DNA of 47,775 nucleotides from Clostridium sp. CAG:678. GTDB lineage: Bacteria > Bacillota > Clostridia > Oscillospirales > Acutalibacteraceae. The position numbers and the translations under genes were made by a program. The stretch is taken from positions 18,071-65,845 of the forward strand of contig HF991826.1 of assembly GCA_000431535.1 (NCBI GenBank), written 5' to 3'. The stretch's first letter is position 1, and the number at the start of each line of letters is the position of its first letter. Positions 1 to 47,775 of this stretch are shown piece by piece. The notes beneath the pieces were generated by a model. The model was not told the origin of the DNA, did no database searches, and saw only the letters and a list, made by a program, of their open reading frames with translations.

Positions 1-601
1 TGAGGTTATTGGACGGCACAAGGGTGATAATATCCCTTACCGCCTTAACTGCGGAATCAAAATCATCCGCAAGGATATCCACCGTACCCTCTTGTGCACA
101 CGCCTCTGCCGTAACTTCGGAAGGCGCGGTTACATAAAAATCCGCATCTTTAACGGCAACAACAACATCCGCCATATCCGCGATCAGCGCTGTTGTGCCG
201 ACCGCTGCACCGGCAACGATGGAGATCTGGGGAACAACGCCGGAAACGGAAGTGGACGCCTTAACGATCTCCCCATAAGCGGAGAGACCTTCAAATCCCT
301 CTTTCAGATCCATGCCGTTTGAATCGTAAATGCCTACCACCGGACAGCCCGTTTTGGACGCCAGATCATAAATCTTTTTGATTTTCGCGCACTGAGCAAC
401 GCTTACGGCACCGCCGTTTACACTGACATCCTGCGAAAACGCGTAAACCGGGGCTCCGTTTACAGTACCGAAACCGGCAACAACTTCTACATCGCCGTTT
501 GACGATTTGGCAAAAGCGTCTATTTCGGTAAAAACGCCGTCATCAAACAGAGAGACCAGTCTTTTGCGGGCATCGGCATCTTTAATTGCAAGTTCACTCA
601 C
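1..601 (-). CDS. biotin-dependent acyl-CoA carboxyltransferase subunit, N-terminal part (cut by window edge)
   Basis: The frame stays open from a GTG at 601 to the window edge, giving 200 residues. An AGGAGG box lies 8 bases before the GTG, which fixes the start. The protein has the crotonase-like fold of carboxyltransferases: a Gly-rich stretch (GAPVYAFSQDVSVNGGAV) followed by the segment CPVVGIYDSNG and the oxyanion-type stretch VAGAAVGTTALIADMAD. Members of this family (propionyl-CoA carboxylase beta, methylmalonyl-CoA decarboxylase alpha, glutaconyl-CoA decarboxylase alpha) move the carboxyl group between carboxybiotin and an acyl-CoA. In anaerobes they often work with a sodium-pumping decarboxylase complex. 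The C-terminal half and any biotin carrier or membrane partner lie outside the window, so the acyl-CoA substrate cannot be assigned. Confidence 0.85.
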   Translation of the reverse strand, partial: MSELAIKDADARKRLVSLFDDGVFTEIDAFAKSSNGDVEVVAGFGTVNGAPVYAFSQDVSVNGGAVSVAQCAKIKKIYDLASKTGCPVVGIYDSNGMDLKEGFEGLSAYGEIVKASTSVSGVVPQISIVAGAAVGTTALIADMADVVVAVKDADFYVTAPSEVTAEACAQEGTVDILADDFDSAVKAVRDIITLVPSNNL

Positions 602-656
602 ACGAATATCCTCCTTAATCCAATTTTCTTATGAATATATTTATCCATTCTTTGGT

Positions 657-685
657 ATTTTAACACTTTGAACGCACAATTACAA
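657..685 (-). promoter_or_regulatory. predicted sigma-A promoter of the carboxyltransferase gene
   Basis: On the minus strand there is TTGTAA at 685-680, a 17-base spacer, and TAAAAT at 662-657, about 55 bases before the GTG start. No other gene lies between. Confidence 0.5.
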
Positions 686-742
686 CAGTTTTTTCTTTTC
701 GTTTTAATATTATTCATAATAAATCGCAGCATATGCAAATCT

Positions 743-773
743 TAAAAGGAAAAGACCGATGAAACATCGGTCT
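743..773 (-). terminator. rho-independent terminator after the rluB-type gene
   Basis: A perfect 9-bp stem (AGACCGATG with CATCGGTCT, 753-773) with a 3-base loop is followed on the minus strand by a T-rich run (TTTCCTTTTA). It sits 17 bases after the stop of the pseudouridine synthase gene and likely ends the long unit that begins near 11.29 kb. Confidence 0.85.
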
Positions 774-789
774 AAACAGTTGAGATAGA

Positions 790-1536
790 TTATTTTGCGC
801 GGTAAGTGAGTCCGCAGGCGCGGAAAAGTTTTTTCAGTTCCGTTTCGTTAAGATCGCGGAAATCCCCTGTTTTGAGCATGCCGAGTTTAACGCCGGCAAT
901 CTCCGTTCTTTTCAGGCGGGAGACCTCCAACCCGAAATGTTCGCACATTTTCCGGATCTCCCTGTTTTTGCCCTCATGGATCTTAAATTCCAAAACGGTT
1001 CTTTCCTCTTCTTCCACAAGCGGCAGGATCTCACACGGCGCGGTTTTACCCGAATCGATCTCCACGCCCTCGCGCAGGGACTGGAGAACGTCATCGCCCA
1101 CCTTGGAACGGATGGTAACACGATATGTTTTTGTAACATGATGAGACGGATGCATAAGCCCGTTGGCAAGCGCGCCGTCATTCGTTAACAGAAGTAAGCC
1201 CTCGGAATCCCGATCCAGCCTGCCGACGGGATAGACGCGTTCTTTAATGCCGGTCAAAAGATCCATAACCGTTTTTCTGCCGCGGTCATCCGAAACGGTC
1301 GTTACATAGCCGCGCGGTTTATGGAGCATAAGATAGCGCATTGTTTCCTGACGGCTGATTTTTTTACCGCGAACGGTTACCAGATCTTTTTTTGGATCTA
1401 TTTTCGTGCCGAGGGAAACCGGGTGCCCGTTCACCTTGACTTTTCCCTCCTCAATCAACTGCTCACATTTGCGCCTGGACGCGACGCCGCATTCCGCCAT
1501 AAATTTTTGTAGTCTTATCTCATTTGGGTTCGGCAT
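790..1536 (-). CDS. rluB: RsuA/RluB-family rRNA pseudouridine synthase
   Basis: The 248-residue product has an N-terminal S4 RNA-binding domain (about residues 8-60, IRLQKFMAECGVASRRKCEQ) and a pseudouridine synthase domain with the family signature GRLDRDSEGLLLLTND at 105-120; Asp108 is the expected catalytic residue. It converts a uridine of 23S or 16S rRNA to pseudouridine. The frame extends upstream to 1680, but that extension lies inside dacF and is Arg/Lys-rich and unlike the family. The ATG at 1536 gives the normal S4 start and overlaps the dacF end by 17 bases, implying coupled translation. RluB (23S U2605) is more likely than RsuA in a Firmicute, but the target base is inferred. Confidence 0.9.
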   Translation of the reverse strand: MPNPNEIRLQKFMAECGVASRRKCEQLIEEGKVKVNGHPVSLGTKIDPKKDLVTVRGKKISRQETMRYLMLHKPRGYVTTVSDDRGRKTVMDLLTGIKERVYPVGRLDRDSEGLLLLTNDGALANGLMHPSHHVTKTYRVTIRSKVGDDVLQSLREGVEIDSGKTAPCEILPLVEEEERTVLEFKIHEGKNREIRKMCEHFGLEVSRLKRTEIAGVKLGMLKTGDFRDLNETELKKLFRACGLTYRAK

Positions 1537-2578
1537 AATCGTATTCCGCACTTTCATCCGCTGTAATTTCGACCGTGCGGATCTCCTTTTCTTTATACTT
1601 AATGACTGCTTTTCCGATTTGATCCCCAGCCGAGACCGGGCAGTAGACAAACGGAAAAACATAAAGCTCCACCGTGACAAGATTTTTATTTAAAACGCTT
1701 ACCTCAGCGGAATAAGAACATTTGATTTTATCTTTTACGCCGCCGACTGCGGCAACGTCAAGACCGGCGGAAAAAAGCTCCTGCCGGTATTTTGCAAAAC
1801 ATTCCTCATAAAGTTTTTTATGATCATTCCAGTCATCCGGCGCGCCGAGCGTTACGCAGACAAGTGTGTTTCCGTTTCTTTCGGCGGCGGAAACAAGGCA
1901 TCTGCCTGCTTTTTCCGTAAAACCGGTCTTGCCGCCGATACAGCCCTCCAGTTCCTGCAGCAGGCGGTTATGGTTATAAATCGTGTGTGTTTCGCCGTTG
2001 ATACGGATATCGGCGGAAGGCATTTTGAATATCTTTGAAAAATCAGTATTTTTCAGCGCATTTGCCGTTAGCACTGCCATATCCCGCGCGGTAGAATGGT
2101 GGTCCCCCGCATCCAGGCCGGACGGCGTTACAAACAGCGAACGGTGCAAACCGAGTTCAGCCGCTTTTCGATTCATGACGGCCGCAAAATCCTCCAAACT
2201 GCCGGAAAGATAGATTGCCGCTGCGTTTGCCGCGTCATTCCCGGAGGGGAGCAGCATGCCTGCAACAAGATCACGCAGCGTGATCCGATCGTTTTCACGC
2301 AGGCCGAGCAAAGAGCCTTCCGTATTGACCATATCCCAGGTAACATTTACCGTTTCATCCAGTTTGCCGCTTTCGCAGGCAATGAGGGACGGCAGTATTT
2401 TGGTGGTGGACGCGATGGGGCGCTCTTCATCCGCGTTCTTTTGATACAAAACCTCTAACGTAGCCGCATCCAGCACAATTGCGCTTGCGGCAGAGATCTC
2501 CGCCGCCTGAGCGCCCGACAGCGGAAACGAAGTGAATACAAACAGGAACGCTAAAAGCAATGAAATTTTCCGCAACAA
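1520..2578 (-). CDS. dacF: D-alanyl-D-alanine carboxypeptidase, DacF-like (peptidase S11)
   Basis: The 352-residue product trims the terminal D-Ala of peptidoglycan peptides outside the membrane. It has an N-terminal signal peptide (hydrophobic residues 5-20, cleavage after about AQAA at 26). All three penicillin-binding motifs are present: Ser57-Thr-Thr-Lys60 (SxxK), Ser112-Gly-Asn114 (SxN) and Lys217-Thr-Gly219 (KTG). After the catalytic domain, about 100 residues form the usual beta-rich C-terminal domain; a C-terminal amphipathic anchor is not obvious. The start is a TTG at 2578 with a GGTGAT box ahead; the next codon is also TTG, so the start is uncertain by one residue. It sits next to gerW, which fits a sporulation- or cell-cycle-linked role, but housekeeping DacA function is also possible. 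Confidence 0.9.
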   Translation of the reverse strand: MLRKISLLLAFLFVFTSFPLSGAQAAEISAASAIVLDAATLEVLYQKNADEERPIASTTKILPSLIACESGKLDETVNVTWDMVNTEGSLLGLRENDRITLRDLVAGMLLPSGNDAANAAAIYLSGSLEDFAAVMNRKAAELGLHRSLFVTPSGLDAGDHHSTARDMAVLTANALKNTDFSKIFKMPSADIRINGETHTIYNHNRLLQELEGCIGGKTGFTEKAGRCLVSAAERNGNTLVCVTLGAPDDWNDHKKLYEECFAKYRQELFSAGLDVAAVGGVKDKIKCSYSAEVSVLNKNLVTVELYVFPFVYCPVSAGDQIGKAVIKYKEKEIRTVEITADESAEYDYAEPK

Positions 2579-2624
2579 AATTAATCACCCGCTAATTATA
2601 TGCAGGTGATCCAATTTATATATT

Positions 2625-3029
2625 TTATTTTTCTGCCGGCGCAGCAGTTTCCTCTGTTTTCTCTGTATCCTTTGCTTTAACAAGCTGGGAGATCTGATCA
2701 ACGAGTTCAGGAATCATGGCGATGGCACGATCAGCAGAAGAGGTGTAGTTGTTGATCTGCATCATTCTGACCTTTTCGCCCTGAATAACGATGAAAGCAA
2801 CCGGGGAAATGGTGATGCCGCCGCCACCGCCGCCGCCGAAGAGTTCGTTGTTCTGCTTAGACGGAAGATCAGTGCCGCCGCTTGTGAAGCCGTATGAAAC
2901 CTTGGATACGGGAATCAAAGTGGTATCACCTGTTTTGATGGGCTCGCCGATAATGGTGGAAACATCAACCATCTGGCGCATTTTTTCAAGCGTGTTTTCC
3001 ATAATTTTGTTTACGGGTGTTTCTTTCAT
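2625..3029 (-). CDS. gerW: GerW/YtfJ-family spore protein
   Basis: This 134-residue protein matches the GerW (YtfJ) family, a small cytoplasmic or spore-associated protein needed for germination in Bacillus. The hallmarks are the N-terminal stretch NKIMENTLEKMRQMVDV, the central IGEPIKTGDTTLIPVSKVSYGF, and a run of seven glycines before the hydrophobic strand ISPVAFIVI. The C-terminus ends in a polar Lys/Glu/Ala tail. It lies directly downstream of the DUF2953 (ytfI) gene, the same pairing as ytfI-ytfJ in Bacillus. Its presence suggests, but does not prove, that the host forms spores; GerW homologs also occur in some non-sporulating Clostridia. Confidence 0.88.
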   Translation of the reverse strand: MKETPVNKIMENTLEKMRQMVDVSTIIGEPIKTGDTTLIPVSKVSYGFTSGGTDLPSKQNNELFGGGGGGGITISPVAFIVIQGEKVRMMQINNYTSSADRAIAMIPELVDQISQLVKAKDTEKTEETAAPAEK

Positions 3030-3052
3030 AGCGATTTTCTCCTTAAAAGAAA

Positions 3053-3826
3053 TTATTTATTATTATTTTTAATTATATTGACCAAAAATGTTTTCCCTGC
3101 CGACAGGGCAACTTTAAGCAAAAGCCCAACGCTTATGGAGCCGATAAACTGAAAGCCGTATTCGTTGCGCGGCGCGATAAAATCCGGAACAATGAGATCA
3201 TCAAAATTATCCACTTTCATGCCGCCGAGCACAGCGCCTTTAACAGGGTAATAAAAACCACAGATTCTGCCATAGGCACGGGCAATCTCGTCCGCATCGC
3301 CGCCGCCCACGATTATTTTAACATAAAGCGAATAAATATGAAAGCCTTTCATTAAAACCGAGAGCGCGCTGGAAGCCGTTTCCAGCATATTGGAAACGAG
3401 ATCCATGATGCCGACGATACCGTCTTTATCCCAGATATTCTTGATAAAATTCGGCTTTTTTTCTTTTTGCTGCGCAGGCGCATTGTTTTTTTGCGGCTCT
3501 GCCGCAGTATCTGCCTGCGGCGCCGGCTGCGCTGCCTGCGTGCCGGACGGCTCTGCCGGTTCAGAAGCGGCAGGCTTTTCGCTTTCGGGTTTTGAGGCGG
3601 TTTCTTTTTTCTTTTCTTTGCCCTTTGCGGACTTAGCCTCATTCGCCGCTTTCTGCGGAAAAAGAATGAAATTCAGTATTTTGGTTAATTCTATATCCTT
3701 TTCGATCCACAAAATGCTGATCGTTGTTTTCCATTTATCCGTATATGTGATCGTAAATGTTGCCGAAACGGAAAGGATCACGGCGATAATGACCACCAAT
3801 ACCGCTATTACAATTAATGCTGTCAT
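3053..3826 (-). CDS. DUF2953 membrane protein (YtfI-like)
   Basis: The 257-residue product starts with a membrane segment (residues 1-24, LIVIAVLVVIIAVILSVSA) and ends with a DUF2953-type beta-rich domain (about 130-250, with VGGGDADEIARAYG and a closing hydrophobic helix). Between them lies an unusually long low-complexity linker of Lys, Glu, Pro and Ala (about residues 60-125). It overlaps scpB by 4 bases (ATGA) and precedes gerW, matching the ytfI-ytfJ arrangement in Bacillus. The function of DUF2953 is unknown; a role in the spore or forespore envelope is inferred only from the neighbour. Confidence 0.8.
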   Translation of the reverse strand: MTALIVIAVLVVIIAVILSVSATFTITYTDKWKTTISILWIEKDIELTKILNFILFPQKAANEAKSAKGKEKKKETASKPESEKPAASEPAEPSGTQAAQPAPQADTAAEPQKNNAPAQQKEKKPNFIKNIWDKDGIVGIMDLVSNMLETASSALSVLMKGFHIYSLYVKIIVGGGDADEIARAYGRICGFYYPVKGAVLGGMKVDNFDDLIVPDFIAPRNEYGFQFIGSISVGLLLKVALSAGKTFLVNIIKNNNK

Positions 3827-4434
3827 TCTTCGCCCTCTTCCTTGTTGAGTTCTTCTATCATTGTATCATTTTTTTCTTCATCAAACAAGGTGGTTTGGCC
3901 ATTTTCTTTATTTTCTTCTTCATGATTAGGCAGATCGGGCAGATCGTCCAAACTGGAAAGGGAAAAGCAGCGCAAAAAACGATCCGTAGTGCCGTAAACA
4001 AGCGGCCTGCCGGGAAGATCAAGCCTGCCCTTTTCCTCGATCAAACCTTTCTGCACAAGATTGGAGATTGAGCCGGAGCAGTCCACGCCTCTGATCTGCT
4101 CAATAAAACTTTTTGTAACGGTTTTATTATAAGCGATGATGGCAAGCACTTCAAAAGCAGCCTGCGAAAGCGGCGTATTCTTTTTGATCTCAAGCAGCTT
4201 GCGCACATCGTCGCCATACTCCTCACGGGTACAGATCTGGTATTTGCCGTCCACACGGATCAGCCTGAGCCCGCTGTTGCGCTCCTCATATGTATCAGAA
4301 AGGCAGGAGAGCATCTTGGTTACACTCTCCACATCCAGTTCCAGCACATCGGCAAGCCTGGACGCCTCCACGGGATCACCGCAGGCAAAAAGCATTGCCT
4401 CAAGGCGTGCGATCACATTATTCTTATTCTCCAT
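3823..4434 (-). CDS. scpB: segregation and condensation protein B
   Basis: The 203-residue ScpB folds as two winged-helix domains. Typical stretches are IARLEAMLFACGDPVEASRLADVL at the start and SQAAFEVLAIIAYN with IRGVDCSGSISNLVQKGLIEE in the second domain. It joins ScpA and SMC to form the bacterial condensin that organises and segregates the chromosome. The C-terminal 40 residues form an acidic tail rich in Glu, Asp and Asn, longer than in many homologs. The start overlaps scpA by 11 bases and the stop overlaps the DUF2953 gene by 4, so translation is probably coupled through all three. Confidence 0.95.
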   Translation of the reverse strand: MENKNNVIARLEAMLFACGDPVEASRLADVLELDVESVTKMLSCLSDTYEERNSGLRLIRVDGKYQICTREEYGDDVRKLLEIKKNTPLSQAAFEVLAIIAYNKTVTKSFIEQIRGVDCSGSISNLVQKGLIEEKGRLDLPGRPLVYGTTDRFLRCFSLSSLDDLPDLPNHEEENKENGQTTLFDEEKNDTMIEELNKEEGEE

Positions 4435-5146
4435 CGCTGCGCACCTCGCTTACCATTTTTACTTCCGGATCATCCATGGGGCCGTCTAAAGTGATCTGCT
4501 TGGTTTTAGCCAGTTCAAGAACCGCCAAAAAAGTTGCCACAATATCACTTTTCGACTCCGCGTCACCAAAAAGCTTTAAAAAACGGATCTTGCCGCGTTT
4601 TTTAAGTTTGCCCATAACGGAGCCGATCTTGGACGCAACATTCACAAACTTGCGCGCCACGATCCGCCTGAAAGAATCAATGGGCGGCGGCAGTTTTCTC
4701 TGCGCCCTGCCGGCAGCGGAAATATAGGCGCTGAGCAATTCTTCACCCTCATGAAAACGCTCGTAATCATAATTAACGTAGCCTTCCTGCGGTTCACGGA
4801 CAAAACGGTTAAAGCCGTCTGTTCTTTCACTCAGTTTTTTTGCCATCAATTTGCAGTCCCTATATTCGATCAGTTCGCCGGTCAGTTCCTTTTTCAGCTG
4901 CTCCGCCTCTTCATGGCGCGGCAGCAGGGAAACCGTTTTGATATAGATCAGCCTTGCCGCCATTTCCAGAAAATCGCCGGCGATCTCAAAATCCGCATTT
5001 TCCATTTGCCGGACATAATCCAGATACTGATTCACAAGTTCCACGATCGGGATATCGTTTATATTCAGTTTATGCTTTGCAATCAGGTGCAAAAGAAGAT
5101 CCATAGGGCCTTCAAAGACCTCTAATTTATAATTTATCTGCTGCAT
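4424..5146 (-). CDS. scpA: segregation and condensation protein A (kleisin)
   Basis: The 240-residue product is the kleisin subunit that bridges the SMC heads and binds ScpB. The N-terminal signature YKLEVFEGPMDLLLHLI (about residues 6-22) with NINDIPIVELVNQYLDYV is diagnostic. The C-terminal winged helix (about 160-235) contains FLKLFGDAESKSDIVATFLAVLELAK, the SMC-contact region. It lies 8 bases after the M50 protease stop, within the same gene run. Confidence 0.95.
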   Translation of the reverse strand: MQQINYKLEVFEGPMDLLLHLIAKHKLNINDIPIVELVNQYLDYVRQMENADFEIAGDFLEMAARLIYIKTVSLLPRHEEAEQLKKELTGELIEYRDCKLMAKKLSERTDGFNRFVREPQEGYVNYDYERFHEGEELLSAYISAAGRAQRKLPPPIDSFRRIVARKFVNVASKIGSVMGKLKKRGKIRFLKLFGDAESKSDIVATFLAVLELAKTKQITLDGPMDDPEVKMVSEVRSDGE

Positions 5147-5154
5147 AAAACCTC

Positions 5155-5823
5155 TTATCCGAAGATCAGATTCGGAATAAAAAATATAAAATTACTGAAA
5201 ATGTTATTTAAAAATGCAAGCGGTGCGTTCAGGATACCCGTAAACAGCAATACCATAAGCACGATCATGATCACACGCTCGTAACGGAAATATTTTTCAT
5301 AAAGGCGATCCGGCAGGATCATAGCGAAGATGCGGGATCCATCCAGCGGCGGGATCGGCAGAAGATTGAATACAGCCAGCGAGATATTGATACTTGCCGT
5401 AAGGGAGAAGAGATACGCGATCACCCGTGCCGCCGCAGCACCGCTGAAAAAATGCAGAACTGCCGCGGAAACAAACGCCGAAACAAATGCCATTGCCAGA
5501 TTAGAGAGCGGGCCGGCAAGCGCTGTGAGCGCCACGCCTTTTCTGTAATCCTTAAATTTAAGCGGATTGATGGGAACAGGCTTGGCGTAGCCGATACCGA
5601 AAAGGAAGATCATGATTGTTCCGAGCGGATCAAGATGCGCGATCGGGTTAAAAGAAAGCCTGCCCATCTTTTTTGCCGTATCATCGCCCAGTTTATAAGC
5701 CGCCAGACCATGGCAGAGCTCATGCACAGGCAGGCAAAGGAAAACAACGATTGCCCGGGCGATGACCAGCATGATCACAACGGTAACATTCCCGGAGAAA
5801 ATTGCGGAAATAAGTGAAGACAT
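5155..5823 (-). CDS. site-2 protease family (peptidase M50) membrane metalloprotease
   Basis: The 222-residue, multi-pass membrane protein has the zinc motif HELCH at residues 34-38 and a second metal-site motif, PPLDGSRI, in the C-terminal half, as in S2P-type intramembrane proteases. It has about five or six hydrophobic segments and no PDZ domain, so it belongs to the short stand-alone branch (YwhC/SpoIVFB-like) common in Firmicutes. The ATG at 5823 has a GGGTG box 6 bases ahead and is preferred over the in-frame GTG at 5832. It sits between prmC and scpA, an order seen in several Clostridia. Its substrate is unknown. Confidence 0.88.
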   Translation of the reverse strand: MSSLISAIFSGNVTVVIMLVIARAIVVFLCLPVHELCHGLAAYKLGDDTAKKMGRLSFNPIAHLDPLGTIMIFLFGIGYAKPVPINPLKFKDYRKGVALTALAGPLSNLAMAFVSAFVSAAVLHFFSGAAAARVIAYLFSLTASINISLAVFNLLPIPPLDGSRIFAMILPDRLYEKYFRYERVIMIVLMVLLFTGILNAPLAFLNNIFSNFIFFIPNLIFG

Positions 5824-5838
5824 AAAATACACCCTTTG

Positions 5839-6675
5839 CTATTTTTGTGAAACGGCGATCCGGGGATTGCCGTAGAGATCATTTTGAATTTGGATATGGC
5901 TGTAGCCGGAATCGGATAACAGACTTTTCACGGCTCTGCCCTGCTCGTTTCCGATCTCAAAAAGGAGTTTTCCGCCCGGCTTTAAAAATCTTTTCCATGA
6001 TTTGATGATATAACGATAAAAATCAAGGCCGCTCTCGCCGCCGTCCAGCGCTTCTTTCGGTTCAAACTGCACTTCACGCTGTAGGGCGGAAATCTCGGAA
6101 GAACGGATATAGGGCGGATTGGAAACGATCATATCCACACTGTTCTCAGCAATCTGTGAAAAAGAATCCGCATTTAAAACATCACCCAAAACGGGATGCG
6201 CATTGTGAACACCGTCTGCATTTTTAAGAAGATATGTCATAGCGTCCGCGCTTTTTTCCACGCAAAACACATCTGCCGCCGGCACTGCCTTTGCAATGCT
6301 GATCCCGATACAGCCGCTTCCGGAGCAAAGATCATAGACAAGAGGGCTTCGCATCTGCTTTGCAGAGCGAACCGCAAGATCCACAAGTTCTTCCGTTTCT
6401 GGACGCGGAATAAGCACGCCTTTGCCGACGTAAAATTCAGATTCATAAAAATCCCATTTGCCAAGAACATACTGGAGCGGCTCGCCGCTTTTGAGTCTCC
6501 AAAGCGCATCCGCGATCGGCTTGAGCATAACGGGGGTTTCTTTATGCGTTTCGTATTCGCTGTTTTTGATGCCGGCAACGCTGCACACAAGGCAAAGTGC
6601 TTTGAACTGCGCCTCATCCACACCGTTGGCGCTCAAAAAATAAACACAATAATTATACGCGTCTTTCAGAGTCAC
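5839..6675 (-). CDS. prmC: peptide chain release factor N5-glutamine methyltransferase
   Basis: The 278-residue enzyme methylates the glutamine of the GGQ motif in release factors RF1 and RF2, using S-adenosylmethionine. Residues 1-80 form the helical release-factor-binding domain. The methyltransferase domain carries the SAM motif DLCSGSGCIG (115-124) and the glutamine-binding NPPY at 186-189, the class signature. It starts at a GTG that overlaps the stop of the DUF1385 gene (GTGA), so it is translationally coupled. Length is normal. No prfA lies beside it, unlike the common prfA-prmC order. Confidence 0.95.
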   Translation of the reverse strand: MTLKDAYNYCVYFLSANGVDEAQFKALCLVCSVAGIKNSEYETHKETPVMLKPIADALWRLKSGEPLQYVLGKWDFYESEFYVGKGVLIPRPETEELVDLAVRSAKQMRSPLVYDLCSGSGCIGISIAKAVPAADVFCVEKSADAMTYLLKNADGVHNAHPVLGDVLNADSFSQIAENSVDMIVSNPPYIRSSEISALQREVQFEPKEALDGGESGLDFYRYIIKSWKRFLKPGGKLLFEIGNEQGRAVKSLLSDSGYSHIQIQNDLYGNPRIAVSQK

Positions 6676-7640
6676 TTGATCTCATCATCCTCCGGATTAT
6701 CTGTAATAACCGCTTTGATTGCGGCGATACCGACTTCCAGTATATCGTCCGTAGGCTCTTTTGTTGTGAGCCGCTGCATCCAAAGGCCGGGCGCGGAAAC
6801 GATCTTGACAAAAAGATTATCATGCCGCCCGGCATATCGGATAAATTCATAGCAGATACCCATAATAACCGGCAGAAACAGAAGTTTCAAAAGGAGCCAT
6901 AAAATTCTTACAGCCGCGATGGCGGGAAAGATCTTGGCGATTATGGTGTAAAAGATAATGCTGAAAATGAGCACGACGAAAATAAACGAAGTGCCGCATC
7001 TGGGATGAAAGCGCGTGCATTTTTTGGCGTTTTCAACGGTAAGATCCAGCCCTGCCTCATAGCAGGCGATGGACTTATGCTCCGCGCCGTGATACATAAA
7101 CAGGCGCTTGATATCTTTCATCCGGCTGACAGCGGCGATATAGATCACGAAGATGATGATTTTCATGCTGCCTTCGATAAGACCCTGAAAATCCGTTATC
7201 GCGCCGCCCGACCATTCGTTTGCTTTATTAAACACAAACACGGGAAGATAAAAGAAGATGAAAAAGGCAAGCGCAATGCCGAGAACGGAACCGATCGCGG
7301 CAACGATACTGACCAGCTTTTCGCCGCACTTATCATTGAGCCAGCGTTCAAACTTGCTCATATCCTCTTCTTCAAAATCCTCCATGCCGGAAACCTCTGC
7401 GGAATACATCAGCGTTTTATAACCCATGATCATGGATTCCACAAAGCCCACAATGCCGCGGATGATCGGGATATTGAAAAATTTGTTTTTATTGCGCAGA
7501 AGTTTAATGGTGTGATATTCGGTAAGAATCTCTCCGTCCGGCTTTCTGACGGCGGTTGCCATGCCGCGCGGCCCCTGCATCATTACGCCCTCTATAAGCG
7601 CCTGACCGCCTACGGAAGTTTTGTGTGTTTTTCTGCTCAT
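6672..7640 (-). CDS. DUF1385 membrane protein (YqhQ-like)
   Basis: The 322-residue protein has the DUF1385 hallmarks: an N-terminal GGQALIEGVMMQGP (about residues 12-25), a central YHGAEHKSIACYEAG, and RCGTSF followed by several membrane segments. The function is unknown, though the conserved His/Glu/Cys residues suggest a metal site at the membrane. It is often next to prmC and prfA in Firmicutes, as here. Four or more hydrophobic helices lie at about 105-135, 150-170, 215-240 and 245-270. The ATG at 7640 follows a GGTGA box within the spacer from the kinase gene. Confidence 0.88.
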   Translation of the reverse strand: MSRKTHKTSVGGQALIEGVMMQGPRGMATAVRKPDGEILTEYHTIKLLRNKNKFFNIPIIRGIVGFVESMIMGYKTLMYSAEVSGMEDFEEEDMSKFERWLNDKCGEKLVSIVAAIGSVLGIALAFFIFFYLPVFVFNKANEWSGGAITDFQGLIEGSMKIIIFVIYIAAVSRMKDIKRLFMYHGAEHKSIACYEAGLDLTVENAKKCTRFHPRCGTSFIFVVLIFSIIFYTIIAKIFPAIAAVRILWLLLKLLFLPVIMGICYEFIRYAGRHDNLFVKIVSAPGLWMQRLTTKEPTDDILEVGIAAIKAVITDNPEDDEIK

Positions 7641-7646
7641 TCTTTC

Positions 7647-9182
7647 TTAATCACCTTTCAGCGTTATATCCTCATCCGTAACCTGCTGCTGATTTGCCGA
7701 AGCAAGATCGATCTCCTGCTTGGATGGCACGCTTTCCACGGGAAGATATATAGTAACAAGGGTGCCTTTTCCCTCTTCGCTGTCGATCTCCAGCTTACCC
7801 TTGTGCAGATTCACGATCTCATTGGTAACGGCAAGGCCTATACCCGAGCCTCTGACCGAAACATTTGCTTTATAAAATTTATCAAACACATGGGGCAGGT
7901 CTTCTTTTGAGATGCCGCACCCCTGGTCTGCAATGGAGATTTTAACGGCAGGCCCTCCGTCCAGTTCGGAAAACTCAGCTTTTACAAAGATCTTGCTGGG
8001 CGCGCGCGAATATTTCAGCGCGTTATCCAAGATATTCATAAACACCTGCTTTAACCGGTTCGGATCCGCGTTTGCTGGCGCCGCAATCTCCGGAATACTG
8101 TATCTGACCTCGACGCCCTCTCTCATGGCGCGTTCGCAGAATGTGAACACGGTTTCATCCAGTTCGGCAAAAATATCTGTTTTCACAAGCCTTAAGATCA
8201 TTCTGCCGCTCTGCAAACGGCTGAAATCCAGCAGTTCCTCTACAAATCCCTCCAGCCTGCCGGATTCCTTAACGATAACGTCAAGCCCTTTCACAGTGAG
8301 TTCATCCTGCTGGATCTCCTTGCTGTAAAACAAGGTCTCCGCCCAGCCTTTTATGGAGGTGAGCGGCGTTCTGAGCTCATGTGAAATGGTGGAAATAAAA
8401 TCATTCTTCATTTTATCCGCCGTTGCAATCTCCGAAGCCATGGAATTGATGGAATCACAGAGATTGCCGATCTCATCGTCATACTTTTTTTCTATCCTTG
8501 AATCCAGATTGCCGCCGGCGATTTTTTTGGTGGTTTCCGTGATCTCCCGGATCGGAATAATAATAGAACGGATAAAAAACAGATTGGAAAGCAGAATGAT
8601 TCCAAAAATAAATAAAATGATAAAAAACAAAATCAGGATGATTGCGCCGAGCTGCGTATCCACTTCGCCTATTGAGGTCATGACCCGCACGGCGCCGACA
8701 TTGGTGCCGCGGGAATTCTGAATCACACGGGACAGCGCCATGATCTTATCGCCGCCGTCTGTGATCCTGCCCGTATACTCGCCGGTGCCGTCGCTGCCGG
8801 ACATGGCGGATGTATAATCCGGCATTTCGCAGTTTTCAATGATAAAGCCGTTTGAAGAAGCAATCACTTCGCCGTCATTATTGATGACCCAGACGGTGGT
8901 TTTATCCTTATAAGAATAACTGTCTATAAACTGCGCCGCTGATGTTTCAAGCGACATGCCCGAATCCAGATTTGCCGAAAAATACTCCGCTGAATTGGCT
9001 GACGCTCCGGATTCCAGAATATTCCGCACCGATTCATAATAATAGTTTTTGATAAAAACGCTTGCCGCAACGAATGCCGCAATCAGAAGGACTACAACGA
9101 CCAGCAATATATTTAAAAGCCATCTTTTTGTAAGCCCGTCCACTTTGATAATATGTAGTTTTTGAGCAAGCTTCTTTTTCAT
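7647..9182 (-). CDS. sensor histidine kinase (PhoR/ResE/WalK type)
   Basis: The 511-residue membrane kinase has TM1 at about 22-42, an extracytoplasmic sensor domain (43-177, single-CACHE/PAS-like), and TM2 at about 178-203. HAMP follows (204-256), then HisKA with the phospho-acceptor His268 in ISHELRTPL, and HATPase_c (about 365-485) with the N box ILDNALKYS, DQGCGIS and GSGIGLAVTNEI. It phosphorylates the response regulator encoded just upstream in the same unit. The signal is unknown. The preceding lipoprotein with calcium-site-like repeats may be an accessory sensor. It also heads a run of translation and chromosome genes, so its unit mixes regulation with housekeeping. Confidence 0.93.
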   Translation of the reverse strand: MKKKLAQKLHIIKVDGLTKRWLLNILLVVVVLLIAAFVAASVFIKNYYYESVRNILESGASANSAEYFSANLDSGMSLETSAAQFIDSYSYKDKTTVWVINNDGEVIASSNGFIIENCEMPDYTSAMSGSDGTGEYTGRITDGGDKIMALSRVIQNSRGTNVGAVRVMTSIGEVDTQLGAIILILFFIILFIFGIILLSNLFFIRSIIIPIREITETTKKIAGGNLDSRIEKKYDDEIGNLCDSINSMASEIATADKMKNDFISTISHELRTPLTSIKGWAETLFYSKEIQQDELTVKGLDVIVKESGRLEGFVEELLDFSRLQSGRMILRLVKTDIFAELDETVFTFCERAMREGVEVRYSIPEIAAPANADPNRLKQVFMNILDNALKYSRAPSKIFVKAEFSELDGGPAVKISIADQGCGISKEDLPHVFDKFYKANVSVRGSGIGLAVTNEIVNLHKGKLEIDSEEGKGTLVTIYLPVESVPSKQEIDLASANQQQVTDEDITLKGD

Positions 9183-9200
9183 TTACAACTCTTCTTTGGT

Positions 9201-9914
9201 TTATTTTGAGGATGTGATCCACTTATAGCCGAGGCCCCATATGGTAACGAGCCTTGTGGGGGAAGATGGATTATCTTCCACCTTCATTCTGAGACGGCGG
9301 ATATTGACATCCACGATCTTTTCATCGCCGTAATAATTCTCGCCCCACACCTGCTTTAAAATATTGGTTCTGCTTAAAGCGGCGTTTGGGTTTTTAAAGA
9401 AATATTCAATGATCTGAAATTCCACCTGCGTGAGTTCGATCAGTTTGCCGGCTTTGGACAGGGTACGGTTTCTGAGATTGAGTTCAAACTCGTCCAGCGT
9501 GATCACATCCAAAGACGCATCTGCTTTTCTGAAACCGCGGGTCATTTCCACGCGGCGGTAAACAGCGTCCACCCTTGCCATCAGTTCGCTTGGTGAAAAC
9601 GGCTTTGTAACATAATCGTCCGCGCCTACGAGCAAACCGGTCACTTTATCCATCTCCTGCGTTTTGGCGGAAAGCATGATTATACCAAGATCGGACGACC
9701 TTTTTCTGAGTTCCTTGCAGACCGTCAGCCCGTCCACCTCCGGCATCATAATATCCAGAATGGCAACGTCAAAAGACGCCTCGTCCTTAGAAAACAGATC
9801 CAAAGCAACAGCGCCGTTTTCCGCCTGCTCGACATCATAGCCGCTTCGGGTAAGATTGATCACGATAAATTCACGGATGGATTCTTCATCCTCAGCAACA
9901 AGCACCTTTTTCAT
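9201..9914 (-). CDS. OmpR/PhoB-family response regulator
   Basis: The 237-residue regulator has a receiver domain (1-120) with acidic pocket Glu8-Asp9, phospho-acceptor Asp54 (AILDIMMPEVDG) and the conserved Lys in VTKPFSPSEL. The C-terminal winged-helix DNA-binding domain (about 135-235) has the typical ELTQVEFQIIEYF and VDVNIRRLRMKVED stretches. It is the partner of the histidine kinase 18 bases downstream. Targets cannot be told from the sequence; the extended -10 promoter upstream of the unit may be autoregulated. Confidence 0.95.
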   Translation of the reverse strand: MKKVLVAEDEESIREFIVINLTRSGYDVEQAENGAVALDLFSKDEASFDVAILDIMMPEVDGLTVCKELRKRSSDLGIIMLSAKTQEMDKVTGLLVGADDYVTKPFSPSELMARVDAVYRRVEMTRGFRKADASLDVITLDEFELNLRNRTLSKAGKLIELTQVEFQIIEYFFKNPNAALSRTNILKQVWGENYYGDEKIVDVNIRRLRMKVEDNPSSPTRLVTIWGLGYKWITSSK

Positions 9915-9927
9915 AAATTATTCTCCT

Positions 9928-11229
9928 TTATAAGTCCCTAAGCATGGATTTTACGGCATCTGCGGAAAAATCCCCATTGCCGCCGTTTTCGGTATGCACA
10001 AGATAAACATAGCCCGAACTTTCCGCCACAGCCGTAAAGCCGGCAAAAGAGGTTGACGCGGAATCATAGTGTGCCTTTAACACGCACATGACCGAAAACA
10101 GGATTTCATCGTTTTCATCCGTTACGGTCAGGAGCGAGTCTTCCGGCGAGTAAAGGACTTTGATTTTATCAAAATACGCATCGGAAATGATGAGCTGATA
10201 TTCATCTTTTACCACAACGATCGATGAACAGTCTTTCACAAGCACCGAATCGTTATATTTATTCCATTCCACGGCGTATACATCTGCCGGCATGGCGTCC
10301 TTTTGCGCGTCCGTCGGAATTTCCGTAATACCGTCCTCATCCACATCGCTGCAGTTGAGCATAACGGAACGCGAAGTGGCGTTTGTAACGCCGCTGGAAT
10401 AACTGTAAAACGGAGATATGATCGTATTATAATAATCTGACCAATAGATCACTTCCGTAAGCATCTGTGTGCCGTCTGACTTAACGGCATCGGCATAGAT
10501 ATAAACCCGATCGTCCTCAACGTCATACTGAATATCGTCATAATAACTGATATGGCCGTCCAGCTTTGTTCTGCCGATCGTTTCCCTGCCGCCGTCAGAA
10601 TATTCATAAAGCGTGGCGGAAGCGGAGATTTCATCCCCGGTTTCAATCGTGAACGCCAGCATTTCGTTTACGGAATCCAGATCCATATCCACCACGATAC
10701 AGTTGTTGACCGTAAGTTCCGAACCGACCGGCTCAAGCGAATATCCGCTGCCGGTATTCTGGTGGTAAACGGTGAGCACATGATTTGTTGAATTGCTGAT
10801 CACATCCCACAAAACAACGAATTCAAGGACGCCATCCCCCGTAAGATCTGAAAACGAAAGCGAATAAACGTCAGAATACTCACTGCTGATATTGTAGATC
10901 ACAGACCAGTTCTGTGCCGTTTTATCAATCACAGCCATGCAGATCTTGCCGGGCGTTTTCTCCGGCTCATAGAACACAACCGCTTCATCGGCTGAATCCC
11001 CGTCCACATCAAAAAAACTGAAAGCAGTGGTAAATTCCCCGCCGGACGGCGTTTTCAGCGTATATCCGCCGCTGACATAGGATGAAAGCGCGTTCTGAAC
11101 ATCGGCGTCATCACCCTGGGGAGACACGGGAGAGATCAGTTCATCCACAGAAGATGCAAGCCTGAAAGAACAGCCGCTTAAAACAAGAGACAGCAAAAGA
11201 ACCGCCGCGGTCAGTTTAATCCATTTCAA
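9928..11229 (-). CDS. lipoprotein with FG-GAP/VCBS-like repeats, upstream of two-component genes
   Basis: The product of 433 residues is predicted to be an extracytoplasmic lipoprotein: a signal peptide ends in the lipobox LSGC, with Cys20 as the lipid-bearing residue. Several repeats resemble FG-GAP/VCBS calcium sites (FFDVDGDSADEAVV, FSDLTGDGVLEFVV, DMDLDSVNEML, SDVDEDGITEI), suggesting a beta-propeller. A TTG at 11229 with an AGGGGGTG box about 6 bases ahead gives a clean signal peptide. The in-frame ATG at 11259 would add ten charged residues before it. It is the first gene of a unit with a response regulator and histidine kinase, so it may feed a signal to that kinase; this is inferred from position alone. 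Confidence 0.82.
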   Translation of the reverse strand: MKWIKLTAAVLLLSLVLSGCSFRLASSVDELISPVSPQGDDADVQNALSSYVSGGYTLKTPSGGEFTTAFSFFDVDGDSADEAVVFYEPEKTPGKICMAVIDKTAQNWSVIYNISSEYSDVYSLSFSDLTGDGVLEFVVLWDVISNSTNHVLTVYHQNTGSGYSLEPVGSELTVNNCIVVDMDLDSVNEMLAFTIETGDEISASATLYEYSDGGRETIGRTKLDGHISYYDDIQYDVEDDRVYIYADAVKSDGTQMLTEVIYWSDYYNTIISPFYSYSSGVTNATSRSVMLNCSDVDEDGITEIPTDAQKDAMPADVYAVEWNKYNDSVLVKDCSSIVVVKDEYQLIISDAYFDKIKVLYSPEDSLLTVTDENDEILFSVMCVLKAHYDSASTSFAGFTAVAESSGYVYLVHTENGGNGDFSADAVKSMLRDL

Positions 11230-11285
11230 ACTTTCACCCCCTGAGCAACGCCCGAACACGCCTAATAATCCATTATATTTGTAAT

Positions 11286-11294
11286 ATTATAGCA
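11286..11294 (-). promoter_or_regulatory. extended -10 promoter of the lipoprotein/two-component unit
   Basis: On the minus strand TGC-TATAAT (11294-11286) forms an extended -10 element. No good -35 exists at 17 bases (TTTATT), which extended -10 promoters tolerate. It lies about 57 bases before the TTG start in an A+T-rich 226-base gap between hpt and the lipoprotein gene. Confidence 0.55.
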
Positions 11295-11396
11295 TTAAAT
11301 AGTTACAAAATAAATAACTTTTTATATATTTTTATAATAAATATTACAAACTTAACTGAATTTTAATAGATAAAATTAACAAAAATAAAAACAGAT

Positions 11397-11439
11397 ACAA
11401 AAATACCGCCCCGTTTTGCCAAGGCTTAACAGAGCGGTA
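11397..11439 (-). terminator. rho-independent terminator after hpt
   Basis: A 12-bp stem (TACCGCTCTGTT with AACGGGGCGGTA on the minus strand, two G-U pairs) and a 12-base loop are followed by TTTTTGT. It lies 17 bases after the hpt stop and closes the purine salvage unit. Confidence 0.85.
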
Positions 11440-11455
11440 ATCATTTGAAACCTGA

Positions 11456-11998
11456 TTATTTTTCGTAAACACTGCGTTTCAGCGCGCCGATATAGGGCAG
11501 ATTTCTGTATTTCTGATCATAGTCAAGACCATACCCCACAACGAACTCATCCGGAACACTGCACCCCACATAATCGGGAGAGATATCGGCAACACGCCGT
11601 TCCGGTTTATCCAGCAGCGTAACGATACTGATAGATTTTGCGCCGCGCGTTTTCAGAATATCCGAAACATATTTCAGCGTTCTGCCGCTGTCCAAAATAT
11701 CTTCCACGATCAAAACGTCATAGCCGTTCAGATCAATATCAATATCCTTGGTGATCTTAACCCTGCCTGTGGATTCCGTGCCGCTGCCGTAAGAGGAAAC
11801 GGACATAAAATCTATGCTGAGCGGCAGTTCGATATGGCGCACAAGATCCGTCATAAAAAAGACACAGCCCTTTAAAATGCCGAGAACCAGAAGATTTTTT
11901 CCTTTAAAATCCGAGGTAATACGTTTGCCGAGCCTTTCGTTGATCTCTTTGAGTTCCTGTTCGGAAACAAGCACTTTTTCAACATCTTTATGTATCAT
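11456..11998 (-). CDS. hpt: hypoxanthine phosphoribosyltransferase
   Basis: The 180-residue enzyme joins hypoxanthine or guanine to PRPP to make IMP or GMP. The PRPP-binding motif [14 protein letters not shown] lies at about 95-108, the flexible-loop signature is [12 protein letters not shown], and the C-terminal base-binding region [22 protein letters not shown] is typical. Length matches the family. It is the last gene of the unit with the BmpA-type nucleoside transporter and xpt, a coherent purine uptake and salvage group. It starts 3 bases after the permease... in transcription order it follows the permease gene with only a 3-base gap, so translation is probably coupled. Confidence 0.95.
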
Positions 11999-12001
11999 AG
12001 C

Positions 12002-12988
12002 TTACCTTTCCTCTCTGAAATAGGACAGGCCGAGGGACGCCGGACCCTGATTTTCCTTTTTCTTGCGCATGGAGCCGATGATCAAAACGATGATCGTTAC
12101 AACATAAGGCAGCATCTGCGCAATAAACGAGTTGATATTCCAGCCCAAAACGCTTGGTACATAGTTATACGCCCAATAACAGAAGCCGAAGATATAAGAG
12201 CCCCAGATCAGGTTGATCGGTTTCCATGTTGCGAATATAACGAGCGCCACAGACAGCCAGGCGAGCGCCTCAATCGCATCGCCTGCGGCGGTTGCCCAGG
12301 TGCCGTAGTTATAATCCAGCACATAGTAAACGCCGCCGAGACCGGTAATGCCGGAACCGATGCAGGTGGCAAGGTACTTGTATTTTGTAACGTTAATTCC
12401 GGCGGCATCGGCAGTTGCAGGCGATTCGCCCACGGCGCGCAGATTCAGACCCGCTTTTGTTTTATTGAGAAACAGCGTTGCCGCAATCGCGATGAGGATA
12501 ACCAGGTACATCATAAAGCCGTAAGAGAAAAAGACCTGACCGAACCCTTTACTTAAAGCGCCGAATATTTTAAAGGAAAACACCTCGTTGGCAAAATCCG
12601 CTTTGGTGGAGGTGGAACCTTCCGGGATGATAAAAGTGCCCACAAATTTGGAAAGGCCGACGCCGAAGATCGTAAGCGTAAGACCTGTAATATTCTGATT
12701 AACACGTAAAGTCGTGGTCAGCAAACTGTAAAGCGCGCCGGCAAGGAAAGATGCCGCGAACGCGCAGACAAGACCGATCACAATGATAAGAACTGCGCTG
12801 GGATCCTCTGTGGAATTCTGATACAGATACGCGCCGGAAAATCCGAACGCCGCACCGATACACATGATGCCCGGCGTGCCGAGGTTGAGGTTGCCGGCTT
12901 TTTCCGTTAGCGTTTCTCCGATCGCGCCGTACATAATTACGGAGCCGAAGATGACGGCTCTTGTGAGCCAAACGATTAAATTTTCCAT
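12002..12988 (-). CDS. nucleoside ABC transporter permease (NupQ-like)
   Basis: The 328-residue integral membrane protein belongs to the BPD_transp_2 permease family. It has eight to ten hydrophobic helices and the stretch GEKAGNLNLGTPGIM-like segment LTEKAGNLNLGTPGIM near residue 27, the hallmark of the second permease of BmpA-type nucleoside importers. A second conserved piece is LRAVGESPATADAAGINV, the coupling-helix region that docks on the ATPase. It pairs with the 370-residue permease encoded 11 bases upstream. Substrate is most likely purine nucleosides or bases, given xpt and hpt in the same unit. Confidence 0.92.
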   Translation of the reverse strand: MENLIVWLTRAVIFGSVIMYGAIGETLTEKAGNLNLGTPGIMCIGAAFGFSGAYLYQNSTEDPSAVLIIVIGLVCAFAASFLAGALYSLLTTTLRVNQNITGLTLTIFGVGLSKFVGTFIIPEGSTSTKADFANEVFSFKIFGALSKGFGQVFFSYGFMMYLVILIAIAATLFLNKTKAGLNLRAVGESPATADAAGINVTKYKYLATCIGSGITGLGGVYYVLDYNYGTWATAAGDAIEALAWLSVALVIFATWKPINLIWGSYIFGFCYWAYNYVPSVLGWNINSFIAQMLPYVVTIIVLIIGSMRKKKENQGPASLGLSYFREER

Positions 12989-12999
12989 AGCCGCCCTCC

Positions 13000-14112
13000 T
13001 TACGCGTTCTTTTTGCGGAAGTTCAGTTTATAATTGATAAAGAATTCCGCGCCGATAACGAAGAACAAAACGATACCGATAACGATCTGCGAAGCGGAAG
13101 AATCAAACGCATCGTTGGAATTGGCGATCAGATTCGTGCCCCTTTCCAGCACAACGATAAACAGAGAGATAAACACCATTTGTATCGTATTGAATTTTGC
13201 AAGCCACGCAACAATAATTGCCGTGAAGCCGTAGCCGCCGCCCGTTGTTCCGGAGGAAATGGAATGATCCTGACCGGCAACGGTAAGAAAGCCGCACATG
13301 CCGCATATTGCGCCGGACATGAGCATCGTGCGGATGATCACTTTATTGACGTTGATACCGGCATATCTGGCGGTATTGACCGATTCGCCAACCACAGCGA
13401 TCTCATATCCGTGTTTTGTTTTCTTTAAATAGAGAAAAACGAGCACGGCAAGAATCAGAACTACAACGGTGTTGAGCGCCCAGTCCGTGCCGAACAATTC
13501 GGGAAGATAGCCGGCTTTTGTTGCCCGGTTGATTTTGCCGAGGGAAGAGGCGGAGCCTTTCCACTTATCATAGAAGAAATCAACCAGTTTGATCACCACG
13601 TAGTTCATCATCAGCGTGAACAGCGTTTCATTCGTATTGAATTTCGCCTTGAAAAGTGCGGGAAGGAAACCGACAAGGGCGCCCGCCGCCACAGCGGCAA
13701 CGATCATAACAACAAAAAGGAGCCATGCCGGCAGTGCTGTAGAGCAATACACCATAACGATTGCCGTAGCAAGGCCGCCCGCAAGGAGCTGGCCTTCCGC
13801 GCCGATATTCCAGAACCGCATTTTAAAAGCCGGCGCAAGCGCAACAGCAATACAAAGCAGCTTTGCGGTATAGATCAAAGTGCTGGACAGATAGATCTTA
13901 TTGCCGAACGCGCCTTTGATCATGGTGGAATACAACTCCACGGGGCTGACGTCAATTACGATTTTCATAAAGACCGCAACCGCGATCAGGCCGAGAACGA
14001 GCGCGATGCCGCGGTAGCCCCATGCTTTCAGCTGGGAAACATTTTCTTTTTTTGTGAGCCGAACAAACGGCTCCTTTACTTTTGCTGCGGATACGTTTTC
14101 CATTGCGCTCAT
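13000..14112 (-). CDS. nucleoside ABC transporter permease (NupP-like)
   Basis: The 370-residue permease has about ten hydrophobic segments and the family pieces FWNIGAEGQLLAGG (near 105) and VVGESVNTARYAGINV, the coupling region. Residues 1-30 form a polar cytoplasmic N-terminus. The start overlaps the ATPase stop by 4 bases (ATGA), indicating coupled translation. It forms a heterodimeric channel with the downstream permease. Confidence 0.92.
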   Translation of the reverse strand: MSAMENVSAAKVKEPFVRLTKKENVSQLKAWGYRGIALVLGLIAVAVFMKIVIDVSPVELYSTMIKGAFGNKIYLSSTLIYTAKLLCIAVALAPAFKMRFWNIGAEGQLLAGGLATAIVMVYCSTALPAWLLFVVMIVAAVAAGALVGFLPALFKAKFNTNETLFTLMMNYVVIKLVDFFYDKWKGSASSLGKINRATKAGYLPELFGTDWALNTVVVLILAVLVFLYLKKTKHGYEIAVVGESVNTARYAGINVNKVIIRTMLMSGAICGMCGFLTVAGQDHSISSGTTGGGYGFTAIIVAWLAKFNTIQMVFISLFIVVLERGTNLIANSNDAFDSSASQIVIGIVLFFVIGAEFFINYKLNFRKKNA

Positions 14113-15632
14113 GCCTCCTCTCTGAGATTCGTCATCATAAGACCGATCTCATCTTTTGACGCGGTTCTTGTATCAACGATACCGTTTACTTTACCGCCGC
14201 AGAGCACCATGATTCTGTCTGTAAGTTCAAGCAGAACATCCAGATCCTCGCCGACATAAATGACCGCGGTGCCCTTTTTCTTTTCTTCATTCAAAATATT
14301 ATAAATGGCATAAGAAGTATTGATATCCAGTCCGCGAACGGCATACGCCGTCATAAGAACGGACGGGGAACCCGAAATTTCCCTGCCGACAAGCACTTTC
14401 TGCACATTGCCGCCGGAGAGCTGCCGTACCGGGGTATTGATATCCGGTGTTACGACTTCCAGATCATCCCTAACCTTTTCCGCAAGTTTGCGCGGTTCTT
14501 TCTGCGAGATGATCGGGCCGCCCTTATCATAGGAGCGCAGGAGCATATTTCCCGTCATGCCCATGGAACCGACAAGACCCATGCCGAGCCTGTCCTCCGG
14601 CACAAAGGAGAGCGAAACGCCGAGATTGCGGATCGCCTTAGGCGTTTTGCCAACAAGCTGCTGCGGTTCGCCGTCCGGCGGAAGATACATAATGCTGCTG
14701 CCGTCCATCGTTTTCTGTAGTCCGGCAACGGATTCCAGCAGTTCTTTCTGCCCGCAGCCCGAAATGCCCGCGATACCGAGGATCTCGCCGCTGTTGGCGG
14801 TAAAAGACACGTTATCGAGCACAAGGACGCCTTCACTGTTTTTAACGGAAAGATTTTTAACTTCCAGCCTGATCCGGGGATTTACGGGATCATCCCTTTT
14901 GATATTGAGTTCTACCTTTTTGCCCACCATCATTTCGGTAAGCATTTCCTCGCTTGCGTGTTTGGTTTCCACCGTGCCCACGTATTCCCCTTTTCTGAGA
15001 ATGGAAACGCGGTCTGAAACCTCAAGCACCTCATTCAGTTTATGGGTGATGATCACGACGGATTTGCCGTCATCGCGCATACTTTTGATCACCTTAAACA
15101 GTTTTTGCGTTTCCTGCGGCGTCAGAACGGCGGTAGGCTCGTCCAAAATCAGGATCTCCGCTCCGCGGTAGAGCGCTTTTACAATCTCTAAAGTCTGCTT
15201 TTGGGAGACAGACATTGTGTATACTTTTTGAGAGGTATCTATTTCAAAGCCGTATTTATTGCAGATATCGTTAATTTTTGCGGCGATTGCTTTTTTGTTG
15301 TATTTTTCCTTTTTATCCAGCCCGAGCGCTACATTCTCCGTTGCCGTAAAAACATCCACCAATTTAAAATGCTGATGGATCATACCGATGCCGAGAGCAT
15401 ATGCGTCTTTTGGGGAGCGTATGGACACTTCTTTTGAATCAACAAAAATATGCCCTTCATCCGGCAGGTAAATCCCTGAAAGCATATTCATCAGGGTTGT
15501 TTTTCCGCTGCCGTTTTCACCCAGAAGAGAAAGGATTTCTCCGTGGCGGATATCCAGACTTACGTCTTTATTTGCAACAACGCTGCCGAAAGTTTTTGTT
15601 AGATTTTTAAGCTGAACGGCAATCTGTTCCAA
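14109..15632 (-). CDS. nucleoside ABC transporter ATPase, two nucleotide-binding domains (NupO-like)
   Basis: The product of about 507 residues carries two fused ABC domains. The first is canonical: Walker A GENGSGKTT, Q-loop region HQHFKLVDVFTATENV, Walker B ILILDEPTAVLTP. Its signature motif is diverged (SVSQKQ), as usual in this family. The second has a degenerate Walker A (GISGCGQKE), an intact LSGGN signature, and a Walker B region reading AYAVRGLD in place of the more usual QPTRGLD, so it probably does not hydrolyse ATP. An in-frame ATG exists at 15653 without a ribosome site. A perfect AAAGGAG lies 7 bases before the TTG at 15632, which I prefer. Confidence 0.9.
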   Translation of the reverse strand: MEQIAVQLKNLTKTFGSVVANKDVSLDIRHGEILSLLGENGSGKTTLMNMLSGIYLPDEGHIFVDSKEVSIRSPKDAYALGIGMIHQHFKLVDVFTATENVALGLDKKEKYNKKAIAAKINDICNKYGFEIDTSQKVYTMSVSQKQTLEIVKALYRGAEILILDEPTAVLTPQETQKLFKVIKSMRDDGKSVVIITHKLNEVLEVSDRVSILRKGEYVGTVETKHASEEMLTEMMVGKKVELNIKRDDPVNPRIRLEVKNLSVKNSEGVLVLDNVSFTANSGEILGIAGISGCGQKELLESVAGLQKTMDGSSIMYLPPDGEPQQLVGKTPKAIRNLGVSLSFVPEDRLGMGLVGSMGMTGNMLLRSYDKGGPIISQKEPRKLAEKVRDDLEVVTPDINTPVRQLSGGNVQKVLVGREISGSPSVLMTAYAVRGLDINTSYAIYNILNEEKKKGTAVIYVGEDLDVLLELTDRIMVLCGGKVNGIVDTRTASKDEIGLMMTNLREEA

Positions 15633-15736
15633 ACTATCGCTCCTTTTCATCATTTTTTCATTTCTGCTGCGAAAGCAGCCGGGGATTCATTTGCAGGGCA
15701 AACCGAACCCCTGTTGATTATAACAGAATAACCAAT

Positions 15737-15764
15737 GAAAGGGAAGCCGAAAAGCTTCCCTTTC
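15737..15764 (-). promoter_or_regulatory. stable stem-loop between binding-protein and ATPase genes
   Basis: A perfect 11-bp stem (GAAAGGGAAGC with GCTTCCCTTTC) and a 6-base loop lie just after the bmpA-type stop. On the minus strand it is followed by ATTGGTTATTCTG, not a T run, so it is a poor terminator. Such stems after the binding-protein gene commonly protect the upstream mRNA from decay or cause partial termination, giving more binding protein than ATPase; that role is inferred. Confidence 0.65.
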
Positions 15765-15779
15765 CTGAATTTTCAGCGA

Positions 15780-17078
15780 TTACGCATTTGCGTTCAGTTC
15801 TGTGATTCCGTCTATTCTGAGCTGGAAGTAAGGAGCGGCTCTGAGAACGGATTCCTCAAAATAAGTAATGTTATTTGCAGATACGATAGCTTCTTTTGTT
15901 TCACCCTGATATACGGCGGTTGCCGTACCGGTTGAATAATCATAATAAGTAAGATCGATCGGAGCGGTCGTTACCTGCGCGCCTTCAACGGTAAACTTGG
16001 AAGTATCGAATACCTGAAGTGTGCCGTTTTTAATGCCTTCGATAGCGGCGTCAACCGCCTCCTGCGTGCCTTCTGCGCAGGAAGAGCCAAGTGGTGTAAT
16101 GCCAACGGCATCCGCCTCATAGCCTTTTGCCCAGTCCTGGGGAACCTCCGTACCGTTCATAACAGCGGTGAAGAGTTCTTCATAGTAAACTTCCCAGTTA
16201 TTGGTAGAGGAAGTAAGCGCAACATCCGGGGCAACATCCGTCATATCCACATTGTAGCCAACGCTGTAAGCAACCGTGCCTTCGTTGTGCGCATCCTGCA
16301 CAGCGGTGGGCGCGCCCGTTGAATCCGCATGCTGGCCGATGATCACGCAGCCGCGAGCCATAAGCGTTTCCGCTGCGGCAGCCTCACCCTCCAGATCAAA
16401 CCAGGAATTGGTGTACTGCACGTCCATAACAACATTGGAAACTACGGATTTAATTCCGAGATAGAAAGCTGTGTAACCGGAAACCACTTCGGCATAGGGA
16501 TAAGCGCCTACATAGCCGACTTTAACATTGCCGTTTGCATCATAATTGTTATCACCGAGCTGATCCGTATCAATCAGTTCCTGAATCTTCATGCCGGCAA
16601 CGATGCCGGACACATATCTTGCCTGATAGATCTTTGTAAATGCATTATAAAGGTTCGGCAGACCCGAGATTGCGGCGTAATCACCCGTCATTGCAACGAA
16701 AGTTACATCCGGGAAATCCTCTGCAGCTTCTGCAATAAAGTCCTGATGGCCGTAGCTGTTGGAAATAACGAGCTGGCAGCCTGAAGCAACAAGTTCCTGC
16801 GCGGCTGTGTAGCACTCTTCGGACTCCGGAATTTTTTCTTTCCAGCTGATGTTTTCAGCAGGGATACCGAGTTTTTCCGCAGCGGCTCTGATACCGTCCG
16901 CATGCGCCTTGGTATAGGTCTCTGTGTCATCGCCGATCTCGATAACGCCGATCTTAAGATCAGTACCTACGCCGGCAGACGCGTCTTCGCCGCCGTCCGT
17001 TCCAGCCGAGCACGCGGCAAAGGAAAAGACAAGCACAACAGCAAGAAGCAGCGCCATGATCTTTTTTGACAATTTCAT
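15780..17078 (-). CDS. BMP-family nucleoside-binding lipoprotein
   Basis: The 432-residue protein is the extracytoplasmic substrate-binding subunit of the nucleoside ABC importer. Its signal peptide ends in a lipobox with Cys23 (FSFAACSAG). The mature part carries BMP (Med/PnrA-like) family pieces: a first strand LKIGVIEIGDDTETYTKAH, the central VKVGYVGAYPYAEVVSGYTAF, and MARGCVIIGQHADSTG, which lines the ligand cleft. An AGGTAG-type box precedes the ATG. It is longer than PnrA (about 350) but similar to clostridial BMP proteins of about 400 residues. The gene lies between xpt and the transporter genes; purine nucleoside or base is the likely ligand. Confidence 0.92.
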   Translation of the reverse strand: MKLSKKIMALLLAVVLVFSFAACSAGTDGGEDASAGVGTDLKIGVIEIGDDTETYTKAHADGIRAAAEKLGIPAENISWKEKIPESEECYTAAQELVASGCQLVISNSYGHQDFIAEAAEDFPDVTFVAMTGDYAAISGLPNLYNAFTKIYQARYVSGIVAGMKIQELIDTDQLGDNNYDANGNVKVGYVGAYPYAEVVSGYTAFYLGIKSVVSNVVMDVQYTNSWFDLEGEAAAAETLMARGCVIIGQHADSTGAPTAVQDAHNEGTVAYSVGYNVDMTDVAPDVALTSSTNNWEVYYEELFTAVMNGTEVPQDWAKGYEADAVGITPLGSSCAEGTQEAVDAAIEGIKNGTLQVFDTSKFTVEGAQVTTAPIDLTYYDYSTGTATAVYQGETKEAIVSANNITYFEESVLRAAPYFQLRIDGITELNANA

Positions 17079-17136
17079 TTCTTTCTACCTCCGAAAAAGT
17101 ATTAATTTATTAAAAGGCAAAAGCCTGATAACCATA

Positions 17137-17715
17137 TCAATCGCGGAATGTGATATCGCCCGTTTTGCAGTTCATGCTTTCTATAACGGCAAGGCTCTCC
17201 ACACGCACGCCGCTTTTGCGGATCTCGTCCCCGCCGTGCTGATAGCCTTTTTCGATCACTGCGCCGCAGCCGACAAGCTGCGCACCGCTGTCCTGCACAA
17301 TCTTGATCAGCCCGCGCATTGCGTTGCCGATGGCGAGAAAATCATCTACGATCAAGACTCTGTCCCCTTCTCCGAGAAAGCGTTTGGATACCATTACATT
17401 ATAGGTAGTGCCGTGGGTAAACGAAGCAACCGGTGTTTCATAAACATCGCCGGCAATGTTTTTTGTTTTATTCTTTTTTGCGAAAACGAGCGGGCACTCA
17501 AATTCCTGCGCCACCATAGACCCGATTGCAATGCCGGACGCCTCGATCGTTAAGATCTTATTGACATGATCGTTTTGAAACAGGCGGTGAAATTCCCTGC
17601 CGACCTCGCGAAGAAAAGGAATATCGATCTGATGGTTCAAAAAGCAATCCACTTTCAGGATATTGCCTTCGTACACCTCGCCCTCATTCCGGATCTTCTG
17701 CTTTAAAAGTTCCAT
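17137..17715 (-). CDS. xpt: xanthine phosphoribosyltransferase
   Basis: The 192-residue enzyme makes XMP from xanthine and PRPP. It has the family opening MELLKQKIRNEGEV, the base-site stretch TIEASGIAIG, and the PRPP motif VLIVDDFLAIGNAM. Length agrees with Bacillus Xpt (194). A GTG at 17727 is in frame, but the GTGGAG around it serves as the ribosome site for the ATG at 17715, which gives the family start. It is the first gene of the purine unit, behind a good promoter. No purine riboswitch aptamer could be seen in the roughly 55-base leader, unlike Bacillus xpt. Confidence 0.93.
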   Translation of the reverse strand: MELLKQKIRNEGEVYEGNILKVDCFLNHQIDIPFLREVGREFHRLFQNDHVNKILTIEASGIAIGSMVAQEFECPLVFAKKNKTKNIAGDVYETPVASFTHGTTYNVMVSKRFLGEGDRVLIVDDFLAIGNAMRGLIKIVQDSGAQLVGCGAVIEKGYQHGGDEIRKSGVRVESLAVIESMNCKTGDITFRD

Positions 17716-17768
17716 AAAATGCTCCACTAATCAAAACTTTAAATTATTAAAATTCAAATAACAAAGAT

Positions 17769-17797
17769 ATCATATACTAAGCGGCAATTGTTTGCAA
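17769..17797 (-). promoter_or_regulatory. predicted sigma-A promoter of xpt and the purine unit
   Basis: Minus strand TTGCAA (17797-17792), 17-base spacer, TATGAT (17774-17769), about 55 bases before the xpt ATG. Confidence 0.6.
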
Positions 17798-17886
17798 CAA
17801 TATGACGGGTTTTGACACCAAATTTTAACCTTTTCAAATTTCTGTAATAACAATGCAAAAACAAGAATAAAAATTACAGAATTTTG

Positions 17887-17915
17887 TTGTTTAAAAAGCG
17901 CAAATGATTTAAAAT
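17887..17915 (+). promoter_or_regulatory. predicted promoter of the DUF2974 gene
   Basis: TTGTTT (17887-17892), 17-base spacer, TAAAAT (17910-17915), 23 bases before the ATG. It is divergent from the xpt promoter in the 223-base gap. A TTGACA at 17813-17818 lacks a good -10 at the right distance. Confidence 0.4.
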
Positions 17916-17938
17916 AGGCTTATGAAAGCGGTGAGAAC

Positions 17939-19120
17939 ATGGCGGATATTTCAGATTACGCAGTAACATTCGGATCGTTCAGATTCTCTGAAATGGGAAT
18001 CACGGAAGCGGACAATGCCATATTCAGCCGGCTCGCCTATCTGGATCTGACTCCGTTTACGGGAAAGACTCTTGGCGAAACGGCGGAAGAATACGAACCG
18101 GGGGATGAATCCAACAAAACGCTGCACGAAACATACGAACTTTTGAAAAAAGCGGGAAAAACGATACGTTACGGATACATAACGATTGCGGACTGCCGGG
18201 AGATCGTGAGCGACGACATGCAGACGGCTTTTTATGCCGTTACTTTTGCCACGGACAAAAACACTTTTTTTATTGCGTTTCGCGGCACGGACGATAAGAT
18301 CGTCGGTTTCTACGAGGACGCGAAACTGGCGTATGCGTTTCCGGTATCCAGCCAGACTTCGGCACTGAGTTATGTAACGGATCAGCTGGATACGCGCAAG
18401 GGAAGATTTTTCCTGGGCGGGCATTCAAAAGGCGGAAACCTTGCGATCTTTGCGTTTTTATTTCTGCGGGAGGCGCAGAAAGACAGGATCATCCGCGTTT
18501 ACAACAATGACGGGCCGGGATTTCCGCAGGAGATTGCGGATATTTTGTTTACAAAAGCAAACGGCGAAAAGATTTTGAACCTTTTGCCCGAAGATTCCAT
18601 AATCGGCAGAATGCTTTCCGACGGCGGGAAAATAAAAATCGTAAAGAGCACCGCCACCGGCGCCGCGCAGCATAATCTTTTCACTTGGGAAATCAACGGC
18701 GCAGGATTCAAAACGGTAAAACGATTCAGCCAGTTTTCGGAATACATGGAGGATTCGCTGACGCAAAGTTTGGAAACACTGCCGCCCGAGAGAATGCGGG
18801 ACGCTGCTGCGGCAGTATTTGAAATCGCGAAAAACAGCGGTATCAAAACGCTGAAAGACATCAACATAAAGAACTTCAGAAGTCTGCTGCCGGCGGTAGC
18901 GGAACTGAAACAGCTGGTGGATGAGGACACGGATGACATACCCGTGATCGTAAAAACGCTGGCAAAAAGCATGGTGGATGCCCTAAGCGTGGAAAAGATC
19001 GTTGAGCGCTCCATGCCCGAAGTGATGAGCAAAATTGACGAATTTACGGAAAAGATCAGAAATAAAGCCGAAGAGAAGAACGCCTTTCCGGCGGAAGAAC
19101 TGCATAAAGAAAAAAATTAA
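17939..19120 (+). CDS. DUF2974 alpha/beta hydrolase (Mbeg1-like lipase family)
   Basis: The 393-residue cytoplasmic protein carries the nucleophile elbow GHSKGG at 161-166 (Ser163) and the lipase-like oxyanion segment FRGTDD at 114-119, which defines the DUF2974/Mbeg1-like group of class 3 lipase relatives. A likely acid is in YNNDGPGF, and the C-terminal 120 residues are helical and polar. Substrate is unknown; an esterase or lipase acting on an acyl chain is inferred from the fold. The GGTGAG box 5 bases ahead supports the ATG at 17939. It is the only plus-strand gene in the first 38 kb, transcribed alone between a divergent promoter and a bidirectional terminator. Confidence 0.85.
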   Translation: MADISDYAVTFGSFRFSEMGITEADNAIFSRLAYLDLTPFTGKTLGETAEEYEPGDESNKTLHETYELLKKAGKTIRYGYITIADCREIVSDDMQTAFYAVTFATDKNTFFIAFRGTDDKIVGFYEDAKLAYAFPVSSQTSALSYVTDQLDTRKGRFFLGGHSKGGNLAIFAFLFLREAQKDRIIRVYNNDGPGFPQEIADILFTKANGEKILNLLPEDSIIGRMLSDGGKIKIVKSTATGAAQHNLFTWEINGAGFKTVKRFSQFSEYMEDSLTQSLETLPPERMRDAAAAVFEIAKNSGIKTLKDINIKNFRSLLPAVAELKQLVDEDTDDIPVIVKTLAKSMVDALSVEKIVERSMPEVMSKIDEFTEKIRNKAEEKNAFPAEELHKEKN

Positions 19121-19148
19121 AACGCCCCGAAACAGCCGGGGCGTTTTG
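19119..19148. terminator. bidirectional rho-independent terminator
   Basis: Stem AACGCCCCG with CGGGGCGTT and a 7-base loop (19121-19145), with TTTT on the plus side and TTTTAATTTTTTT on the minus side. It serves both the DUF2974 gene and uraA, which converge here. Confidence 0.9.
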
Positions 19149-19170
19149 CTTTATAGACAGATCGACTTGC

Positions 19171-20619
19171 TTATTTTGTTTCGTTATCCGATGAAGTTTC
19201 ATTCTCTGCCGCGGCGGCAGTATTTTCGGATACCTTTTCCTGTTCCGATACATTAGCCGCTGTGCAATCCGGCGCGCAGGAAACAGCCTCCGCAGCTGTT
19301 GAAGGATTTGCGTTAAACACATAGTCGTTGCCGGGCAGGATCGCATTTAAAACGATACCGGCAATGGCGGCAACAGCAAGCGCCGTAAGACTGATATTAA
19401 ATTCGCCGATCGTGAAATCCAGCGAATCAATGCCGAGCGCCGTAACAAGGATTACGGCAACAATGATCAGATTTCTGGATTTGGTAAGATCTACCTTATT
19501 TTCAACCACATTGCGCACGCCGATGCCGGAGATCATGCCGTAAAGCACAAATGAGATACCGCCGATGATTGCAGCGGGAATCGTATTGATCACAGCGGCA
19601 AATTTGGGAGAGAAAGAAAGGAGAACAGCAACAACGGCAGCAATGCGGACAACGCGAGGATCATAGACCTTTGTAAGGGCAAGAACGCCGGTGTTTTCGC
19701 CATACGTTGTATTTGCAGGGCCGCCGAACAGCGCCGAGATGGATGTTGCAAGGCCGTCTCCCACAAGGGTTCTTTTCAACCCGGGATCGGCAAGGAAATT
19801 CCTGCCCGTGGTGGCGCTGATTGCGGAAATATCACCGATATGCTCCATCATTGTTGCAAAAGAGATTGGCATGATCGCGATAATTGCGCTGATTGCCTGC
19901 CCCTTATCCGTGATATTGCCGAACACCATACCCTCTTTGGTGATGGGCAGACCGATCCAGTCCGCCTCAATGATGGGCTGGAAATCAACAGCGCCGATAC
20001 AAATGGCAACGATATAGGAAACAATAATGCCCACCAGAATAGGAATGATCTTGAGCATGCCCCTGCCCCAGATATTGCAGATGATGATAACGGCAAGCGC
20101 CACGATGGCAAGAAGCCAGTTTTGCTTGCAGTTATCCACCGCGGAACCGGCAAGGCTAAGACCGATGGCAATAATAATAGGGCCGGTTACAACGGGCGGG
20201 AAAAAGCGCATAACTTTTTCTACCGGGAAAATGGCAAAGAGCGCAGCAAGAACAAGATAAACAAGGCCAGCAAACACAACGCCGAGATTTGCATACGGCA
20301 GCATTTCCGTGTTTGGGGAGCCGTCCGCCAGCAGCGGCGCAACAGCGGCATAGCCGCCGAGGAAAGCAAAGGACGAGCCGAGAAACGCGGGAACTTTAAA
20401 TTTGGTTACCAAATGGAAAAAGAGCGTGCCGAGACCCGCCATCAAAAGCGTTGTCTGCATATTAAGCCCGGTGAGCAGCGGCACCAGAACGGTTGCTCCA
20501 AACATGGCGAACGTGTGCTGAAAACCGAGAATCAGCATTTTCGGTCTGCCAAGTGTTCTGGCATCATAGATGCCCTGTTCGCCGAGCATGGATTGTTTAC
20601 GTTTATCTTTCTTTGCCAT
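19171..20619 (-). CDS. uraA: uracil permease (NCS2 family)
   Basis: The 482-residue transporter imports uracil with protons. It shows the NCS2/UraA fold: LGFQHTFAMFGATVLVPLLTG at the start (TM1), GLGTLFFHLVTKFKVPAFLGSSFAF (TM3 half-helix), the substrate-site motif SFATMMEHIGDISAISATTG with its key Glu, and FGGPANTTYGENTG. The ATG at 20619 has a GGAGGTTGG box ahead and starts the cytoplasmic MAKKDKRKQ; the frame extends upstream to 20748 only as a spurious overhang. About 50 residues of polar tail with two Cys follow the last helix. It is the second gene of a upp-uraA salvage pair. Confidence 0.95.
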   Translation of the reverse strand: MAKKDKRKQSMLGEQGIYDARTLGRPKMLILGFQHTFAMFGATVLVPLLTGLNMQTTLLMAGLGTLFFHLVTKFKVPAFLGSSFAFLGGYAAVAPLLADGSPNTEMLPYANLGVVFAGLVYLVLAALFAIFPVEKVMRFFPPVVTGPIIIAIGLSLAGSAVDNCKQNWLLAIVALAVIIICNIWGRGMLKIIPILVGIIVSYIVAICIGAVDFQPIIEADWIGLPITKEGMVFGNITDKGQAISAIIAIMPISFATMMEHIGDISAISATTGRNFLADPGLKRTLVGDGLATSISALFGGPANTTYGENTGVLALTKVYDPRVVRIAAVVAVLLSFSPKFAAVINTIPAAIIGGISFVLYGMISGIGVRNVVENKVDLTKSRNLIIVAVILVTALGIDSLDFTIGEFNISLTALAVAAIAGIVLNAILPGNDYVFNANPSTAAEAVSCAPDCTAANVSEQEKVSENTAAAAENETSSDNETK

Positions 20620-20683
20620 AGATCCAACCTCCGTATAATAAGCAATAAGCCTGCCCGAAAAAGTCTGCCGAGCGTTAAAAATA

Positions 20684-21316
20684 TTATTTTGTGCCGAAAA
20701 TTCTGTCTCCCGCGTCACCGAGACCGGGTACGATATAGCCGTTTTCATTTAAATGATCATCCAGACCGGCGGCGAAGATATCCACATCGGGGTGCGCTTT
20801 TTTCAGCGCCTCCAAGCCCTCCGGCGCGGCAATGATACACAAAAACTTAATGGAACGGGGGTTTCTTGTTTTGATCTGACCGATCGCATCGATCGCCGAA
20901 CCGCCTGTTGCAAGCATGGGATCCAAAACAAAAACATCTCTTTCCTCTATATCCTTGGGAAGTTTGCAGTAATATTCCACAGGCTCCAGGGTTGCCTCGT
21001 TTCTATAAAGACCGATATGACCGACTCTTGCGGAAGGAACAAGCATCAGAGCGCCCTCCACCATACCGAGACCGGCACGCAGGATCGGAACGAACGCAAG
21101 TTTTCTGCCCGCGATCTCCTTGCAGTGCGCGATACCGCAGGGGGTTTGCACGTCTATTTCGCTGAGCGGAAGATCTCTTGTTGCGTCATAGATCATCAGC
21201 ATGGAGATCTCATTTACAAGATCTCTGAATTCCTTGGTGCTTGTATTCACATCACGCAAAATTGAAAGTTTATGCTGAATAAGCGGATGATCCATAATAA
21301 CGACTTTTCTTTCCAT
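20684..21316 (-). CDS. upp: uracil phosphoribosyltransferase
   Basis: The 210-residue enzyme converts uracil and PRPP to UMP. The diagnostic pieces are [13 protein letters not shown] at the start, [14 protein letters not shown], the PRPP-binding [15 protein letters not shown], and the uracil-site [17 protein letters not shown] at the C-terminus. Length is normal. An AAAGGAG box lies ahead of the ATG. It is followed after 64 bases by uraA, so uptake and capture of uracil are co-expressed. Confidence 0.97.
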
Positions 21317-21364
21317 ATTTTAAAACTCCTTTCGCCTGAAATAAAATTCCGTATTTTTATTAAA

Positions 21365-21393
21365 ATAACACATCCTATCTATTTATTCAACAA
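21365..21393 (-). promoter_or_regulatory. possible promoter of upp-uraA
   Basis: Minus strand TTGTTG (21393-21388), 17-base spacer, TGTTAT (21370-21365), about 49 bases before the upp start. The -10 is only 4 of 6. No PyrR-type attenuator fold was recognised. Confidence 0.35.
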
Positions 21394-21439
21394 AATGCGA
21401 CTTACAAATAGTTACAAAACGGTAAATGTAAACGCGCGC

Positions 21440-21470
21440 AAAAAAAGATCCGCCCGTGACCGGGCAGATC
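21440..21470 (-). terminator. rho-independent terminator after the alcohol dehydrogenase gene
   Basis: Stem GATCTGCCCG with CGGGCGGATC (one mismatch-like T-G pair) and a 4-base loop, followed on the minus strand by TTTTTTT. It lies 19 bases after the dehydrogenase stop. Confidence 0.9.
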
Positions 21471-21488
21471 CAAGAAGTAATCGGCAAA

Positions 21489-22637
21489 TCACATTAATGA
21501 GCGATAGAGGGCTTTGATCTCCTCAACGGAAGTATCACGCGGATTTCCGGGGCGGCAGGCATCATCATATGCGCTCTGCGCAAGGAAATCCACATCTTCA
21601 TCTTTTACGATCTCTTTCAGATCGGCAGGAATACCGACATCCGCGCCGAGCTGCCTTACTGCGTCAACCGCTGCCTTTCTGGCATCGTCAAGGCTCATAG
21701 CATCTGTGCCCTGCACGCCCATGGCTTTTGCGATATCCCTGTATTTTTCACCTGTTGCGGGCGCGTTATATTCCATGACTGTGGGAAGAATGATGGCATT
21801 TGCCACGCCGTGCGGCGTATCATAGACCGCGCCGAGCGGGTGCGCCATGGAATGCACAAGACCGAGACCTACATTTGAAAAGCCCATTCCGGCGATATAC
21901 TGGCCGAGCGCCATCTGCTTTCTGCCCTCCGCCGTATTTTCCACGGCGCCGCGCAGGTTGGCGGCAATGATCTCTATGGCTTTCAAGTGGAACATATCGG
22001 AAAGTTCCCAGGCGCCTTTGGTAATATACCCTTCAATGGCGTGCGTCAGCGCATCCATACCGGTTGCGGCGGTCAGCCCTTTTGGCATGGTGGACATCAT
22101 ATCCGGATCCACAATAGCGATCACAGGGATATCCTTAGGATCCACGCAGACCATTTTTCTGTTTTTCTCCGTATCGGTAATCACATAATTTATGGTAACT
22201 TCCGCCGCGGTGCCTGCCGTTGTGGGAACCGCGATGATCGGAACACATTTATTTTTCGTGGGCGCAACGCCTTCAAGGGATACAACATCCTCAAACTCCG
22301 GATTTTCAATGATGATGCCGATGGCTTTGGCAGTATCCATGGAAGAACCGCCGCCGATAGCGATGATACAGTCCGCACCTGACGCCTTGAACACCGCTAC
22401 GCCGGATTTAACATTTTCAACGGTTGGATTCGGCTTGATCTCGCTGTAGATCTCATAAGGAACGGAAGCGCCGTCCAGCACATCGGTAACTTTCTTGGTG
22501 ACGCCGAACTTGATCAGATCCGGATCCGAGCAGACAAAGCACTTTTTAAATCCCCTGCCCTTTACTTCCGGAGCGATTTCCTGAATCGCACCCGCGCCGT
22601 GATAACTTGTTTCATTCAAAACAAAACGATTAGACAT
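21489..22637 (-). CDS. iron-containing alcohol dehydrogenase (FucO/AdhB type)
   Basis: The 382-residue enzyme interconverts an alcohol and an aldehyde or ketone with NAD(P)H. It carries the group III dehydrogenase motifs: dinucleotide-site GGGSSMDTAKAIG (near 96-108), VPTTAGTAAEVT, and metal ligands within DALTHAIEGY and GLVHSMAHPLGAVYDTPHG. The overall sequence resembles lactaldehyde reductase (FucO) and 1,2-propanediol-type enzymes, but butanol or ethanol are equally possible; no fucose or rhamnose genes are nearby. AAGGAGGA precedes the ATG. It is transcribed alone from a TTGACA-18-TATAAT promoter. Confidence 0.93.
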   Translation of the reverse strand: MSNRFVLNETSYHGAGAIQEIAPEVKGRGFKKCFVCSDPDLIKFGVTKKVTDVLDGASVPYEIYSEIKPNPTVENVKSGVAVFKASGADCIIAIGGGSSMDTAKAIGIIIENPEFEDVVSLEGVAPTKNKCVPIIAVPTTAGTAAEVTINYVITDTEKNRKMVCVDPKDIPVIAIVDPDMMSTMPKGLTAATGMDALTHAIEGYITKGAWELSDMFHLKAIEIIAANLRGAVENTAEGRKQMALGQYIAGMGFSNVGLGLVHSMAHPLGAVYDTPHGVANAIILPTVMEYNAPATGEKYRDIAKAMGVQGTDAMSLDDARKAAVDAVRQLGADVGIPADLKEIVKDEDVDFLAQSAYDDACRPGNPRDTSVEEIKALYRSLM

Positions 22638-22684
22638 TTATAATTCCTCCTTATATTTAAACCGGTAAGGTTATTTACGAAATT

Positions 22685-22714
22685 ATTATAAAAGATAAAA
22701 AACACGATTGTCAA
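22685..22714 (-). promoter_or_regulatory. strong predicted sigma-A promoter of the alcohol dehydrogenase gene
   Basis: Minus strand TTGACA (22714-22709), 18-base spacer, TATAAT (22690-22685): both hexamers match consensus. It starts 17 bases after the stop of the preceding metalloprotease gene. Confidence 0.75.
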
Positions 22715-22730
22715 TAAATTAACAATAAAT

Positions 22731-23420
22731 TTATTTATTTTTTAAAACTGCGTCATACTCTTTCCAGTTTGGCAGAACGGACGACAGGGCGGCATAAAAC
22801 GCTTTGGAATGATCCTGACGGATAAAATGGCACAATTCGTGGCAAACAACGAAGCGGATTATTTCCCGGTTATATGCAGCAAGGCGTGAATTGAGCGTTA
22901 CGATATTCTTTTGCGCACGGCAGTTGCCCCACTGCGATTTCATTTTTCTGATCTTCAGCAAAGGCGGCGCACTGATCTGCTGTGAAAACAGCGGCAGGCA
23001 ATCCTTTACGATCTGCGGAAAGACACGTTTTGCCACATCGGAAAGAACGCGGTCATAAATTGCGGCTTTTCTTTCATAAGACAGATCTGAAAGATAAAAC
23101 AGAATGTTGTTCCCATCTATAGTATAATGATCTTTTTCTGCCGGGAAGACCGTTAAAAAATACGTTCTGCCGAGAATGCAGACAGGATCGCCGTTTTCAA
23201 AACGGATCTTTTTATTTTCATTTGCAAGGATGCTCCGCCGTGCGGATAAGATCTTGGCGGCGTTTGAAAGAACAAAATTTTCCACTGCGCTGAAAGGCAC
23301 GCTGCGCGGCGCGGAAACAGACACCGAACCATCTGCCCGAATACGCAGATTAATATTTTTAACCTGTTTTCTTGAAAACGAATATTCAATGATTTCATTA
23401 TGATATAAAACGGAAGGCAT
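22731..23420 (-). CDS. YgjP-like zinc metallopeptidase (DUF45/SprT-like)
   Basis: The product of about 229 residues belongs to the DUF45 (YgjP) family: a beta-rich N-terminal half containing KNINLRIRADGSVSVSAP, then MKSQWGNCR and the zinc site VVCHELCHFIRQDHSKAFY near the C-terminus. The HELCH motif with the later His supplies three metal ligands. The biological substrate is unknown. The ATG at 23420 is preferred; a GTG three codons upstream at 23429 is in frame, and neither has a strong ribosome site. It follows the EamA gene with a short gap and probably shares its transcript. Confidence 0.85.
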   Translation of the reverse strand: MPSVLYHNEIIEYSFSRKQVKNINLRIRADGSVSVSAPRSVPFSAVENFVLSNAAKILSARRSILANENKKIRFENGDPVCILGRTYFLTVFPAEKDHYTIDGNNILFYLSDLSYERKAAIYDRVLSDVAKRVFPQIVKDCLPLFSQQISAPPLLKIRKMKSQWGNCRAQKNIVTLNSRLAAYNREIIRFVVCHELCHFIRQDHSKAFYAALSSVLPNWKEYDAVLKNK

Positions 23421-23443
23421 ATAAATCACACAACTTTAAAAAT

Positions 23444-24325
23444 TTACGGCTGAAAAAGCACAGGAAGCGCCATCATGAGCGTGCCTGCGGTAATGAGAAC
23501 AAGCCCTGCGGCGGATTTTTTTGAAAGTTTCTCTTTGAACACAATATACGAAAAAGCGATCGTTACAAGAATACTTAATTTATCGATCGGCACAACCACA
23601 CTGGCAAGCCCGTCCTGAAGCGCTTTATAATAACAGAGCCACGCCCCGCCGGTAGCAAATCCGGAAAGGCAGATGAACAGCAGTTCCTTTTTCGGGATCT
23701 CCCGCACCTTGCTTTTTTTACCGGTAACAAAGACCATAAGCCATGCCATAATGAGAACGACGCAGGTTCGAATCGCTGTGCCCAGATTGGATTCCACATT
23801 TTCTATGCCGATCTTGCCGAGAATGGAAGTCAGGCTTGCAAAGACTGCCGAAAGCAGCGCATAGATCAGCCACATCTTATTTGCCTTTACATTTGGATTT
23901 GCTTTCTCTGTTTTTTGGATCATCATAAAGGTGCCTGCCGTGATGAGGAGAACGGCAATGGCATTGACCCAAGTAAAACGCTCCCCGAGAAATATAAAAG
24001 CAAGCAGCATTGTAAGAATGGTGCTTGATTTATCGATCGGAACCACTTTATTGATATCGCCTGTTTGGAGCGCTTTAAAATAGCAGAGCCAAGAGGCACC
24101 CGTTGCCATGCCGGAGAGAATAAGAAAGACCCATGTTTTTACCGAAAGCGCTTTGATCTGGGGCGCCGACCCGGCAAGAAACACCATAAGCCAGGAAAAG
24201 ACAAGCACAACCACCGTGCGCACAGCTGTTGCAACGGTTGAATCCGTTTTTCGTATGCCGCACTTTGCGAGGATCGCCGTAATTCCGGAAAAAAACGCCG
24301 AACCGACCGCATATAAGACCCACAT
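23444..24325 (-). CDS. EamA/DMT-family transporter with duplicated halves
   Basis: The 293-residue membrane protein has ten hydrophobic helices arranged as two five-helix EamA repeats (about 1-140 and 150-290). The halves are strikingly alike: SGMATGASWLCYFKALQ against SGFATGGAWLCYYKALQ, and VPIDKSSTILT against VPIDKLSILVT. This suggests an exporter of small metabolites, but the substrate is unknown. The ATG at 24325 has AAAGGAG ahead and begins with a membrane helix; the frame extends upstream to 24460 into the tRNA-Lys terminator and is not coding there. Confidence 0.9.
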   Translation of the reverse strand: MWVLYAVGSAFFSGITAILAKCGIRKTDSTVATAVRTVVVLVFSWLMVFLAGSAPQIKALSVKTWVFLILSGMATGASWLCYFKALQTGDINKVVPIDKSSTILTMLLAFIFLGERFTWVNAIAVLLITAGTFMMIQKTEKANPNVKANKMWLIYALLSAVFASLTSILGKIGIENVESNLGTAIRTCVVLIMAWLMVFVTGKKSKVREIPKKELLFICLSGFATGGAWLCYYKALQDGLASVVVPIDKLSILVTIAFSYIVFKEKLSKKSAAGLVLITAGTLMMALPVLFQP

Positions 24326-24400
24326 TATAAATTCTCCTTTGCCTATAACAATATAGCGCAAAAAACATAGCGCAAAAAACGCGCTGTTCAACGTATAAGG

Positions 24401-24446
24401 AAAAAGCCTCATATCCCGCTTAAACATGCGAAACATGAGGCTTTTT
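24401..24446 (-). terminator. terminator of the tRNA cluster
   Basis: Stem AAAAAGCCTCAT with ATGAGGCTTTTT (12 bp) and a 22-base loop region, ending in a T run on the minus strand, directly after tRNA-Lys. Confidence 0.85.
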
Positions 24447-24449
24447 GAT

Positions 24450-24525
24450 TGGTGGCTCATCGGGGAATCGAACCCCGGACACCTTGATTAAAAGTCAAGT
24501 GCTCTGCCATCTGAGCTAATGAACC
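24450..24525 (-). tRNA. tRNA-Lys (anticodon TTT)
   Basis: The cloverleaf folds with acceptor GGTTCAT/ATGAGCC (one G-U), the anticodon loop CTTTTAA in stem TTGA/TCAA, and the T loop TTCGATT. CCA is encoded. Last gene of the five-tRNA array. Confidence 0.96.
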
Positions 24526-24553
24526 GTATCCGCCCTTAAATATTAAGGGCGCT

Positions 24554-24628
24554 TGGCTGGGGAGGCAGGATTCGAACCTACGCATGAGGGAGTCAAAGTC
24601 CCTTGCCTTACCGCTTGGCGACACCCCA
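24554..24628 (-). tRNA. tRNA-Gln (anticodon TTG)
   Basis: The 5' end TGGGGTGTCGCCAAGCGG is classic tRNA-Gln; the anticodon loop is CTTTGAC in stem AGGGA/TCCCT and the T arm is GTAGG TTCGAAT CCTGC. CCA is encoded. The acceptor TGGGGTG pairs with CTCCCCA except for a T-T mismatch at pair 6-67. Confidence 0.95.
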
Positions 24629-24658
24629 ATATCAGGGTCTTCAAAAATATAAAATAAG

Positions 24659-24736
24659 TGGGGTGGGATGTGGGATTCGAACCCACGACCTCCAGTGCCA
24701 CAAACTGGCGCTCTAACCAACTGAACTAATCCCACC
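24659..24736 (-). tRNA. tRNA-His (anticodon GTG)
   Basis: Anticodon loop TTGTGGC in stem CCAGT/ACTGG. An encoded extra G at -1 faces C73, the histidine identity pair. Acceptor GTGGGAT/ATCCCAC; CCA is encoded. Confidence 0.96.
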
Positions 24737-24764
24737 ATATCTGCGCCCGAAAGCTCAGGCGCGT

Positions 24765-24841
<77 letters not shown>

Positions 24842-24850
24842 ATACTGACT

Positions 24851-24924
24851 TGGAGCGGGTGAAGGGAATCGAACCCTCGTGTTCAGCTTGGAAGGCTGAC
24901 ATTCTACCATTGAACTACACCCGC
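24851..24924 (-). tRNA. tRNA-Gly (anticodon TCC)
   Basis: Anticodon loop CTTCCAA in stem TCAGC/GCTGA; acceptor GCGGGTG/CACCCGC; T loop TTCGATT; CCA is encoded. First gene of the array, 5' end 9 bases from the likely transcription start. Confidence 0.96.
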
Positions 24925-24939
24925 GTTGCAACGCTCATT

Positions 24940-24968
24940 ATTATAATAAATGCGCGTGCAACTGTCAA
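24940..24968 (-). promoter_or_regulatory. consensus promoter of the tRNA array
   Basis: Minus strand TTGACA (24968-24963), 17-base spacer, TATAAT (24945-24940): both hexamers and spacing match the sigma-A consensus exactly. It begins 15 bases after the clpE-type stop. Confidence 0.9.
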
Positions 24969-24982
24969 GTACTTTTTTGAAT

Positions 24983-27289
24983 TTAATTTATTTCTGCCGT
25001 AATTTTTTCTGCGGCAGTAACGGTGAATTTCTTAATTTCGGTATCCTGATGGAATACGATGAGTTCAGCAAGGAGGTCTTCCACCTCTCTGCGCACGCAA
25101 TCCCGTATACCTCTGGCATTCTTTTTGGAGCCGTATGTTTTGCGGGCAATATAAACGGGCACAGAATCGTCATAAACCAGTTCGATTGCCTTATCCTTTA
25201 AACCGTCTTTCAGTTCATCCAGCATGATGCGGGCGATCTTTTCAAAATCATCAAAGGTAAGGGCGTTGAACGTGATAATCTCATCCACCCTGCCGAGAAA
25301 TTCGGGGCGCAGAAAACGCTCCAGCGCTTTCATCGTAACATCCCGGTTGATCTCATTTTCAGACATGCCGAACCCGAGCGACGCCGTATCGGTTGAGCCG
25401 GCATTGGAGGTCATAACAATAATGGTGTTTTCAAAATTGACCGTTCTGCCCTGCGCATCTGTGATCCTGCCCTCGTCCAAGATCTGAAGAAGGATATTTA
25501 AAACGTCTTTATGCGCCTTTTCGATCTCATCAAAAAGGACAACGCTGTATGGCTTTCTTCTGACTTTTTCCGTAAGCTGGCCGGCATCGTCATAGCCGAC
25601 ATAACCCGGAGGGGAACCGATGATTCTGGACACGCTGAATTTTTCCATAAACTCGCTCATATCGAGCCGGATCAGGCTATCCGGCGAATCGAAAAGATAA
25701 TGGGCAAGCTGCTTTACGAGTTCTGTTTTTCCGACGCCGGTGGGGCCGACGAAAATAAAGGACTGCGGCCGCTTGCGCGGGCTGATCTGCACCCTGCCGC
25801 GGCGCACGGCAGCGGCAAGTTTGGAGATTGCTTCATCCTGACCGACGATATGCTTTTTGAGTTCCTCTTCCAGCGAGGCGAGTTTTTTGATATCCCCGGC
25901 CTCAATTTTGGAGGCGGGTATACCGGTCCACAGGGAAACGACTTTGGCGAGATCTGCCTCGATCACCTGATTATCCTTTGCTTTTTCTGCAAGGGCGGGC
26001 AGCACTTCATCCAATTTCATGGTTTCGGCTTTCAGGTTAGAGATCAATTCATAATCGATCTCTTCATTTTCCTCCGTTGGCTCGGAAAGGGTATCAATAC
26101 GTTCAAGCAGTGAATTTTTCTCCTGCAGTTTGAGCTGGTATTCCGATATTGCCGGATTCCTGAGATTGGCGCAGGTGCACGCTTCATCCAGCAGATCGAT
26201 TGCCTTATCGGGCAGATAACGATCTGTAACAAAGCGTTCCGACATGGTTACTGCTTTATAAACAAGGCTGTCCGATATCTGCACCTTATGGTAATTCTCA
26301 TAATAGGATTTGATGCCGAGGAGCATTCTGTATGCTTCCTCAACAGATGGCTCTTCTACCTTGATGGGCTGAAAACGGCGTTCCAGAGCGGCGTCTTTTT
26401 CAATATATTTCCTATACTCGTTAAACGTGGTGGCGCCGATCACCTGGATCTCGCCCCTGGAAAGCGCGGGTTTCAGGATGTTGGCGGCGTTCATCGTGCC
26501 TTCGCTGTCCCCCGTGCCGACAAGATTATGGACTTCATCTATAAACAGAATAATATTGCCCTCGCTCTTGACCTCATCTACAAGGCCTTTGATTCTGCCC
26601 TCAAACTGACCGCGGAACTGTGTGCCGGCAACAAGCGCAGTAAGATCAAGCAGATAGATCTCTTTATCCGCAAGGCGGGCGGGAACTTCTCCTTTTGCGA
26701 TTTTAATGGCAAGGCCCTCTGCAATAGCGGTTTTGCCGACGCCCGGCTCACCGATCAGGCAGGGATTATTTTTTGTTCGGCGGCAAAGGATCTGAATGGC
26801 GCGGGAAATCTCTTTTTCCCTGCCGATAATGGCATCGATCTCTCCTTTTTTAGCCTTGGCGGTCAGATTCGTGCAGTAATTTCCGAGGAATTTTCTGCCG
26901 TCCTCCTGCCTGCCTTTTTTGCCGCGTTTTTTACCGCCTTTTCTGCCGGTTTTGGAATCGGTGTTATCCTCCTTTGCACCGTTTTCAAAAAGGCTGTTAA
27001 AAGGCAGGGTCTGGGCGCCGTCCATATTTTCCTGATTGAACATTTCACCCAAGGAACCGAAATCAAAATCCTGCATATTTTCCATGAACTGGCTCATCTG
27101 CTCGCTTGCCTGCTCCAGTTCCTCATCAGAAAGGCCGAGCTGATCAATCATCTGGTTAATAGAGCCGACATTGAGTTCCCTTGCGCATTTGATGCAAAGC
27201 CCCTCCGGCACGACCTTATCATTTTCCATTTTTTGAATAAAAACCACCGCAGGGCGCTCGTGGCACCTGCTGCACAATTGCTGTTTCAT
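24983..27289 (-). CDS. clpE: Clp-family AAA+ unfoldase with N-terminal zinc finger (ClpE-like)
   Basis: The 768-residue, two-ring ATPase unfolds proteins, usually for ClpP. Its N-terminus is a four-Cys zinc finger (Cys6, Cys9, Cys32, Cys35), as in ClpE and McsA, in place of the double Clp_N repeat of ClpC/ClpB. A Lys/Arg-rich linker (about 110-132) follows. D1 has Walker A GEPGVGKT (180-187) and [11 protein letters not shown]2 has GPTGVGKTE and [10 protein letters not shown] short coiled middle (around residues 380-440) connects them. ClpE in Bacillus is CtsR-controlled, but no CtsR-type heptad repeat was seen upstream. The start has a GGAGA box 12 bases ahead, a rather wide spacing. An McsA-linked or ClpP-independent role cannot be excluded. 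Confidence 0.88.
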
Positions 27290-27329
27290 TAAATCTGTTG
27301 TTCTCCTTAAAAAGTTGTTAAGTTAGAAA

Positions 27330-27956
27330 TTATTTTCCCGATTTTTTTGCTTTATTTTCTTTGATCTGACGGATGAACCCCGGCGCATAACCAAGCAGGG
27401 AAATCAGCGTGCAGACGGCGGAAACGGCAACGATAATCCAGGTCAGCACATTCGGCAGCGTAAAGCCGACTACATCACACAGCGCACCGTTCTGCCCGAA
27501 AGCAAGAATAAAGATCATGCCGATATAAAACACATTGGTGGCGACTTTGCCCCAGATCTCCGCCGCCGTCGGACGCATGCCGAGCGACAGCAGAATCGCG
27601 CCGCCGATGATCATGATCACTTCTTTTGCAATAAAAAACATAAAGAGGTATTTTATGGCATTATCCCAGTACGTAACAATCAGAACGATCACGATTGCCA
27701 TCTGTGAAAGTTTATCCGCGATTGGATCCAGAATCTTGCCGAGATTGGAGACCTGATTGAATTTTCGGGCGATCTTGCCGTCTACAAGATCGGTAAGCGC
27801 CGCGCAGATCATGATGATGACCGCGGGCAGAATATAGCCTTTGAGAAACAAAACCATAAAGACGGGAATCAGCGCGATCCTGATAAACGAAAGCCAGTTT
27901 GGGATGGTATTCCAGCCTTTAAAAAGATCTTTCACATTATTTTCCAGTTTGCTCAT
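27330..27956 (-). CDS. pgsA: CDP-diacylglycerol-glycerol-3-phosphate 3-phosphatidyltransferase
   Basis: The 208-residue membrane enzyme makes phosphatidylglycerophosphate, the first step to phosphatidylglycerol. The CDP-alcohol phosphotransferase motif is complete and exactly spaced: Asp56, Asp59-Gly60, Ala63-Arg64, Gly73, Asp77 and Asp81. Five to six hydrophobic helices fit the family; the N-terminal amphipathic stretch and NLSFIRI-like NWLSFIRIALIP are typical of PgsA rather than PssA or cardiolipin synthase. It lies between cvpA and the clpE-like gene. Confidence 0.93.
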   Translation of the reverse strand: MSKLENNVKDLFKGWNTIPNWLSFIRIALIPVFMVLFLKGYILPAVIIMICAALTDLVDGKIARKFNQVSNLGKILDPIADKLSQMAIVIVLIVTYWDNAIKYLFMFFIAKEVIMIIGGAILLSLGMRPTAAEIWGKVATNVFYIGMIFILAFGQNGALCDVVGFTLPNVLTWIIVAVSAVCTLISLLGYAPGFIRQIKENKAKKSGK

Positions 27957-27966
27957 ACAAATCCTC

Positions 27967-28650
27967 CTATACCAAATACAAAAGCGGATTGATCTTATTT
28001 ATAAATTCAACAACAGCGCTTGTATCAACCTGCGACACAAATTGCTGCGAAGATGCGAACAGAAAATCGCGCAGAAAAACAAGTGCGGCGCTGAAAACGG
28101 CAAGCGTTGCCGTACCTTTTAAGACGCCAAACACCGCGCCGAGAAACTTGTTGGTGCGCTTAAGCGGCGCGTGGTCTTTTTTCATTATGCCCCGGATCAC
28201 CTTGGAAACCAGCCAAACCAGAACATAAAACAGCACGATTGTGATTACAAAAAGTATAATTTTGATAAGAACAAGCGCCACAGGCTCCACGATATTTTGG
28301 AGCACGGCGTTTGCGGCGGATTCGTTGGAGATGCCGTTTAAAAACGATAGATCGACCGAACCGGAAAGCCCGAACGGCAGTTCACCGACCGCATCGCGCA
28401 CGGCGGAAACAAACGAATCGATGTTTGCCGAATCCGAAAGCCCCTGCGATATTTTTTCAAGGGCGGCGCCGCTGACGAATTGATTATAAAACGGCAGACT
28501 GTACGTATCCGCAACATAAAACGCAAGCGGAAAGCCAATGATATATTTGGCAAACGAAATCAGCGAAAGCAGAAATCCCCTTGCGTAGCCGTCCAGAACG
28601 CACGCGGCAAAGATCACGATGAGAATGATATCAATATAATTTACGCTCAA
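27967..28650 (-). CDS. CvpA-family membrane protein
   Basis: The 227-residue product has four hydrophobic helices (about 5-25, 28-48, 105-135, 165-185) and the CvpA opening IDIILIVIFAACVLDGYARGF. CvpA proteins are linked to colicin V production and envelope homeostasis; the function is not settled. The start is a TTG at 28650 with AGGGGT 6 bases ahead, placed 5 bases after the DUF5711 stop. Confidence 0.85.
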   Translation of the reverse strand: MSVNYIDIILIVIFAACVLDGYARGFLLSLISFAKYIIGFPLAFYVADTYSLPFYNQFVSGAALEKISQGLSDSANIDSFVSAVRDAVGELPFGLSGSVDLSFLNGISNESAANAVLQNIVEPVALVLIKIILFVITIVLFYVLVWLVSKVIRGIMKKDHAPLKRTNKFLGAVFGVLKGTATLAVFSAALVFLRDFLFASSQQFVSQVDTSAVVEFINKINPLLYLV

Positions 28651-28655
28651 ACTGA

Positions 28656-29828
28656 TTACCCCTGTTCGCTGCCGAGACGTTCAACAACCGCCTGATGCCT
28701 TGCATACACATCGGACGAGATCTGCTGAATGGAGGAATAGGAATCATCCACCGGATACTCGGCAAGCACTTTTGAATTGGAAATTTTGTAAGTAACAACA
28801 CTTTCAGCGGTCAAAACGCTGACGCGGGATGAACTGCCGGTTACGTCTTTAACTGCCGAATCCGTTGACAGCACTTCCGTTACGCTGCCGGAAGACCTTA
28901 CAACTGAAATCGTATTATGTACGGAGCCGGAATATGCTGTATAAGCATAAACGAGTTTTCCGTCTGAAGTAAACGAATAGGTAACGGTGCCGACTGCGCC
29001 TTGTTCATAGACCTGTTTTTCATTTTTCAGCGAATCGATCACACTGACAAAATCACTGCCGACAATGAACAGATCCGTTGCGGAAAAACGCAGATCCAAA
29101 ACAGAAGAGCCGACATATTCAAACTGCGCTCTTGGCGCGGCATCATCAATACTCATAGTATAAACGGTGGATTTAAACCTTGCGTTTTCAGATGAAACAG
29201 CGGTGAATGCCACACGGCTGCCGCGCGAATCCACAGCCACGTTGGTTACATAGCCGTCCGTTACGTCAAAGGCAAATTTCTGTTTCAAGGATTTGTTAAA
29301 AACATACACGGAACTTAAGGCATCCGACGAAGTAGTAGCAAGCGCAACGGTGCCGGAATCCGAAACATCCGCACACAAAAGCTGCTGATCTGTTTTTTCC
29401 TGATAGATATTTTCCGTATTACTGTCCAGCCGGTAAGAAAGCCCGCCCTGATCATACAGCAAGGTGTAACTGCCCGCCGTTTTGAGAACCGGGTTTGCAA
29501 AACCATGGTCAAAATTCAGTTTTACCTCGGCATCCGAGGAATCAAGAACGGTATATGCCGTATCTTCCAAAACACAGATATCCTTGCCGACGGAACCGAA
29601 AGAAACATCCGAACCGGAGGAGAGCTGATAAGGAAAACCCGAATCCTGCGAAACACCGTGATCAAAGGCAGATCCGTCTTTAACGGCGGAAAAATCGATC
29701 TCCGCAACGCGCATGATCAGCAATGCGGCAACAATAACGCCGATCACGATCCACGCGATCATGCGCTTTTTTTTGCTCTTTTTTAATTTTCTTTCCAAGC
29801 GTTCTTTTTCTCTTTGTTCAGAAGCCAT
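28656..29828 (-). CDS. DUF5711 membrane-anchored beta-propeller protein
   Basis: The 390-residue protein starts with a basic cytoplasmic stretch (REKERLERKLKKSKKKR), a single membrane helix at about 23-41, and an extracytoplasmic domain of short repeated strands (each about 40-45 residues, with S/G-rich turns) that resembles a beta-propeller. This is the DUF5711 family, found mainly in Clostridia, of unknown function. The run with cvpA and pgsA suggests an envelope role. Confidence 0.82.
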   Translation of the reverse strand: MASEQREKERLERKLKKSKKKRMIAWIVIGVIVAALLIMRVAEIDFSAVKDGSAFDHGVSQDSGFPYQLSSGSDVSFGSVGKDICVLEDTAYTVLDSSDAEVKLNFDHGFANPVLKTAGSYTLLYDQGGLSYRLDSNTENIYQEKTDQQLLCADVSDSGTVALATTSSDALSSVYVFNKSLKQKFAFDVTDGYVTNVAVDSRGSRVAFTAVSSENARFKSTVYTMSIDDAAPRAQFEYVGSSVLDLRFSATDLFIVGSDFVSVIDSLKNEKQVYEQGAVGTVTYSFTSDGKLVYAYTAYSGSVHNTISVVRSSGSVTEVLSTDSAVKDVTGSSSRVSVLTAESVVTYKISNSKVLAEYPVDDSYSSIQQISSDVYARHQAVVERLGSEQG

Positions 29829-29906
29829 ATTTATATAGCCTTTCCGGAAGATTATATACTTTATAAATGATGAAATGATGAAGTATTCATAAAATAATTT
29901 TAAATT

Positions 29907-30641
29907 TTAATAGTTTACCTGGCAAAGATAAAGCCCCTGCGGCGGCGCGGTCTTGCCGGCTCGTTTGCGGTCTTTCGATGCAATGACCTCCGCCAGTTCG
30001 CCCGGTTTGATCTTGCCCTCGTTCACAAAAAGCAGGGTGCCCACCATGATGCGCACCATATTATAAAGGAACCCGTTTGCCTCAACACTGAAAAGGACTT
30101 CCTCGCCTTTTCTTTCCACGCAGAAAGAATACACGGTGCGCACAGTATCCTCCACGCCGCTTCTTGCCGAGCAAAAGCCGGAAAAATCATGCGTGCCCAC
30201 AAATGCCTGCGCCTGTTCATTCAAATATTCCGCGTTTATGGGAACACGATAGTGGAACGCGTAATCTTTCAGAAACGGATCCCGGATCTGCGCATTAAAA
30301 ACGCGGTAAACATATTTTTTGGATTTTACACTGTAGCGGGCGTGAAAATCGGGCTCTTTTTCTATGCAGTCCGTTACCGCTATATCCTTTGGCAGATACG
30401 TATTGAGGCCGGAAATCACATTTTTGCAGGGAATCTGTTTATCCGTTTGAAAAGACACACAATACATATTGGCGTGAACGCCGCTGTCCGTTCTGCTGCA
30501 GCCTTTGATACGGAGCTTTTGGCAAAAGAGTTTTTCCGCGGCATGCTGAAACACCTGCTGCACGGTGACGGCGTTTTTCTGCACCTGCCAGCCGTGATAA
30601 GCAGAGCCGTCATATTTGATGGTAACAAGCAGATTTCTCAT
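29907..30641 (-). CDS. truA: tRNA pseudouridine(38-40) synthase
   Basis: The 244-residue enzyme modifies positions 38-40 in the tRNA anticodon arm. The opening NLLVTIKYDGSAYHGWQ and the active-site motif GCSRTDSGVHA with catalytic Asp52 are diagnostic; GNGFLYNMVR-like ANGFLYNMVRIMVGTLL lies near the C-terminus. The ATG overlaps the ecfT stop by 4 bases. The order ecfA1-ecfA2-ecfT-truA is conserved in Firmicutes. Confidence 0.96.
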   Translation of the reverse strand: MRNLLVTIKYDGSAYHGWQVQKNAVTVQQVFQHAAEKLFCQKLRIKGCSRTDSGVHANMYCVSFQTDKQIPCKNVISGLNTYLPKDIAVTDCIEKEPDFHARYSVKSKKYVYRVFNAQIRDPFLKDYAFHYRVPINAEYLNEQAQAFVGTHDFSGFCSARSGVEDTVRTVYSFCVERKGEEVLFSVEANGFLYNMVRIMVGTLLFVNEGKIKPGELAEVIASKDRKRAGKTAPPQGLYLCQVNY

Positions 30642-31453
30642 ATTACAGCCGCCGCCAGTGAATTGATAAAAATGATCAGGGCAAAGAGCGCAGCCACGGC
30701 GGCAACGGCAAGGATGTCTCTTGCCGTGATCTTAACCTGTTTCATTTTCGTTCTGCCTTTTCCGCCCCTGTAACAGCGGCAGTCCATAGCATAGGCAAGT
30801 TCGTTGGCGCGGCGGAATGAGGAGATAAACAGCGGGATCAGAATGGGAATAAGCGCTTTTGCGCGGTGAATGATGCCGCCCGAATCCATATCCGCGCCGC
30901 GGGATTTCTGCGCCGCCATGATTTTTTCTATTTCTTCCGTAAGCGTAGGGATGAAGCGCAATGCGATCGTCATCGTCATCGCCACGGTGTGTATATCGAT
31001 TTTAAATATCTTGAGCGGTGAAAAAAGCCGTTCGATCGCATCCGTAAGATCTGTTGGGGTGGTGGTATACGTAAGCATGGAGCCTGCCACCACAAGCAAA
31101 ATGATGCGCACCGCCATAAAAATCGCGGTATAAATGCCGTCTTCCGTGATCTTCAGCCTGCCGAAAAGTGTGACGAGCGGTTCGCCCTGACCGTAAAAAA
31201 GGTTCAGCAGCGAGGTGATCACGATAATGATGCCGAGCGGCTTTATACTTTTAAACACGGTTTTAAACGAAATTCGGCCGAGCAGAATGATCAAAACCGT
31301 AAACGCAATGCTTAGGATCAGAGAATAAAAGTTTTTGCAGATAAAAAGCGAAACGATCACGGCAAGCGTAAGAAGGATCTTAACCCTTGCGTCCAGTTTG
31401 TGAAGAAAAGAATTTCCGGGGAAATACTGGCCTATTGTGATATCGCCCATCAT
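30638..31453 (-). CDS. ecfT: ECF transporter transmembrane subunit EcfT
   Basis: The 271-residue membrane protein couples the EcfA1/EcfA2 ATPases to vitamin-binding S-components. The opening GQYFPGNSFLHKLDARVKILL is typical, and two Arg-containing coupling motifs occur (AQKSRG and later MDCRCYRGG). It has about six hydrophobic segments. A strong AAGGAGGGG lies 5 bases before the ATG, and the start overlaps the ecfA2 stop. No S-component gene is in the window, so this is a shared core module. Confidence 0.95.
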   Translation of the reverse strand: MMGDITIGQYFPGNSFLHKLDARVKILLTLAVIVSLFICKNFYSLILSIAFTVLIILLGRISFKTVFKSIKPLGIIIVITSLLNLFYGQGEPLVTLFGRLKITEDGIYTAIFMAVRIILLVVAGSMLTYTTTPTDLTDAIERLFSPLKIFKIDIHTVAMTMTIALRFIPTLTEEIEKIMAAQKSRGADMDSGGIIHRAKALIPILIPLFISSFRRANELAYAMDCRCYRGGKGRTKMKQVKITARDILAVAAVAALFALIIFINSLAAAVI

Positions 31454-32319
31454 ACAATCCCCTCCTTTGCAAAGAGCCTTTGCAGTTCCGCCCTGCCCTG
31501 CTCCACGGTAAAAATATCCGTGCGGCAGTCCACACCGCTCTCCTTTAACTTCATAAAGATCTCCGTTACCTGCGGCACATTGAGCCCCATTTCACGAAGT
31601 TCGCGGGCACGGGAATACACCTCCGCCACCGTGCCGGACATTGCCACCTTGCCCTGATTCATCACAACAACCTTGGAACACAGCTTTGCCACGTCTTCCA
31701 TAGAATGGGAAACAATAATGACGGTGCTGCCCGTTTTATTTTGATATTCTTTAATCAAAGCCAGGATCACTTCCCGCCCGCGGGGATCCAAACCGGCGCA
31801 CGGTTCATCCAGAATAAGCACTTTCGGGCGCATGGCAAGGATGGAAGCAATCGCCACACGCCGTTTCTGCCCGCCGGACAGATCAAAAGGCGATTTATTC
31901 TCCATGCTTTTTTTCAGGCCGACAAATTCCATGCTTTCGTAGACGCGGGCACGGATTTCTTCCTCCGAAAGCCCCATCTGTTTCGGGCCGAACGCGATCT
32001 CTTTAAAAATACTTTCCTCAAAGATCTGATATTCGGGATACTGAAAGCAAAGCCCGACGGCAAAACGCACGTTTCTGATTTTCTTTTTATTTTCTTTTGC
32101 CCAGATATTTTTGCCGTCCAGCAGCACAACGCCGCTGTTTGGCTCCAAAAGGCCGTTAAAATGCTGGATCAGGGTGGATTTTCCGCTGCCGGTGTGCCCG
32201 ATAATGCCGATCAGTTCACCGCTTTCCGCAGTAAAATCAACGCCCTCGATCGCCGCGGTTTCAAACGGTGTGCCTGCGCTGTAAAGATATTTTAAATTTT
32301 CACATACCAAAACAGCCAC
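31450..32319 (-). CDS. ecfA2: ECF transporter ATPase EcfA2
   Basis: The 289-residue ATPase has Walker A GHTGSGKST, the Q-loop region GLCFQYPEYQIFEESI, the signature LSGGQKRR and Walker B VLILDEPCAGLDP. The Q-loop EYQIFE and the C-terminal extension (about 50 residues) are typical of EcfA2. It starts with GTG at 32319, with GGAGGG 6 bases ahead and a 2-base gap after ecfA1. Confidence 0.95.
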   Translation of the reverse strand: MAVLVCENLKYLYSAGTPFETAAIEGVDFTAESGELIGIIGHTGSGKSTLIQHFNGLLEPNSGVVLLDGKNIWAKENKKKIRNVRFAVGLCFQYPEYQIFEESIFKEIAFGPKQMGLSEEEIRARVYESMEFVGLKKSMENKSPFDLSGGQKRRVAIASILAMRPKVLILDEPCAGLDPRGREVILALIKEYQNKTGSTVIIVSHSMEDVAKLCSKVVVMNQGKVAMSGTVAEVYSRARELREMGLNVPQVTEIFMKLKESGVDCRTDIFTVEQGRAELQRLFAKEGIV

Positions 32320-32321
32320 GG

Positions 32322-33158
32322 CTATCCCTCCAAGGCAGATTTTATATAATCAACGCACTCCTGCGTATTTAAAATGGTTTCCGGCGGCGTAAGGCCGCTT
32401 TCATAAATCAGTTCCGTTGCCTGCGGCACATCCAGCCCCATGGCTTTGATCTCCTCAACACGGGCAAAAACATTCTTCGGCGTATCATCCATTTTGATCT
32501 CGCCGGAATCCATTACGATCACTCTGTCCGCCTGAACGGCTTCGTCCATATAATGCGTGATCAGAACGATCGTGATGCCCTCTTCCCGGTTCAGGCGCTT
32601 TACGGTATCCATAACCTCCGCGCGGCCGCTCGGGTCAAGCATAGCCGTAGGCTCGTCCAGCACAATACACTGCGGACGCATGGCAATGATGCCCGCCACG
32701 GCAACACGCTGTTTCTGCCCGCCGGAAAGTTTGTGGGGCGCCTTTTCGCGCAGTTCGTACATGCCGACGGTCTTTAACGCGTCATCCACTCTGCGGCGGC
32801 ACTCCTCTGGGGGGATCCCCAGATTTTCCACGCCGAAAGCAACATCTTCCTCCACAATAGAGGCAACGATCTGGTTATCCGGGTTTTGAAAGACCATACC
32901 CACTTTTTTGCGGATATCGTAAATACTGTCGTCCGGTTTGGTCTCCATACCGTCCACAAGCACTTTGCCGCTTTGCGGAAACAGAATTCCGTTGGTGAGT
33001 TTCGCAATTGTGGATTTGCCCGAGCCGTTGTGCCCGAGCACCGCAACGAAGCTGCCTTTTTCTATATTCAGATTTAAGTTTTCTAACACGTCTACCGTTT
33101 CCCCGCCCTCCTCGGTGCCGTAGGCAAACGAAACGTTGTGAAACTCAATTAAACTCAT
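32322..33158 (-). CDS. ecfA1: ECF transporter ATPase EcfA1
   Basis: The 278-residue ATPase has Walker A GHNGSGKST, the Q-loop region MVFQNPDNQIVASIVEEDVAFG (EcfA1 type), the signature LSGGQKQR and Walker B CIVLDEPTAMLDP. The frame extends four codons upstream to 33170, but the ATG at 33158 overlaps the methyltransferase stop as ATGA and gives the normal family start MSLIEFHNVSF. Confidence 0.94.
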   Translation of the reverse strand: MSLIEFHNVSFAYGTEEGGETVDVLENLNLNIEKGSFVAVLGHNGSGKSTIAKLTNGILFPQSGKVLVDGMETKPDDSIYDIRKKVGMVFQNPDNQIVASIVEEDVAFGVENLGIPPEECRRRVDDALKTVGMYELREKAPHKLSGGQKQRVAVAGIIAMRPQCIVLDEPTAMLDPSGRAEVMDTVKRLNREEGITIVLITHYMDEAVQADRVIVMDSGEIKMDDTPKNVFARVEEIKAMGLDVPQATELIYESGLTPPETILNTQECVDYIKSALEG

Positions 33159-34024
33159 GCTTTCATCCAAACGGCCGTTGCGCCGCAGGGTAATACCTCC
33201 CCGTTGGACGAGACGGGCAGACCGATCTCGTCCGCGCTTACTGAGCCGCCCTTTTCTTTTACCAAAATATCATCTAAAATATATTTCATAACCGAAGCGG
33301 AAAGCCCGGTTGTATACGAATTCAAAAGCACCATCAGCGGATCATCGGAAAGCACCTGAGAAATCAGCTCCACAAAATCATAGAGCGAATCCTCCAGCCG
33401 CCAGATCTCGCCTTTCGGCCCCCTGCCATAGGACGGCGGATCCAAAATAATGATATCGTATCTGTGGCCGCGGCGGATCTCACGCTGCACGAATTTGATG
33501 CAGTCATCCACGATCCACCGAACCTTTCCGCCTGCCACGCCGCTGGACGCGGCATTCTCCTTAGCCCACTGCGTCATGCCCTTGGACGCATCCACGTGAA
33601 CAACGCTTGCGCCCTCTTTAAGGCAGGCAACCGTGGCGCCGCCGGTATATGCAAAGAGATTCAGAACTTTGACTTCCTTTTTGCCGCTGTTTCTGATGAC
33701 TTCTCTTGTAAGATCCCAGTTGACAGCCTGCTCCGGGAAAAGGCCCGTATGCTTAAAGCCCATGGTTTTTACATTAAAAGTCAGATCTTTATATCGGATT
33801 TCCCACTGCGGCGGAAGTTTGCCGAGAACATGCCATTCGCCGCCGCCGGAATGTGAGCGCTGATACCTTGCGTTTGGCGAATGCCATCTTGTGTCCTGAT
33901 ACCTGCTTTTCCAAATGACCTGTGGATCGGGGCGCACCAGAATCACGCTGCCCCAGCGCTCCAGTTTTTCACCGCCGGTGCAGTCGATCAGTTCATAATC
34001 TTTCCAGTCTTTTGTAACTCTCAT
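33155..34024 (-). CDS. class I SAM-dependent methyltransferase (probable RNA methyltransferase)
   Basis: The 289-residue product has an N-terminal part of about 100 residues rich in Trp and His, then a Rossmann methyltransferase domain. Its SAM motif is LNLFAYTGGATVACLKEG and its catalytic-type motif DPPSYGRGPKGE, as in RlmI/RlmK-like 23S rRNA methyltransferases. The PUA domain of RlmI is missing, so the target cannot be named. The ATG at 34024 overlaps the glmM stop (TGATG); an in-frame TTG sits one codon before. The gene is coupled on both sides, to glmM and ecfA1. Confidence 0.82.
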   Translation of the reverse strand: MRVTKDWKDYELIDCTGGEKLERWGSVILVRPDPQVIWKSRYQDTRWHSPNARYQRSHSGGGEWHVLGKLPPQWEIRYKDLTFNVKTMGFKHTGLFPEQAVNWDLTREVIRNSGKKEVKVLNLFAYTGGATVACLKEGASVVHVDASKGMTQWAKENAASSGVAGGKVRWIVDDCIKFVQREIRRGHRYDIIILDPPSYGRGPKGEIWRLEDSLYDFVELISQVLSDDPLMVLLNSYTTGLSASVMKYILDDILVKEKGGSVSADEIGLPVSSNGEVLPCGATAVWMKA

Positions 34025-35376
34025 CAACTAAGTCTTTCTTTTACAACATTTGCAATATCATTTCCAAGGCGGGTGATCTGCTCCGTATCCATGCCCTCCA
34101 GCATCACTCTTACGAGCGGTTCCGTGCCGGAAACGCGCACAAGCACACGGCCGTCTCCGTGCAGTTCCATCTCTGCCTCCTGCACGGCGGAAATAATATA
34201 TTCATCGTTATTATATTTCTTTTTGCCCTCGTCTGTTACGGGCACATTGATAAGCACCTGCGGATACACGGTCATTACCTTAGAAAGCTGCGCCAGCGAA
34301 GCGCCGCTTTTCACAACCGTTTCAAGCAGTTTTACGGCGGACAGTTCGCCGTCTCCGGTGGTGGCGTGATCCAGAAAGATCACATGACCGCTCTGCTCGC
34401 CGCCGATATTATAACCGTCTTTGAGCATTCTTTCAAGCACATATCTGTCACCAACCGCAGTTTTGGCGCATTTTATGCCGTTATCCTCACAGAATTTAAA
34501 AAATCCCATATTGCTCATAACGGTAACCACCGCTGTATTTTTGGCAAGTTTCTTCTCCTGTTTCATCTGCGTTGCGCAGATCGCGATGACCTTATCGCCG
34601 TCTACGATCTCTCCGTTTTCATCCACGGCAAGCATTCTGTCCGCATCGCCGTCAAACGCGATACCGAGATCCAGTTTGTTTGCTTTTACAAATTCGGCGA
34701 GTTCCTCCATATGCGTGGAACCGCAGTTCAGATTGATATTCACGCCGTTCGGCGTATCGGAAAGCATATGGCATTTGGCGCCGAGACGTGTGAAGATCTC
34801 TTTTGCGCAAACGCTTGCAGAGCCGTTTGCCGTATCTATCGCTATATTCAGGCCATCAAAACTCACCTCAGAAACGGAAACGATATGCTCGATATAATCT
34901 TCTACGGCGGTTTTGCAGTATGTTCTTCTGCCCACATCGCCGCCTGTTTTTAATTCAATTTGATCCGGCGAATCCAAAATGATCGCCTCAATTTCATCCT
35001 CCACGGAATCCGGAAGTTTATAACCGGTTGACTGAAAGATCTTTATGCCGTTATATTCACACGGATTGTGCGAGGCGGAGATCATAACGCCTGCCTCACA
35101 GCCGTATTTGCCCACAAGATATGCGATTGCCGGCGTAGGCACAACGCCAACCGAAAGCACATTTACGCCTACCGAGCAAAAGCCGGCAGTCAGCGCCGCC
35201 TCCAGCATATCGCCGGACGCACGTGTATCCCTGCCGATCATGACCGTGGGGCGCTGATCCCCGGCGCGTTTCAGCAGGATCTCTGCCGCTGCCATACCGA
35301 TTTTCATAGCAAGTTCATTGGTAAGATCTTTATTGGCAACGCCTCTTACGCCGTCTGTTCCAAAAAGTCTGCCCAT
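34024..35376 (-). CDS. glmM: phosphoglucosamine mutase
   Basis: The 450-residue enzyme converts glucosamine-6-phosphate to glucosamine-1-phosphate for UDP-GlcNAc and peptidoglycan. It opens with MGRLFGTDGVRGVAN; the phosphoserine site is Ser102 in ISASHNP, the metal site is DGDADR, and the sugar site is GGEQSGH. An AAGGGTGG box precedes the ATG at 35376. The frame extends to 35481 without a supported start. Confidence 0.96.
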   Translation of the reverse strand: MGRLFGTDGVRGVANKDLTNELAMKIGMAAAEILLKRAGDQRPTVMIGRDTRASGDMLEAALTAGFCSVGVNVLSVGVVPTPAIAYLVGKYGCEAGVMISASHNPCEYNGIKIFQSTGYKLPDSVEDEIEAIILDSPDQIELKTGGDVGRRTYCKTAVEDYIEHIVSVSEVSFDGLNIAIDTANGSASVCAKEIFTRLGAKCHMLSDTPNGVNINLNCGSTHMEELAEFVKANKLDLGIAFDGDADRMLAVDENGEIVDGDKVIAICATQMKQEKKLAKNTAVVTVMSNMGFFKFCEDNGIKCAKTAVGDRYVLERMLKDGYNIGGEQSGHVIFLDHATTGDGELSAVKLLETVVKSGASLAQLSKVMTVYPQVLINVPVTDEGKKKYNNDEYIISAVQEAEMELHGDGRVLVRVSGTEPLVRVMLEGMDTEQITRLGNDIANVVKERLS

Positions 35377-35416
35377 TATAATCCACCCTTTGCAAATTGT
35401 TATTAAATAGAAAAAA

Positions 35417-36448
35417 TCAAAGCAGGGTCTGCTGCCCTTCCTGCTCAATACCGAGATGTTTATACGCTGCAGAGGAAACACATCTGCCGCGCGGCGTTCT
35501 GCTCAAAAAGCCGATCTGCATCAGATACGGCTCATACACATCCTCGATGGTAACCGCCTCTTCGCCGATGGCGGCGGCGATCGTTTCCAGCCCTACGGGG
35601 CCGCCGTTATAATTTTTGATCATCGTTGTTAAAAGTCGCCTGTCTACTGCATCCAGACCAAGGTCGTCTACTTCCATTCTGGAAAGCGCGTCGCTTGCGG
35701 CCTCTTCGGTGATCACGCCGTTGTATTTGACCTGTGCAAAATCACGGCTCCTTTTTAAAAGCCTGTTTGCGATACGCGGTGTGCCGCGCGAGCGCGAGGC
35801 GATCATGGCGGCGCCTTGATCATCTATCTCTATGCCGAGAATACCGGCGCTGCGCTTGACGATAACGGAAAGTTCCTGCGGCGTATAAAGCTCCAGGCGG
35901 AAGATCACGCCGAATCTGTCCCTAAGCGGCGCGGAAAGCTGACCTGCTCTTGTGGTTGCGCCCACAAGGGTGAAATTCGGAAGATCCAGCCGGATTGACC
36001 TGGCGGACGGGCCTTTGCCGATGATGATATCAAGGGCTCTGTCCTCCATAGCGGGGTAGAGCACCTCTTCCACGCTACGGTTCAGGCGGTGTATCTCATC
36101 AATAAAGAGCACATCGCCCTCCTGCAGATTCGTCAGCAGTGCGGCAAGATCGCCCTGCTTTTCGATTGCCGGACCGCTTGTGATGCGAATATTGACACCC
36201 ATCTCATTGGCAATGATTCCGGCAAGCGTAGTTTTGCCGAGGCCGGGAGGGCCATAGAGCAAAACATGATCAAGCGCCTCTCCCCTTGCCTTTGCCGCTT
36301 TAATATAAACCGATAAATTCTCTTTTACTTTATCCTGCCCGATATAATCCGTTAACTGCTTGGGGCGAAGGCTGTTTTCCAGATCTCCGTCAGCAGGCGA
36401 AAACTCCGTTGACACGATTCTGTTTTCGTAATCCGTTTCCTGCATCAT
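35417..36448 (-). CDS. ruvB: Holliday junction branch migration helicase RuvB
   Basis: The 343-residue AAA+ motor has Walker [10 protein letters not shown], Walker B FIDEIHRL, the RuvB-specific [12 protein letters not shown] opening and the sensor piece LVGATTRAG. The C-terminal winged helix ends with [11 protein letters not shown]. It drives branch migration with RuvA. The gene follows ruvA with a 12-base gap. Confidence 0.97.
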
Positions 36449-36460
36449 TTCAACCTCTTA

Positions 36461-37066
36461 TCATAGATTTTTTGACAACTGCCTTAAGCCCTGCCGGATC
36501 ATCTCATCGGCGGGAAGTGAACTGTCCATCGCGCCGACTGCAGCGGCGGCATCACTTTTGCTGAACCCGAGCGCAACCAGCGCGGCGACCGCCTCCCCTG
36601 CCGGGGAATCCTCCGCAACAGACGCGGCGGCGGAAACGGAACTTTCGGAAGACGAAAGCGTAACGCCTGCCATTTTATCTTTCAGTTCCAGCACGATCCT
36701 TTCGGCTATCTTTTTACCGACGCCGTTTGCTCTTGTTATGGCTTTCGTATCACCGGCGGCAACTGCGAGCGACAGTTTATCCGCGCTCATTTCCGAAAGG
36801 ATGGACACCGCCGCTTTCGGGCCGACCCCGGAAACGGAGATCAGCAGTTTGAACGCACGCAGTTCATTTTCTGTTTTAAACCCATAAAGATCCAGCGCGT
36901 CTTCCTTTACGGAAAGATAAGTATAAAGGCGGATCTGATCGCCGATCCTGCCGGCGTTTGCTGCCGTGGCAACCGAGGTAAAACATTTGAACCCTACGCC
37001 GCCGCATTCCACAACCAGAAACTGATCGCCGATATAAGTTAATTCACCTGTAAGACTGTATATCAT
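36461..37066 (-). CDS. ruvA: Holliday junction branch migration protein RuvA
   Basis: The 201-residue protein opens with MIYSLTGELTYIGDQFLVVE, the OB-fold of RuvA. Helix-hairpin-helix motifs follow (LLISVSGVGPKAAVSIL and ITRANGVGKKIAERIVLEL), then a flexible Ala/Ser-rich linker and a C-terminal domain III (AVAALVALGFSKSDAAAAV) that binds RuvB. Confidence 0.97.
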   Translation of the reverse strand: MIYSLTGELTYIGDQFLVVECGGVGFKCFTSVATAANAGRIGDQIRLYTYLSVKEDALDLYGFKTENELRAFKLLISVSGVGPKAAVSILSEMSADKLSLAVAAGDTKAITRANGVGKKIAERIVLELKDKMAGVTLSSSESSVSAAASVAEDSPAGEAVAALVALGFSKSDAAAAVGAMDSSLPADEMIRQGLRQLSKNL

Positions 37067-37097
37067 AAAACATTCCTCTTAATAAAGCAATTGCGTA

Positions 37098-37598
37098 TCA
37101 CAAACCGGACGCCATGGAACCGAGCAGGCTGCCGCTGCAGTGCGCGTGGCAGATCGCCATAGCAAGCGCGTCGGCAGTGTCGTCAGGTTTCGGGATCGAT
37201 TCCAGATTCAGGATGATCCTTGTCATCTCCTGCACCTGTTTTTTGACCGCTCTGCCGTAGCCGGTTACGGACTGTTTTACCTGAAGCGGCGTATATTCCG
37301 CGATCTGAAGCCCGTTCTGCTGCGCGGCAAGCGTGATCACGCCCCTTGCCTGCGCCACATCAATCACCGTTTTTGCATTGTTGTTATAAAAAAGCTTTTC
37401 CATGCTTAAAACCTGAGGCTCATACTTTTTTATGATTTCGCAAATGCCGCTGTAGATATCGCATAATCTAAACGGAAACGGCGTTTTGGCGCTGGTTGTA
37501 ACCGCGCCGTAATCGATCACTTTAAATTTGTTTGCCCTGTATTCCAGAACGCCCCAGCCGATGATTGCGTAGCCGGGATCTATGCCTAAAATTACCAT
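37098..37598 (-). CDS. ruvC: Holliday junction resolvase RuvC
   Basis: The 166-residue nuclease resolves Holliday junctions as a dimer. It has the RNase H-like fold with acidic residues in MVILGIDPGYAIIGWG (Asp7), SMEKLFY (Glu), and the C-terminal KPDDTADALAMAICH. It heads the ruvCAB unit behind a clear promoter; the order ruvC-ruvA-ruvB is standard. Confidence 0.97.
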   Translation of the reverse strand: MVILGIDPGYAIIGWGVLEYRANKFKVIDYGAVTTSAKTPFPFRLCDIYSGICEIIKKYEPQVLSMEKLFYNNNAKTVIDVAQARGVITLAAQQNGLQIAEYTPLQVKQSVTGYGRAVKKQVQEMTRIILNLESIPKPDDTADALAMAICHAHCSGSLLGSMASGL

Positions 37599-37628
37599 AG
37601 TACATACTGCTCCATAATAATTTAAACA

Positions 37629-37657
37629 ATTATATCATATTGCATTTTGTTTATCAA
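37629..37657 (-). promoter_or_regulatory. predicted sigma-A promoter of the ruvCAB-glmM-ecf unit
   Basis: Minus strand TTGATA (37657-37652), 17-base spacer, TATAAT (37634-37629), 31 bases before the ruvC ATG. No SOS-type LexA box of the CGAACRNRYGTTYG kind was seen. Confidence 0.72.
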
Positions 37658-37698
37658 TAAAAATAATATTAAACTTATGTCTAAAATATTTTGGGGTC

Positions 37699-37731
37699 AA
37701 AAACAAATACGGCTGAATCAACATTCAGCCG
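37699..37731 (-). terminator. terminator after the flavodoxin-fold gene
   Basis: Perfect 9-bp stem CGGCTGAAT with ATTCAGCCG and a 4-base loop, then TATTTGTTTTTG on the minus strand, 8 bases after the stop. Confidence 0.8.
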
Positions 37732-37738
37732 CAGCAGA

Positions 37739-38308
37739 TCACAAAAGCGGATTTTTGGAAAGCCCCTTTAACTGGTGTATAAATTTTTGCAGTTCCACAA
37801 CGTTAAACGTATACATGCCGAGATCCGTATTCGGAATAAAATATCTGGCGCACACGTCGCCGTTGAGAACCTCAAACGCCTGTTTGAGCGTTTTGGTCAT
37901 ATAATCGGCGCTGGAACGCGCGTTTGAGCCTGAAACGATCACAACGCCCACCTTTTTATGCTTTTTTACAGGCGGATTGGCGCCGCGCTTGAATCTGGCG
38001 CTGTAATAACGCTGAAACCGGTCTATCACTGCCTTGAGGGGCGCAGGAAAAAAGTTATTGTAAACGGGTGTAAAGAAGGCGATAAAATCCGCCTCCTCAA
38101 AATCCTCAAAAAAGATATCCAGATCTTTATTTGAACACCCGTCATGATATTCGCAATACTTGCAGTCCGTGCACGGGGCAGGCGCAAGATCATAAACATT
38201 ATATTCCCGGATATCACAGTCCAGAAAATACGGTTTCACCTGCTTTGCAAGTTCAGAAGAGACGCCGTCCTTTCTGGGGGAACCGTTTATAATTAAAAAA
38301 GTCTTCAT
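37739..38308 (-). CDS. flavodoxin-fold NAD(P)H-dependent FMN reductase family protein
   Basis: The 189-residue protein opens with the FMN-phosphate site INGSPRKDGVSSELAK. It has a Cys cluster (CTDCKYCEYHDGC) at about 48-60 and the FMN-binding stretch FFTPVYNNFFPAPLKAVIDRFQRYY, as in the iron-sulfur flavoprotein and FMN reductase group of clostridia. The Cys cluster is shaped like CxxCxxCxxxxxC, so an iron-sulfur centre is plausible; electron partner and substrate are unknown. It is transcribed alone from an extended -10 promoter. Confidence 0.87.
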   Translation of the reverse strand: MKTFLIINGSPRKDGVSSELAKQVKPYFLDCDIREYNVYDLAPAPCTDCKYCEYHDGCSNKDLDIFFEDFEEADFIAFFTPVYNNFFPAPLKAVIDRFQRYYSARFKRGANPPVKKHKKVGVVIVSGSNARSSADYMTKTLKQAFEVLNGDVCARYFIPNTDLGMYTFNVVELQKFIHQLKGLSKNPLL

Positions 38309-38323
38309 TTCATCACCGTTTTT

Positions 38324-38352
38324 ATTATAGCACTTTTACCTATTGAGTTAAA
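38324..38352 (-). promoter_or_regulatory. predicted promoter of the flavodoxin-fold gene
   Basis: Minus strand TTTAAC (38352-38347), 17-base spacer ending in TGC, TATAAT (38329-38324), giving an extended -10 about 16 bases before the ATG. Confidence 0.65.
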
Positions 38353-38435
38353 TAGTGAAATGTGGTATAAATTAAATAATATACATAATTTGGATAAATC
38401 ATTATCTTTATTCTGTTTGATTGCTGGTGAAAAGT

Positions 38436-39602
38436 ATGAGCAAACTTTTGATTCGGATCTTTATCAAAAACAAACGTCTTTCCGCTTCGCAGGAAAGGGA
38501 GCGGTACGGTGTTCTTTCCGGCGCAGTGGGGATCCTTTGCAACCTGCTGCTGTGCGCCTTTAAATTTGCGGTTGGCGCGTTTACAAATTCCGTTTCCATA
38601 ACGGCGGACGCGGTAAACAACCTCTCAGACGCAAGTTCCAATATCGTTACGATCGCCGGGGCAAAACTCTCCGGCAAGCCGGTAGATGATGAACATCCGT
38701 TCGGCCACGGAAGAATCGAATATATCAGCGGTCTGATTATTTCTTTTCTGATCTTTCTGATGAGTTTTGAACTGCTGAAAAGCAGTGTGGAAAAGTTGAT
38801 CCACCCGGAGGAAGTTCACTTCAGCGCCGCATCCATGATCATCCTGATTGCGGCGATCCTTGTAAAACTCTGGATGGCGTTTTTCAACAACGTGATCTAT
38901 AAAGAAACGGAAAACGTAAATGCAAAAGCAGTAAGGCAGGACAGTTTGAATGACTGTATCGCTACCGCAGCTACCGTTGCGGCGCTCTTGATCTCGCACT
39001 TTACCGATTTCGTCTACGCGGATGGAATCATGGGAATCATTGTGGCGATCCTGATCTTCGTTTCCGGCGTTGGCATTGTAAAAGACATATCCAGCCGGCT
39101 GCTCGGCAGGGCGCCCTCCCCGGAACTGGTTAAAGAAATTGAGGATATCATGCTTTCTCAGGACTGCATTTACGGCGTGCACGATTTGATCGTACACGAT
39201 TACGGCCCCGGCCGGATCATTGCCTCCGCGCACGCGGAAGTGCCCTGCGATGCAGATATACTTGCCGTGCACGACGTGATTGATATTACGGAAAAGATCA
39301 TTAGTAAAAAACTTGGCATCATGATGTGCATCCACATGGATCCCATCGCCGTGAATGACGAAACGATCAACGCATACCGTGATTTCATGGCAGAAATCAT
39401 AAAAGAATACGATGCGCGTTTTACATTTCACGATTTCAGAGTGGTTGACGGACGGCAAAAAACGAATTTCATCTTTGATCTTGTCATTCCGCACCAGTAC
39501 CCCAAGCCAAAGCAGGAGATCATTGCAGATTTGCAAAATGCCGTAAACAAAAAGAAAGACAATATTTTTCTTGTTATAACCGTGGAACACAGCTTTGTGT
39601 AA
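38436..39602 (+). CDS. cation diffusion facilitator family transporter
   Basis: The 388-residue membrane exporter of divalent metals opens with a cytoplasmic stretch and six hydrophobic helices. Metal-site motifs in helix 2 (ITADAVNNLSDASSN) and helix 5 (DSLNDCIATAATV), plus the CDF hallmark HPFGHGRIEYI, are present. The C-terminal cytoplasmic domain (about 220-388) is longer than usual and His/Asp-rich (VHDLIVHDYGPGR, HAEVPCDAD, HVDVIDI-like HDVIDITEK), with an extra segment after the normal end. Zn, Fe or Mn cannot be distinguished. The ATG at 38436 has GGTGAAAAG ahead; an in-frame TTG lies five codons upstream. Confidence 0.92.
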   Translation: MSKLLIRIFIKNKRLSASQERERYGVLSGAVGILCNLLLCAFKFAVGAFTNSVSITADAVNNLSDASSNIVTIAGAKLSGKPVDDEHPFGHGRIEYISGLIISFLIFLMSFELLKSSVEKLIHPEEVHFSAASMIILIAAILVKLWMAFFNNVIYKETENVNAKAVRQDSLNDCIATAATVAALLISHFTDFVYADGIMGIIVAILIFVSGVGIVKDISSRLLGRAPSPELVKEIEDIMLSQDCIYGVHDLIVHDYGPGRIIASAHAEVPCDADILAVHDVIDITEKIISKKLGIMMCIHMDPIAVNDETINAYRDFMAEIIKEYDARFTFHDFRVVDGRQKTNFIFDLVIPHQYPKPKQEIIADLQNAVNKKKDNIFLVITVEHSFV

Positions 39603-39619
39603 CAACCTGCAGCAAAATC

Positions 39620-39655
39620 AGCGCCCACCTGAATATCAGGCGGGCGTTATTTTTT
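39620..39655 (+). terminator. rho-independent terminator after the cation exporter
   Basis: An 11-bp stem with one A-C mismatch (CGCCCACCTGA with TCAGGCGGGCG, 39622-39646) is followed by TTATTTTTT on the plus strand, 18 bases after the stop. Confidence 0.85.
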
Positions 39656-39742
39656 ACTACGGCTGGCAAAACCGTTTATTGCGTTTCAAAAAAAAGAGAA
39701 TACATGTATTTTACGAAAACCGTCAATCCGAATACGGTTTGA

Positions 39743-39956
39743 TCACCAAATACCGTAAAAATACTTTTTGATGTTACCGGCATCAGGATAATGCAACCGG
39801 TCAATCCGCTCTATCACAAGGCTGGCGTCGTAGTGCACATCTACCGTCTTCACTTCAACATTTTCAGGCTTTATGCTTACCACACCCGCCCGCGCAATAT
39901 TTCTGCTTTGCGCGGGGGAGGTTGCTGTGTATATTCGTTATAATGCCGATTTTCAT
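39743..39956 (-). pseudogene. metallophosphoesterase remnant with internal deletion and frameshift
   Basis: The ATG at 39956 has an AGGTG box 5 bases ahead and reads MKIGIITNIHSNLPRA, the start of a calcineurin-like phosphoesterase, in which the first metal motif is normally DIHSN or DIHGN (here Asp is Asn). This frame stops after 31 codons. In the next frame the sequence continues as GVVSIKPENVEVKTVDV and VIERIDRLHYPDAGNIKK, ending at a TGA at 39743-39745; this looks like the normal C-terminal end of the same family. Roughly 150 or more middle codons are missing. It fills most of the 438-base gap between the cation exporter and the OmpA-like lipoprotein gene. A small intact unrelated gene is less likely, since neither frame alone is plausible. 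Confidence 0.6.
39889..39916. repeat. 9-bp perfect inverted repeat at the deletion point of the remnant
   Basis: CCCGCGCAA and TTGCGCGGG are separated by 10 bases. The repeat lies exactly where the two halves of the metallophosphoesterase frame meet. It could be a replication-slippage scar or a leftover transcript hairpin. Confidence 0.6.
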
Positions 39957-39995
39957 GATTTCACCTGCAAAAATAAACACAAAATATCTGTTTTC

Positions 39996-40023
39996 ATAAT
40001 AACACAAAGTGAAATTCTTTCAA
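39996..40023 (-). promoter_or_regulatory. possible promoter kept in front of the metallophosphoesterase remnant
   Basis: Minus strand TTGAAA (40023-40018), 16-base spacer, TATTAT (40001-39996), about 40 bases before the remnant ATG. Confidence 0.35.
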
Positions 40024-40040
40024 AGCCATTTTAATAAAAA

Positions 40041-41558
40041 TTAATTATCAATATTGACTATAAATCTGAAAGATACCCTGCGGCTGGGTTCTATATCTAC
40101 ATTTCCGTCTGCATCATACACGGGCCTGCTTTGCGAATATCCGACCGTTTCCAAAGTAGGAGCGAGTTTAGAAGTGTCAACACCCGTTTCGCCGGACAGG
40201 CAGTAATTCTTTACGTTTTCCGCTCTTTTCTCTGACAGCGGCATGCCGCCCTCATATGTAGTTCCGGAGACCGGGGCAATGTGCCCTTCCACCATAGTTT
40301 TGGCTATAAAGCCGTCATATTTTTCATTATAGATTATGGAAGTGTATGCCTTTAAAAATTTATTTAAGAACTCCTTGCCCTCACTGGTAAGTTCCGCTGA
40401 ATCTCCGCCGAAAAGGACAGTCGCATCCATTGCAATCTCACCTGTTGCGCGGTTGATCTGAACAGAAATCCCGTTTGCCTTGAACTCGTTATAGAGATCA
40501 TCATAAAGATCCGCTTTTTTCTCAGCGATTTCTTTCATTGTTTCTTCATCGATTGCATCCGTATCAATCCCTTCGGACTTCATAACCCTTGCTTCTCTCT
40601 GCGTAATATCATCCGTATAATCATAGATCTTATCGCCGTCAAAAAGCATAATACCAAACGAGTTTAAATACGGGTAACCGGTACACTGCGTGATATAAGC
40701 ATACTGTTGAATCACATTTTGTTCATTACCTTCTGCATCTGTATAAGAGAGATAAACCGTACATCTGCCGTCATCAGACAGTTTAAAAGCGGAATTCTGA
40801 TAATAACTTCCGTCTCTGGAAACCGCATAGTTTATAACGGAATCCTGCTGAGACGCAAAATAATCCAGTTCGTCGATCAGCGGCGTCTTTTCGGTGGAAT
40901 AGCCATGCATGGTGGTTTCGCTTTTATTATTATCTGTGAAAGAATATGCTGTTAATTCCAGCGTATCCGTCCCGTCTGTAAGCGTAAGATAGGGTCCGCA
41001 CAGTGAAAACTCATATTCAAAAATAACATCATCGAGATCGTAGGAAAAGTCATCAGCCGACGAGCTTGTTTCCGTAAGCACGGTATATTTCACTTTGTTT
41101 CCGTTTACTTCATAAGTGCATGGAACCGTACCTGTTTCATCGCCAACAATAAAACTCAGTGCAGCGACTTCCCTGTCTGTTACCTGTTTGAAGTTAGCCT
41201 CAATATCGGGCAAAAACTTTGCGCCGGAATATACGGCAACCGGTAATGAAGAAGTATTAAAAGTCCCGTTATCAAACGCAATATCTTTAAAATTCAATTC
41301 TTTCTTGGTTTTATTCAGATCTTTCTCCAGATTGTTTACGGCATAAACGCCGTGAAGCATATTCGCATCAAACTGAACTGCGGAGAAGATCTGATTCGGG
41401 TCTATAGAATCCTGAACGTCTGTGAATATCGTTTCAGGATCTGTTTCATTATGGTTAAAGTACCAAACTTTTGTATCGCCCTCCCGAACGCTTTTGCTGC
41501 AAGCGGCAAAAGCGAACACAATGGTAAAGATCATCAAAACCGATACGATTTTTTTCAT
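40041..41558 (-). CDS. lipoprotein with C-terminal OmpA/MotB-like peptidoglycan-binding domain
   Basis: The 505-residue product has a lipoprotein signal peptide ending at Cys20 (FAFAACSKS). The middle (about 30-360) is a unique, Asp/Thr/Ser-rich beta-type region with no domain I recognise. The last 135 residues or so form an OmpA-like domain: ATVLFGGDSAELTSEGKEFLN, the helix motif LSEKRAENVKNYCL, ETVGYSQSRP and the closing SRRVSFRF, which bind diaminopimelate in related proteins. Such domains are usual in Gram-negative envelopes and in MotB, and less usual on a Gram-positive lipoprotein. It is the last gene of the cluster with the 1229-residue kinase, 52 bases downstream of it, so it may be the cell-wall end of that pathway. 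No flagellar genes are near. Confidence 0.82.
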   Translation of the reverse strand: MKKIVSVLMIFTIVFAFAACSKSVREGDTKVWYFNHNETDPETIFTDVQDSIDPNQIFSAVQFDANMLHGVYAVNNLEKDLNKTKKELNFKDIAFDNGTFNTSSLPVAVYSGAKFLPDIEANFKQVTDREVAALSFIVGDETGTVPCTYEVNGNKVKYTVLTETSSSADDFSYDLDDVIFEYEFSLCGPYLTLTDGTDTLELTAYSFTDNNKSETTMHGYSTEKTPLIDELDYFASQQDSVINYAVSRDGSYYQNSAFKLSDDGRCTVYLSYTDAEGNEQNVIQQYAYITQCTGYPYLNSFGIMLFDGDKIYDYTDDITQREARVMKSEGIDTDAIDEETMKEIAEKKADLYDDLYNEFKANGISVQINRATGEIAMDATVLFGGDSAELTSEGKEFLNKFLKAYTSIIYNEKYDGFIAKTMVEGHIAPVSGTTYEGGMPLSEKRAENVKNYCLSGETGVDTSKLAPTLETVGYSQSRPVYDADGNVDIEPSRRVSFRFIVNIDN

Positions 41559-41610
41559 AATACTAAAACTCCTTATGTATAGTTATTTCTCAATCGAAAT
41601 GATCACAAAT

Positions 41611-44600
41611 TCATCTGAATAAGTTTTTCAAAATACCGTGTTTCTGCGGCAGTTTGCGTATATTCTCCAGATCTTTTAGCAATTCCCCGGCAGACTGATA
41701 CCGTTGATTCGGGTCAATGCGGGTGCATTTTTCTATAATGTATTCCATGCCTTTGGGGATGCTTGGATTCAATGCACGTATAGGCTTCATGCCATTGAAA
41801 TTCGGATTTCTGGGGTCATCTCCGGTAAGCAGAAAATACATGGTTACACCAAGCCCGAAAATATCCGTTCTGGGGTCTGACTGCGCTGTTCCGTACTGTT
41901 CGGGCGCCGCGTAGCCCCTGGTGCCAAGCGCAACGGTATCCTTCATTTTGCCGGGCTTGTACGTGCGCATAATACCGAAGTCAATGATTTTAATATAGCC
42001 GCTTGGCTGTAAAATAATATTTGCGGGTTTCATATCGCGATATATATACGGTGGGTTTAGAGAATGAAGATACTGCAAAAATCCACAAAGCTGTTTTGAC
42101 CAGTTTACTACCTGTCCAACAGACTGAGCACCACGATTTTCGACTATAGTTTCAAGCGTTTCGCCTTCAAAAAACTCTTGAACAACTGCAAGATATTCAG
42201 CATTTTCAATTACATCGATTATTTTTGGAATTACCGGATGATTTAATTCCTTTATCATATTTGCATCATGAATCAATATATCTCTATTAGAGAATGAGCT
42301 TTCATTTTTATTTAGGCAAATTTTTACTGCACAAGTTCTATTTATCGGCTTAGCGATAGCAAAGAACAATTTATAAAATCCTGAATCACCGATTTGCCTT
42401 ACCAATTCATATTTTTCGCCGATAACAGTGCCTAACGGAACTGATTCTTGAAAATCTGAACTGTCAAAACATTCGGTATTTGGTATTGTTGTTTCATAAA
42501 AGTCCGATTTATAAAATATGTAATTTTTAATTCCGGCAAAGTTGATAATATCGTCTTCTGTAAGTTGATATTTTTTATTGTGCTCCAGTTTTTTATTATT
42601 TAGCCATGTACCGTTAGTCGAGTCTTTGTCCATTATGAACCACTTATTGATTTCATAATAAAACGATGCATGAATCCGAGAAATACCGCTATTATCAAGA
42701 AAAAGATCGCAGTCTGGATTTCTCCCCACATCTAACCTGGTTTTTCTTATTTCAATATTTTGATTCGCGTCCGGATCAAATAGTTTTATTATGTCTTCGT
42801 ACAACATACCGGTTCTGCCAACAGGCAAGCATACATATTCCGCATCCAAATCATATTGCGGTTTGCACTTTACTTCTATTCCTGCTGGCTTGTCCAATTG
42901 CCACCACTCTTTTTTACAAAAGTTTTTAATAAAAATACATAATTTATCGAATGCCTTAAAATTAGGACCATAGCATTTGAAACATACACCGTTTTTAAAA
43001 ATACATGTGAAAGAATTATCAATAAAAAATCCACAAGCACCCATTTCATAATTTTCTAATATTTGTTTTTCAGTTCTCCAAGATCTGAAGTCTATTTTTT
43101 TGATATAATCTCTAATATCACCCTGCTGCTTATCTGTTAAATTAACGATTTTATCATCAAAGAAGCCAACCGAACAAGTAGTATGCGGAACATCTCTTGG
43201 ATTAATTCTGTTGCAATAAATCAGTTTTTTCCCATCGAAACTTATATTAATATTAGGACAACTTCCAAAAGATAACGAAAAATCAGTTATATCTTTCGTT
43301 TTCATAATTGAATCATTCCATATATATGGTGATATATTTGTCACTTCAACATTACAACTTGTACAATAATCAGCATACAACGTATGCTTTAATGTTTTAC
43401 GATTACAATTTGGACATATATCAACAGACAAAACTATCCCACACTTAGAGCAAAACTTGTTTCTTATACTTACAAGCGATCTGCATTTTGGACAAAACAA
43501 CTTGCTATTAATAGGTTCATATTCAATTCTGCCGCATTTTTGGCACACATATTTTTTTGAATAATCCGCATGCCGCTCTAGCCGCTCTATCCATTTGAAA
43601 TCATGCTGGTCATTTTCGCAATCCAGAAACGGATCCACGTCTTGACCTCCGATACTGCGTATCATTAAAGTTGCAAGGGTGTTCATACCGTCCGCATTTG
43701 GATGCGAGCCGTCAATCGAATCATACGGTACGCTATAACTAAATAAATCAATAAGTTTACAATTTTGCTGGTTTGCAACCGTTTCTATGATCTGATTATA
43801 TTTGTTTATATAGTTTCCATTATATTTATACGGAAAATAAAAAGACGGATCAGATGACATAAATGTTGCACATAAAGTGCAGCACCAGATCTCAGCATTC
43901 GGATAATTGGATCGGATCTTGCGGATCATGTTGCCGTATGCAGAGACGAAAATATCGTTATATTCATGCCCAAGGAGCGTACATCCATCAAATTCTATGG
44001 GAACGCCGTTTGCCCAATCGTTTGTGCCAAGATAGACGATAATCACATCCGGCACAACATTGCTGATATGCAAGTTTCCGGTTCGCTCATCCGAGCAGCC
44101 GGACGGAAACAGAGAATCACTGCCCGGCAGTTGTGTTACTCTGCTGCCGGACCAGGAATTATTCACAAGCAGTTCACCGCCGAAGAAATCAATAACTTTC
44201 CCCCACCAAGTGTCTTTCATTTCCCGAACACCGGATCGGAAACAGTTTTCGCCGAAATAAAACAGGTTATATCCAAGCGGATTATACCCGTCCAGCGTAC
44301 TGATCGAATCTCCCAAAACAGAAAACTGCTTGCTGAAATACGGATTATGCGTTTTCCATTCCAGATACGGATTAAATTCCTTCCCGCCTTTCAAAATTCT
44401 GCCGGACGGCATGGCGATTGCACCAAATGCCTGTTCCAAAGAATACGGATCAGAAAACCGCCTTTTATTTCCTTCGGCAGAAAGGCCGTAAAATTTCTCT
44501 TCAAAAGCCGTAATATTGGGGCACGCCATATACGGATCATCTCCGACCGTACTTTTGATTGCAAAAACGATCCTTTTGAATTTGGTATGATAAGCATTTT

Positions 44601-45300
44601 CTTCAACGACTTCGTGGAATGCTTTTGCAACGATTTCCGGCGGATTTTTAAACGCGCCGCATCCGAAAGCGCCGAGAACAAGCACTTCTGCACCGTTATC
44701 TACAGCCGCCTCGAAAGTGTTCTTGATTCGGCTTTTGAACAGTTCTTTCAGTGCCGCTTGATTCGTATATTTACGTCTCGCAATGTACGGCGCGGAACAG
44801 GTGATCACGTCTACCTGAAACCACTCGTTTTCCGGCATCAGCTGAGGAACATCGCTATCATCCTTGAAAACCGTTACGCCTTTGGTATAGATCAGCCTGT
44901 CCGAATAAAAAAAGCTGCGCAGATTTCTGTGGTAAAGATAGAATTCGTTGAACACACTTTTATCACAAAGGCAGTGATAAAGATTGCTGCTGCGGCAAAG
45001 GCACTCTTCCTGCGCCATAGCGCCGTTTTGCACACCGCCGCCCGGATTTTCCGGATTTGCAAAATTCAGCACGGCAACCCTGCCAAACTTGCAAAAGCCT
45101 TTCGCCGTTGCAAAAGTCGTACCAGATACGACTTCAACCTTGGTACTTTCAAAACACGGACTTACGGTATTTGATGTAAAACCCTCTTTGTAAACCCGGC
45201 TGGAACGTATAGCGCCTTCAGTTGCAGCAAGCAATTTTTCACTATAGGCAATATTCAGTGTGTCTTTAAACGAAAGTATAAGATCATTTTTATCAGGCAT
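41611..45300 (-). CDS. multidomain protein: PARG-like + SGNH hydrolase + zinc ribbons + FHA + Ser/Thr kinase
   Basis: This 1229-residue single frame joins several domains. Residues 1-270: microbial PARG-like domain (TIGR02452 type) with the signature GGG (87-89) plus QEE (97-99) and the phosphate loop GAFGCGAFKNPP. Residues 320-555: SGNH/GDSL hydrolase with Ser332 (GDSIS), GTND (425-428) and Asp530/His533. Residues 586-649: five CxxC pairs of zinc ribbons. Residues about 660-840: unrecognised, Cys-rich. Residues 850-930: FHA with Gly859-Arg860, Ser874-Arg875, His877 and Asn896-Gly897. Residues 962-1212: protein kinase with Lys993, Glu1018, YRDMKPAN (Asp1089), DFG (1107-1109) and APE (1132-1134); its Gly loop is diverged. 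All catalytic residues for kinase, SGNH and PARG are present. No signal peptide or membrane segment is seen, so it is cytoplasmic. AGGTGAT lies 5 bases before the ATG. The role is inferred only: removal of ADP-ribose and an ester group under phospho-control. Confidence 0.9.
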   Translation of the reverse strand: MPDKNDLILSFKDTLNIAYSEKLLAATEGAIRSSRVYKEGFTSNTVSPCFESTKVEVVSGTTFATAKGFCKFGRVAVLNFANPENPGGGVQNGAMAQEECLCRSSNLYHCLCDKSVFNEFYLYHRNLRSFFYSDRLIYTKGVTVFKDDSDVPQLMPENEWFQVDVITCSAPYIARRKYTNQAALKELFKSRIKNTFEAAVDNGAEVLVLGAFGCGAFKNPPEIVAKAFHEVVEENAYHTKFKRIVFAIKSTVGDDPYMACPNITAFEEKFYGLSAEGNKRRFSDPYSLEQAFGAIAMPSGRILKGGKEFNPYLEWKTHNPYFSKQFSVLGDSISTLDGYNPLGYNLFYFGENCFRSGVREMKDTWWGKVIDFFGGELLVNNSWSGSRVTQLPGSDSLFPSGCSDERTGNLHISNVVPDVIIVYLGTNDWANGVPIEFDGCTLLGHEYNDIFVSAYGNMIRKIRSNYPNAEIWCCTLCATFMSSDPSFYFPYKYNGNYINKYNQIIETVANQQNCKLIDLFSYSVPYDSIDGSHPNADGMNTLATLMIRSIGGQDVDPFLDCENDQHDFKWIERLERHADYSKKYVCQKCGRIEYEPINSKLFCPKCRSLVSIRNKFCSKCGIVLSVDICPNCNRKTLKHTLYADYCTSCNVEVTNISPYIWNDSIMKTKDITDFSLSFGSCPNINISFDGKKLIYCNRINPRDVPHTTCSVGFFDDKIVNLTDKQQGDIRDYIKKIDFRSWRTEKQILENYEMGACGFFIDNSFTCIFKNGVCFKCYGPNFKAFDKLCIFIKNFCKKEWWQLDKPAGIEVKCKPQYDLDAEYVCLPVGRTGMLYEDIIKLFDPDANQNIEIRKTRLDVGRNPDCDLFLDNSGISRIHASFYYEINKWFIMDKDSTNGTWLNNKKLEHNKKYQLTEDDIINFAGIKNYIFYKSDFYETTIPNTECFDSSDFQESVPLGTVIGEKYELVRQIGDSGFYKLFFAIAKPINRTCAVKICLNKNESSFSNRDILIHDANMIKELNHPVIPKIIDVIENAEYLAVVQEFFEGETLETIVENRGAQSVGQVVNWSKQLCGFLQYLHSLNPPYIYRDMKPANIILQPSGYIKIIDFGIMRTYKPGKMKDTVALGTRGYAAPEQYGTAQSDPRTDIFGLGVTMYFLLTGDDPRNPNFNGMKPIRALNPSIPKGMEYIIEKCTRIDPNQRYQSAGELLKDLENIRKLPQKHGILKNLFR

Positions 45301-45355
45301 AATTTATCACCTATGTCAAAACCAAATAACATATGTTAATATATAAATAAATTAC

Positions 45356-45380
45356 AGGCAGTTCCAAAACGAAACTGCCT
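45356..45380 (-). terminator. weak terminator or attenuator between the TPR gene and the kinase gene
   Basis: Stem AGGCAGTT with AACTGCCT (8 bp) and a 9-base loop, followed on the minus strand by GTAATTTATTTATATA, which is A+T-rich but not a pure T run. It lies 12 bases after the TPR-gene stop and may reduce, rather than stop, transcription into the kinase gene. Confidence 0.5.
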
Positions 45381-45392
45381 AGATTTTATTTA

Positions 45393-46457
45393 TTAGTGTT
45401 TTATCTTTTCGCTGTTGTCATTAATTTTATTAAACAAATCTTTTATACTTTTTATAATTGGTTCATAAACTTCTGGAAACCCTGTCTTATAGACCTGTTT
45501 CATGCACCAATTGCCACCTTTTTCTATGAGTTTTGCATTTTCTGGACTTGGACAACCATCGCATAAGTGGTAGATATTAAATATCTGAATATATATTGCT
45601 GTAGCAAATTGCAAACCGCCTGTATTTCTGAACTTTTGAATAATTGCATTTGCTACCTGTGCTGACTTTTCATACTCTTTCTTTGAATAAAGTAATAATG
45701 CAAGCCCCACCGCAGCATCTTTATCTTTATAATCATTAATCAATCTTATAAAGACTTCGTTCATGCCCTCTTTATCATTTAACAAGTGATAATAATTAAA
45801 CTTTTTCTTTAAGGTATAGTTTGGAATATTTTCAATAAAGTGTTCATCAGAATTGAGCAACTCTATCATTTCTCTTGGCATTAATTTCTGTTCACTGCAA
45901 AGGATGCAATCAATTAGGTAATTTTCATTATCCTTAAAATTGTTTTGAATAGATTCTAAATAAAACTGCGCTTCATCATAATTCTCTTTATTAAATTCAA
46001 TTAAAAAATGAATATGATATCCGTTGTAACGCTTCGGATATTGCTTAATCATTTCTTTAGCAAGTTTGTCGGCTCTCAAGTATTTTACATGCCGTATACA
46101 ATAAAGTGCTAAAGAGGTTTTAGACAATAATATTTCATAATCATTTTCTGCTGCATCTAATGCCTTAGAATAATATTTTTCTGCTTCTTCGGTATTATCG
46201 TTAATATCAGAAGCAGCAGCCAAAATATTAAACATCGATACATTCTTATAACCCAATTGATCTGCTTTAGCAAAAAACAAACCCGCTGTTTCGGTATCAT
46301 GTAAAGCCGCTGAACATTTGCCCAAATCGAATGCAATTCTTCCATCTTTAGGATATTTTTCTGCAAGCGACTGTAATATACTAGCGGACTCCTTTATATT
46401 TCCTTCGAAAATCAATTTTTCAGCTTTTTCAATAGAATTAGTTTCATTACTATTCAT
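45393..46457 (-). CDS. tetratricopeptide repeat protein
   Basis: The 354-residue protein is almost wholly helical, with about seven TPR-like hairpins (for example AEKYPKDGRIAFDLGKCSAALHD region and TEEAEKYYSKALDAAENDYEIL region). No signal peptide or membrane segment is present. TPR proteins act as scaffolds for partner proteins; here a partner is probably the effector-like protein just upstream or the kinase just downstream. Base composition is distinctly A+T-rich, like the gene before it. GAGAGGT precedes the ATG. No enzymatic motif can be seen. Confidence 0.82.
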   Translation of the reverse strand: MNSNETNSIEKAEKLIFEGNIKESASILQSLAEKYPKDGRIAFDLGKCSAALHDTETAGLFFAKADQLGYKNVSMFNILAAASDINDNTEEAEKYYSKALDAAENDYEILLSKTSLALYCIRHVKYLRADKLAKEMIKQYPKRYNGYHIHFLIEFNKENYDEAQFYLESIQNNFKDNENYLIDCILCSEQKLMPREMIELLNSDEHFIENIPNYTLKKKFNYYHLLNDKEGMNEVFIRLINDYKDKDAAVGLALLLYSKKEYEKSAQVANAIIQKFRNTGGLQFATAIYIQIFNIYHLCDGCPSPENAKLIEKGGNWCMKQVYKTGFPEVYEPIIKSIKDLFNKINDNSEKIKH

Positions 46458-46478
46458 AATTACCTCTCATCCAAAATA

Positions 46479-47612
46479 TCATTTTATCGCATCTTCAATA
46501 TTTCCGATAATCATATCCACACCATCATTGACAGTATCTACTCCTGACTGTATTTGATCATAAAATGGTATAGCTTTTTCTGTTATTTCCTTGTAGAAGC
46601 CATCTGTTTCACCATCGGTTACAAATTCATAAATGGGTGTTAGATAATTAATAGATTGTTTTATATTTTTCCATCCTTTTGATAATGTATTGATGTAATC
46701 GTCTGATTTGTCAACAATTTTAAAACCAAGATCACCATCAAATATTTTTGGACCCGAACCTGTAACAAATTTATCAAGACCGTTAGCAAAATTAATTATA
46801 TCTGCTCCAGTATCGACTACATCTGCTGCTGTCGCGAGAGTATCCCAGCCCAAATCTTCAAAAACATCAGAAAGGCCTTTATTGTCTGCTGATTTCTCAG
46901 CTTCGTCAAGAAAATTGCGTTTTTGCGATAGCTTGTCGCTTAAGCTCTCGCCTTTTAAATCCGCAATATCGCCATAAATAGCATATCCACCCAAGTTTAT
47001 AGCCGTTTCAAGGCTTGACCCAAACTGACATAATCCATTGATTATATCAATCGCACCTGTAGGATTTCCAGACATAATACGCCCAATTCCTCCGGCCATT
47101 TTGCCCAAACCTTTTAAAAAGTTTTTGCCCGCGTCTTTTAAAGCTTCTTTAGCTGCCCAATCCATTTCAGCAGTATAGGTTTCGGCAATTTGCTTATCGA
47201 TATTTTTTAATTTATCATTATAAGGAGCCATAGCAGCCATTATTTCTTGTGATGAAGCAATTTGAAAATTCGGATTAATCATGCTTATTAGCTTTTGTAA
47301 TTTTTCGTTATATGTTAATTCTTTTTCATTGACCTCATCAAAGTTCTTCTTGAAAGTACTATCTACCGAATAAACATTTTCAAAAATTTTTCTCAGTTCT
47401 TTCTTACTCATATCGGTTTTATCTAATATTGCTTTTTGATAGGATTCAACATTAGACATGTCGTCTCTTAAATTTAGAATTCCTAACCACTTACCTGCAC
47501 TTGTAAAGAAATCTCCAAGTCCATCCGTAAGCCAACACCAAGTCTCATTGTTAACTTCATCAATTTGTTTTAATAAACGTTCTTTCGTTTCTTCAGTATA
47601 ATCCCTAACCAT
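46479..47612 (-). CDS. hypothetical protein with helical N-terminus and Gly/Ala-rich centre (effector-like architecture)
   Basis: I do not recognise the family of this 377-residue protein. Residues 1-140 are helical and polar with a WCWLTDGLGDFF segment near 26-38. Residues 145-215 are rich in Gly, Ala and hydrophobics (NFLKGLGKMAGGIGRIMSGNP, GAIDIINGLCQFGSSLETAIN), which resembles the pre-toxin linker of LXG/WXG-type secreted proteins or a pore-like amphipathic stretch. The rest is Asp-rich and helical. There is no signal peptide. A type VII-like or other non-classical export, or a cytoplasmic role, cannot be told apart. GAGGAA lies ahead of the ATG; 21 bases separate it from the TPR gene and 23 from the upstream partial gene, so they form one unit. 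Confidence 0.7.
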   Translation of the reverse strand: MVRDYTEETKERLLKQIDEVNNETWCWLTDGLGDFFTSAGKWLGILNLRDDMSNVESYQKAILDKTDMSKKELRKIFENVYSVDSTFKKNFDEVNEKELTYNEKLQKLISMINPNFQIASSQEIMAAMAPYNDKLKNIDKQIAETYTAEMDWAAKEALKDAGKNFLKGLGKMAGGIGRIMSGNPTGAIDIINGLCQFGSSLETAINLGGYAIYGDIADLKGESLSDKLSQKRNFLDEAEKSADNKGLSDVFEDLGWDTLATAADVVDTGADIINFANGLDKFVTGSGPKIFDGDLGFKIVDKSDDYINTLSKGWKNIKQSINYLTPIYEFVTDGETDGFYKEITEKAIPFYDQIQSGVDTVNDGVDMIIGNIEDAIK

Positions 47613-47635
47613 ATCAATTCCTCATTTCTGTAAAA

Positions 47636-47775
47636 TTACCAGCTGTTTCCGCCGCCACCGCCTAAACCACCGGAACTACTGCTATTAGCAGAACTTATAT
47701 TTCCTTTTGAAGTACCTGAAATATTAGCAGCTGATGACTTATCCAAAGTAATAATGGTTTCGCTGTCTTTCCCTA
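47636..47775 (-). CDS. C-terminal part of a protein with a Gly/Ser-rich, Trp-ending tail (cut by window edge)
   Basis: The frame entering the right edge ends at TAA 47636-47638. The visible 45 residues are polar (GKDSETIITLDKSSAANISG) and close with a Ser/Gly tail, GGLGGGGGNSW. Such tails are common at the end of TPM-domain, SHOCT or some secreted or membrane proteins, but no domain can be named from this piece. It is the most upstream visible gene of the accessory unit. Confidence 0.75.
   Translation of the reverse strand, partial: GKDSETIITLDKSSAANISGTSKGNISSANSSSSGGLGGGGGNSW

Follow-up and report, generated by a model that had tools for sequence, protein, structure and literature searches.

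Among described proteins, close parallels to the one considered here include the bacterial-type PARG enzymes (DUF2263/TIGR02452; DRB0099, SCO0909, 3sig). In one study, DRB0099 and SCO0909 conferred protection against an ART toxin, and with a bacterial-type PARG, E. coli was protected from RhsP2, an ART toxin (PMC11833690). Enzymatic reversal of ADP-ribosylation has likewise been proposed as immunity for Imm-ARG and other ADP-ribosylhydrolase immunity proteins, which use a different ADP-ribosylhydrolase domain and are tied to ART toxins (PMC3482391). On the secretion side, the T7SSe of Garrett et al. 2024 shares with the locus described below a kinase, PP2C, DUF6382-FHA, an Ig-like protein, YukD, an FHA-ATPase, and WXG100 (PMC11217815); the terms "hydrolase," "glycohydrolase," "esterase," and "macro domain" are absent from that text, and "ADP-ribos" occurs there only in a reference. 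The same source treats the T6SS threonine phosphorylation pathway, in which a kinase and an FHA protein also control an export machine (PMC11217815). That machine is a different one from the system below. We know of no hydrolase heads in that pathway.

The window (i.e., the whole 47,775-nucleotide stretch of DNA that was analysed) encodes a 1,229-aa protein of the bacterial-type PARG family (GGG-x7-QEE, E values near 1e-30 to solved PARGs) in which, by contrast, PARG is one of six domains, fused to an esterase and a kinase and linked to phosphorylation genes. Its locus closely resembles the T7SSe parts list in PMC11217815 and adds a MinD-like ATPase, a candidate counterpart of TsfV of T7SSf. 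We propose, at a probability of roughly 0.45, that the fusion acts in the cytosol as an accessory enzyme to a T7SSe-like module, carrying out phospho-docked de-ADP-ribosylation that would probably be protective against ADP-ribosylating toxins. The observed basis for this comprises the domains, the retained catalytic residues, the gene linkage, and the kinase ancestry. For this architecture, no description was found in the open-licence papers searched, though one may exist elsewhere; the first-pass annotation, which knew of no described protein joining the five domains it had listed, was not contradicted there. Profile searches against Pfam and NCBIfam defined the following layout.

41611..45300, minus strand: PARG - SGNH - zinc ribbons - unnamed domain - FHA - Ser/Thr kinase protein, 1,229 aa (single ATG-to-stop frame; Pfam and NCBIfam matches)
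44548..45234, minus strand: PARG domain (TIGR02452, 6e-61), residues 23-251, with GGG-x7-QEE
43684..44316, minus strand: SGNH hydrolase domain (PF13472, 1.2e-15), residues 329-539, with Ser332/Asp530/His533
43354..43545, minus strand: zinc ribbons, five CxxC pairs, residues 586-649 (motifs; DZR 3.8e-6)
42871..43335, minus strand: unnamed domain, residues about 656-810, common to loci L006 and L069 (identity to relatives)
42538..42729, minus strand: FHA domain (PF00498, 1.1e-19), residues 858-921
41695..42411, minus strand: Ser/Thr kinase domain (PF00069, 3.9e-38), residues 964-1202, paralogue of the locus kinase (tree)

The fusion of five domains in one chain is thus confirmed, as the first-pass annotation had read it; its list had overlooked the sixth, unnamed domain. 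At 1.23, the highest 19-residue Kyte-Doolittle mean across the whole protein suggests that it is probably soluble.

Both hydrolase heads retain their catalytic residues and are predicted enzymes. The PARG part matches PARG_cat_microb (PF10021) at residues 23-147 (1.2e-34) and the solved PARGs 5zde (1.7e-30) and 3sig (6.4e-30); the GGG-x7-QEE motif spans residues 87-99, with E99 as previously annotated, and QEE is kept in all 37 PARG domains aligned from the fetched loci. Together, the TIGR02452/PF10021 match and the GGG-QEE motif place it among the bacterial-type PARGs. The SGNH head (Lipase_GDSL_2) has the full catalytic set that had been claimed for it, with Ser, Gly/Asn, Asn, and Asp-x-x-His blocks all present (S332 in GDS, NNSWSGS at 380, GTND at 425, DGSHP at 530), and its best solved sequence match is 4m8k (4.9e-13); across the SGNH domains aligned from the fetched loci, the catalytic columns hold Ser in 28/28, Asp in 25/28, and His in 27/28. 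Mean identity over 21 pairs was 56 for PARG, 59 for SGNH, and 44 for the kinase, with the heads better conserved than the kinase in every pair, and the heads are therefore likely the output of the protein. The PARG and SGNH trees are compatible with either a single or a multiple origin of the fusion. Structure prediction was a check that the first-pass annotation had suggested; a model of residues 1-560, built from five sequences, was too poor for use (pLDDT 45.5) and was set aside.

Between the heads and the kinase, the five CxxC pairs noted earlier lie at 586, 603, 617, 629, and 646. The DZR match (residues 603-650) is marginal, scoring 27.4 bits against a cut-off of 27.3. Two further CxxC motifs, at 474 and 773, lie outside the zinc region. 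The unnamed domain shares 38 and 51% identity with two relatives; it had no Pfam match listed at E up to 0.1, and a three-sequence profile found no relative in the PDB (best E 0.59). The FHA core was also read correctly at first pass: its motif runs from GR at 859 to NGTWLN at 896, and the phosphothreonine-reader residues GR...SRxH...NG are present, making phosphothreonine binding a prediction from motif.

The kinase has K993, a YRD with D1089, the DFG aspartate D1107, and APE at 1132, so the Lys/Asp/DFG triad reported for an active Ser/Thr kinase stands; the alignment shows, however, a degenerate glycine loop (IGDSGFYKL) and Asp in the alpha-C glutamate column, which make activity less certain. 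In a tree of 28 kinase domains, the 22 locus-type and fusion-type kinases split from six PrkC-like ones with support of 100/100, and the 11 fusion-type rows form one clade (95/99); on this tree, the window kinase groups with T7SSe-like locus kinases and not with the PrkC-like ones.

PARG is joined to the same SGNH in 11 distinct proteins, so the window architecture is not unique: the kinase lies in the same chain in 7/11 and in a next, overlapping gene in 1/11, while the remaining three have it in neither position, and FHA was matched in four and unmatched in seven. This bears on the earlier suggestion that the kinase phosphorylates a partner read by FHA, thereby gating the hydrolases. The tie to a Ser/Thr module with kinase, PP2C, and FHA proteins holds, through both locus and kinase ancestry; the protein's own kinase as the gate is unsupported, given the degenerate glycine loop, the loss of the Lys in the G585 kinase, and the three fusions with no kinase, and FHA as an essential part is likewise unsupported.

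A T7SSe-like locus that extends past the window has the fusion gene at its far end, where the following features lie next to it.

40041..41558, minus strand: lipoprotein-like protein (lipobox by eye) with a C-terminal OmpA-type domain (PF00691, 1.2e-7), the next gene, 52 bp downstream of the fusion
45355..45381, minus strand: terminator-like hairpin between the TPR and fusion genes (12-pair stem, T-rich tail; consensus match only)
45393..46457, minus strand: TPR protein (TPR_19, 1e-7), upstream of the fusion
46479..47612, minus strand: 377-aa protein, placed by position between the WXG100 and TPR genes

The 377-aa protein was unmatched in Pfam up to E 0.1, had only a sub-cut-off match in NCBIfam, and may be a substrate secreted by the export system. 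The stretch 36000-47775 was without Rfam matches, and promoter-like sites were not enriched (26 vs 28.4 in shuffles). Past the window lie WXG100, an FtsK/EssC-type ATPase with FHA, YukD, a MinD-like protein, an FHA+DUF6382 protein, an Ig-like protein, a kinase, PP2C, and another FHA protein, whose DUF6382 match falls below the cut-off. The locus thus holds the T7SSe set (WXG100, YukD, FHA-ATPase, kinase, PP2C, Ig-like, and DUF6382-FHA; TseH and TseK aside). Similarity searches recovered this set in G364 and G308 too, where Pfam identified PP2C and a family search identified WXG100.

In the order sample, the fusion is present in 6/394 genomes. DUF6382 occurs in 5/6 fusion genomes vs 37/394 genomes (Fisher 3e-5) and, by genus, in 4/4 fusion genera vs 22/168 (2e-4); counted over all genomes that have a PARG relative, an SGNH relative, or both, DUF6382 is only slightly in excess (10/62 vs 37/394, p 0.047), and in 5/10 genomes holding such relatives together with DUF6382, they lie within 20 kb of it (0.32 expected). 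Since 32/37 DUF6382 genomes have no PARG-SGNH fusion, the fusion is not a core T7SSe component. Only three of the ten fusion genomes searched, G000, G364, and G308, yielded an ATPase of T7SS type, about 1,500 aa long; its absence from G397 and G416 is weak evidence because both genomes are fragmented, and G343, in two contigs, has the phosphorylation genes with neither the ATPase nor a WXG100 match over the cut-off. Fusion genomes without the secretion ATPase weaken the idea of a strict secretion-system part. They also count against the very improbable reading that the fusion is itself a secreted T7SS effector: although WXG100 and helical candidate substrates are encoded nearby, the chain opens almost at PARG, closes with the kinase, and matched no WXG or LXG domain in Pfam or NCBIfam. 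As a side check, four other genomes with locus-type kinases were inspected, with a T7SS-sized ATPase frame of 1,533-1,667 aa in G298, G422, and G423, and not in G419. In G375, FHA is fused to a different ADP-ribosylhydrolase (ADP_ribosyl_GH) beside an SGNH frame, which was considered as a pattern of PARG replacement by an unrelated eraser and rejected as a single case: relatives occur in 32/394 genomes, but the match included the FHA part only in G375, where the SGNH frame is interrupted. Two short patterns searched in viral contigs confirmed no relative, and of matches in 20 phage and 28 plasmid records, none covers >80% of the query.

Gene content around the fusion bears on what it may protect or control. 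Between G000 and G364, the genes lying from the ATPase to the fusion and OmpA-type lipoprotein differ, while those two are constant; the lipoprotein gene is downstream of the fusion in G364 (2e-285) and G416 (5e-104). Such constancy could fit a regulator unconnected with immunity, in which the cell would use ADP-ribosylation, or an acyl-ADP-ribose metabolite, as an internal signal to set the activity of a secretion or envelope module, with the fusion as the kinase-wired eraser of that signal. In G265 and G397, macro domain genes lie no more than two genes away from the fusion, and some macrodomains deacetylate O-acetyl-ADP-ribose, which would make an esterase partner sensible. We regard this as unlikely yet credible: no ADP-ribosyltransferase or sirtuin partner was identified among the neighbour genes tested, and a fusion of such rarity would be odd for a core regulator.

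The same variation of effector-like genes beside a constant fusion argues against an immunity protein reserved for a single toxin cassette in the locus, which we consider improbable. "Reverse" lipases such as Mbeg1-like ones are T7SS toxins in PMC11217815. Mbeg1-like lipase genes adjoin the fusion in both G364 and G308, and one lies close to a lone PARG in G332; each is accompanied by a lipoprotein-like gene (lipobox by eye). An ADP-ribosylglycohydrolase immunity protein is a described precedent (PMC3482391). Yet among the window-locus genes tested from the ATPase to the fusion, none matched a lipase, and PARG is not an obvious neutraliser of a lipase.

An anti-phage role is more doubtful still. 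In L006 the fusion has TIR, DUF3990, and Rhs-repeat genes close by, and in L007 a DarT-like/NADAR-DarT1 pair lies at a distance of 2.2 kb, but the TIR, DUF3990, and DarT neighbours change from locus to locus. PADLOC ZorB models match the C-terminal part of the lipoprotein next to the fusion (best 2.4e-36); this part is an OmpA/MotB-type domain common to many envelope proteins, the NCBIfam ZorB2 score (46.8 bits) is far below its cut-off of 400, and no ZorA gene is among the neighbours read. For the fusion itself, PADLOC found kinase models only, among the 25 families listed of 33, and no full system with partner genes; its matches to the defence kinases MAD6 and PD-T4-6 cover only the kinase domain common to those families. 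For the toxin-immunity role first suggested, bacterial-type PARG offers a published precedent (PMC11833690); as a whole, that earlier interpretation is partly supported.

As a cytosolic accessory enzyme of the T7SSe-like module, the protein would be docked or switched on the Ser/Thr phosphorylation module by its kinase-like domain, which is paralogous to the locus kinase, with the zinc ribbons, the unnamed domain, and, where present, FHA serving the same role. The PARG head would then take off ADP-ribose and the SGNH head would cleave an ester, either on that substrate or on one linked to it; the benefit would most probably lie in undoing ADP-ribosylation by toxins, whether the cell's own or its neighbours'. 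We infer this docking, substrate, and protection, as we do solubility. The macro domain genes near the fusion in G265 and G397 count in favour of this proposal; against it stand the scarcity of the secretion ATPase among fusion genomes, the degenerate glycine loop, the optional FHA, and the fact that no neighbour tested matched an ADP-ribosyltransferase. A more elaborate, rather unlikely version is a phospho-triggered cure: the Ig-rich surface protein and kinase would sense contact or attack, and phosphothreonine would recruit the fusion via FHA and the kinase-like domain, allowing the paired PARG and SGNH heads to clear the damaged target of ADP-ribose and ester adducts.

If the accessory-enzyme proposal is true, a single bacterial protein would unite two signalling chemistries, Ser/Thr phosphorylation and ADP-ribosylation, and the repeated joining of PARG to one SGNH esterase subfamily would gain a role. 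The predicted reactions are directly testable with recombinant heads, and the fusion may draw attention to an accessory component of a little-studied secretion or envelope module in Clostridia.

The minus-strand frame at 41611 to 45300 is genuinely open, begins with ATG and encodes 1,229 aa. Curated models recover each of the PARG, SGNH, zinc ribbon, FHA and kinase domains that the first-pass annotation had claimed for this single frame, and the numbering it gave for mutants at E99, S332 and D1089 is correct.

Domains of the window protein and genes of the minus-strand run that it ends, with model matches
PARG, window protein: TIGR02452, 6e-61; PF10021, 1.2e-34
SGNH, window protein: PF13472, 1.2e-15
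Double zinc ribbon, window protein: 3.8e-6, narrowly above the model cut-off
Domain without a family name, window protein: residues ~656-810
FHA, window protein: 1.1e-19
Kinase, window protein: 3.9e-38
Run, neighbours: TPR protein, candidate substrate, small helical genes, WXG100 (3.7e-10)
Run, further: FtsK/EssC-type ATPase with FHA (1,487 aa), YukD, MinD-like ATPase
Run, further: FHA with DUF6382; Ig-like protein (1,849 aa)
Run, further: kinase, PP2C, second FHA protein (DUF6382 match below cut-off)

The PARG part, the one PF10021 match in its own genome, matches solved PARGs (the 5zda-g and 3sig-j series); the best solved match to the SGNH part is 4m8k, an uncharacterised GDSL protein, and the structure predicted for the N-terminal half was of too low quality to be usable. 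Every named domain is already known singly. In the open-licence full-text literature searched, we found no description of the joined architecture, of its tie to T7SSe-type phosphosignalling genes, or of the repeated PARG-SGNH pairing.

The architecture does not stand on its own: PARG followed by the same SGNH type occurs in 11 distinct proteins (hereafter, fusions). Seven carry the kinase in-chain, i.e., the window protein (genome G000) and those of genomes G364 (locus L005), G628 (L006), G343, G416 and G585 and of locus L007. In G397, PARG is missing its start, and the PARG-SGNH frame overlaps a kinase, the next gene, by 4 bases; in the remaining three (G308, G328 (L008) and G265 (L009)), a kinase is found neither in-chain nor as the next gene. 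FHA is present in 4/11 (window, G628, L007, G343), and L006, L007 and locus L069 have an SseB-like domain that separates FHA from kinase. Genomes G418, G575 and G658 join SGNH to FHA or kinase without PARG. Fusions are rare in the genomes sampled: at E up to 1e-10, they were detected in 6/394 for the order and, at E up to 1e-40, in 5/300 for the family and 1/391 for the class, the latter being the window's own genome; the three samples share genomes. Those of G416 and G397 were reached through the kinase search only. At the search sensitivity applied, viral, phage and plasmid collections yielded none.

A tree of 28 kinase domains separates 22 of locus type and fusion type from six that we labelled PrkC-like (100/100). 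One clade (95/99) holds 11 fusion-type domains, among them those of SGNH-kinase and TPR-kinase proteins and the separately encoded kinase of G397; a G352 kinase near a lone PARG falls among the locus kinases. By this grouping, the fused and locus kinases are paralogues. Lys, catalytic Asp, Asn and DFG are all present in the window kinase, but its glycine loop is degenerate and it has Asp in the alpha-C Glu column; its G585 counterpart has lost Lys, glycine loop and DFG glycine. Adjoining the G416 fusion gene is a TPR-zinc ribbon-kinase protein (L070:12706-15276) with DFT for DFG.

Among the seven kinase-bearing fusions, mean identity over 21 pairs is 44% for kinase, 56% for PARG and 59% for SGNH, the kinase being less alike than both heads in 21/21 pairs. 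Among the aligned domains from fetched loci, all 37 PARGs retain QEE, and the SGNH Ser, His and Asp occur in 28/28, 27/28 and 25/28, respectively (G575 deviates at the Asn and His columns). From the lower conservation of the kinase and the retained catalytic residues, we infer that hydrolysis would be the output, with the kinase part docking or switching.

The gene run extends past the window, and its gene set resembles the T7SSe of Garrett et al. 2024 (PMC11217815). Just beyond the window, the frame at L002:3344-3598 has an unknown-residue run reflecting masked or unresolved contig bases. Within the window, a Mbeg1-like lipase gene (17939-19120 (+), PF11187 1.3e-57), ~22 kb from the fusion gene, belongs to a Pfam family common to lipases adjoining fusion genes elsewhere. 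Directly after the fusion gene, as in G364 and G416, lies an OmpA-type lipoprotein gene (40041-41558 (-)) whose residues 336-502 match a PADLOC ZorB model (2.4e-36). Such a match might speak for a defence protein; however, we read it as a shared envelope domain, and that role appears quite improbable.

DUF6382 occurs in 5/6 fusion genomes versus 37/394 overall (Fisher 3e-5) and, by genus, in 4/4 versus 22/168 (2e-4), p values that are optimistic given that related genomes were counted. The excess is slight once every genome bearing a PARG or SGNH relative is counted (10/62, p 0.047); in 5/10 genomes that hold such relatives as well as DUF6382, the two are no more than 20 kb apart (chance expectation 0.32). 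A secretion-type ATPase was found in 3/10 fusion genomes searched (G000, G364, G308) and a WXG100 match above cut-off in 4/10 (the same plus G397), the set including the fragmentary G397 (370 contigs) and G416 (85% complete). In G343 (2 contigs), no such ATPase was found; kinase, PP2C, FHA and Ig-like genes adjoin the fusion. Given these ATPase and WXG100 counts, the fusion is tied more to phosphorylation genes than to secretion. That it acts as a regulatory eraser is possible, if rather unlikely.

Other proteins joining ADP-ribose-linked families (PARG, ADP_ribosyl_GH, NADAR) to one another or to further domains were encountered, i.e., an 844-aa PARG-ADP_ribosyl_GH-NADAR protein (L057:5593-8127, G007), a PARG-ADP_ribosyl_GH fusion (L056), a 443-aa DUF1810-PARG protein (L052:5245-6576, G201), and FHA joined to ADP_ribosyl_GH (L059:1627-3183, G375). 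The last of these adjoins an SGNH frame that is interrupted, and its contig also bears a secretion-type ATPase.

Near the fusions, macro domain genes lie within two genes in G265 and G397, and a DarT-like gene (3.6e-11) and, after it, a NADAR-DarT1 gene (1.4e-87) form a pair 2.2 kb from the L007 fusion (L007:14002-15650). L006 has two DUF3990 genes (an ADP-ribosyltransferase-like family), at least 2.5 kb from the fusion, with a TIR gene and a Rhs-repeat gene (L006:14930-16363, 6696-7064, 1154-2197). As a guess, an acyl-ADP-ribose ester could be the SGNH substrate. E. coli gains protection against the ART toxin RhsP2 from a bacterial-type PARG (Lu et al. 2025, PMC11833690), and an ADP-ribosylglycohydrolase immunity protein is described (PMC3482391). 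A cassette-specific immunity protein is an improbable reading of the fusion. Based on that toxin protection, that immunity protein and the ADP-ribose genes near relatives, we favour a role in which the phosphorylation module would target the fusion, which would in turn reverse ADP-ribosylation.
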